A stretch of DNA of 32,547 nucleotides from Verrucomicrobiota bacterium (GTDB lineage: Bacteria > Verrucomicrobiota > Lentisphaeria > Victivallales > UBA1829): assembly GCA_022703965.1 (NCBI GenBank), contig JAKJHH010000020.1, forward strand, positions 1 through 32,547, in the 5' to 3' direction. A program made the position numbers and the translations under genes. Positions 1-32,547 of the stretch are shown one piece after another (positions within the stretch are counted from its first letter, which is position 1; each line of letters opens with the position of its first letter). The notes below the pieces were generated by a model. It worked only from the letters and a program-made list of their open reading frames with translations. It searched no databases and was not told the origin of the DNA.

Positions 1-300
1 GCCTATCGTTTTATTGCCGAGAATTTTACGGTTGACTTGAGCATCCGCGACATCGCCGCGACTACGGGACTCAAGGAGGTTCAGTTTCGCCGGATATTCC
101 AGAGGGAAACCGGTTTCGGGCCTAGCGCTTACATTCATCGATTGAGACTGCTCCATTCGGTGCGCCTGCTTTTGCGATATCCCTATAAGCTTGAACGTAT
201 TGCTTCTGAGTCGGGCTTTAATTCCGTGACCTACTTCTGTTCTTCTTTTCTGAGCTTTTTCAAAATGAGCCCCGAAAAGTTCCGCCGCCAGTATCGATGA
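1..300 (+). CDS. AraC-family transcriptional regulator, C-terminal part (5' truncated by window edge)
   Basis: The frame is open from base 1 and stops with TGA at 298-300, so the gene begins outside the window; the TTG at 37 is only an internal codon. The visible 99 residues are the AraC/XylS DNA-binding domain. A first helix-turn-helix (SIRDIAATTGLKEVQFRRIF) is followed by a second (KLERIASESGFNSVTYFCSS), and the chain ends with the typical SPEKFRRQYR tail. Family members are DNA-binding activators or repressors, often sensing sugars through an N-terminal domain that is not visible here. Its target is unknown. The next gene, the topoisomerase subunit, starts 130 nt downstream in the same direction but is functionally unrelated. 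Confidence 0.9.
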   Translation, partial: AYRFIAENFTVDLSIRDIAATTGLKEVQFRRIFQRETGFGPSAYIHRLRLLHSVRLLLRYPYKLERIASESGFNSVTYFCSSFLSFFKMSPEKFRRQYR

Positions 301-430
301 ACGGGATGATTCCCTGTAAAATGAGGCTGGATAGACTCGAAGAGACTATATTAAGGGTTGAAAAATTGTCATTAAGGGGTATTGTTCAGACTATATATTT
401 AAACAAATCCCTTTCAGATAAAATACCGTT

Positions 431-2638
431 ATGTCAGACAAAGAGAAAAAAAAGAGGAAGCCTGCTCAAGAGCAGGAACCCGTTGAAAACACTGAAGTCA
501 CTGTGCCGGAACAGGATGCCGGAGAGGATGATTCCGTCCCTACCGCCGCCGGAATAAGCAGTAAAGACGCAAATAGTTTCCTTCGTAAGATGATGGATGT
601 CAACTTCCTGGAATATGCGTCCTATGTTATCAAGGAGCGCGCGATTCCGGATGTCGACGACGGCATGAAGCCGGTTCAGAGACGTATTCTCTGGTCGCTT
701 TACGAGATGGACGACGGCAAATTCCACAAGGTCGCCAACGTCATCGGTCATACGATGAAGTACCATCCTCACGGAGACGCTTCGATTGGAGATGCTCTCG
801 TGGTGGTCGCGAATAAGGAATATTTCATCGACAAACAGGGAAACTTCGGTAATATCTTCACAGGCGACGAGGCATCCGCTGCACGTTATATCGAGTGCCG
901 TCTCACAAACCTCGCCCGCGAAGTTCTATTCAACAACAGCATAACGGAATTCACCGATTCATACGACGGAAGAAACAAGGAACCGATTGTACTGCCCTCG
1001 AAGATTCCGACTCTTCTCATGGGAGGAGCGGATGGAATCGCGGTTGGTATGTCCACAAAGATACTGCCGCACAACTTTAACGAACTTCTTCAGGCGCAGA
1101 TTGCCATTCTTAAAGGCGAGCAGTTCAGAGTTTATCCAGACTTCCTTCAGGGCGGACTCATGGACGTGTCAAAGTATGAGGACGGCAACGGCAAGATTAC
1201 TTTGCGCGCTAAAATCGACATAGAAGGACGCCGTCTCCTCATCCGCGAAGTTCCTGCGACAACGACAACGGAAAACCTGATTAAAAGTATCGAAGAAGCC
1301 GCGAATAAGAGCAAGATAAAGATTGCCTCGATAAGCGACTTTACCACAGATAAAGTTGAAATCGAAATCCTGCCGATGAAGGGCTATGATCCTGAAAAAG
1401 CGATGAAGGCTCTTTATGCTTATACGGACTGTTCTGTCAACGTTACTCTGAATATGATGGTGATCTGCGACGGCAAACCTGTCCAGATGACGGTCAGTGA
1501 AATCCTCAGACGCAACACAGACAAGCTGCTGGAATATCTGAAACGCGAGCTGGAACTCAAGCTTGCCGATCTAGACAACAAATTCCATGAAAAGACTCTG
1601 GCTCAGATATTCATCGAAAACAGAATATATAAGCGCATTGAGAAGTGCAAAGTTTACGATCTCGTACTTTCAGAAGTACGCAAGGGGCTCGAAGAGTTCC
1701 GCCACATGCTCAGACGCGATATCGTGGACGAGGACATCGAAAGACTTCTCAACTTGCAGATCCGCAGAATTTCACTCTTCGACATCAACAAGAACCGTCA
1801 GGAAATCGACGATATCCTGAAGATGATGGACGAAGTTCAGAAGAACCTCAAGCACCTTAAGAAGTTCGCCATAAAATATCTTTCGGCTCTGCTCGATAAG
1901 TATGGCGAACAGTTCCAGCGCAGAACCGTTATTGAAACCTTCGAAAAGATCGATATGAGCGCCGTAGCTCTCAATAACATCAGGGTAGGCTGGGACAAGA
2001 AAAACTGTTACATCGGACGCTCGGTCAAGAGCGATGATTACGTTACATGCAATGAATACGATCATCTTCTTTGCGTTGAGCGCAAAGGCGATTACAAGAT
2101 CATCAACATTCCCGACAAGATTTTCATTGACCGTCTTTATGAATTCCGCAAGTACGACAAAAGCACCGAGTTCGGTATCGTCTACAGTGAAACGAAGACA
2201 GGCAAGCTTTTCTTCAAGCGTTGCGTAATTGATAAGTTTATTTGCAAGAATCCTAAGGTCTTTGAGCTTAATATGTCCCTTGCTCCTCTGCGTTCACCGA
2301 AGGCCAGAGGCCAGATGATATCATCCAAAAAGCTTGTAAAACTCACATTCCTGCGCTATCTGAGCGAAGAAGGTGAGGAGGGCGCTGCGGCTCCGGCTGG
2401 CGATGATGTCAATAACCCGGGGACATCGGCTGACATCGACAATGACTATGATTTCTCGGATATTTCTGAAGAAGACAACGAACAGCCGAGTCTCGGAATC
2501 CCCGGAATAGAGGGAGAAGAAGAAGGAGTTGAGGGAGAAGCAGGCAGGAGAAAACGTCGTGCAAGACTCGCTAAACCCGCATCCTCCGATGATTCAGATG
2601 ACAATATCGGCGGCGAACAGCTCGAACTGGGATTCTGA
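431..2638 (+). CDS. parC: DNA topoisomerase IV subunit A-like (ParC/GyrA family)
   Basis: 735 residues. This is the DNA breakage-reunion subunit of a type IIA topoisomerase, acting on chromosomal DNA with an ATPase partner (ParE/GyrB) not present in this window. An unusual charged leader of about 45 residues precedes the winged-helix core. YHPHGD is at 111-116, and the active-site tyrosine is Y153 in AARYIECRLT, preceded by R152. A coiled tower region (about 370-480) and a shortened C-terminal blade domain (about 500-650) follow. No GyrA-box is seen, which favours ParC-type over gyrase. The last 80 residues are acidic, broken by a basic RRKRRAR patch. The position after HPHGD is Ala117 where many GyrA/ParC proteins have the quinolone-contact Ser. 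No good Shine-Dalgarno precedes the ATG. The M20 hydrolase gene follows after 3 nt. Confidence 0.9.
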   Translation: MSDKEKKKRKPAQEQEPVENTEVTVPEQDAGEDDSVPTAAGISSKDANSFLRKMMDVNFLEYASYVIKERAIPDVDDGMKPVQRRILWSLYEMDDGKFHKVANVIGHTMKYHPHGDASIGDALVVVANKEYFIDKQGNFGNIFTGDEASAARYIECRLTNLAREVLFNNSITEFTDSYDGRNKEPIVLPSKIPTLLMGGADGIAVGMSTKILPHNFNELLQAQIAILKGEQFRVYPDFLQGGLMDVSKYEDGNGKITLRAKIDIEGRRLLIREVPATTTTENLIKSIEEAANKSKIKIASISDFTTDKVEIEILPMKGYDPEKAMKALYAYTDCSVNVTLNMMVICDGKPVQMTVSEILRRNTDKLLEYLKRELELKLADLDNKFHEKTLAQIFIENRIYKRIEKCKVYDLVLSEVRKGLEEFRHMLRRDIVDEDIERLLNLQIRRISLFDINKNRQEIDDILKMMDEVQKNLKHLKKFAIKYLSALLDKYGEQFQRRTVIETFEKIDMSAVALNNIRVGWDKKNCYIGRSVKSDDYVTCNEYDHLLCVERKGDYKIINIPDKIFIDRLYEFRKYDKSTEFGIVYSETKTGKLFFKRCVIDKFICKNPKVFELNMSLAPLRSPKARGQMISSKKLVKLTFLRYLSEEGEEGAAAPAGDDVNNPGTSADIDNDYDFSDISEEDNEQPSLGIPGIEGEEEGVEGEAGRRKRRARLAKPASSDDSDDNIGGEQLELGF

Positions 2639-2641
2639 TTT

Positions 2642-3784
2642 ATGGATAGATTTTTTCAGGAAATGGAAGACTCAATACAGAGGCATTCGCCCGAAATCAG
2701 GGAGATTGCTTCGCTGCTTTTCAATAATCCTGAAACAGGTCTCAAGGAATTCAAGGCATTTGAAGCTCAGACAGAATTCCTCAGTAAAAACGGCTTCAGA
2801 CTTGAGGCTCCTTATGGAAGTCTCAAGACGGCCTATAAAGCTTCGTTCGGAAACGGTTCTCCGGTCTTCTGCATAATGTCGGAGTACGACGCTTTGCCGG
2901 AAATAGGACACGCCTGCGGACATCATCTCATCTGTTCCAGCGCTCTTGCGTCAGGACTTGCCCTCAAGGAAATTATGGAGAAACATTCCATACCCGGAAC
3001 AATCGTTGTCATGGGCACGCCAGGCGAGGAAGGTTATGCGGGCAAAGTAATCATGATAAAAGAAGGCGCTTTCAAGGGGATAGACGCGGCGATTATAAGT
3101 CATCCTTTTGACAAGACTATAACTGATCCGGGATGCCTTTCAGTATCGCGTTTTCTGGCTAAATTCCACGGAAAGGCATCACATGCGGCGATGGCTCCGG
3201 AAGAGGGCATAAACGCGCTTGACTCCGTGATTCAGCTTTTTAACTCAGTTTCCGCCTGGAGACAGCAGCTTCCTGAAAGTTCGCGCATCCATGGAATAAT
3301 CACTCACGGAGGCACTGCCCCGAACATTATTCCGGAATATGCCGAGGCGTTTTTCTATATACGTGCCGACAACATGAAAACTCATCTTGAGATGGAAAAG
3401 CGTTTTGCTGAAATTGCTTCAGCCGCCGCCTTGTCAAGCGGAGCAAGACTTGAACTCGAAAGGCTTTCCGCCTATAAGTCGTCGGTTTACTGCAAGGCTC
3501 TGAATGAGGAATTCCTTATCAGCGCCGCCAAAGCCGGCCTTGCGCCTGAAAGACACAGTAAGGGCGGACGCGGCTCCAGTGATTTCGGGGATGTTTCACA
3601 TGTTATTCCGGCGGCTAATTTCCACTTCGACATCACCGGCAAAGCCTGTCCGCTTCACTCCTTGGAGTTCAAGGAATTTGCTTCGACGGAGGCTGCATTC
3701 GGAACTACAATGAAGATGGCTCTTGCGATGGCCTCAATCGGCCTGCGTTTCTTTACGGACGAGTCTTTCCGTAAGCAACTATGA
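2642..3784 (+). CDS. M20-family metallohydrolase (amidohydrolase/aminoacylase-like)
   Basis: 380 residues, cytoplasmic, no signal peptide. M20D-type enzymes hydrolyse amide bonds of N-acyl amino acids, indole-amino acid conjugates or p-aminobenzoyl-glutamate using two metal ions. Visible motifs are GHACGHH at 89-95 (metal-ligand region), TPGEE at 126-130 (catalytic Glu and metal ligand), SHP at 153-155, and a dimerisation or lid segment around 175-290 with HGGTAPNIIPEYAE. The N-terminal NNPETGLKEFKA stretch is also typical of the family. It begins 3 nt after the topoisomerase stop, so it is probably translated from the same mRNA; no functional link is apparent. An inverted repeat follows immediately. 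The substrate cannot be assigned from sequence alone. Confidence 0.85.
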   Translation: MDRFFQEMEDSIQRHSPEIREIASLLFNNPETGLKEFKAFEAQTEFLSKNGFRLEAPYGSLKTAYKASFGNGSPVFCIMSEYDALPEIGHACGHHLICSSALASGLALKEIMEKHSIPGTIVVMGTPGEEGYAGKVIMIKEGAFKGIDAAIISHPFDKTITDPGCLSVSRFLAKFHGKASHAAMAPEEGINALDSVIQLFNSVSAWRQQLPESSRIHGIITHGGTAPNIIPEYAEAFFYIRADNMKTHLEMEKRFAEIASAAALSSGARLELERLSAYKSSVYCKALNEEFLISAAKAGLAPERHSKGGRGSSDFGDVSHVIPAANFHFDITGKACPLHSLEFKEFASTEAAFGTTMKMALAMASIGLRFFTDESFRKQL

Positions 3785-3822
3785 ATTCAGCCGTATTGCG
3801 GCAGAGCCGCAATACGGAATTC
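3783..3822. terminator. Shared hairpin between convergent M20 and ThuA genes
   Basis: A perfect 11-bp stem CCGTATTGCGG (3791-3801) and CCGCAATACGG (3807-3817) has a 5-nt loop and is extended by outer GAATTC copies at 3783-3788 and 3817-3822. It fills the 42-nt gap between two converging stop codons, which suits a bidirectional 3' end. No T-tract follows on either strand, so Rho-independent termination is uncertain. Confidence 0.6.
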
Positions 3823-3826
3823 ACAT

Positions 3827-4594
3827 TCAGTCTTTGATGATTCCAGCCTTGCCGAAGGCGAAATCTTTTGTGGAGAGCTTTTCGAGCGCTTCCGGTCTGT
3901 GAGTTTTCGGGTAGGGAGTCGATATGACAGGCTTTGCCCAGCGGATAGCATTGGCAAGAACTTTCTGCACATTTTCGTTGTAATAGGTCGGGAAGCTTTC
4001 ATGTCCTGGACGGAAGTAGAAGAGCTTGCCGTTTCCGCGCTGAAGCGTGAAGCCGCTGCGGAAAACTTCTCCGCCCTCGAACCACGATATCATGAGAACC
4101 TGCGCGTCATTCGCGATCATGAATGGTTCTCCGTACATTTCCTCATAGGGAAGCTCAAAGTACTCCGGCAGATTGTATGTGATGGGATGTGCTGGATTCG
4201 TCACCCAGATGCGTTCTTTGTCGCCGGATTCGCGCCAGTGAAGTTTTCCGCTTGTGCCGTTGAGCTGTCTGAAAACCTTTGCCATGTGTGCCGAGTGAAG
4301 CGCAATGATTCCCATGCCTTCCCAGACTCTTGTCAGGACTCTCTGGACTACTTCATCGGCGACCTTGTCATGAGCGGCATGTCCCCACCAGAGAAGGACA
4401 TCGGTATTGTCTAAGACTTCCTGCGTGAGTCCGTGTTCGGGTTCATCAAGTGTTGCTGTGCGGATTTCCAGGTCTGAGGCTGCTAGTGCTTTAGCAAGCA
4501 TGCCGTGGATTCCTTCGGGATAAAGTTTTTTGACTTCAGGATTGTGTTTTTCGTGAATGAATTCATTCCATATTGTAACGCGTATTTTACTCAT
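3827..4594 (-). CDS. ThuA-like protein (trehalose-utilisation domain, type 1 glutamine amidotransferase fold)
   Basis: 255 residues, cytoplasmic. Starts at ATG 4594 with an AAGGAG Shine-Dalgarno upstream. The family signature is visible: an N-terminal VTIWNEF strand, DVLLWWGHAAHD at about 65-76, IIALHSAHMAKVF after it, a WVTNPAHPITYNLPEYF segment, and the C-terminal GKLFYFRPGHESFPTYY. ThuA proteins take part in sugar catabolism, classically with ThuB dehydrogenases in keto-disaccharide metabolism; their exact chemistry is often unclear. It is the last gene of a four-gene operon, 18 nt after the Gfo/Idh/MocA gene, which supports a role with that oxidoreductase. Confidence 0.85.
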   Translation of the reverse strand: MSKIRVTIWNEFIHEKHNPEVKKLYPEGIHGMLAKALAASDLEIRTATLDEPEHGLTQEVLDNTDVLLWWGHAAHDKVADEVVQRVLTRVWEGMGIIALHSAHMAKVFRQLNGTSGKLHWRESGDKERIWVTNPAHPITYNLPEYFELPYEEMYGEPFMIANDAQVLMISWFEGGEVFRSGFTLQRGNGKLFYFRPGHESFPTYYNENVQKVLANAIRWAKPVISTPYPKTHRPEALEKLSTKDFAFGKAGIIKD

Positions 4595-4612
4595 AGTATC
4601 TGATCTCCTTTT

Positions 4613-5596
4613 TTAGAGTTTAACGACTTTATGTTTTTCTGCGGCTTCAATCATTTTCAGCGAAACTTCGGCGGATTTGAAGCCGTCGAGAAGCGAGCAG
4701 CCCGGCTTTGTTCCGTCCTTGATTGTGGCGATGAAATTAGCCATCTGTCCTTTATGAGCGCCGCCCTCAGTCTTGGTAAATATCTCAGTATGTTCGCCGG
4801 GACGGTAGACATCGACTTTTTCGCCGTTCTCGAAAATAGCGCAGGCTTTATCTCCGTAGAGTTCGACCTTATCGTAGCCGACGCCGTAACGTTGCCAGCT
4901 GCATTCAATGCTGCATATGACTCCGTTTTTGTAGCGGAGAGTTCCTGCGACGAAGTCGACGGGAAGCGGCTGGCTCGCATCGAACATGAGGCTTTCGGCG
5001 CTGACTGATTCGGCATCCCCGAAATACCAGTTGAGCTGATCGAACATATGAGTCATCATGTCTAGCGTGACTCCTCCGCTGCGTCCGAAATCGGAGAAGA
5101 ATTCGCCCCATTGTCTTGTGTAGGCAGGATGGGACAGCGCGACTTTCGCCATGCGGATTCTGCCGAGTTCGCCGGATTCGACAAGCTGCTTGAGCTTCTT
5201 ATAGCCAGCTATATAGCGGCGATGATGTCCGACAGTTATGACTGCACCGGCCTTTTCGGCCTTCTTGAGGAGCTCTTCGCCGTCCTTGAGTTCTCTGACC
5301 AGAGCCTTTTCGCAGAAGATGTATTTCTTGCCTGCGTTGAGGAGTTCGGTAAGCGTATCATAATGCTGATCGCTGTAGTTGCAGACAAGAACCGCATCGA
5401 CCGCCTTGTCATTGGCGACTTCTGCCAGAGAAGAACAGATTTTCTTCATCTTGTAACGCTCGGCGAATTCCTTTGCGACTTTTTCCACGGGATCGTAAAC
5501 GCTGTAGAGTTCGCAATCCGCGCTGAAATGATCTCTTAGTGTTGACGTATGGGCATTTGCCATGCGTCCGGCTCCGACTACTGCTATTTTAATCAT
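4613..5596 (-). CDS. Gfo/Idh/MocA-family NAD(P)-dependent oxidoreductase
   Basis: 327 residues, cytoplasmic. An N-terminal Rossmann fold with VGAGRMANAH (7-16) is followed by an alpha/beta sugar-binding domain. The family's catalytic EKP motif reads EKA here (E96, K97), keeping the lysine, and GHHRRYIAGYKKLKQL marks the start of the C-terminal domain. Family members oxidise or reduce sugar or inositol carbons with NAD(P). An AAGGAG Shine-Dalgarno precedes ATG 5596. Third gene of the operon, 12 nt downstream of the TIM-barrel gene and 18 nt upstream of ThuA. Its company suggests oxidation of a sugar to a keto-sugar; the actual substrate is unknown. Confidence 0.88.
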   Translation of the reverse strand: MIKIAVVGAGRMANAHTSTLRDHFSADCELYSVYDPVEKVAKEFAERYKMKKICSSLAEVANDKAVDAVLVCNYSDQHYDTLTELLNAGKKYIFCEKALVRELKDGEELLKKAEKAGAVITVGHHRRYIAGYKKLKQLVESGELGRIRMAKVALSHPAYTRQWGEFFSDFGRSGGVTLDMMTHMFDQLNWYFGDAESVSAESLMFDASQPLPVDFVAGTLRYKNGVICSIECSWQRYGVGYDKVELYGDKACAIFENGEKVDVYRPGEHTEIFTKTEGGAHKGQMANFIATIKDGTKPGCSLLDGFKSAEVSLKMIEAAEKHKVVKL

Positions 5597-5608
5597 TGTT
5601 TCTGCTCC

Positions 5609-6370
5609 TTATTTTGCAAAATGTTTTGAAAGATATTCAAAGCTTGTTTTGAACGATTCGAAGGGATCTTTGCAGTTGCCGTCGTGCTCGACGACAAAAA
5701 CTTTGACTCCGGCTTTTTCCGCGGCGGGGATGAGTTGAGCCCATTCCAGATTGCCTTCACCAAGCGGCATCATGGCGGAGCCTCCGTCCAGAATTCCTGC
5801 GTCCTTGAGGTGAATTACTTCCATGCGCTTTTCTGATTTGCGTATCCACGAAAGCGGATTGGCTCCTCCGTTCTGAATCCAGAAAGTGTCGATTTCAGCT
5901 TCGATGTCCGGCGCGTTATCGTAAATGATGTCGAGCATTGTCTTGCCGTTGAAATGTCTTAATTCGATAGCGTGATTGTGATAGGCAAGTTTAACGCCGT
6001 ACTTCTTCATTTTCAGAGCTGCCGTGTTTATTTCCAGAGCAAGTTTAATGCAGCTTTCTTCATTCTCCGGCATGCTGTGAGGATAAGGATATGCCGTATG
6101 GAAGCATTTCAGGCTTGCGAGACGTTCGGCGACAGCTTCAGGCTCGGCGATGATTTTTGCCGCCTGATCGTGCGATGTCGGCGCTTTCAGACCTTCGTTC
6201 ACCAGAATTTCAGCAAGACGTTTTGCCGTCATTGCAGGAATCGACGAACTGAGCTGGACTGCTTCATAGCCGATTTTTCTTATCGTAGCGAGAGTTTTTA
6301 TGAAATCGTCTTCGGTCTTAATCTGATCTCTGAAGCTGTAAAGCTGTGCTGCTATCTGTGACTTCTTCAT
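5609..6370 (-). CDS. Sugar phosphate isomerase/epimerase (xylose-isomerase-like TIM barrel)
   Basis: 253 residues, the usual length for an AP endonuclease 2/xylose-isomerase-like TIM barrel. Visible strand and metal-binding motifs are YEAVQLSS near the N-terminus, KLAYHNHAIELRHF, AEIDTFWIQNGGAN, RMEVIHLKDAG and VFVVEHDGN, which carry the His, Glu and Asp ligands expected for a divalent metal. Such enzymes isomerise or epimerise keto-sugars or inosose derivatives. ATG 6370 is preceded by AAGGATT. It lies 11 nt after the fucose-isomerase-like gene and 12 nt before the oxidoreductase gene, inside one operon. The order isomerase, epimerase, dehydrogenase, ThuA suggests a pathway for one unusual sugar. 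Confidence 0.85.
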   Translation of the reverse strand: MKKSQIAAQLYSFRDQIKTEDDFIKTLATIRKIGYEAVQLSSSIPAMTAKRLAEILVNEGLKAPTSHDQAAKIIAEPEAVAERLASLKCFHTAYPYPHSMPENEESCIKLALEINTAALKMKKYGVKLAYHNHAIELRHFNGKTMLDIIYDNAPDIEAEIDTFWIQNGGANPLSWIRKSEKRMEVIHLKDAGILDGGSAMMPLGEGNLEWAQLIPAAEKAGVKVFVVEHDGNCKDPFESFKTSFEYLSKHFAK

Positions 6371-6381
6371 GGTGGAATCCT

Positions 6382-7734
6382 TTATTCGATTATGAGCGTT
6401 TCTATTTTCATTTCCTTACAGAAGGCAATGAGTTCGTCCTTGATATCTCCGTAGACAATTGAGTAATGATGCTCAAGACCTTCGTTGATGATTGTGCCGA
6501 TAAGCTTTTCCACGGAGCCGTCGAATCTGATGTTCAGAGGATTGCCGCGTATGAATTTATCGGTGTCGAGGGCGTTTCCGGCGGCTATGAGCATACGATA
6601 GCCTTCCTTGGTTTCGTTGAACTGGATAAGCGTGACGCGTCCGGCTTTGAGCGAGAAGTCATTTGTGACGCCTTTTTTGTCGCCTCCGTCCACACGTCCA
6701 TGCTTGCGCAGAACTGTCTCGTCGAACTTGCGGCAGAGCGAGGCAGGAGCAGCTCCGCAGTGCCATACAACTGCCGTGTTTTCCTTGTAGTCAAAGGAGA
6801 TCAGATCCATGAAGACCGGAATTGAGTCGGGGAGGAACTGTTTTTGAATCTGCATTGCGAACGCGCCGGGAATATCTCCCTCGCAACTTGACGGGATTCC
6901 TGCGTTATTGAGCATTCCGATAACCGCGCAGGGAGCGATTCCGTAGATGTCTGAAAACTCCGGCCAGCAGCGGATCGCTAAACCGTCGAACTTATACTTG
7001 TCCGCGATCTTCAGGAAGGCCTGATAAAGATTTCCGGCCAGTTTCAGTTCCTCATCGCTGACTGCGCAAGTTCCGCAGGAATTCTTTTTCAGAGCCGCAA
7101 GACCTTCGGCGGAGGCTTCCGGAGAAAGTTTCTTTGCTTCATTAAAGACTTCTGCAAGGTCAAGGACTTCAACAGTTGTTCCGGCGAAAGCGCGGAGTTT
7201 CATCTCGTCGAAATTGGATGTGTAGAAGCCGGGGACGCGTCCGCCGATGAGTCCGAGCTTTGTATTCTTCAGTCCTTTTACAGCTTTGAAAACTTTAAGT
7301 ACGGATTCGACTTTTTCAGCCGCTTCATCAGCCTTTCCCCAGGCGAAATAATACTTGAGTCCGAGTTTTTTGAGGACGTGAGCCGCCATGTTGGAGCCGC
7401 AGAAAGAGTTCTGCGACCATATGCCGCCTTCTTCCGGACTTTCAGGATTGGCGAAGAGTATCACAGGCACTTTGATTCTGCTTGCGACCGCCGGAATTAT
7501 TGCGCCAAGAGGAAAGGATGCAAAGTGCATTATGACGATATCCACATTGCTGCTGTTGAACTTCTCGCAAAGACTTATCGCGTCGTCTTCCGTTGTCGTG
7601 AGTTCCTTGTCGCATACAAGTTCAATCGGGAGCTTGCTCAGGCTTTTTACCGCGCTGTCCATGATCCCCTTGATTTTCGGGGTTTTCCAGCTTGCCTTTG
7701 TCAGTCCCATATATCCTGCAATCAGTTTTTTCAT
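6382..7734 (-). CDS. L-fucose/L-arabinose isomerase-family protein
   Basis: 450 residues from ATG 7734, which has GGAG 6 nt upstream; the TTG one codon earlier is less likely. The protein shows the two-domain layout of L-fucose/L-arabinose isomerase relatives. The N-terminal Rossmann-like part includes VDIVIMHFASFPLGAIIP. The C-terminal part has CWPEFSDIYGIAPC, then SSCEGDIPGAFAMQ, where the Glu is the expected metal ligand and base, and ends with EHHYSIVYGD carrying the His region. Family enzymes interconvert aldoses and ketoses with Mn2+. It is first in its operon and divergent from the AraC gene at 8357, which is its likely regulator. Substrate not predictable; full catalytic competence not verified. 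Confidence 0.8.
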   Translation of the reverse strand: MKKLIAGYMGLTKASWKTPKIKGIMDSAVKSLSKLPIELVCDKELTTTEDDAISLCEKFNSSNVDIVIMHFASFPLGAIIPAVASRIKVPVILFANPESPEEGGIWSQNSFCGSNMAAHVLKKLGLKYYFAWGKADEAAEKVESVLKVFKAVKGLKNTKLGLIGGRVPGFYTSNFDEMKLRAFAGTTVEVLDLAEVFNEAKKLSPEASAEGLAALKKNSCGTCAVSDEELKLAGNLYQAFLKIADKYKFDGLAIRCWPEFSDIYGIAPCAVIGMLNNAGIPSSCEGDIPGAFAMQIQKQFLPDSIPVFMDLISFDYKENTAVVWHCGAAPASLCRKFDETVLRKHGRVDGGDKKGVTNDFSLKAGRVTLIQFNETKEGYRMLIAAGNALDTDKFIRGNPLNIRFDGSVEKLIGTIINEGLEHHYSIVYGDIKDELIAFCKEMKIETLIIE

Positions 7735-7893
7735 CAAATGCTCCGTATCTTTTGTTATCCGGACTTGTTTTCCTGTCCGTTTTTGATTATATATAAATCA
7801 TACAACAGGTTTATCTGCCTGATAATGTATAAAGCAGACAGCTTTTTATATTTTACGAACATTGGAGAAGCTTTCATGGAAGGGATTTTTAAC

Positions 7894-7918
7894 CACGAAG
7901 TGCACTAAGAACACGAAA
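7894..7918 (-). repeat. CTTCGTG-type 9-nt periodic array, island A left
   Basis: Read on the plus strand, CACGAAG, CACTAAG and CACGAAA start at 7894, 7903 and 7912, an exact 9-nt period. It matches the array at 15092-15116, which lies on the other strand. It is followed by AAATGCAGGAAG, also shared with island B. Confidence 0.75.
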
Positions 7919-7989
7919 AAATGCAGGAAGTAGTATTTTATAATTAAAGACAGAGGTCTGAATGTTCTTTAATTAATAGTGAACTGAAA

Positions 7990-8088
7990 ACGGGTAGCGA
8001 CGGCAGTCCCTTGCCGTTGAATCCTTAGACGCTAAACGTCGGAAGCAATGGGAAGAGAAGCCGTCAAGGGACTGACGGCACTACCCGT
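7990..8088. mobile_element. REPIN-like element A (two inverted REP units)
   Basis: The element begins ACGGGTAG and ends CTACCCGT. Left REP: GTAG (7994-7997), stem CGACGGCA (7998-8005), loop GTCCCT, stem TGCCGTTG (8012-8019, one G-T wobble). Right REP, inverted: GCCGTCA (8060-8066), loop AGGGAC, TGACGGC (8073-8079), A, then CTAC (8081-8084). GTAG at the foot of an imperfect hairpin is the hallmark of REP sequences moved by RAYT (Y1/IS200-like) transposases, and paired inverted REPs are REPINs. No RAYT gene is in this window. Copies B and C share the same design. Confidence 0.82.
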
Positions 8089-8148
8089 AAAATGTCCCTC
8101 AAAAACGGGGAAATCTTGTCAAAAAAACTAGAAGTTGACGGATAGTAG
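8089..8148. repeat. Conserved right flank of REPIN A
   Basis: About 60 nt directly after the REPIN, including AAATGTCCCTCAAAAA, CTTGTCAAAAAAACTA and GTTGACGGATAGTA, recur after REPIN C (18741-18800) and, interrupted by about 70 extra nt, beside REPIN B. The repeated unit is therefore larger than the REPIN. Confidence 0.75.
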
Positions 8149-8164
8149 TACGAAGGACACGAAA
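8149..8164 (-). repeat. Two-unit CTTCGTG-type motif, island A centre
   Basis: TACGAAG at 8149 and CACGAAA at 8158 are spaced exactly 9 nt, on the minus strand sense of the CTTCGTG motif. The first unit is also present at the equivalent place in island B (CTTCGTA, 14798-14804). Confidence 0.6.
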
Positions 8165-8216
8165 AAATACAGGAATTAGTTAGATGGGACGCTCTTGTCA
8201 AGCGCTCACTCTTTTG

Positions 8217-8249
8217 ATGGACAGAATGGACGCTATGGGCATTGTGAAC
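8217..8249 (-). repeat. ATGGAC/GTCCAT 9-nt periodic array, island A
   Basis: ATGGAC at 8217, ATGGAC at 8226, ATGGGC at 8235 and GTGAAC at 8244 keep an exact 9-nt period while decaying. The preceding CTTTTG and the unit order match the minus strand of island B around 14729-14740, so the two arrays descend from one repeat. Confidence 0.75.
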
Positions 8250-8280
8250 ACGAAAAATCAAATAGTCTGGCGGTCTTATT

Positions 8281-8305
8281 CTTCGTGCTCTTCGTGTCCT
8301 TCGTG
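8281..8305 (+). repeat. CTTCGTG 9-nt periodic array, island A right
   Basis: Three perfect CTTCGTG units begin at 8281, 8290 and 8299. The pair with the inverted array at 7894-7918 brackets island A. Confidence 0.8.
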
Positions 8306-8356
8306 GTCGAGCCATCTCTCTTAAAGCGAAGAGACGTATATTTATGGAGGTATCTC

Positions 8357-9178
8357 ATGCTGGCTTATTTTTCCGGATTGCATTTCAGTCTTGGCGGAGT
8401 TTCGCCGCGGCATATGGAGACTCATAAGCACAGACCCATTTATTATGGAATCCAGTACAATCACAGCGGAAAAGTTTATGTAAGAAAGGACAACGGAGTG
8501 CGTTTTGAAGGGGAGGGTGCTTATGCTTTCATAAGTCATCCTGAAGCATTTTTCGAGTACGGCTCACCGGACAATACTCCGCGCTCTCATAACTTTGTAT
8601 GTTTCTGCGGAGAACGTGTGAAAAGCTATATTGAAGGCGGACTCCTTTGCAGCAATCCTGAAAATCCTTTGATCAAGGTCGAAAACCCGATTCAGTTTCA
8701 TAAGACACTTCTAGAGCTTATATATATAATCAATAACAGTCCGACTCTGCCGGAAAGGGCTGTGCTTATGCTGGAAGAACTTCTTTTAAGTCTGCATGAA
8801 CACCGTGAAGTAAAACAGACTGTGCCTGTCTATTATTCCCTTTTCTTTCAAGATCTTATAGAGGATATCAAGAAGAAACCTCAGCTCTCATGGAACTTCG
8901 AGAGCGAAGCCGAGAAAATAAACGTTACGGCGACGCATTTTCGTCGACTTTTCAAAACAGCCTGTGGAATGTCCCCGCAGCAGTTTTTGATTCAGGCGCG
9001 TCTGCGCATGGCCGCCGATCTCTTGATTCACAAACGTGAAACGGCGGGGCGTATCGCTGAAGCAGTAGGAATCGACAACGAATTTTACTTTTCCAAACTC
9101 TTCAAAAGCAAATACAACGTAACCCCCATGCAGTACCGCAAAGAATTCAGCTTCGGCAATATGGATAAAGAAGAATGA
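8357..9178 (+). CDS. AraC-family transcriptional regulator
   Basis: 273 residues from ATG 8357, chosen because GGAGG (8346-8350) sits 6 nt upstream; the longer frame back to 8195 runs through repeat DNA. The N-terminal half resembles a cupin-like sugar-sensing domain (HIS-rich start MLAYFSGLHFSLGG, then KHRPIYYGIQYNHSGKVYV). The C-terminal part has two helix-turn-helix units, with EAEKINVTATHFRRLFKTAC and TAGRIAEAVGIDNEFYFSKL, ending in VTPMQYRKEF. Such regulators usually activate neighbouring sugar genes when the inducer binds. It is divergent from the isomerase-epimerase-oxidoreductase-ThuA operon, the likely target. The repeat island between them is unusual for a control region. Confidence 0.88.
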   Translation: MLAYFSGLHFSLGGVSPRHMETHKHRPIYYGIQYNHSGKVYVRKDNGVRFEGEGAYAFISHPEAFFEYGSPDNTPRSHNFVCFCGERVKSYIEGGLLCSNPENPLIKVENPIQFHKTLLELIYIINNSPTLPERAVLMLEELLLSLHEHREVKQTVPVYYSLFFQDLIEDIKKKPQLSWNFESEAEKINVTATHFRRLFKTACGMSPQQFLIQARLRMAADLLIHKRETAGRIAEAVGIDNEFYFSKLFKSKYNVTPMQYRKEFSFGNMDKEE

Positions 9179-9228
9179 TTTTTCTGTATCTATTGTACAT
9201 AAAATATTTGGGCTGTTTGGCTTGTCTG

Positions 9229-9257
9229 TTGACATTGTATTTATCTTTTGCTATAAT
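9229..9257 (+). promoter_or_regulatory. Consensus sigma-70 promoter for the GntR/LacI gene
   Basis: TTGACA (9229-9234) and TATAAT (9252-9257) match both consensus hexamers exactly with the optimal 17-nt spacer. Transcription should start near 9264, 30 nt before ATG 9294. This excludes the longer open frame beginning at 9222. Confidence 0.88.
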
Positions 9258-9293
9258 CGACTATATATAAATAATAGATGCAGGGCTCAAAAC

Positions 9294-10472
9294 ATGAAAA
9301 CAGTATCGCAGTCGTGGAAACGTTTGAAACCCGATTTTTGCGAATCGGAGCCCCTCTATGTGCAGTTTGCCGGAAAGCTGCGTTCGATGATACGCTCCGG
9401 CGAGATAAAGGAAGGCGACAGAGTGCCGTCCTCGCGTGAATTCCAGAGTCTTCTTTCCTTGAGCGCGATAACGATTGAAAACGGACTCAATATTCTGGTC
9501 GAGGAAAAATATCTCCTGCGCCGTCCCAGATTAGGAACTTTTGTGGCTCCGATGCCTGCGGAAAGCTTAGCGGCAGAAAAAGAAATTCTTCTGGAAAAAG
9601 AGCGCGATTTCATTATTGTTCTTTTCTGCAACATGAGTCCAAGAGGCGACTATTGGTATCAGGTTCTTGCAAGGATAGAAAATCAGGCGAAATTGGCCGG
9701 GTATGATCTCTTTTTCCGTCAGATACAGTCTTCCGGTGATCTCAGTTCTCTGCGTCTGAAAGGATGTCGTGGAGTTGTTATGTGCGGTTATAATTCCGAG
9801 AAACTGGCAAGGGAATTGGAGAAACTTGGAATTCCGGTTGTTCTGGTCGGGAGTCTGGATGACGATAAATCACAGTCCGATGATCTTGACATGGTCATTC
9901 ATAACGATGAGGAGCGTGCGACGATTTCCATCCGCCACCTGCTTGATCTTGAACATCGTCGGATAGCATGTGTTACGGGGCCGAAAGACAGTCAGTATTC
10001 GATGCGGCACAAAAACGGTTTCATGGCTGCAATGAATGAGTATGGAGTTCCTTTTTCGCAGGCTAATTTTTTTGATCTCAACGGACTCAATTACGAGGAT
10101 GGAATTGATGCCGGATACAAGATACTTTGTCAGACTCCGAGATTCACAGGTATTTTTGCAGCTTCGGAGATGATTGCGATAGGCATATTGCGGGTGGCTG
10201 AAAAACTCGGAGTGGACATACCTAAAGATGTCAGCATAATTTCATGCGGAGGTTCGCTTATCAGTCTTACTTCCAATCCTCAGCTTACAAGCACCGACAG
10301 CAAGCCTCAGGAATGCGCGGATATTGCCGCCGGGAAAATACTGGAGCGTATTAGAAATCCAATGACACCGAAATCTGTATCGGTTGTCAGGGTTACGGAT
10401 ATTCATTTCGGTCATTCGACCATGCTTTTCCGCGAGAGACAGGGAAATTTTGCCGTTTCGCTTCAATCCTGA
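9294..10472 (+). CDS. GntR-type winged helix fused to LacI-type sugar-binding domain, transcriptional regulator
   Basis: 392 residues from ATG 9294, placed by the promoter just upstream. Residues about 18-88 form a GntR winged helix (EPLYVQFAGKLRSMIRSGEI, KEGDRVPSSREFQSLL, ending RPRLGTFV). Residues about 105-385 are a periplasmic-binding-protein-like effector domain of the LacI/GalR kind, with CRGVVMCGYNSEKLAREL, GIPVVLVGS, HRRIACVTGPKD, FTGIFAASEMIAIGILRVAE and DVSIISCGG. This is the AraR-like architecture, in which a sugar releases the repressor. The pseudopilin and glycosidase genes lie directly downstream on the same strand and are candidate co-transcribed targets. The effector is unknown. 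Confidence 0.88.
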   Translation: MKTVSQSWKRLKPDFCESEPLYVQFAGKLRSMIRSGEIKEGDRVPSSREFQSLLSLSAITIENGLNILVEEKYLLRRPRLGTFVAPMPAESLAAEKEILLEKERDFIIVLFCNMSPRGDYWYQVLARIENQAKLAGYDLFFRQIQSSGDLSSLRLKGCRGVVMCGYNSEKLARELEKLGIPVVLVGSLDDDKSQSDDLDMVIHNDEERATISIRHLLDLEHRRIACVTGPKDSQYSMRHKNGFMAAMNEYGVPFSQANFFDLNGLNYEDGIDAGYKILCQTPRFTGIFAASEMIAIGILRVAEKLGVDIPKDVSIISCGGSLISLTSNPQLTSTDSKPQECADIAAGKILERIRNPMTPKSVSVVRVTDIHFGHSTMLFRERQGNFAVSLQS

Positions 10473-10511
10473 TTTTAAAATCCACTTCACATACTTTTAG
10501 GAGAATCAGCT

Positions 10512-11270
10512 ATGAAAAAGACTGAGCGCTTTACTTTAATTGAGTTGTTGGTCGTGATTGCGATTATCGCGATTCTTGCCGCAATGCTTCTGCCTGCGCT
10601 GAACTCAGGACGCGAATATGCCAAGAAAATATCCTGCATGAATCAGCTCGGACAAGTTACAAAGGCCAGCATAATGTACTCAATGGATAACGCCGATTAC
10701 TTCATCTTCAGAAGTTACGAGGGAACTACTCAGCCGTCCTGGGGGGGCATTCTCATGGGAGATCTTGGTCATCCTCAGTATCTGCCTGCTCCTCTTCTTG
10801 ACACGTCATATCACTTCACACCGCTGATTATCTGTCCTTCGGCAACAGTGCGCCCTTTTTATACAGATAACTCCAAGGCTCGTTTCAGAACCTACGGCAT
10901 GATCAATCTCTTCAGCGATACCGAATATACAGGAACCAAAAAAGCTGAACTCGGCTCATTTACTGTGTCTGCCAGCGGTGTTGGAAATTACTATGCCGGA
11001 CGGAAAGTGAATAAGCCTTCCGCTACCGTACTCCATTCTGACAGCGGTTATTCCAATGCTAACGCAACTGATGCCGGTCGTTGCGGCTGGAGTGTTGTCC
11101 CCAGTGCCTTTGATAATTCCTGTGCTGTCATGATGCGCCATATGAATCAGGCTAACATAACGTATTTCGACGGACATGCAGGTTCGTCCTCTGCTCGCGA
11201 TCTGCGTCAGAGTCCAATGCAGTTTAAGTATTTTGTCGCCGGGGACACAAGTCCTTTCAGCATGCCCTGA
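10512..11270 (+). CDS. Type II secretion/type IV pilin-like pseudopilin (prepilin N-terminal domain, H-x9-DG C-terminus)
   Basis: 252 residues; AGGAG lies 9 nt before ATG 10512. The N-terminus [17 protein letters not shown] is a class III prepilin signal followed by a hydrophobic helix. Cleavage is expected before F7, placing Glu at mature position 5. The -1 residue is Arg, not the usual Gly. The C-terminal globular domain ends with [15 protein letters not shown], the H-x9-DG signature of the large pseudopilin families of Planctomycetes and Lentisphaerae. The protein should be inner-membrane anchored and exposed outward. Its place between a sugar regulator and a secreted glycosidase suggests a role in polysaccharide handling, but this is inference. 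Confidence 0.85.
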
Positions 11271-11302
11271 TGTCGCTGCTTCCGATTTTAATACGTGTGA
11301 TT

Positions 11303-11318
11303 TCGGCTGAAAAGCCGA
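11303..11318 (+). promoter_or_regulatory. Small hairpin upstream of the glycosidase gene
   Basis: TCGGCT, GNRA-type loop GAAA, AGCCGA form a 6-bp stem 46 nt before the glycosidase start. There is no U-tract, so it is more likely an mRNA structure or processing/stability element than a terminator. Could be chance. Confidence 0.35.
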
Positions 11319-11364
11319 CGTGATATATATTCGTTTTAATCAACAAAGAGAAAGAAGAATACTG

Positions 11365-14300
11365 ATGAGAAGAATTTTTTCAATTTCTGCTCTCGTGGCG
11401 GGACTTCTGGCTTGCGGAACTTTTATTTCCGCGGCTGAATTTCCTGCTCCTCTCAAAATCAGCAAGGATGGAACTTTTAAAATCAGCGAGGCCAGTTTTG
11501 CCTTGCAGATTTATGATGCCTCATGGGGGCCTTCCTCAAACGGTCAGTTTGTCGACAGAAAATTTTCGCTCGAGCGTGGCGTCATGAATTTCTCTGGGAT
11601 AGCCAAGAATAAGAGTCTTCCTGGCTCTGTAAGTGAAAAAATCACAGCTCTTGGGAATGATGAATTCGAGCTTGAGGCCTCTGTCAGTTTTCCCGAAGCA
11701 ATTACATATAACGGTCTCTTCGGAACTTTGAGAATTCCTGCCGAAGACGGTTTCATCACTGTAGACGACAAGAAAATCAGTCTGCCTGCCGAGTTCAAAG
11801 ATATCGGCATTATGAAGAAAACCAAAGCTTCAAAAGTTATCGTTCCTCTTGATGGGGGCATCACTCTTGTTGCCACAGGCGATCTTGCTCTTGCAGTGCA
11901 GGATAACCGCAAATTCGGCAATCAGGATTTTTCTCTGCGCTTTTCTTTTTCTCAGGATTCAGGCGCGATCAGCAGCAGCAATCTGAAAATTAAATTCAAA
12001 GTCGAATGCATTAAGTCTGAAATGGTCGATATCTCCGCTTCGGCCAACCGCGGTTTTGCAGATCAGGAACCCGGCGACGGCAAGGGCGGATGGACAGATC
12101 AGGGCCCCGACAAGGATCTTCATGCCATGAAGCCCGGTATTATTCAGGCTGAAGCTCTCAAATTCAAGGTCATTGATCCGGTTAAGAACAAGGGCAATTC
12201 CATTATGGCTCTTGCCGGAGCTAGGCGCAGCAATTTCCCTCAGTCTATCACTCTCAAGCTTCCTGCTTCCGCTCAGGGCGGCGCTATAAACCTGCTTCAT
12301 GCTTCCGGATGGTCTCTAAAGAAGGGAGAATTGCTCGGCAACATGATCGTAAAATATGCGGACGGCTCAAGCCAGACTATTCCTGTTCGCGACAACATAG
12401 ACGCAGCCAACTGGTGGAGTCCAATTTCATGTCCAAACGCTTATATCGCATGGACTGTCGAAACCGCTGAAATGGTCGGCGGTCTCTATGCCTCATCCTT
12501 CGCAATGGAGAAGAAGAACCCTGTGGAAATCGTTTTTCAGTGCGGAGATCACGAGGCTATCTGGATGATTGCGGCTCTTAGTCTGACTGACGCGCAGATT
12601 AAGTTTCCTGCGGCAGTTGAGCGCGATTATTTCGTTATTGCAGACAGTAAATGGCTTCCCGTCAATTTCCGCCGTGACACCGTCAAAGGCAGTGCGCTCG
12701 ACTTCTCATGGACAAATGACGCGCCCGCCGGAAAATATGGATTCATCAAGAGCAGTCCCTCCGGTACGCTCACATTTGAAAAGGCTCCTGAAAAGAGAAT
12801 TCGCCTTTTCGGCCCGAATCTCTGTTTCACCGCCAGTTATCTCGACAAAGAAACTGTCGACAAACTCGCCGAAACATTTGTGAAGTGCGGCTATAACACT
12901 GTCCGTATTCATCATCACGACACTGAGCTTACCGATCCCAAGGCAAGCGATACCCTTACTCTCAACATGGAGAAGCTTGACAAGCTTGATTATCTTGTCT
13001 CCGTAATGAAGAAGCATGGTATTTACATAACTACCGATATGTACACAAACCGCGTTTTCAAGCCCGGCGACAATATTCCGGAATGCACGTTTTTCGGCGA
13101 ACGCCAGATGAAGATGCTTGCTCCGGTCAGCAAGGCTGCTCTGGACAACTGGAAAGAGTTCGCGCGCCGCTGGATGACTCACAAAAATCCTTATACCGGC
13201 ATGACATGGGCTGAAGATCCGACTGTCGTCGCGATCAACCTTGTCAATGAGGAAACGCTCAGCAACAACTGGAGCCGCACTCCCGAAAGTGTCGCTCTTT
13301 ACAAAGCCAAGTTCGAGGAATGGAAAAAGGCTAACAAGATTAGCGACGGTTCAGCGGACAACGGTTCACGCATCTTTAAGGAATTCCTTGCAAAGACCCA
13401 GGAAGACTGTCTCAATGAGCAGATCCGTTTCATCAAGGAAGACCTCAAAATGAAGACCATGGTAACAAGCCTCAACTATGTCAGTACAGTTCCTCTGACT
13501 CTGCTCAGAGACCGTTTTGACATTGTTGATAACCATTCCTACTTCGATCATCCTTCATTCCTTGAGCAGAAGTGGCAGGCTCCCTATCGTTATCAGCAGG
13601 GCTCTGCAATCGGCAGAATGGCGAATGTACCGAGAACCATGATGGGAACAAGAATCTTCGGCAAGCCCTTCATGGTCACTGAATTCAACTATTGCAATCC
13701 TAACGTGTTCCGTGCTGAAGGCGGTCCGCTCATCGGCGCTTATGCGGCTCTTCAGGATTGGGACGGACTCTATCGCTTTGCCTGGTCACACAGCGACAGG
13801 AGTATATACAAGCTCAGCCCGGCAAGCGGTTTTGACGCTGTGAATGATCCGATGGCTCAGCTTTCTGACCGCATTTCGATTGCCATGTTCATGCGTGGCG
13901 ATGTGAAAGCGGCCTCGAAGAAATACGCATACAGTGTCAGCCCGGCTATATTCCGAGGAGAAGATCCGCTTGAATTCCCGCTGAACTTCCAGACACTCGG
14001 ACTTGTCGCCCAGATCGGTTCCGTGCCTGAAAAGCCCGGCTTCAAAGTTCCTGTAGGCGTTACCGTCATCAAGTCTGCCGATTCCTCGGACTACGCCAAA
14101 GCCGGAGATTCCGCAATCGGCGAGGCATGGAAATCCGCTGTCGATTTCAAAAAGGCAGAAAGCTCGACCTCCGAACTCAGCCTTGATTCGACAAAGTACA
14201 GCTTTACGGTCGACACCGCCAGAAGCGAATCTGTCACTCTCAAGGAAGGCTCACTCAAAGCCGGGGCTCTTGAGGTCAGAGATGCCGACAGCTTCCAGAC

Positions 14301-14631
14301 TGTTTCCGCAATTTCTCTCGACGGCAAAGCCCTTGAGGAAAGCTCAAGCATCCTTCTTATCCATTTGACGAACATCTCCAACACAAAGATGCACTTCGGC
14401 AACGATAAGAAAACCGTCCTGAAGGCTTGGGGCAGTCTGCCGCTTCTTGTCTATCGCGGCACCTCGAAAGCCGTCCTGAAGAGCTCTGCTCCGTTCAAGG
14501 TCACTGCCTTGTCTGCGGACGGCGATTCCCTTGGCGAAGTAAAGGGAACATTCAGTGATTCCGAGTTCAGTTTCAAGCTCGATCCCGGAACTTTCCCCGG
14601 CGGCGTGATGGCCTACCATCTCACCCGTTGA
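11365..14631 (+). CDS. Large secreted glycoside hydrolase-like protein (clan GH-A, GH5-like catalytic domain)
   Basis: 1088 residues from ATG 11365 (AAAGAAG just upstream; the longer frame to 11320 lacks a signal peptide). Residues 1-24 are a signal peptide ending ISAA|EF. Residues about 25-410 look like beta-rich carbohydrate-binding or accessory modules. Residues about 460-830 look like a TIM barrel: NLCFTASYLDKETVDKLAET, YNTVRIHHHDTEL, HGIYITTDMYTN, then VVAINLVNEETL where E629 is the candidate acid/base and FMVTEFNYCNPN where E773 is the candidate nucleophile. A beta-sandwich tail follows (about 950-1088). It probably cleaves a plant or host polysaccharide outside the cytoplasm. Exact GH family not assignable by eye. 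A strong terminator follows. Confidence 0.8.
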   Translation: MRRIFSISALVAGLLACGTFISAAEFPAPLKISKDGTFKISEASFALQIYDASWGPSSNGQFVDRKFSLERGVMNFSGIAKNKSLPGSVSEKITALGNDEFELEASVSFPEAITYNGLFGTLRIPAEDGFITVDDKKISLPAEFKDIGIMKKTKASKVIVPLDGGITLVATGDLALAVQDNRKFGNQDFSLRFSFSQDSGAISSSNLKIKFKVECIKSEMVDISASANRGFADQEPGDGKGGWTDQGPDKDLHAMKPGIIQAEALKFKVIDPVKNKGNSIMALAGARRSNFPQSITLKLPASAQGGAINLLHASGWSLKKGELLGNMIVKYADGSSQTIPVRDNIDAANWWSPISCPNAYIAWTVETAEMVGGLYASSFAMEKKNPVEIVFQCGDHEAIWMIAALSLTDAQIKFPAAVERDYFVIADSKWLPVNFRRDTVKGSALDFSWTNDAPAGKYGFIKSSPSGTLTFEKAPEKRIRLFGPNLCFTASYLDKETVDKLAETFVKCGYNTVRIHHHDTELTDPKASDTLTLNMEKLDKLDYLVSVMKKHGIYITTDMYTNRVFKPGDNIPECTFFGERQMKMLAPVSKAALDNWKEFARRWMTHKNPYTGMTWAEDPTVVAINLVNEETLSNNWSRTPESVALYKAKFEEWKKANKISDGSADNGSRIFKEFLAKTQEDCLNEQIRFIKEDLKMKTMVTSLNYVSTVPLTLLRDRFDIVDNHSYFDHPSFLEQKWQAPYRYQQGSAIGRMANVPRTMMGTRIFGKPFMVTEFNYCNPNVFRAEGGPLIGAYAALQDWDGLYRFAWSHSDRSIYKLSPASGFDAVNDPMAQLSDRISIAMFMRGDVKAASKKYAYSVSPAIFRGEDPLEFPLNFQTLGLVAQIGSVPEKPGFKVPVGVTVIKSADSSDYAKAGDSAIGEAWKSAVDFKKAESSTSELSLDSTKYSFTVDTARSESVTLKEGSLKAGALEVRDADSFQTVSAISLDGKALEESSSILLIHLTNISNTKMHFGNDKKTVLKAWGSLPLLVYRGTSKAVLKSSAPFKVTALSADGDSLGEVKGTFSDSEFSFKLDPGTFPGGVMAYHLTR

Positions 14632-14652
14632 AGAAGTGCATAACAGTTAAAC

Positions 14653-14682
14653 AAAAAAGCCGGCATAAACGCCGGCTTTTTT
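14653..14682. terminator. Rho-independent terminator after the glycosidase gene
   Basis: AAAAAAGCCGGC (14653-14664), loop ATAAAC, GCCGGCTTTTTT (14671-14682) form a GC stem followed by a T-run. The A-run on the left gives a T-run on the other strand too, so it could act in both directions. Confidence 0.9.
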
Positions 14683-14701
14683 ATATAAAAATATTTACCT
14701 T

Positions 14702-14777
14702 GTCCATGATGTCCATAGCGTCCATTTTGTCCATCAAAAGAGATATGGACGGCATGGACATTATGGACGCAATGGAC
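14702..14777. repeat. Inverted GTCCAT/ATGGAC array, four plus four units, island B
   Basis: GTCCAT starts at 14702, 14711, 14720 and 14729; after a 10-nt gap ATGGAC starts at 14745, 14754, 14763 and 14772. Every step is exactly 9 nt. The four left units can pair with the four right units, separated by 3-nt mismatched bubbles, giving a long regular stem. All eight hexamers are perfect while the three spacer bases vary. Confidence 0.88.
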
Positions 14778-14854
14778 TTTTTTTCAAGTCTTGCATCCTT
14801 CGTACTACGATCCGTCAAATTCTAGTTTTTTTGACAAGATTTTTCCATTTTCGA

Positions 14855-14926
14855 GGCGCATTTGATGGACAAGGAAGCTCTTGCAAGTTTGCAGTGTCGC
14901 TCAAGTTCGTTGCGACACCAAGAAAG
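14855..14926. repeat. Insertion within island B with its own hairpin
   Basis: Compared with islands A and C, about 70 extra nt lie between the GTCAAAAAAA flank and the REPIN. They include GTGTCGC (14894-14900) and GCGACAC (14912-14918), a 7-bp stem with an 11-nt loop, and a GATGGACAAG close to the GTCCAT motif. Edges are approximate because they come from comparison by eye. Confidence 0.55.
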
Positions 14927-14934
14927 GACATTTG

Positions 14935-15019
14935 ACGGGTAGTGCCGTCAGTCCCTTGACGGCTTCCCCTCCAATTGCGTCTAATCGTTCGACGGCAAGG
15001 GACTGCCGTCGCTACCCGT
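14935..15019. mobile_element. REPIN-like element B (two inverted REP units)
   Basis: This copy lies in the opposite orientation to A and C. On the plus strand it starts ACGGGTAG (14935-14942), then stem TGCCGTCA, loop GTCCCT, stem TGACGGC. It ends CGACGGCA, loop AGGGAC, TGCCGTCG and CTAC (15012-15015) CCGT. Both GTAG-hairpin units are intact, and the left stem of the second unit is perfect. The spacer between the REPs is about 14 nt shorter than in A and C. Confidence 0.82.
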
Positions 15020-15091
15020 TATCAGTTCACTATTGATTAAAGAACATTCAGGTCTAAGTCTTAAATTATAAAGTACTAAATTTCTGCATTT

Positions 15092-15116
15092 TTTCGTGCG
15101 CTTCGTGCGCTTCGTG
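15092..15116 (+). repeat. CTTCGTG 9-nt periodic array, island B
   Basis: TTTCGTG (15092), CTTCGTG (15101) and CTTCGTG (15110) keep an exact 9-nt period. A further single CTTCGTG lies at 15159-15165. The run from here back to the REPIN, including GAATGTTCTTTAAT on the minus strand, is shared with island A. Confidence 0.78.
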
Positions 15117-15188
15117 GTTATCCTCCCATATTTGATTGAGGCTATGCCGCGCTAGGCTCTTCGTGGTTTGTTTCTTTTAATAAAACTC

Positions 15189-16436
15189 TTATTTCAGACT
15201 TTCGAGTTTTTTCTTGGCTTCTTCGCTGCCGTTTTCGGCGGCGCTTTTCCAGTAGACAATAGCCTTGGCTTGATCCTTTTCGACACTGTCGCCCTGATAA
15301 TAGGCTTCGCCTACAATATAGGCGGCATCGGGATGTTTCTGATCGGCGGCAAGAAGCAGAAGTTTAAAGGCTTCTTCAAAATTCTTTTCGACTCCGCGTC
15401 CCTCGGTGTAGCAGATTGCCAGAAAATATTGTGCGTCGGCGTAATTGAGCTCGGCGGAGGCGGCGAGCCATTTAGCGGCTTTTTCTTCATTCTTTTCGAG
15501 TCCCTGTCCCATAAGCAGCATGTAGCCGATTCGGAAAAGCGATTCCGGATTTCCCTGTTTGGCGGCCGGTTCATAATACTGAATAGCCTTGGCGTAATCC
15601 TGCTCCACTCCCTTTGCGTAATAATAGCAGTTGCCGAGGCTGTTTAATGCGTCGATATCGCCTCCGTCTGCCGCTGCCTGATACCACTTAATGGCTTCAG
15701 CGTAATTCTGTTCGACTCCGTAACCGTAGAAATAGCAGTCGCCTATATTGGTTTTTGCGTATGCTGCACCCTCGTCGGAAGCCTTTCTGTACCAGTCAAG
15801 AGCTTCTTTGTAATTCTGAGTGACGCCTTCACCGTAATAATAGCAGTTGCCGAGGCTGTTCATTGCTTCAGGATTTTTGTGTTCTGCTGCTTTACGATAC
15901 CACTTGATAGCTTCCTCAAGATTCTTGTCCAGTCCCTCGCCGTAATAATAGCAGTTGCCGAGATCATTCTGTGCATCGTCATGACCCTGTTCCGCAGCTT
16001 TTGCAAAGTACTTTGCAGCTTCGACAAGATTTTTTTCGATTCCGTTGCCGCTGTAGTAAGCGCAGGCAAGATTATTCTGAGCTTTTGCATAATTTTGATC
16101 CGCTGCCTTGCTGAACCATTTTACAGCTTCAGCAGGATTCTGTTCGACTCCGTCGCCATGATAGTAACAGCTTCCGAGCGCGTTTTGAGCGGATGCCAGT
16201 CCTTGTTCAGCCGCTTTGCGATACCACTTTACGGCTTCGCTGTAATTCTGCTCGACATTGCTGCCTTTGTAGTAGCAGTTAGCAAGCGCAAGCTGATTGC
16301 GGGCATCGCCCTTTTCAGCTTCGATTCTGATATTGTTTATATAAGCGGCCTTACTGTCCGCCTCTTCGCCCTGCTCTGCGAAGAGTGACGTTCCGGCGAG
16401 AACGGCTGTTGCAATTGCAATTTGTCTCAGTTTCAT
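15189..16436 (-). CDS. Secreted Sel1-repeat protein (ten tandem repeats)
   Basis: 415 residues. Residues 1-20 are a signal peptide (MKLRQIAIATAVLAGTSLFA) with cleavage before Glu21, so the product is exported to the periplasm or beyond. From about residue 40 to 405 there are ten Sel1-like repeats of 36 residues, each with the pattern A-x2-LG-CYY-G-GV-N-EA-KW-KAA. The solenoid ends in a short Lys-rich helix. Sel1 proteins are usually scaffolds for protein-protein contacts; no enzymatic motif is visible. The repeats are strongly similar at protein level, suggesting internal duplication. Starts at ATG 16436 behind a GAGGGG Shine-Dalgarno. It appears monocistronic, with a palindrome in its leader. 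Confidence 0.88.
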   Translation of the reverse strand: MKLRQIAIATAVLAGTSLFAEQGEEADSKAAYINNIRIEAEKGDARNQLALANCYYKGSNVEQNYSEAVKWYRKAAEQGLASAQNALGSCYYHGDGVEQNPAEAVKWFSKAADQNYAKAQNNLACAYYSGNGIEKNLVEAAKYFAKAAEQGHDDAQNDLGNCYYYGEGLDKNLEEAIKWYRKAAEHKNPEAMNSLGNCYYYGEGVTQNYKEALDWYRKASDEGAAYAKTNIGDCYFYGYGVEQNYAEAIKWYQAAADGGDIDALNSLGNCYYYAKGVEQDYAKAIQYYEPAAKQGNPESLFRIGYMLLMGQGLEKNEEKAAKWLAASAELNYADAQYFLAICYTEGRGVEKNFEEAFKLLLLAADQKHPDAAYIVGEAYYQGDSVEKDQAKAIVYWKSAAENGSEEAKKKLESLK

Positions 16437-16459
16437 TCAGATATTCCCCTCGGGCTTCA

Positions 16460-16477
16460 TTTAGAAGTGGTTCTAAA
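16460..16477. promoter_or_regulatory. 18-bp palindrome in the leader of the Sel1 gene
   Basis: TTTAGAA (16460-16466), centre GTGG, TTCTAAA (16471-16477) form a perfect 7-bp inverted repeat 24 nt upstream of the start codon. It could be an operator or a weak mRNA hairpin. No matching second site was found by eye. Confidence 0.4.
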
Positions 16478-16519
16478 GGTTTCTCTGAACAATAATCTGA
16501 ACCTGAGTTTTTACAAATC

Positions 16520-17566
16520 TTAATTTGTATGAACTTTCCTGTGAAGAGGACGTATTTTCAGTGTTTCCTGCGCTGTTTTTCTGTCGAAGCCGATATGTCT
16601 TATACCTTGATCAACTGTGGCTTTCCAGATTTCCTCCATATCATTCAAATGAGGCTGGGACATCGCTATCGCAGTAAGGTTTCTGAGTTTTCCCATTCGG
16701 CTTATGAAATGATCTCCCTTTCCGCAGAAATGTATGGCTCCGCCGCCGAATTCCAGCAGAAGTTTTTCATCGTAAGGACCTATGAATTCATCAAACATCT
16801 CCGGAGACAGGTTCATTGCGGAGTCGTCGCGCAGCATGATTTTCCCATCCACATACATGCCCCAGTGCGAGGAAAGACGCGTTGTCTGAGGGAAGAGTTC
16901 AAAGTGCTTTTTCATGAAGAGACTGTAAGTTTCAGTGACCAGATCAAGCAGCTTTTTAAGCATGTCGGGACAATCGTAGAGCCAGAGGAATATTTCGCTT
17001 CCACAGATAAGTTCGCAGATGTCGAATGGCCCCTGAGCGTCGGGATGAGTCATCATGATATTGGCCTTGATATTCGGATAATCTTTTATGATGTCCAGAT
17101 AATATCTGCCGAACTCAAAAACTTTTGCTCCGTAACTTTTATTGAGATCGGGAATTCCCTTTGCAATGAGCTTTTCAATGCCTTCCAGTCCGCCTTCAAT
17201 GTGCAGATTAGTCGGGAGCGTGTCCTTGTCGCGATCCATGATGAAGAGCTCCACTCCGAAAAATGCGGGGACTATGCAGGTTCCGTAATTCGCGCGGATT
17301 TCCGCCACCACTCCGCTGCCGTTTGCGAGCGCGTCGGATGTCTTTTTAAGCTCTTTTATCAGCATGAGATCCATGTTTTCAATGGCATCGTTTATCGGTA
17401 TGGACGGCCATTCAACGGAGGGCGGACTCTTTTTGCTTCTGGAGGGACAGAAGAGTTCAGCTTCAGATTTTCCGTCATAGAAACTTTCCCACTGTCTGTA
17501 AAGTTCTTTTTCCTCGGCTTCGTCGAGACGTTTTTCCAGATCGTCAAGGTAGATTCTTATATCCAT
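16520..17566 (-). CDS. Uroporphyrinogen decarboxylase (URO-D)-like protein, probable corrinoid/methyltransferase-type member
   Basis: 348 residues, cytoplasmic. The fold is recognisable from ANYGTCIVPAFFGVELF, the ICELICGSEIFLWLYDCPDMLKKL helix pair, MSPEMFDEFIGPYDEKLL, GGGAIHFCGKGDHFI and the C-terminal QGIRHIGFDRKTAQE segment. True HemE proteins synthesise haem. Those that sit alone beside sugar or aromatic regulators, as here, more often resemble the MtaA/CmuA-type methyltransferase branch. AAGGT precedes ATG 17566. No haem genes are nearby, and the divergent AraC gene 85 nt away is its likely regulator. Catalytic role therefore uncertain; the family call is firm. Confidence 0.8.
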   Translation of the reverse strand: MDIRIYLDDLEKRLDEAEEKELYRQWESFYDGKSEAELFCPSRSKKSPPSVEWPSIPINDAIENMDLMLIKELKKTSDALANGSGVVAEIRANYGTCIVPAFFGVELFIMDRDKDTLPTNLHIEGGLEGIEKLIAKGIPDLNKSYGAKVFEFGRYYLDIIKDYPNIKANIMMTHPDAQGPFDICELICGSEIFLWLYDCPDMLKKLLDLVTETYSLFMKKHFELFPQTTRLSSHWGMYVDGKIMLRDDSAMNLSPEMFDEFIGPYDEKLLLEFGGGAIHFCGKGDHFISRMGKLRNLTAIAMSQPHLNDMEEIWKATVDQGIRHIGFDRKTAQETLKIRPLHRKVHTN

Positions 17567-17581
17567 AAATACCTTCTTTAT

Positions 17582-17610
17582 TTGTTTATGGTGATATTAT
17601 ATGATATAAT
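17582..17610 (+). promoter_or_regulatory. Candidate promoter of the AraC gene at 17652
   Basis: A perfect TATAAT (17605-17610) lies 17 nt after TTGTTT (17582-17587), a weak -35 matching three of six bases. The predicted start site is near 17617, 35 nt before the ATG. Located in the 85-nt divergent gap. Confidence 0.45.
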
Positions 17611-17651
17611 TGTGAACTTAAATAGATTGTTAATGTGACAGTTATTGTATT

Positions 17652-18500
17652 ATGGTGACAAGAAAAGTACTCAAAAACGAATCCGGTTTATGGCAGGGAA
17701 TATGGAGAGCATCCCCATCTCCTTCTGCCTTTGTTCCTCTTGGCGGCAGATCGGCTGGATCGGCCTCATACGGACGTGGATGGTCTCATCCTCAGGGGAA
17801 AATAGGTTGGTTTAATTTTTACTGGATGGAAAACGGAATTCTCCAGCTTTCCAGTTCGGGCGGTGAGTTCAATTTACGTGAACGCGATATTCTTCTCATG
17901 CCTCCCGGTAGCGAGCTTTTCAGAAGGGACAATCAGTCCGATGGCGCTTACTGCTGGATGACTATGGATGGAGTGGAAGCCGCATCCTTATGTGCTACTT
18001 TCGGGCTTGGGACGAACCTTGTGATGCAGAGCGGAAAATGTCCTGTCCAGCTTTTCCGACAGCTTGAGGAATCGCTCGAAGACATCTCTGCCGGAGCTGA
18101 ATTCCGTGCCTCGAGCATCACTTACGAAATACTTGCCGGATCGGCCTCCGGAATCTGCGGAGAAACTTTGAATCCCGCTCACAGTTCACTTATTGACGAA
18201 GCTGTAAAGCGTATCGAGAAAGAGGCGTCGAATCCTGAATTCAGCATCAAAATTCTTGCTGATGAGCTGGGGCTTCACCGATCAAGATTCAGTCGTCTTT
18301 TCAGTGCGAAGACTGGAATTCCACCTTCGGATTATCTGCGGAAAATGAGATTGCGTCTGGCTCTGACTGCATTGCGAAGGAGCAAGGCTCCGTTGGCGAA
18401 GATAGCGCGTGAATGCGGTTTCAACGATACCGCCTGGTTCTGTCGCTTTTTTCTGGCCGAAATGGGAATGACACCCTCCGCCTTCCGACGTTCACTTTAA
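17652..18500 (+). CDS. AraC-family transcriptional regulator
   Basis: 282 residues. The N-terminal part (about 40-100) reads as a cupin sensing domain, with GKIGWFNFYWMENGILQLSS followed by ERDILLMPPGSELFRRD. The C-terminal DNA-binding domain (about 185-282) has two helix-turn-helix units: SIKILADELGLHRSRFSRLF and PLAKIARECGFNDTAWFCRF, ending in MTPSAFRRSL. It is divergent from the URO-D-like gene and probably controls it. No clear Shine-Dalgarno precedes ATG 17652. Repeat island C begins immediately after its stop codon. Confidence 0.88.
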   Translation: MVTRKVLKNESGLWQGIWRASPSPSAFVPLGGRSAGSASYGRGWSHPQGKIGWFNFYWMENGILQLSSSGGEFNLRERDILLMPPGSELFRRDNQSDGAYCWMTMDGVEAASLCATFGLGTNLVMQSGKCPVQLFRQLEESLEDISAGAEFRASSITYEILAGSASGICGETLNPAHSSLIDEAVKRIEKEASNPEFSIKILADELGLHRSRFSRLFSAKTGIPPSDYLRKMRLRLALTALRRSKAPLAKIARECGFNDTAWFCRFFLAEMGMTPSAFRRSL

Positions 18501-18506
18501 ATAATT

Positions 18507-18548
18507 ATGGACTAAATGGACATTATGGACGTTGTGGACGTTGTGCAG
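18507..18548 (-). repeat. ATGGAC 9-nt periodic array, island C left
   Basis: ATGGAC at 18507, 18516 and 18525, then GTGGAC at 18534 and a decayed GTGCAG at 18543, all in a 9-nt period. It starts 6 nt after the AraC stop codon. Confidence 0.82.
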
Positions 18549-18641
18549 GAACTCAAGAGAAGGTCAACCACGAAGCAGGCGTGATGCCTACACCAGATTA
18601 GTGCGTTTCAGTTTCGCTTAGCGCACGGGAAGAAGCTGAAA

Positions 18642-18740
18642 ACGGGTAGCGACGGCAGTCCCTTGCCGTCGAATCCTTAGATGCTAAACGCCTGAAGCAA
18701 TGGGAAGAGAAGCCGTCAAGGGACTGACGGCACTACCCGT
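18642..18740. mobile_element. REPIN-like element C (two inverted REP units)
   Basis: Starts ACGGGTAG (18642-18649), then stem CGACGGCA, loop GTCCCT, perfect stem TGCCGTCG. Ends GCCGTCA, loop AGGGAC, TGACGGC, A, CTACCCGT (18733-18740). Same orientation and length (99 bp) as element A; only a few substitutions, mostly in the spacer between the REPs. Confidence 0.82.
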
Positions 18741-18800
18741 CAAATGTCCCTCAAAAATGGAAAAACCTTGTCAAAAAAACTATAAGTTGACGGATAGTAA
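18741..18800. repeat. Conserved right flank of REPIN C
   Basis: Nearly identical to 8089-8148, including AAATGTCCCTCAAAAA, CTTGTCAAAAAAACTA and GTTGACGGATAGTA. Shows that about 160 bp were copied as a unit in A and C. Confidence 0.75.
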
Positions 18801-18839
18801 CACGAAGATTTTTAACTATAAGTCTCCGAAATATAAGCT

Positions 18840-18872
18840 GTCCATAACGTCCATTCTGTCCATATCGTCCAT
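18840..18872 (+). repeat. GTCCAT 9-nt periodic array, island C right
   Basis: Four perfect GTCCAT hexamers begin at 18840, 18849, 18858 and 18867. They face the ATGGAC array at 18507-18548, so the island is bounded by inverted arrays. The array ends 10 nt from the stop codon of the membrane protein gene. Confidence 0.85.
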
Positions 18873-18882
18873 ACAGGAAAAG

Positions 18883-19482
18883 CTATGGAGCACTAATAGA
18901 TTCATTGCTGCTGTTTTTCTTCCTGGATTCTCTAAGCTTTTTCATGACCATATAAACTAGTGGTATGAAAAATATAAGATTCCAGATTGGCAGGATAAGC
19001 CAGCCTGCAAGCATCGCCAAGATGCAGGTTTTTGCGCGAGGGCCTTTGTCGTATTCGCTGCGTATTTCAGGTGACATTAGACGGTCTACTGCCATATAGC
19101 CTTTTTCATCCTTTCCGAAACGTTCAAGGAGTTCGGCTCTGTAGCGGAATCCTGACTGCACTCCGGCATTGACTTCCATCCACGAAAAGACAGGAAGAAA
19201 AAGCAAAAGAGCGAGTGCTAACAGGCGTTTATATTTCCACACTGTCAGAAAGAGCGGAATAAAAAGAAATGGAAAAAATATTGCGTAAAGCAGGCAGAAA
19301 ATGTAAAAGGCTTTGAAGAAGAAAATATATTCCATGCGTCTGCATCCTGTGCTGGACAGGAGCTCGTAGCCGAAGCCGGGATTCGGGCTGGATATCATTT
19401 CTACAAGGAGAAAGACAGCACCTGCCAAAAAGATCAGGAAGAAGAGCAGATTTATGAGAACTACGCTTCTTCTCAAGTGCAT
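18883..19482 (-). CDS. Hypothetical polytopic membrane protein
   Basis: 199 residues, not recognised. Four hydrophobic segments are visible: about 8-28, 48-70, 73-100 and 150-180, with an external or periplasmic loop around 102-150 (VNAGVQSGFRYRAELLERFGK...). The C-terminus is Lys/Ser-rich. ATG 19482 lies 3 nt after the stop of the GT2-GtrA-methyltransferase gene, so it is the last gene of that operon and may assist the same envelope pathway. No catalytic motif is visible. Its 3' end abuts repeat island C. Confidence 0.7.
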   Translation of the reverse strand: MHLRRSVVLINLLFFLIFLAGAVFLLVEMISSPNPGFGYELLSSTGCRRMEYIFFFKAFYIFCLLYAIFFPFLFIPLFLTVWKYKRLLALALLLFLPVFSWMEVNAGVQSGFRYRAELLERFGKDEKGYMAVDRLMSPEIRSEYDKGPRAKTCILAMLAGWLILPIWNLIFFIPLVYMVMKKLRESRKKNSSNESISAP

Positions 19483-19485
19483 TGT

Positions 19486-21162
19486 TTACTTGTTTTTTCT
19501 GACGACAACGGCGTACTGCGTCAGGAAGATCGGCCAGATAATTGAGCTTTTTTCCATCTTGCCGTAAAGATTGCAGACGCTTTTGACTTCGTCGAGCTTA
19601 AGCGGACGCTCGTCGTGGAATATCCAGAGGTGCATGACTTCCGCCATGAAACGTGTGGCGTTGTAAAGGAAAGTGGGTGTCGGGAAAAGTATTATCGCGA
19701 CTCCGCCGGGCTTCAGGAGCTCGAAGTGCGAATGAATCGCGCGTGCGGTGTTGTCCTTGTCGAAGTGCTCAATAAGGCCTACGCTGAAGACGATATCGGC
19801 TTTGAGAGGAGGAAGCTGCATGTTGAGTACATCCGCTTTGTGAAGCGAGACTTCATGGGCATCCTTGATTCGTTCTGTGAACTTTTTGAGTCCGAGCTCG
19901 TTGTTGTCGAGAATATAATACTTAGCCGGTTTTACTTCGTTTCTGATTGCCTCGAAAAAGCAGCTGTTGGCTCCGCCGAGTTCGGCAATTTCAGGTTTTT
20001 CTATGCCTTTAAGATTTGCCTTGAGCATTGCGATAAGACGGGCTGAGACAATTTTTCTGGAGTAAGCGGCGGTCTTATATGGACGGCTGTAATATCTGTC
20101 CCAGTCGGTTTTCTTTTCCTTGCCGCTCTGACTGAAAACGAGGTCTTTCTGGATGACGAAGTTTGCAAGATAAAGCAGAGCTTCCGCAATGAGTTTGCCG
20201 AGAAGGATGCTGATGCCGAAGGTTTCCAGATAGTTGACAGTCGCACCGGAAATGAAGCCCGAAATTACGACAAGCAGCAAATATTTGGGGAAGGTTTTTG
20301 CGACGGATTCACGTGATGAGAATACCAGATTTCTGACAAGCAGATAGTTCACAAATAGAGCGACGAACCTTGAAATGTAAGTCGCTTCCATCGTGGTCAT
20401 TGTCAGACATGTGACCACGCTGGCGAAAACGATGTAGTCCACCAGAGCCGTAATGACTGAGGCTATCACATAGCGGAACATGACAAAATAAATCTTGGCG
20501 GAATCGAAAAGCGGATTGAAGTGCGAGGATGCATTGTCATCCAGATAAACTGTCGTGATAGGAACTTCTTCAAGAGCGATTTTATTGCGCGTTGCGGCAA
20601 GAAGCATTTCCATTTCATATTCATAACGGTTGAAGGGGATTTCCAGAAGATCGGGTATGAGCATTCTAGGAATTCCGCGGAGTCCGGTCTGTGTGTCGGT
20701 TATGCCGATGCCGAGAACAAGCTTCATGAGGAAGCGCGTTGTCTTGTTGCCGATCATGCTGCGGAGCGGAACGTCTTTGTCGAAGGCTCTTGCGCCGAGA
20801 ATGAGTTTGTTATGAGATTCCACAAGTTTCTTTGCGACGGCTTTGATGTCTTCCGGAGTGTGCTGTCCGTCTGCGTCTGCGGTGACTGTTCCGGCAAAAT
20901 CCGGGTGAGCCATGTAGATATATTCCATTCCGGTTTTAAGGGCTGCACCTTTGCCCTTGTTGACCGCATGTTCGATAAGATGAACGTCCTTCATCGTTTT
21001 GATTTCGGCAAAGACCGGAGCGCTGTTAAGACTTGAGCTGCCGTCGTTGATAACGATGATTGAAGCAAAGGAGCCGTCCTTGCGCAGGCTGTCGAGCAAG
21101 TCGAGCAGTCTTGGGCAAGGATTATATGCCGGAATCAGTACCGCGACCGGAATTTTATTCAT
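19486..21162 (-). CDS. Glycosyltransferase 2 - GtrA - methyltransferase fusion protein
   Basis: 558 residues with three domains. Residues 1-220 are a GT2 family (dolichol/polyprenyl-phosphate sugar transferase type) domain: VLIPAYNPCPRLLDLL, VINDGSS (37-43), nucleotide-metal D96-A-D98 in TADADGQH, and TDTQTGLRGI. Residues about 225-345 are a GtrA-like four-helix membrane domain (FRYVIASVITALVDYIVFAS, VNYLLVRNLVF, LANFVIQKDLVF). Residues about 385-550 are a class I SAM methyltransferase with AELGGANS (393-400), ILDNN, and ADIVFSVGLIEHF. GT2 plus GtrA suggests charging a polyprenyl phosphate with a sugar and flipping it; the methyltransferase could modify the lipid or glycan. ATG 21162 overlaps the upstream stop by ATGA. 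Confidence 0.85.
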   Translation of the reverse strand: MNKIPVAVLIPAYNPCPRLLDLLDSLRKDGSFASIIVINDGSSSLNSAPVFAEIKTMKDVHLIEHAVNKGKGAALKTGMEYIYMAHPDFAGTVTADADGQHTPEDIKAVAKKLVESHNKLILGARAFDKDVPLRSMIGNKTTRFLMKLVLGIGITDTQTGLRGIPRMLIPDLLEIPFNRYEYEMEMLLAATRNKIALEEVPITTVYLDDNASSHFNPLFDSAKIYFVMFRYVIASVITALVDYIVFASVVTCLTMTTMEATYISRFVALFVNYLLVRNLVFSSRESVAKTFPKYLLLVVISGFISGATVNYLETFGISILLGKLIAEALLYLANFVIQKDLVFSQSGKEKKTDWDRYYSRPYKTAAYSRKIVSARLIAMLKANLKGIEKPEIAELGGANSCFFEAIRNEVKPAKYYILDNNELGLKKFTERIKDAHEVSLHKADVLNMQLPPLKADIVFSVGLIEHFDKDNTARAIHSHFELLKPGGVAIILFPTPTFLYNATRFMAEVMHLWIFHDERPLKLDEVKSVCNLYGKMEKSSIIWPIFLTQYAVVVRKNK

Positions 21163-23159
21163 TTCTTATCAGTTTCCCTGTTAATCTTTACAAAACGATA
21201 ACCGTTTGATTCAAAAATAAGCGTATATTCGCCTTTTTCCATTCGTGCGAGAATATCTCCGAGTACTATTTTGTTGGCATAACCCGGGAAGAGAATGAAT
21301 CCGACTTCCGAGTCATTTATGAATCTGAAATAGTCCTCGACTTCAAACTTAAGATACTTGTCATCAAGTGCCGGTTCAAATCCGTGATATGTCAGTTTTC
21401 CTTCAAAGCCCGGCAGCATTCCGATATATTCGTAGTTTGAGATAATTTTCTTGTTGATGCCGTGCTTTTCATGGTACTCGTAAAGAAGGTTGTTCAGGTT
21501 TGTGAGTCCCATTTCTCTTTCGATTTTAGCCTGTTTCTTTTTCATGGCTTCTTCATTGGCAGGCCCCCAGTTGTAATATGCTCCGATAAGCAGGGCAATG
21601 AGCAGTATTACAGGCAGACGCATGCGTCCGAAAAGTGACAGAATCGTGAATTTGCTGAGAATCATTTCGACACCGGTGCCGGCGGCGAGCGCCATGAAGG
21701 GAAGCGCCATTGAAAGATTCCTCAGGTCATAACAGTAGTAAAGACTCCAGACTATATAGAAGGGCAGGGAGATAAGCAGAGTAGTCCAGCGCGAAAAAGG
21801 GTCTTTCATCGCATAACATAGCAGGAGTATTATGAGGGCAAGCGGAATGGCGCAGTCAAGCGCGTGCGGAGCAAAAAATTCATAAAGAGCCTGAAATCCC
21901 TTATTCAGATCAACTGATGAAAAACGGGCTCCGGTGACTTCCTTGTCGCCCGCGATTCCCTGAGCCAGAAAGAGGCGCGAGGCAATCACAAAGCGCTGAA
22001 GTTCTCCCTTGTCTCCGTAAATGGCTTTGGTCACGTACCAGACATTCGACTGGTCTGTCTGCATGTCGAAAAGCATCTTCTTATAGGCATAATAAGGCAA
22101 CACCATGAAAACTGCCATAAAGACAAAGAGCATCAGCTTGTAAGCCTTGGCGGTGAAGTTCATTGTCTTCCATGAGAGGTCTTCACGCAGGAAGAGTATC
22201 CACGCGAGCAATGGGAAAAGAGCCATTATCATCAAGCCCGACTGTTTGGTTACTGCGGAACCGCAGGCGATAAGGGCTCCGGCGAAAATCCACTTCCAGG
22301 ATTCTTCGTAAAATTCCGTCCATTTTGCTCTTAATATGCAGAGTATTGAGCAGAGTCCCATGAAGGTGGCGGCAACGTCCACATCGCCGCCGAGTTCTTC
22401 ATAGTTTACATGTCGGAAAAGCATCTCAAGAACAGGTACAGCCGCTATGAAACGTATGGATTTCCTTTCAAGGCCCGTTACGAAGAACATGAAGAATATG
22501 AGGAAGGGGAAAAGTATAATGGTCATTTTCGGGAAGAACTGTAGGGGGAATCCCATGAAAATGTATGATAGCGACCAGTTTACCGGAATCACCTGCGGAT
22601 ATTCCCAGCTCTGTTCCGGGGGATGTCCGTGATACCAGTCCATCGCCCATCTGTTCCAAGAGAGAACCGCGTCCCAGGCGCCGAAACCGTTTCCGATGCT
22701 CATATATATGTAGCGGACTTCACTGAGGACGCATATTGCGGCGAGAGCTGTAATTATGCATGAGAGCACGAATGCCGCCTGACCTTCGCGCGGAGATACT
22801 GTCCTGCTTCCGCTTCTCAGCATTGAGTCGAGAGCATCATAAAGACGTCCCCAGCGTTCTTTGATCCAGAACGACAGCGATGAGCTGATTTCCATTTTTG
22901 CGATTTCTTTTATCTGATCTCTGAAGAGATAGCCTGCAAGAATCAGTTCAAAGAGGAGTATCCATAGCATCATCTGACGGCAGTAGAAGCCTGTCGCGGC
23001 GAGGAAATAGACGAGGATATAGTTGTATACCATGCTGAGAGCAAAGGACACGGGCAGAAGCAGATGCAAGCCCCCTTTGAGCCTTAGGAAGCCTTTATAT
23101 ATTATGAAGCCTGGCAGAAATACAGCCTGAAACAGCGACACGATTCCCAGCAGAAACAT
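21159..23159 (-). CDS. Large polytopic membrane protein, possible GT-C (ArnT/PMT-like) glycosyltransferase
   Basis: 666 residues from ATG 23159, which has AAGGA 8 nt upstream (a GTG one codon earlier is possible). About 12 hydrophobic segments lie between residues 1 and 530. The large loop after the segment near 110-130 carries GNGFGAWDAVLSWNRWAMDW, and a soluble C-terminal domain (about 550-666) follows. This topology fits GT-C glycosyltransferases, which use polyprenyl-phosphate sugars on the outer face of the membrane. That would match the GT2-GtrA protein encoded next, whose start codon overlaps this stop (ATGA). The family call is tentative because no diagnostic GT-C motif was confirmed. 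Confidence 0.6.
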   Translation of the reverse strand: MFLLGIVSLFQAVFLPGFIIYKGFLRLKGGLHLLLPVSFALSMVYNYILVYFLAATGFYCRQMMLWILLFELILAGYLFRDQIKEIAKMEISSSLSFWIKERWGRLYDALDSMLRSGSRTVSPREGQAAFVLSCIITALAAICVLSEVRYIYMSIGNGFGAWDAVLSWNRWAMDWYHGHPPEQSWEYPQVIPVNWSLSYIFMGFPLQFFPKMTIILFPFLIFFMFFVTGLERKSIRFIAAVPVLEMLFRHVNYEELGGDVDVAATFMGLCSILCILRAKWTEFYEESWKWIFAGALIACGSAVTKQSGLMIMALFPLLAWILFLREDLSWKTMNFTAKAYKLMLFVFMAVFMVLPYYAYKKMLFDMQTDQSNVWYVTKAIYGDKGELQRFVIASRLFLAQGIAGDKEVTGARFSSVDLNKGFQALYEFFAPHALDCAIPLALIILLLCYAMKDPFSRWTTLLISLPFYIVWSLYYCYDLRNLSMALPFMALAAGTGVEMILSKFTILSLFGRMRLPVILLIALLIGAYYNWGPANEEAMKKKQAKIEREMGLTNLNNLLYEYHEKHGINKKIISNYEYIGMLPGFEGKLTYHGFEPALDDKYLKFEVEDYFRFINDSEVGFILFPGYANKIVLGDILARMEKGEYTLIFESNGYRFVKINRETDKK

Positions 23160-23257
23160 CACAACAGTCCTTCTCTCATGAATTTATCTTAAAAATCTAA
23201 CCTGAATTTGCAGTTAATTCAAGTGCCTTAGCATGAAGAGCCTGACTTTTATGAGTC

Positions 23258-23992
23258 TCAGATCATCAGTTCTGCTTCAAGGATTCCCTTGAGGCCGCGG
23301 ACTTTGGTGTCGTTCATTGAACTTGCGATGTCGAAAAGTTCGTGATCGCTGTAGCTGTCCTGATCTTTAAGTTTTTCGTCTATGACATCCACAGGATGGA
23401 ACTGCTGAAGTGTCCAGTCCTTTATTCCGGCATCGCTTAACTCCTTGCGCATGATCTTGAGATCGGCGACTGAAAGGAGACTTTTGTGTACCGTTGTTCT
23501 GACATCAATCTGGATATTGTTTTTTACTGCGAATCTTATGGTGGACAGAACTTTTTCGCCCATGCCATTCCCTTCGATTCCGCAGATTTTTTCATACTTT
23601 GAGACAGGAGCCTTATAATCGATGCCCAGCGCGTGAATGCGGTCGGCTTTCCAGTTCCCCTCTATCATCTCAAGATTGCTTCCGTTGCTGTCCATCTTTA
23701 TATAGTAGCCGAGTTTCCGGACTTTATCCGCGAAATCCGGGAATTCTTTTTTTCTGAGCGAGGGTTCTCCACCGCTTATGACGACTCCTTCAAGCTTTCC
23801 CTGACGGCTTTCCAGAAATTTGAATACCTGTGCATCTCGGATCAGCGGCTGGCTGTCCGGATCAAAAACCAGATGCGGATTATGGCAGAAAGGACATCTG
23901 AAGTTACAGTGTCCGGTAAAGAGTACGCAGGCTATTTTCCCGGGATAATCAACCAGAGAGAACTTCACCATTCCCCTTATATCCATACTCAT
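23258..23992 (-). CDS. Radical SAM activating enzyme, anaerobic ribonucleotide reductase activase type (NrdG-like)
   Basis: 244 residues from ATG 23992, preceded by GGGGAGG with a 7-nt gap; the longer frame back to 24034 is not needed. C29-N-F-R-C33-P-F-C36 in [15 protein letters not shown] is the CxxxCxxC cluster that binds the SAM-cleaving 4Fe-4[11 protein letters not shown] and [10 protein letters not shown] are SAM-binding strands, and [10 protein letters not shown] lies in the later barrel. [20 protein letters not shown] is typical of the NrdG2 branch. Such enzymes install a glycyl radical on a partner such as NrdD. No partner is encoded here. The start codon overlaps the flavodoxin-like stop (ATGA), suggesting that protein as electron donor. 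Confidence 0.85.
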
Positions 23993-24582
23993 GGACAGAC
24001 CTCCCCGCTTACGGCAAGTTTTTTGAGCAGCCATGCCATATTTTCGCCGAGGACTTTCATTGTATTGAGTCCTTCCGCGTCGGTATTTACGTCGCCTTTT
24101 TCGCGGCCTATTCCGATGTTCCAGTAAGAGGAGCCAGGGATTATCATCTGCTGTATGAGGAAAAAGTGATTTATGGAGTCGAAACCATGCATGGCTCCGG
24201 CTCTTCTTACGGCTATGACTCCGGCTCCGAGTTTGCGGCGCAGAAGATGTCCGTTGGCTCTCACTACGTATCCGGCTCTGTCCATCAGAGCCTTGGTTTC
24301 TGTGGTGATGTCCGCAAAGTATATAGGTGAGCCGATGAGAATGCCGTCGGCTTCTATCATTTTTTCTATGCAGGTGTTTATAATGTCATCGCTTATGATG
24401 CACTTGCGGTTCATGGTTTTGACGCAGGCTCCGCAGGCTTTGCAGCCGCTGACTCTGTTGCCGCCGAGTTGAAAAATTTCTGTTTCGATTCCATTCTTTT
24501 CTATTTCATCCAGAACGGTTTTGAGCAGAATATTCGTGTTGCCGTCTTTACGCGGACTTCCGTTTATGGCGAGTACCTTCAT
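23989..24582 (-). CDS. Flavodoxin-like NAD(P)H-dependent FMN reductase with Cys cluster (iron-sulfur flavoprotein type)
   Basis: 197 residues, cytoplasmic. The N-terminal FMN-phosphate loop is [15 protein letters not shown] (6-20), followed by [15 protein letters not shown], a compact Cys cluster consistent with a 4Fe-4S site of Isf-type flavoproteins. [21 protein letters not shown] is the second flavin-contact segment. CGGAGGA precedes ATG 24582. It probably moves electrons in an anaerobe; translational coupling to the radical SAM activase suggests it could reduce that enzyme's cluster, which is inference. Confidence 0.85.
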
Positions 24583-24694
24583 TGCATATCCTCCGGGTGG
24601 GTGTTTTTAAAATACAGGACTCTTTTTTGCTTTTCAACAGACTTTTGAAACAGTATCTTCAAACGCTTTGATACAAAGGAAATATTATTAGATT

Positions 24695-25417
24695 TCAAAC
24701 AGAAGCGACAGAATTGCTTGCGTTAGTGTAATCCGATACCACACGTCCGTCTCTCAATCTTATAACCTTATGGAATTCAGGTTCAAAGACAGGGTTGTGA
24801 GTTACCATCAGTACTGTAAGGTTCTGTTTTTCGTTCAATTCATGAAAGAGCTTCATGATTTCATTGCCTGTTTTTTCGTCGAGGTTTCCTGTCGGTTCGT
24901 CCGCCAGCAGGAATGACGGTTTGTTGGCCAGCGATCTCGCGATTGCGACTCGCTGACACTCGCCGCCGGAAAGCTCGTTTGGTCTGTGATCCAGACGGTG
25001 TGAAAGGCCGACCAGCGAGGCCAGTTCACGTGCTCTTTCCCTGCGATATTTCTTGGGTGCGTCGGCATAAATCATCGGAGTTTCTATATTCTGCTCGACG
25101 TTAAGATGCGTGAAGAGATTGAAGCTCTGGAAGATGAATCCGATATGTATGTTGCGCATCGTCGAGAGTTCGGAGTCACTCATCTTGCTTACCTCGGAAC
25201 CCTGAAGCAGATATTCTCCTTCGTCCGGCACGTCCAGAAGTCCCAGAATATTTAGCAGTGTCGATTTGCCAGAGCCCGACGAGCCCATGATTCCGGCAAA
25301 TTCACCCTCGCATACCGACATCGTGATACCTTTCAGCACAGGTACTTCCAGACGTCCTGTCCTGTAGGACTTGAAGAGATTCCGCATTGTGATGATTTCT
25401 TTGGTTCCCGGACTCAT
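24695..25417 (-). CDS. ABC transporter ATP-binding protein (LolD/MacB-type)
   Basis: 240 residues, cytoplasmic ATPase. Walker A GSSGSGKST at 45-53, Q-loop FIFQSFN around 94-100, signature LSGGE at 149-153, Walker B FLLADEP at 169-175, and a switch His in MVTHNP. The N-terminal NLFKSYRTGRLEVPVLKGIT pattern matches the LolD/MacB/FtsE branch, which powers lipoprotein release or mechanotransmission rather than import. It needs FtsX-like permeases, and none is encoded next to it. It is the last gene of the hydE operon; the ATG shares one base with the stop of the HAD gene (TAATG), so co-translation is likely. Confidence 0.88.
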   Translation of the reverse strand: MSPGTKEIITMRNLFKSYRTGRLEVPVLKGITMSVCEGEFAGIMGSSGSGKSTLLNILGLLDVPDEGEYLLQGSEVSKMSDSELSTMRNIHIGFIFQSFNLFTHLNVEQNIETPMIYADAPKKYRRERARELASLVGLSHRLDHRPNELSGGECQRVAIARSLANKPSFLLADEPTGNLDEKTGNEIMKLFHELNEKQNLTVLMVTHNPVFEPEFHKVIRLRDGRVVSDYTNASNSVASV

Positions 25418-26088
25418 TATTCGGACTCCCCGAGCATCTGCGCCAGTCTTCCGACTGAGATTTCATTGAAGGACTTTATTCTGTAAGCGGCCCTTGAGAG
25501 ATCCTGATTGCCTGAATCCGGGTTGATGTAGCCGATTGCGCATATCCCTGCCGCGTTCGCCGCCTTGACCCCGTTAAAGGAGTCCTCGATGACGACGCAG
25601 TTTTCAGTCCTGACTCCGAGTTTTTCGGCTGCCAGCAGAAAGATATCCGGTGCCGGTTTGCTGTTTTTCACGTTGTCGCCGCTTACAAGTTCATCAAAGA
25701 AATTCCTTATTCCGAGTCTGCCTGTGATGAGCTCAATAAGGTAGTACGGCGACGATGATGCGACCGCTGTTTTGATTCCTGCTTTTTTCAGTTCTGAAAG
25801 AAGCTCAGGAATGCCGGGCAGGGGGTCTGCGTCCGTTGTTCCGAATATGCTCTTGCGGCTTTCTTCATGAAGCGCGATAAGTTCTTCCGTGCTTTTATTT
25901 ATCCTGTAGTTTTCGCGTATGGTATTCCAGATATGTGCGTTTGAGGTGCCGATGAACTTGTCCCATACTTCGTGACCGATGCTGTGTCCGAGTTTTCCGA
26001 GCGTCATGACTCCTGCGTCGAAGTGCAGAGGCTCGCTGTTGATGAGAACTCCGTCCATATCGAAAATTACTGCTTCAAGCTTTTTCAT
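25417..26088 (-). CDS. HAD-superfamily hydrolase (beta-phosphoglucomutase/phosphatase-like)
   Basis: 223 residues. Motif I is FDMDGVLIN with nucleophile D10 and D12; a helical cap follows (about 15-85). Motif II is the SSS of TAVASSSPYYL, motif III the Lys of NSKPAPDIFL, motif IV the acidic VIEDSFNGVKAA. This is the layout of subfamily IA phosphatases and beta-phosphoglucomutases. The substrate, probably a small phosphorylated sugar or glycolate-type metabolite, is unknown. ATG 26088 overlaps the aspA-like stop by 4 nt, so it belongs to the hydE operon. Confidence 0.85.
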   Translation of the reverse strand: MKKLEAVIFDMDGVLINSEPLHFDAGVMTLGKLGHSIGHEVWDKFIGTSNAHIWNTIRENYRINKSTEELIALHEESRKSIFGTTDADPLPGIPELLSELKKAGIKTAVASSSPYYLIELITGRLGIRNFFDELVSGDNVKNSKPAPDIFLLAAEKLGVRTENCVVIEDSFNGVKAANAAGICAIGYINPDSGNQDLSRAAYRIKSFNEISVGRLAQMLGESE

Positions 26089-27488
26089 TTAGCCTCCACC
26101 GAGCCGAGCCGGGTTACTGCTTCCGGAGATACTGCTTCATCGAATTCTGCCGCGCTCATAAGCTTCATGTCCGTTACGGCTTCCTTGATTCCGGGATATT
26201 TGCCGGACTTCAGTTCTTCCGCGATTTTTTCAGCTGCCGCATAGCCGATTTTACCTACAAGTGCCGTGAGAGTTGCAGTCGAACCCTTAACGTGTGCCGC
26301 GCAATGTTCCGGTACTGCCTTCATGTCTTCAACGCAGTGTTTACGGAGTATTTCAGCTGCTCCCGTAAGTATCTGTATGGTGTCGAGCAGGCTGTCTGCG
26401 ATAAGAGGCATGAAGGGATTCAGCTCAAGGCATCCCGACGAAGCCGCCTGTGACAGCGCCGTGAGATTCGCCAGCGATTTCATTCCGCATTGCGTCACAG
26501 CTTCGGGAATCACGGGATTTATTTTGCCCGGCATTATTGACGATCCGGCCTGACGCGCAGGCAGAACAAGTTCGCCTAGTCCAGCATCAGGCCCGGAGGA
26601 CATCAGTCTCAAGTCCGATGATATTTTTATCATGTTTGAAGCGCAGGCGTTGAGTATCCCCGCGACTTCCACAAAGGCATCGCAGTTCTGCGTGCATTCA
26701 ATCAGATTTTCTGAACGCGCTATGCCGAAACTACAGATTTCCTTGAGATTGTCCACCACTTTAAAGATGTATTTTCTTGGCGCCGCAAGTCCGGTTCCGA
26801 TTGCCGTTCCGCCGAGATTCACTACTCGCAGACGCTCCTCACATTTATAGATGCGCCAACGGTCGCGTCCGAAGGCCTCCGCATAAGCTCCCATGCTTTT
26901 GCCAAGAGTCGTAAGAACCGCGTCCTGAAGCTGGGTGCGGCCGACTTTGACGATATCGGTCATTTCCTTCTCTTTTTTCTGGAAGGCTTCGAGCAGTTTA
27001 ACGAGGGCGCTTTCGAGCTTCTTTATATCCGCTATCGCAGCGATTTTGAGCGCTGTCGGATAAGTGTCGTTTGTCGACTGATGCAGATTGATCGTGTCGA
27101 TGGGATGGATGAAATCGTAGTCGCCGTGAGTTTTTCCGGCTATTTCAAGCGCTCTGTTTGCGATGACCTCGTTGACATTCATATTGGTCGAGGTTCCGGC
27201 TCCGCCCTGAAGAGCGTCGACTTTGATGTGAATATCAAGCTCGCCCGCAATCATTTCCTCGCAGGCTTTGAATATCGGCTCCGCTTTTCCGTTTTCGATG
27301 TAGCCGAGCTGATGATTGGTGCGTGCGCAGGCAAGTTTTACCATGCCGTAAGCGTGTATCAGCGAAGGATTGACGACTCTGCGGCTCAACGGAAAGTTTT
27401 CCATTGCGCGTGCCGTATGGATGCCGTAAAGGGCATCGACCGGAATCATCATTTCTCCGGCTATATCGTGTTCTTTGCGGAACTTCAT
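26085..27488 (-). CDS. aspA: Aspartate ammonia-lyase-like (aspartase/fumarase superfamily)
   Basis: 467 residues from ATG 27488; the frame extends to 27545, but that part overlaps hydE and ATG 27488 gives an ATGA overlap with its stop plus an AAAGGA upstream. The enzyme deaminates L-aspartate to fumarate and ammonia. The start RKEHDIAGEMMIPVDALYGI matches aspartases, GGAGTSTNMNVNE (95-107) and QSTNDT lie in the active site, and the mobile signature loop is GSSIMPGKINP (315-325). Following residues VIPEAV favour aspartase over FumC, which has VNPTQCE there. Direct coupling to hydE fits the frequent association of aspartate lyases with [FeFe]-hydrogenase maturation genes. Fumarase cannot be formally excluded. 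Confidence 0.85.
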   Translation of the reverse strand: MKFRKEHDIAGEMMIPVDALYGIHTARAMENFPLSRRVVNPSLIHAYGMVKLACARTNHQLGYIENGKAEPIFKACEEMIAGELDIHIKVDALQGGAGTSTNMNVNEVIANRALEIAGKTHGDYDFIHPIDTINLHQSTNDTYPTALKIAAIADIKKLESALVKLLEAFQKKEKEMTDIVKVGRTQLQDAVLTTLGKSMGAYAEAFGRDRWRIYKCEERLRVVNLGGTAIGTGLAAPRKYIFKVVDNLKEICSFGIARSENLIECTQNCDAFVEVAGILNACASNMIKISSDLRLMSSGPDAGLGELVLPARQAGSSIMPGKINPVIPEAVTQCGMKSLANLTALSQAASSGCLELNPFMPLIADSLLDTIQILTGAAEILRKHCVEDMKAVPEHCAAHVKGSTATLTALVGKIGYAAAEKIAEELKSGKYPGIKEAVTDMKLMSAAEFDEAVSPEAVTRLGSVEAK

Positions 27489-28597
27489 TGTTCGTTGTCC
27501 TTTGCTTTCCGCACTCTTTCGTAGAAGTGTACGGAGTCGCCCCATTCGTCATAAGCGATTTTTTCGCCGACGGACTCGACGCGCCATTTGAGGCAGGATT
27601 TGCAGTGATCCGGACTGTCATCCAGACAAGGCTTGTCTTCGTAAAGCTGATAGAGGCTGCGATATTTCACATCCGTAATATTGGGCATGATGATGTTCGC
27701 GCCTGCCTTGAGCCCCATTTCACGGCCGCGGTCGTCAAGAGCCTGAAGCGCGGTTGTTGAGGCTATATTGACATCTTTCAGCAGGATTCTGGCTATTGCG
27801 ATCATTTTGAGTCCAAGCTCAAGCTGAGATTCCTTTCTGGTGTCGAAATCAGGCATTTCGTTGGCAAGCGGGGTATCGTCATGAACTAGATAAGGCCCCA
27901 TGCCTATCATGTCGATGTCATTTTCCTTGAAGAAGAGCAGGTCTCCGGCAAGGTCGTCGAGAGTCTGGAAGGGGAGTCCAGCCATGACGCCGGTACCGAC
28001 CTGATAACCGATTTCCTTCAGGCTTTTCAGACATTTGAGTCTTTCCGCGTGACTGTGATCGGCAGGATGAAGCTTCGCATAAAGCTCGGGATTCGAGGTT
28101 TCTATGCGGAGCAGATATCTGTGAGCTCCTGCGGCAAACCATTGCTTGTATACTTCAGGACTCTGTTCGCCAAGACAGAGAGTTATGCCGAGAGTTCCGC
28201 CTGAAGCGTGCTTGATTTTGTGAACCACGTCGGTCATCGCGTCAGTAAAGTTCTTGTCGGTTCTTTCGCCTGACTGAAGCACGACTGAACCATATTTATT
28301 CTTGTATGCCCACATTGCGGCATCGACGATTTCCTGGCTGGTCATAGAGTAACGTACTACGTTCTCGTTGCTTTTGCGGATTCCGCAGTAATAGCAGTCC
28401 TTGCGGCAGACGTTGCTGAGTTCAATGAGTCCGCGGAAATAGACTTTGTTTCCGACGTATTCAAGCTTGATTTTATAGGCGGTGTCGAAGAGTCTCTGAA
28501 TGAGGACTTTGTCTTCGAGAGCCAGAAGCGTTTTTATTTCTTCGCGGCTGAGAGTTCCGCCCTTGTCGATATTTTCAAATATTTTAAGTATGTCCAT
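27485..28597 (-). CDS. hydE: [FeFe]-hydrogenase H-cluster radical SAM maturase HydE
   Basis: 370 residues. HydE acts on the Fe(CO)2(CN)Cys complex made by HydG during assembly of the H-cluster. The radical SAM cluster motif is C64-R-K-D-C68-Y-Y-C71 in ELSNVCRKDCYYCGIRKSN. VLQSGERTD and LRIETSNPELY follow, then GTGVMAGLPFQTLDDLAGDL and MIGMGPYL, all typical of HydE. The accessory cluster cysteines C324, C332 and C335 (Cx7CxxC) near the C-terminus are retained. GGAG precedes ATG 28597. It heads an operon whose genes all overlap. HydG, HydF and the hydrogenase are not in the window. Confidence 0.92.
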   Translation of the reverse strand: MDILKIFENIDKGGTLSREEIKTLLALEDKVLIQRLFDTAYKIKLEYVGNKVYFRGLIELSNVCRKDCYYCGIRKSNENVVRYSMTSQEIVDAAMWAYKNKYGSVVLQSGERTDKNFTDAMTDVVHKIKHASGGTLGITLCLGEQSPEVYKQWFAAGAHRYLLRIETSNPELYAKLHPADHSHAERLKCLKSLKEIGYQVGTGVMAGLPFQTLDDLAGDLLFFKENDIDMIGMGPYLVHDDTPLANEMPDFDTRKESQLELGLKMIAIARILLKDVNIASTTALQALDDRGREMGLKAGANIIMPNITDVKYRSLYQLYEDKPCLDDSPDHCKSCLKWRVESVGEKIAYDEWGDSVHFYERVRKAKDNEQ

Positions 28598-28962
28598 AGT
28601 TTATTTCTCCACTGTCTTTAAAATGGAATTTAAGGGCTGGCGGAGGATTTTCAAGAGAATCTCTACAAGATGAATATGCTAAATCAGCCAGAAGAGCCAA
28701 TTTCAAAAGAATTTCGGTCTTTTAATGTTTTTTCCGGTATTTTGCCGCCCTTTGCTCGTTTGACGTAGCGCCGCTACGCCGGGACTCGCCAAAAAACAGC
28801 AAAATCCTCGTAAAAATTCATTAAAAAACTGTCGAAAGGTACTTTTGAATTTGGCTCTGATTAAATTTATTGGACGAGTTTTTTATCGATTTGATTCCCT
28901 TTTTTGCATTTAAGTGCTATATTTTTCAAGCTGTAAACATTTAACCAACGGTATTCTTGAAC
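28598..28962. other. Divergent intergenic region between hydE and the ketosynthase gene
   Basis: 365 nt without a gene. The middle is a 166-bp imperfect palindrome (separate entry). The 100 nt before the ketosynthase gene are AT-rich (TTTTTTATCGATTTGATT, GCTATATTTTT) and probably contain its promoter, but no well-spaced hexamer pair was found. Confidence 0.7.
28693..28858. repeat. 166-bp imperfect palindromic element
   Basis: The outer ends pair as AGAGCCAA (28693-28700) with TTGGCTCT (28851-28858), continued by TTCAAAAG with CTTTTGAA. Further in, TTTTAATG pairs with CATTAAAA, and TATTTTGC with GCAAAATCC. The centre is CGTAGCG, C, CGCTACG (28764-28778). The arms are about 80 nt each with several mismatches and small indels. 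It resembles a MITE-like or other non-autonomous palindromic element. No second copy lies in this window. Confidence 0.75.
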
Positions 28963-30195
28963 ATGAGAAACAAAGAACGCATAGTTATAACTGGAATAGG
29001 GCTTACCGCCCCCAATGGAAATAATCTTGAAGAATTCAGACATAATCTGCTTTCAGGCGTGTCCGGAATCTCGAACATGGAACACCGTTATATCGGCACC
29101 GTACATGCTGGTATCTGTAAGTATGATACTCTAAAATATCAGAATAAAAAAGAACTCAGAACCTCCACCAGAGCCGGTTCGATATCCATTTACTGCGCCC
29201 GCGAAGCGATTGCCGACGCAGGCATAAATCTTGATCCTGCGCTTGCTTCCCGTACCGGCGTTTTCATCGGCACCACCGAGCATGGCAACGTTGAAACTGA
29301 AAACGAAGTCTACAACATCAGCAAGTTCAACTACGATGTTAAGTACTGGACTCATCACCATAATCCCCGCTCAATCTCAAATAATCCTGCCGGAGAAGTT
29401 ACCATAAACCTCGGCATCACCGGACCTCATTACTGTATCGGTGCCGCATGTGCCGCAGGCAATGCCGGCATCATTCAGGGAGCTCAGCAGCTCATGCTTG
29501 GCGAAGTCGATCTTGCTATCGCTGGCGGTGTGTCCGAAAGCATACATACCTTCGGTATTTTCGCCAGCTTCAAGAGTCAGGGCGCTCTCGCTTATAACGA
29601 CGATCCGACAAAGGCAAGCCGTCCCTTCGACATCAACCGCAACGGCATTGTAATCTCCGAAGGCGGATGTCTTTATACGCTCGAAAGACTTTCCGATGCT
29701 CAGAAGCGCGGCGCTAAAATCTACGGTGAAATCGCAGGCTGGTGCATCAATTCCGACGCCACCAATCCGGTTCTCCCGAATACTGAGCGTCAGACCGACT
29801 GTATCATCAAAGCCCTCAATCACGCCGGTATTGAGAAAGAGGACATAGATATTCTCAACACTCACGCCACATCAACCAAGATGGGCGATATTCAGGAGTG
29901 TCAGGCGATCCGCAAGGCCTTCGAAGATTCTTCCAGATTCCCTTATATCAATAATACCAAGGGATTTATCGGACACGCTATGGGGGCGGCAGGTGCTCTT
30001 GAACTTGCCGGAAATCTTCCGGCTTTTGTCGATGGAATCATTCATCCTTGCAAGAATGTCGATGAGCTTGATCCAGAGTGCGAAATGCCTAACATGGTTC
30101 TGCGCGAGCCGGTCAAGGCCGATGTAAAGTACATTCTCAACAACTCCTTCGGAATGCTGGGAATAAATTCAGCTCTCATAATCCGCAGTCTCTAA
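28963..30195 (+). CDS. Beta-ketoacyl-[acyl-carrier-protein] synthase (FabF/KAS II-type)
   Basis: 410 residues from ATG 28963 (a TTG two codons earlier is also open). It condenses an acyl thioester with malonyl-ACP. The catalytic Cys163 is in GAACAAGNAG, His301 in NTHATSTKMGD, and Lys333 and His338 in NTKGFIGHAMGAAGA, so the active set is complete. IVITGIGLTAPNG at the N-terminus is a FabF hallmark. The nearest neighbour on the same strand is an ACP gene, but no other fatty acid synthesis genes are near. The product may act in a specialised lipid or polyketide-like pathway rather than housekeeping synthesis; that is inference. Confidence 0.9.
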   Translation: MRNKERIVITGIGLTAPNGNNLEEFRHNLLSGVSGISNMEHRYIGTVHAGICKYDTLKYQNKKELRTSTRAGSISIYCAREAIADAGINLDPALASRTGVFIGTTEHGNVETENEVYNISKFNYDVKYWTHHHNPRSISNNPAGEVTINLGITGPHYCIGAACAAGNAGIIQGAQQLMLGEVDLAIAGGVSESIHTFGIFASFKSQGALAYNDDPTKASRPFDINRNGIVISEGGCLYTLERLSDAQKRGAKIYGEIAGWCINSDATNPVLPNTERQTDCIIKALNHAGIEKEDIDILNTHATSTKMGDIQECQAIRKAFEDSSRFPYINNTKGFIGHAMGAAGALELAGNLPAFVDGIIHPCKNVDELDPECEMPNMVLREPVKADVKYILNNSFGMLGINSALIIRSL

Positions 30196-30210
30196 GCGGT
30201 GGATTTTATG

Positions 30211-30245
30211 CTTCCCGGAAGGACTCATTCTTGCCGGGGGCTCTC
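30211..30245 (+). terminator. Weak hairpin after the ketosynthase gene
   Basis: CCCGGAAG (30214-30221) can pair with CTTGCCGGG (30230-30238) with one bulged G, followed by a pyrimidine-rich CTCTCTTTCTG. This could reduce read-through to the ACP gene. No true T-run. Confidence 0.35.
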
Positions 30246-30353
30246 TTTCTGTCTCGCAAATGCCTCAATAAATCATGCTCCGGCGTTTGAATAAAAGCTT
30301 GAAGGGCTATAGATTATACATCTGTAATTTTCAGTTTTATTAAGGAGAAGATA

Positions 30354-30599
30354 ATGACAAGCAACGAAATCCGCGATGCCATTATAGAGATCATCAATGA
30401 GATCCTGCCGGATGGGGACTGCGCCGGAGTAGATCCTGACAAAAAGCTCAGAGATCAGCTCGAACTTGACTCAATGGACTTCCTGGACATAGTTATGGAA
30501 CTCCGTAAACGCTATGGCGTTGAGATTCCTGAAGCTGACTATCCCAAGCTCGCAACCCTCAATAGCTGCGTAGAGTACCTTACTCCTAAAATGAAGTAA
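30354..30599 (+). CDS. Acyl carrier protein
   Basis: 81 residues, acidic. The phosphopantetheine attachment site is Ser40 in LELDSMDFLDIVMELRKR, matching the DSL/DSM pattern of ACPs. The four-helix layout and the preceding loop (GVDPDKKLRDQ) also fit. AAGGAGA lies 6 nt upstream of ATG 30354. It is 158 nt after the ketosynthase gene on the same strand, so it may have its own promoter or be co-transcribed. It is probably the partner that presents acyl chains to that synthase. It is unlikely to be the sole housekeeping ACP because no fab genes are adjacent. A strong terminator follows. Confidence 0.9.
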   Translation: MTSNEIRDAIIEIINEILPDGDCAGVDPDKKLRDQLELDSMDFLDIVMELRKRYGVEIPEADYPKLATLNSCVEYLTPKMK

Positions 30600-30627
30600 G
30601 AGATTCTCTGCTTTCAGCATTCATTAT

Positions 30628-30665
30628 ACGCCGTCATTCTGAACAAGTCTGACGGCGTTTTTGTT
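30628..30665 (+). terminator. Rho-independent terminator after the ACP gene
   Basis: ACGCCGTCA (30628-30636) pairs perfectly with TGACGGCGT (30650-30658) across a 13-nt loop, followed by TTTTGTTT. Confidence 0.88.
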
Positions 30666-30710
30666 TATCTGCGCAATGAAACGTAAGGCTTGAGTTTTGA
30701 GGCAAAATCT

Positions 30711-30746
30711 TGTCCATGATGTCCATATAGTCCATTCCGTCCATAT
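30711..30746 (+). repeat. GTCCAT 9-nt periodic array, site D (no REPIN)
   Basis: Four perfect GTCCAT hexamers begin at 30712, 30721, 30730 and 30739. They lie between the ACP (+) and PqiC-like (-) genes, a convergent gap like those of islands B and C. No REPIN or CTTCGTG motif is nearby, so the array can occur alone. Confidence 0.85.
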
Positions 30747-30770
30747 CTGGAGGCGCAGAACAGGATTATA

Positions 30771-31334
30771 TTATCTGGAACTCAGTTTTTTCTGTTCCTG
30801 AATTATGTCGGCAAGGAATTGTCCGGCTGCTTCAGACATTGCCTGAGCGGCGTTTTCAGGGGTGAATTCCTTAAATTTGACAGTATAGAAACGGCTTGTG
30901 GAAAGAAGCCTTTCCTCTTCGCTGTTCCTGATTTCGTAAGCGACACCGAGTTTTGCCTCGTTTTTGTCCAGATCAATTTCAAAGCAGAATACTGAGCCTG
31001 AGACCGTGCAGGTGTTTTTGCTCACCGGATTGGAACCGCTGAGACCGGCTTTCAGATAGTTGCTTATCATTTGACCAGGAGTCTGTGACCATTTATTATA
31101 CTCATCCACAAAGATGCGACTGCCACCCTTGCGGTAGAGCATTTTAAACTTTGCCGGGCAGTTTGTGGAAAAATTGCCGATGGAAAGATTTACTCCGTCC
31201 GCGACGGTATGAGACGGCAGAATCAGATCAAAGGTCTGTATTTCATGATATTCCGCTTCAGGAAAAATGCTGCACCCTGAAGCGGCAATCAAAACAAGAG
31301 CTGACGCGAAGAGCGTATTTCTTATTTTTTTCAT
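30771..31334 (-). CDS. PqiC/ABC-type transport auxiliary lipoprotein-like protein
   Basis: 187 residues. The signal peptide has a lipobox ending AASGC with Cys21, so the product is a lipoprotein. The mature part resembles the ABC-type transport auxiliary component family (PqiC/YmbA): FDLILPS, then a segment around MLYRKGGSRIFVDEYNKWSQTPGQMISNYL, matching the family's RxGxRxxYDEYxxWAxxP pattern. In Proteobacteria PqiC belongs to MCE-type lipid transport across the envelope. AGGAGA precedes ATG 31334, which is 17 nt after the LysM lipoprotein gene. No MCE or permease gene is in view, though they could lie elsewhere. Confidence 0.72.
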   Translation of the reverse strand: MKKIRNTLFASALVLIAASGCSIFPEAEYHEIQTFDLILPSHTVADGVNLSIGNFSTNCPAKFKMLYRKGGSRIFVDEYNKWSQTPGQMISNYLKAGLSGSNPVSKNTCTVSGSVFCFEIDLDKNEAKLGVAYEIRNSEEERLLSTSRFYTVKFKEFTPENAAQAMSEAAGQFLADIIQEQKKLSSR

Positions 31335-31351
31335 AGATGGGTTCTCCTGAA

Positions 31352-32347
31352 TCAGCGGCCCTTCTGACCTTTGACAGGAATCTTAAGTTCCATGCCGATC
31401 TTCAGGGAAGACTCAGAATTGATTTTGTCCTTATTGGCTTCCATTATAGCCTTGTAATTATTCGGAGTTCCATAGAAGCTTCTGGATATTTTTGCGAGGG
31501 TGTCGCCTGCTTTTACTTTGTAAGTCGTGTATGAACCGGAATCCTTAGACTTGTCTGCTTTATCAGTCTTCTCTGTTTTTTCGGTCTTCTCGGCTTTTTC
31601 CTTTGAGGCGGTTTCCTTGCCTGCTGTAGTTTTTTCCTTGGAACTTTCCAACGCTTCATCAAGGACTTTTTCGGCTGTTTTGACTTCAGTCCCGGCAGCG
31701 GACTCCGGATCATCCGTTGTTGGATTTTTGGTGGTTTCTCCGGGGGCAGGAATATTGCTTGTGAGTTCAGCCGGAATGCCGGACTTGTCGGACTGTTTGA
31801 CACCTTTTGCGGCAAGTTTCTTGGCAAGAGCCGGATTCATGAAGAGTATCTTCTGCTTGAGCGCACTGTTCTGCTCTTTAAGTTTATTCGCGTAGGCAAC
31901 ATAATCTTCATGCTGCTTTCTCAGCTCGTCGAGTTCCTTTGTCGCATTCTCAAGCTCTGTGCTTGTCTTGGATTCTGCGGCAAGCTTTTCAAGGAGTTTT
32001 TTCTTGGAGACATCTATCCATTTCTTGACATTTTCCACATCGGGGGAATTCGGATCAAGTTCCAAAAATTTTCTGTAGTGATAAACTGCCATGAGCTGGT
32101 CGTCGAGGTGATCGTTGTAGATGGCGGCAAGTTCATAATGAGTCTTCGGCGACTTGGGGTTGACTCCAAGATACTCTTCGTAGAGTGAAGCTGCGTCCTG
32201 ATAGTTGTTTTCATTTCTGGCGTTGGTTGCCTTGATGAAAAGAGGATGACTCTTTTCACTGCCCGGCCCATTGTTGCTGCATGAGGACGATGTGAGTGTT
32301 ACTGCCGCCAATATTGAACATATAGCAAGCGCTCTTAAAAGCTTCAT
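31352..32347 (-). CDS. TPR and LysM-domain lipoprotein
   Basis: 331 residues. An N-terminal signal leads to a somewhat degenerate lipobox (LTSSSC, Cys23), so the product is probably a lipid-anchored periplasmic protein. Residues about 35-115 are TPR-like (NYQDAASLYEEYLGVNPKSP, AVYHYRKFLELDPNSPD), about 115-175 form a coiled coil, and about 185-275 are a Lys/Glu/Thr-rich linker with repeated KTEKTEKTDK. The C-terminal 50 residues are a LysM domain (YKVKAGDTLAKISRSFYG) that binds peptidoglycan. It likely connects envelope layers or organises cell-wall partners. GGAGG lies 6 nt before ATG 32347. It is followed by the PqiC-like lipoprotein gene. Confidence 0.87.
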   Translation of the reverse strand: MKLLRALAICSILAAVTLTSSSCSNNGPGSEKSHPLFIKATNARNENNYQDAASLYEEYLGVNPKSPKTHYELAAIYNDHLDDQLMAVYHYRKFLELDPNSPDVENVKKWIDVSKKKLLEKLAAESKTSTELENATKELDELRKQHEDYVAYANKLKEQNSALKQKILFMNPALAKKLAAKGVKQSDKSGIPAELTSNIPAPGETTKNPTTDDPESAAGTEVKTAEKVLDEALESSKEKTTAGKETASKEKAEKTEKTEKTDKADKSKDSGSYTTYKVKAGDTLAKISRSFYGTPNNYKAIMEANKDKINSESSLKIGMELKIPVKGQKGR

Positions 32348-32547
32348 AAAAAACCTCCGGAAATTTCACTTGTTCAGGTGGAAACAAAATTAGTGTCTCA
32401 TTCAGATCAGAATATCTTTTCTAGGCACTGTCAGACACAATAATATCACTCACCTGCTAACCTTTTTCAACTAGCGTAAATTTTAAAAGGATTGTTTTTA
32501 AACAGATGTTTTGAATATTATCAGGCCGACGGAGTTTGGAAATCAGA

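Follow-up and report, generated by a model that had tools for sequence, protein, structure and literature searches.

REP hairpins and flank modules in the window

The window, which is the whole 32,547-nucleotide stretch of DNA analyzed here, contains six GTAG hairpins forming three inverted pairs: REPIN A (7994-8084), REPIN B (14939-15015), and REPIN C (18646-18736). All three are intergenic; B and C lie between convergent genes and A lies between divergent genes. The gene content (AraC, GntR-LacI, and N_methyl), taken with the one RAYT relative from a named genome (see below), would point to a host in the PVC group, perhaps Lentisphaeria. The parts of the elements, with the basis of each assignment, are as follows.

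7891..7929, plus strand: outer phrase K of REPIN A (AACCACGAAG..CACGAAAAAATGCAGG); module map
7930..7993, plus strand: left flank module type 1 (Lf1) of REPIN A, common to six other intact copies; module map
7994..8019, plus strand: L-type REP unit of REPIN A, GTAG-CGACGGCA-GTCCCT-TGCCGTTG; pattern match and fold
8020..8058, no strand: spacer of REPIN A; sequence
8059..8084, minus strand: R-type REP unit of REPIN A, GTAG-TGCCGTCA-GTCCCT-TGACGGCT; pattern match and fold
8090..8155, plus strand: right flank module type 1 (Rt1) of REPIN A; module map
14798..14865, minus strand: Rt1 module of REPIN B; module map
14864..14911, minus strand: inserted repeat S, between REPIN B and its Rt1; module map
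14939..14964, plus strand: R-type REP unit of REPIN B; pattern match and fold
14990..15015, minus strand: L-type REP unit of REPIN B, short spacer type; pattern match and fold
15016..15078, minus strand: Lf1 module of REPIN B; module map
15081..15119, minus strand: K phrase of REPIN B; module map
18587..18645, plus strand: left flank module type 2 (Lf2, two small hairpins) of REPIN C; module map
18646..18671, plus strand: L-type REP unit of REPIN C; pattern match and fold
18711..18736, minus strand: R-type REP unit of REPIN C; pattern match and fold
18740..18807, plus strand: Rt1 module of REPIN C; module map

The pattern GTAGNGNCGNCAGTCCCTTGNCG matched the window exactly six times, each match being exact, compared with no match in 100 dinucleotide shuffles. 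Each unit folds on its own into GTAG followed by a 7- to 8-bp stem and the 6-nt loop GTCCCT (z -3.5 to -5.4), and the whole of element A folds into a long imperfect hairpin (z -6.0). A GTAG-type REP is recognized by a GTAG or GTGG tetranucleotide located 0 to 2 nt away from a perfectly paired stem that is 6 to 7 bp or longer, and the window units have both the tag and the stem. The two unit types are L (GTAG-CGACGGCA-GTCCCT-TGCCGTCG) and R (GTAG-TGCCGTCA-GTCCCT-TGACGGCT). Between them, pairs 7/24 (A-T to C-G) and 10/21 (G-C to T-A) are altered on both sides, a compensatory change, and the foot pair 5/26 is absent from the R unit. The L unit of REPIN A has one stem change (TTGCCGTTG), which retains a G-T pair. 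The L/R differences, two pairs changed on both sides plus the foot pair, are what selection on the hairpin would leave. A preliminary description of this DNA had reported elements A, B, and C, each with two inverted units of this hairpin design and half-units that differ consistently; its coordinates are correct to the base, the folds of the individual units bear out the design, and the consistent difference is the one just given.

Smaller repeats accompany the elements. The phrase CCACGAAGnnCACGAAGnnCACGAA occurs at the outer edges of the composite elements (7891-7920, 8279-8307, and 15090-15119), and tracts of ATGGACnnn or GTCCATnnn with a 9-base period lie near the REPINs (14690-14780, 18505-18545, 18838-18875, and 30709-30748). 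When Lf2 of the window (18587-18645) is set beside its copies elsewhere, four of the seven pairs of its second small hairpin are changed on both sides.

Genome-wide copies and a cognate RAYT gene

The genome from which the window comes is a 4.22-Mb assembly of 380 contigs that is 78% complete. A pattern search allowing up to 3 mismatches found 61 REP units on 30 contigs, whereas the reversed-pattern control found none; this count is a lower bound, several copies stopping at contig ends, and it includes some weak matches that are parts of interrupted copies. The units are thus repeated as expected of REPs, intergenic position having been checked for the three window copies. The preliminary description had predicted many genomic copies from three in 11 kb, and this is borne out. 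Inverted doublets are the rule: neighboring units form 21 head-to-head pairs (GTAG outside), no tail-to-tail pairs, and 2 head-to-tail pairs. All 21 head-to-head pairs consist of one L and one R unit, mostly spaced at 67 to 68 or 54, so that the two inverted REPs, the fixed spacing, and the hairpin fold (z -6.0) that characterize a REPIN are all present.

A single Y1_Tnp match occurs in the genome, a 152-amino-acid open frame on contig C202 that carries HIH and Y motifs. It scored 81.2 bits against NCBIfam model NF047646 ("REP-associated tyrosine transposase"), just above the cut-off of 80, and scored far under the cut-off of the IS200 model. The closest solved structure is 4er8, the Escherichia coli TnpA-REP, with which the HxH motif, the Tyr, Q95, and R104 align, while W94 is replaced by F; the alignment spans only residues 61 to 145 of the protein found here. 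Q95 and R104 of TnpA-REP are linked to GTAG (residues named in PMC6006769). The gene lies between an L unit (2854) and an R unit (3540, minus strand), the same arrangement as in a REPIN, and so has both defining features of a RAYT, membership of the REP-associated branch of Y1 HUH proteins and cognate REPs on both sides. Its flanks are diverged Lf2-like and Rt1-like sequences, and this copy has no clear MITE terminal repeats. The inner ends beside its L and R units, GAATCCTTAGATGTTG and GGGAAGGGAAG, are the start and end of the REPIN spacers. Because these ends match and the L/R arrangement is the same, the REPINs look like internally deleted copies of the RAYT unit, with the gene removed.

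This RAYT was found in only this genome among the 36 of the family, as was this REP type within the family. In the order, 10 of 137 genomes, this one included, had a RAYT match, and when named genomes were scanned with the RAYT, one relative appeared, a Verrucomicrobia MAG from Lake Pavin. Searches of phages with the RAYT unit and of viral contigs with the REP pattern gave no match. The relatives are 41 to 50% identical and keep Q, R, and Y, with HxH kept in all but one; H71, Q104, R114, and Y125 are invariant in a seven-way alignment. In the five closest relatives from the order and in the Lake Pavin MAG, GTAG hairpins of other sequence adjoin the RAYT gene, and the exact REP unit of one relative occurs in 15 and 9 copies in two of these genomes. 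Different GTAG hairpins beside related RAYTs fit a pattern in which RAYT and REP would evolve together. One relative (L189) has HIY replacing HIH and is possibly inactive. A sister genus (genome G012; L083, L085-L088) carries a different GTAG head-to-head family (GTAGGTTCGGCAGTCCCCTGCCGAAC), whose loop is similar.

Shared flanks and an IS66-type carrier

Similarity among the copies extends 60 to 80 nt past the REPIN on both sides (7931-8157 for A), an extension that the preliminary description had not noted. Whole-element searches and the module map sort the flanks of almost all intact REPINs into two types of left module and two types of right module, which occur in mixed combinations. Unrelated flanks are typical of REPINs, though absent from the original definition, and the copies found here are not independent units of that kind: intact copies nearly all share flank modules, and MITE ends are present in about half. 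We therefore apply the term REPIN here on the grounds of structure and the link to a RAYT, not of independent dispersal.

Where both flank modules are of type 2, the copy is bounded by GTAATGCGTCA inverted repeats. Of the 19 intact pairs, about half have at least one GTAATGCGTCA end, and none of the three window pairs does. The left edges of REPINs A and B resemble decayed MITE ends; in A, phrase K is preceded by GGGATTTTTAA, which by eye is like the type-b end of the MITE. The 23-bp end of the GTAATGCGTCA-ended copies also bounds an IS, which has a 103-amino-acid DUF6788 frame and a 535-amino-acid IS66-type frame, and both MITE and IS carry GTAATGCGTCAGTCAGGTTTATT, the shared terminal repeat expected of an IS66-type MITE. 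IS66 target duplications are usually 8 bp. The direct repeats seen here are 9 bp, exact at the elements on C93, C318, C84, and C11, imperfect at several others, and not evident at C125 and C111. The IS66-type IS and two MITE copies with decayed REPINs are located as follows.

L201 (C345), from 2172, minus strand: IS66-type IS with DUF6788 and 535-amino-acid frames and the 23-bp end of the REPIN-carrying MITE; frames and end match
C84:7176-7511 and C11:37643-37990: MITE copies with exact 9-bp direct repeats and decayed REPIN, 86% identical, no hairpins at the REPIN place

Since the elements on C84 and C11 have their own 9-bp repeats, the MITE spreads without intact REPs. The shared flanks likewise mean that today's number of copies cannot be ascribed solely to the RAYT; crediting REPIN copy number to RAYT activity requires inspection of the flanks. 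These results qualify the preliminary description, which had proposed an active or recently active REPIN-RAYT system and had counted copies always lying inside a larger transposon as evidence against it. The intact RAYT between cognate L and R units, found where a Y1_Tnp gene with the same hairpins had been sought, and the many inverted doublets stand in favor, and the link to a larger transposon is partly present: about half of the copies lie in the IS66-like-ended element, while the window copies are without clear terminal repeats. Identity as a REPIN-RAYT system is well supported. Its activity and mobilization we infer, on the known biochemistry of RAYT movement (PMC8266576, PMC3116915).

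Conserved arms and the history of the elements

Across the 19 intact pairs, which were found partly through the REP pattern and so are biased toward intact arms, the arms differ by about 2% per site versus 10 to 20% for flanks of the same class. Within the IS66-ended class, one decayed copy removed, the arms had no differences in 765 comparisons, the spacer 2.5%, and the flanks about 10%. Counts by column give the same picture (Fisher p 6e-4 to 3e-7, columns being treated as independent). Flank-based searches found no further class with decayed arms beyond C84, C11, and copies broken by insertion. We read the arm conservation as selection for RAYT recognition or as homogenization between copies. 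As the spacer of the IS66-ended class is conserved too, the excess conservation spans the whole REPIN, which could result from recombination between copies.

The interpretation we favor is a mixed history, a RAYT-derived core that was later carried by an IS66-type MITE and was kept or homogenized. A, B, and C are REPINs, nonautonomous relatives of the RAYT unit, whose core would have been moved or maintained by the RAYT before an IS66-type transposase amplified it as MITE cargo; we give this reading a probability of roughly 0.8. The RAYT, an HUH tyrosine transposase, would bind GTAG hairpins in single-stranded DNA and cut nearby, thereby moving or maintaining the REPIN core, and the IS66-type transposase would later have amplified copies with the REPIN as cargo. 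The shared flanks count against spread led by the RAYT, being unexpected from free hopping of the 91-bp REPIN alone. A more specific version, in which the RAYT-maintained core was captured and amplified by the IS66-type MITE and a third element inserts at the REP hairpins, we hold at slightly under even odds.

The REPIN could instead now be only a passenger, its copies spread by the IS66-type transposase through the MITE with no current role for the RAYT. The exact 9-bp repeats at four copies, the 23-bp MITE end on the IS with the 535-amino-acid frame, the movement of copies with decayed REPINs, and the flanks shared by nearly all copies would all follow. A passenger, however, should diverge like its carrier, yet the arms are about 5 to 10 times less divergent than the flanks; around half of the intact copies, the three window copies among them, are without a clear terminal repeat, and one core occurs with mixed flank types. 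We regard a pure passenger as conceivable but doubtful. Less probable still, and in our judgment unlikely, is that the host retains the hairpins for a function in its DNA or RNA (a bidirectional terminator, an mRNA 3' end, or a protein-binding site) and that they are not kept as RAYT substrates. The intergenic position of all three elements, the convergent genes around B and C, and the conserved arms suit such a role, but the genes on either side of A are divergent, the units are not followed by a T-tract, and an Rfam search of the window matched no family. Moreover, GTAG is not part of the stem, shows conservation as strict as that of the stem, and is the known RAYT guide (PMC8266576). Chance palindromes or an assembly artifact might be suspected in a fragmented draft genome with several copies at contig ends; this was rejected on the counts (6 in the window against 0 expected, and 61 units in the genome against 0 with the reversed pattern), and with unique sequence outside each copy it has next to no probability.

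The elements share with the REPINs of Pseudomonas fluorescens SBW25 (Bertels and Rainey 2011, PMC3116915) inverted doublets of GTAG-ended REPs, conserved arms, a near-fixed spacer length, and a cognate RAYT. Here, by contrast, nearly all copies share long repeats on their flanks, and many are located within an IS66-type MITE; the copy number is lower and the bacterial group is different. GTAG-type REP families (PMC3733652) likewise combine GTAG, a 6- to 9-bp stem, head-to-head dimers of two unit types, and a REPtron beside the family, with loops of 2 to 3 nt in many listed families versus 6 nt (GTCCCT) here. The protein resembles E. coli TnpA-REP in HxH, the single Tyr, and the Q95 and R104 positions and differs at W94. 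Its REP stem, unlike that of TnpA-REP, is free of a bulge, a feature shared with group 3 systems, that of Stenotrophomonas among them (PMC8266576). The MITE is like other IS66-type MITEs in having the terminal repeats of an IS66-type IS and direct repeats at its ends, and is unlike them in the 9-bp length of those repeats and in carrying a REPIN core.

GTAG REPs, head-to-head heterodimers, RAYT units, and REPs inside larger palindromes, which occur in some GTAG-type families, are already described (PMC3733652). The placement of the system outside the well-studied proteobacterial cases, as proposed in the preliminary description, probably holds, but GTAG REPs had already been reported in the PVC group, in Opitutus terrae and Rhodopirellula baltica (PMC3733652). 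A literature search of partial coverage found no paper on REPs with RAYTs in Lentisphaerae. The present data place a complete REPIN-RAYT pair in a little-studied group. They also offer a natural experiment on why REP arms stay intact: the same core is present in copies open to movement by another transposase, so that passenger parts and selected parts lend themselves to direct comparison.

A further element, with ends CTTAAGCGCTAG, lies at the edge of REP stem-loops:

L145 (C370:4613-5215), L148 (C221:10013-10386), L216 (C347:33015-34362), and others

Nearly all of its clear ends abut REP sequence (GTAGnGnCGnCAG|CTTAAG). ISRm22 and other ISs target REPs (PMC1525189), and this DDE_Tnp_1 element similarly inserts at the REP stem-loop edge; unlike them, it is present mostly as short nonautonomous copies. 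The longest copy has broken frames, one of which has a DDE_Tnp_1 match.
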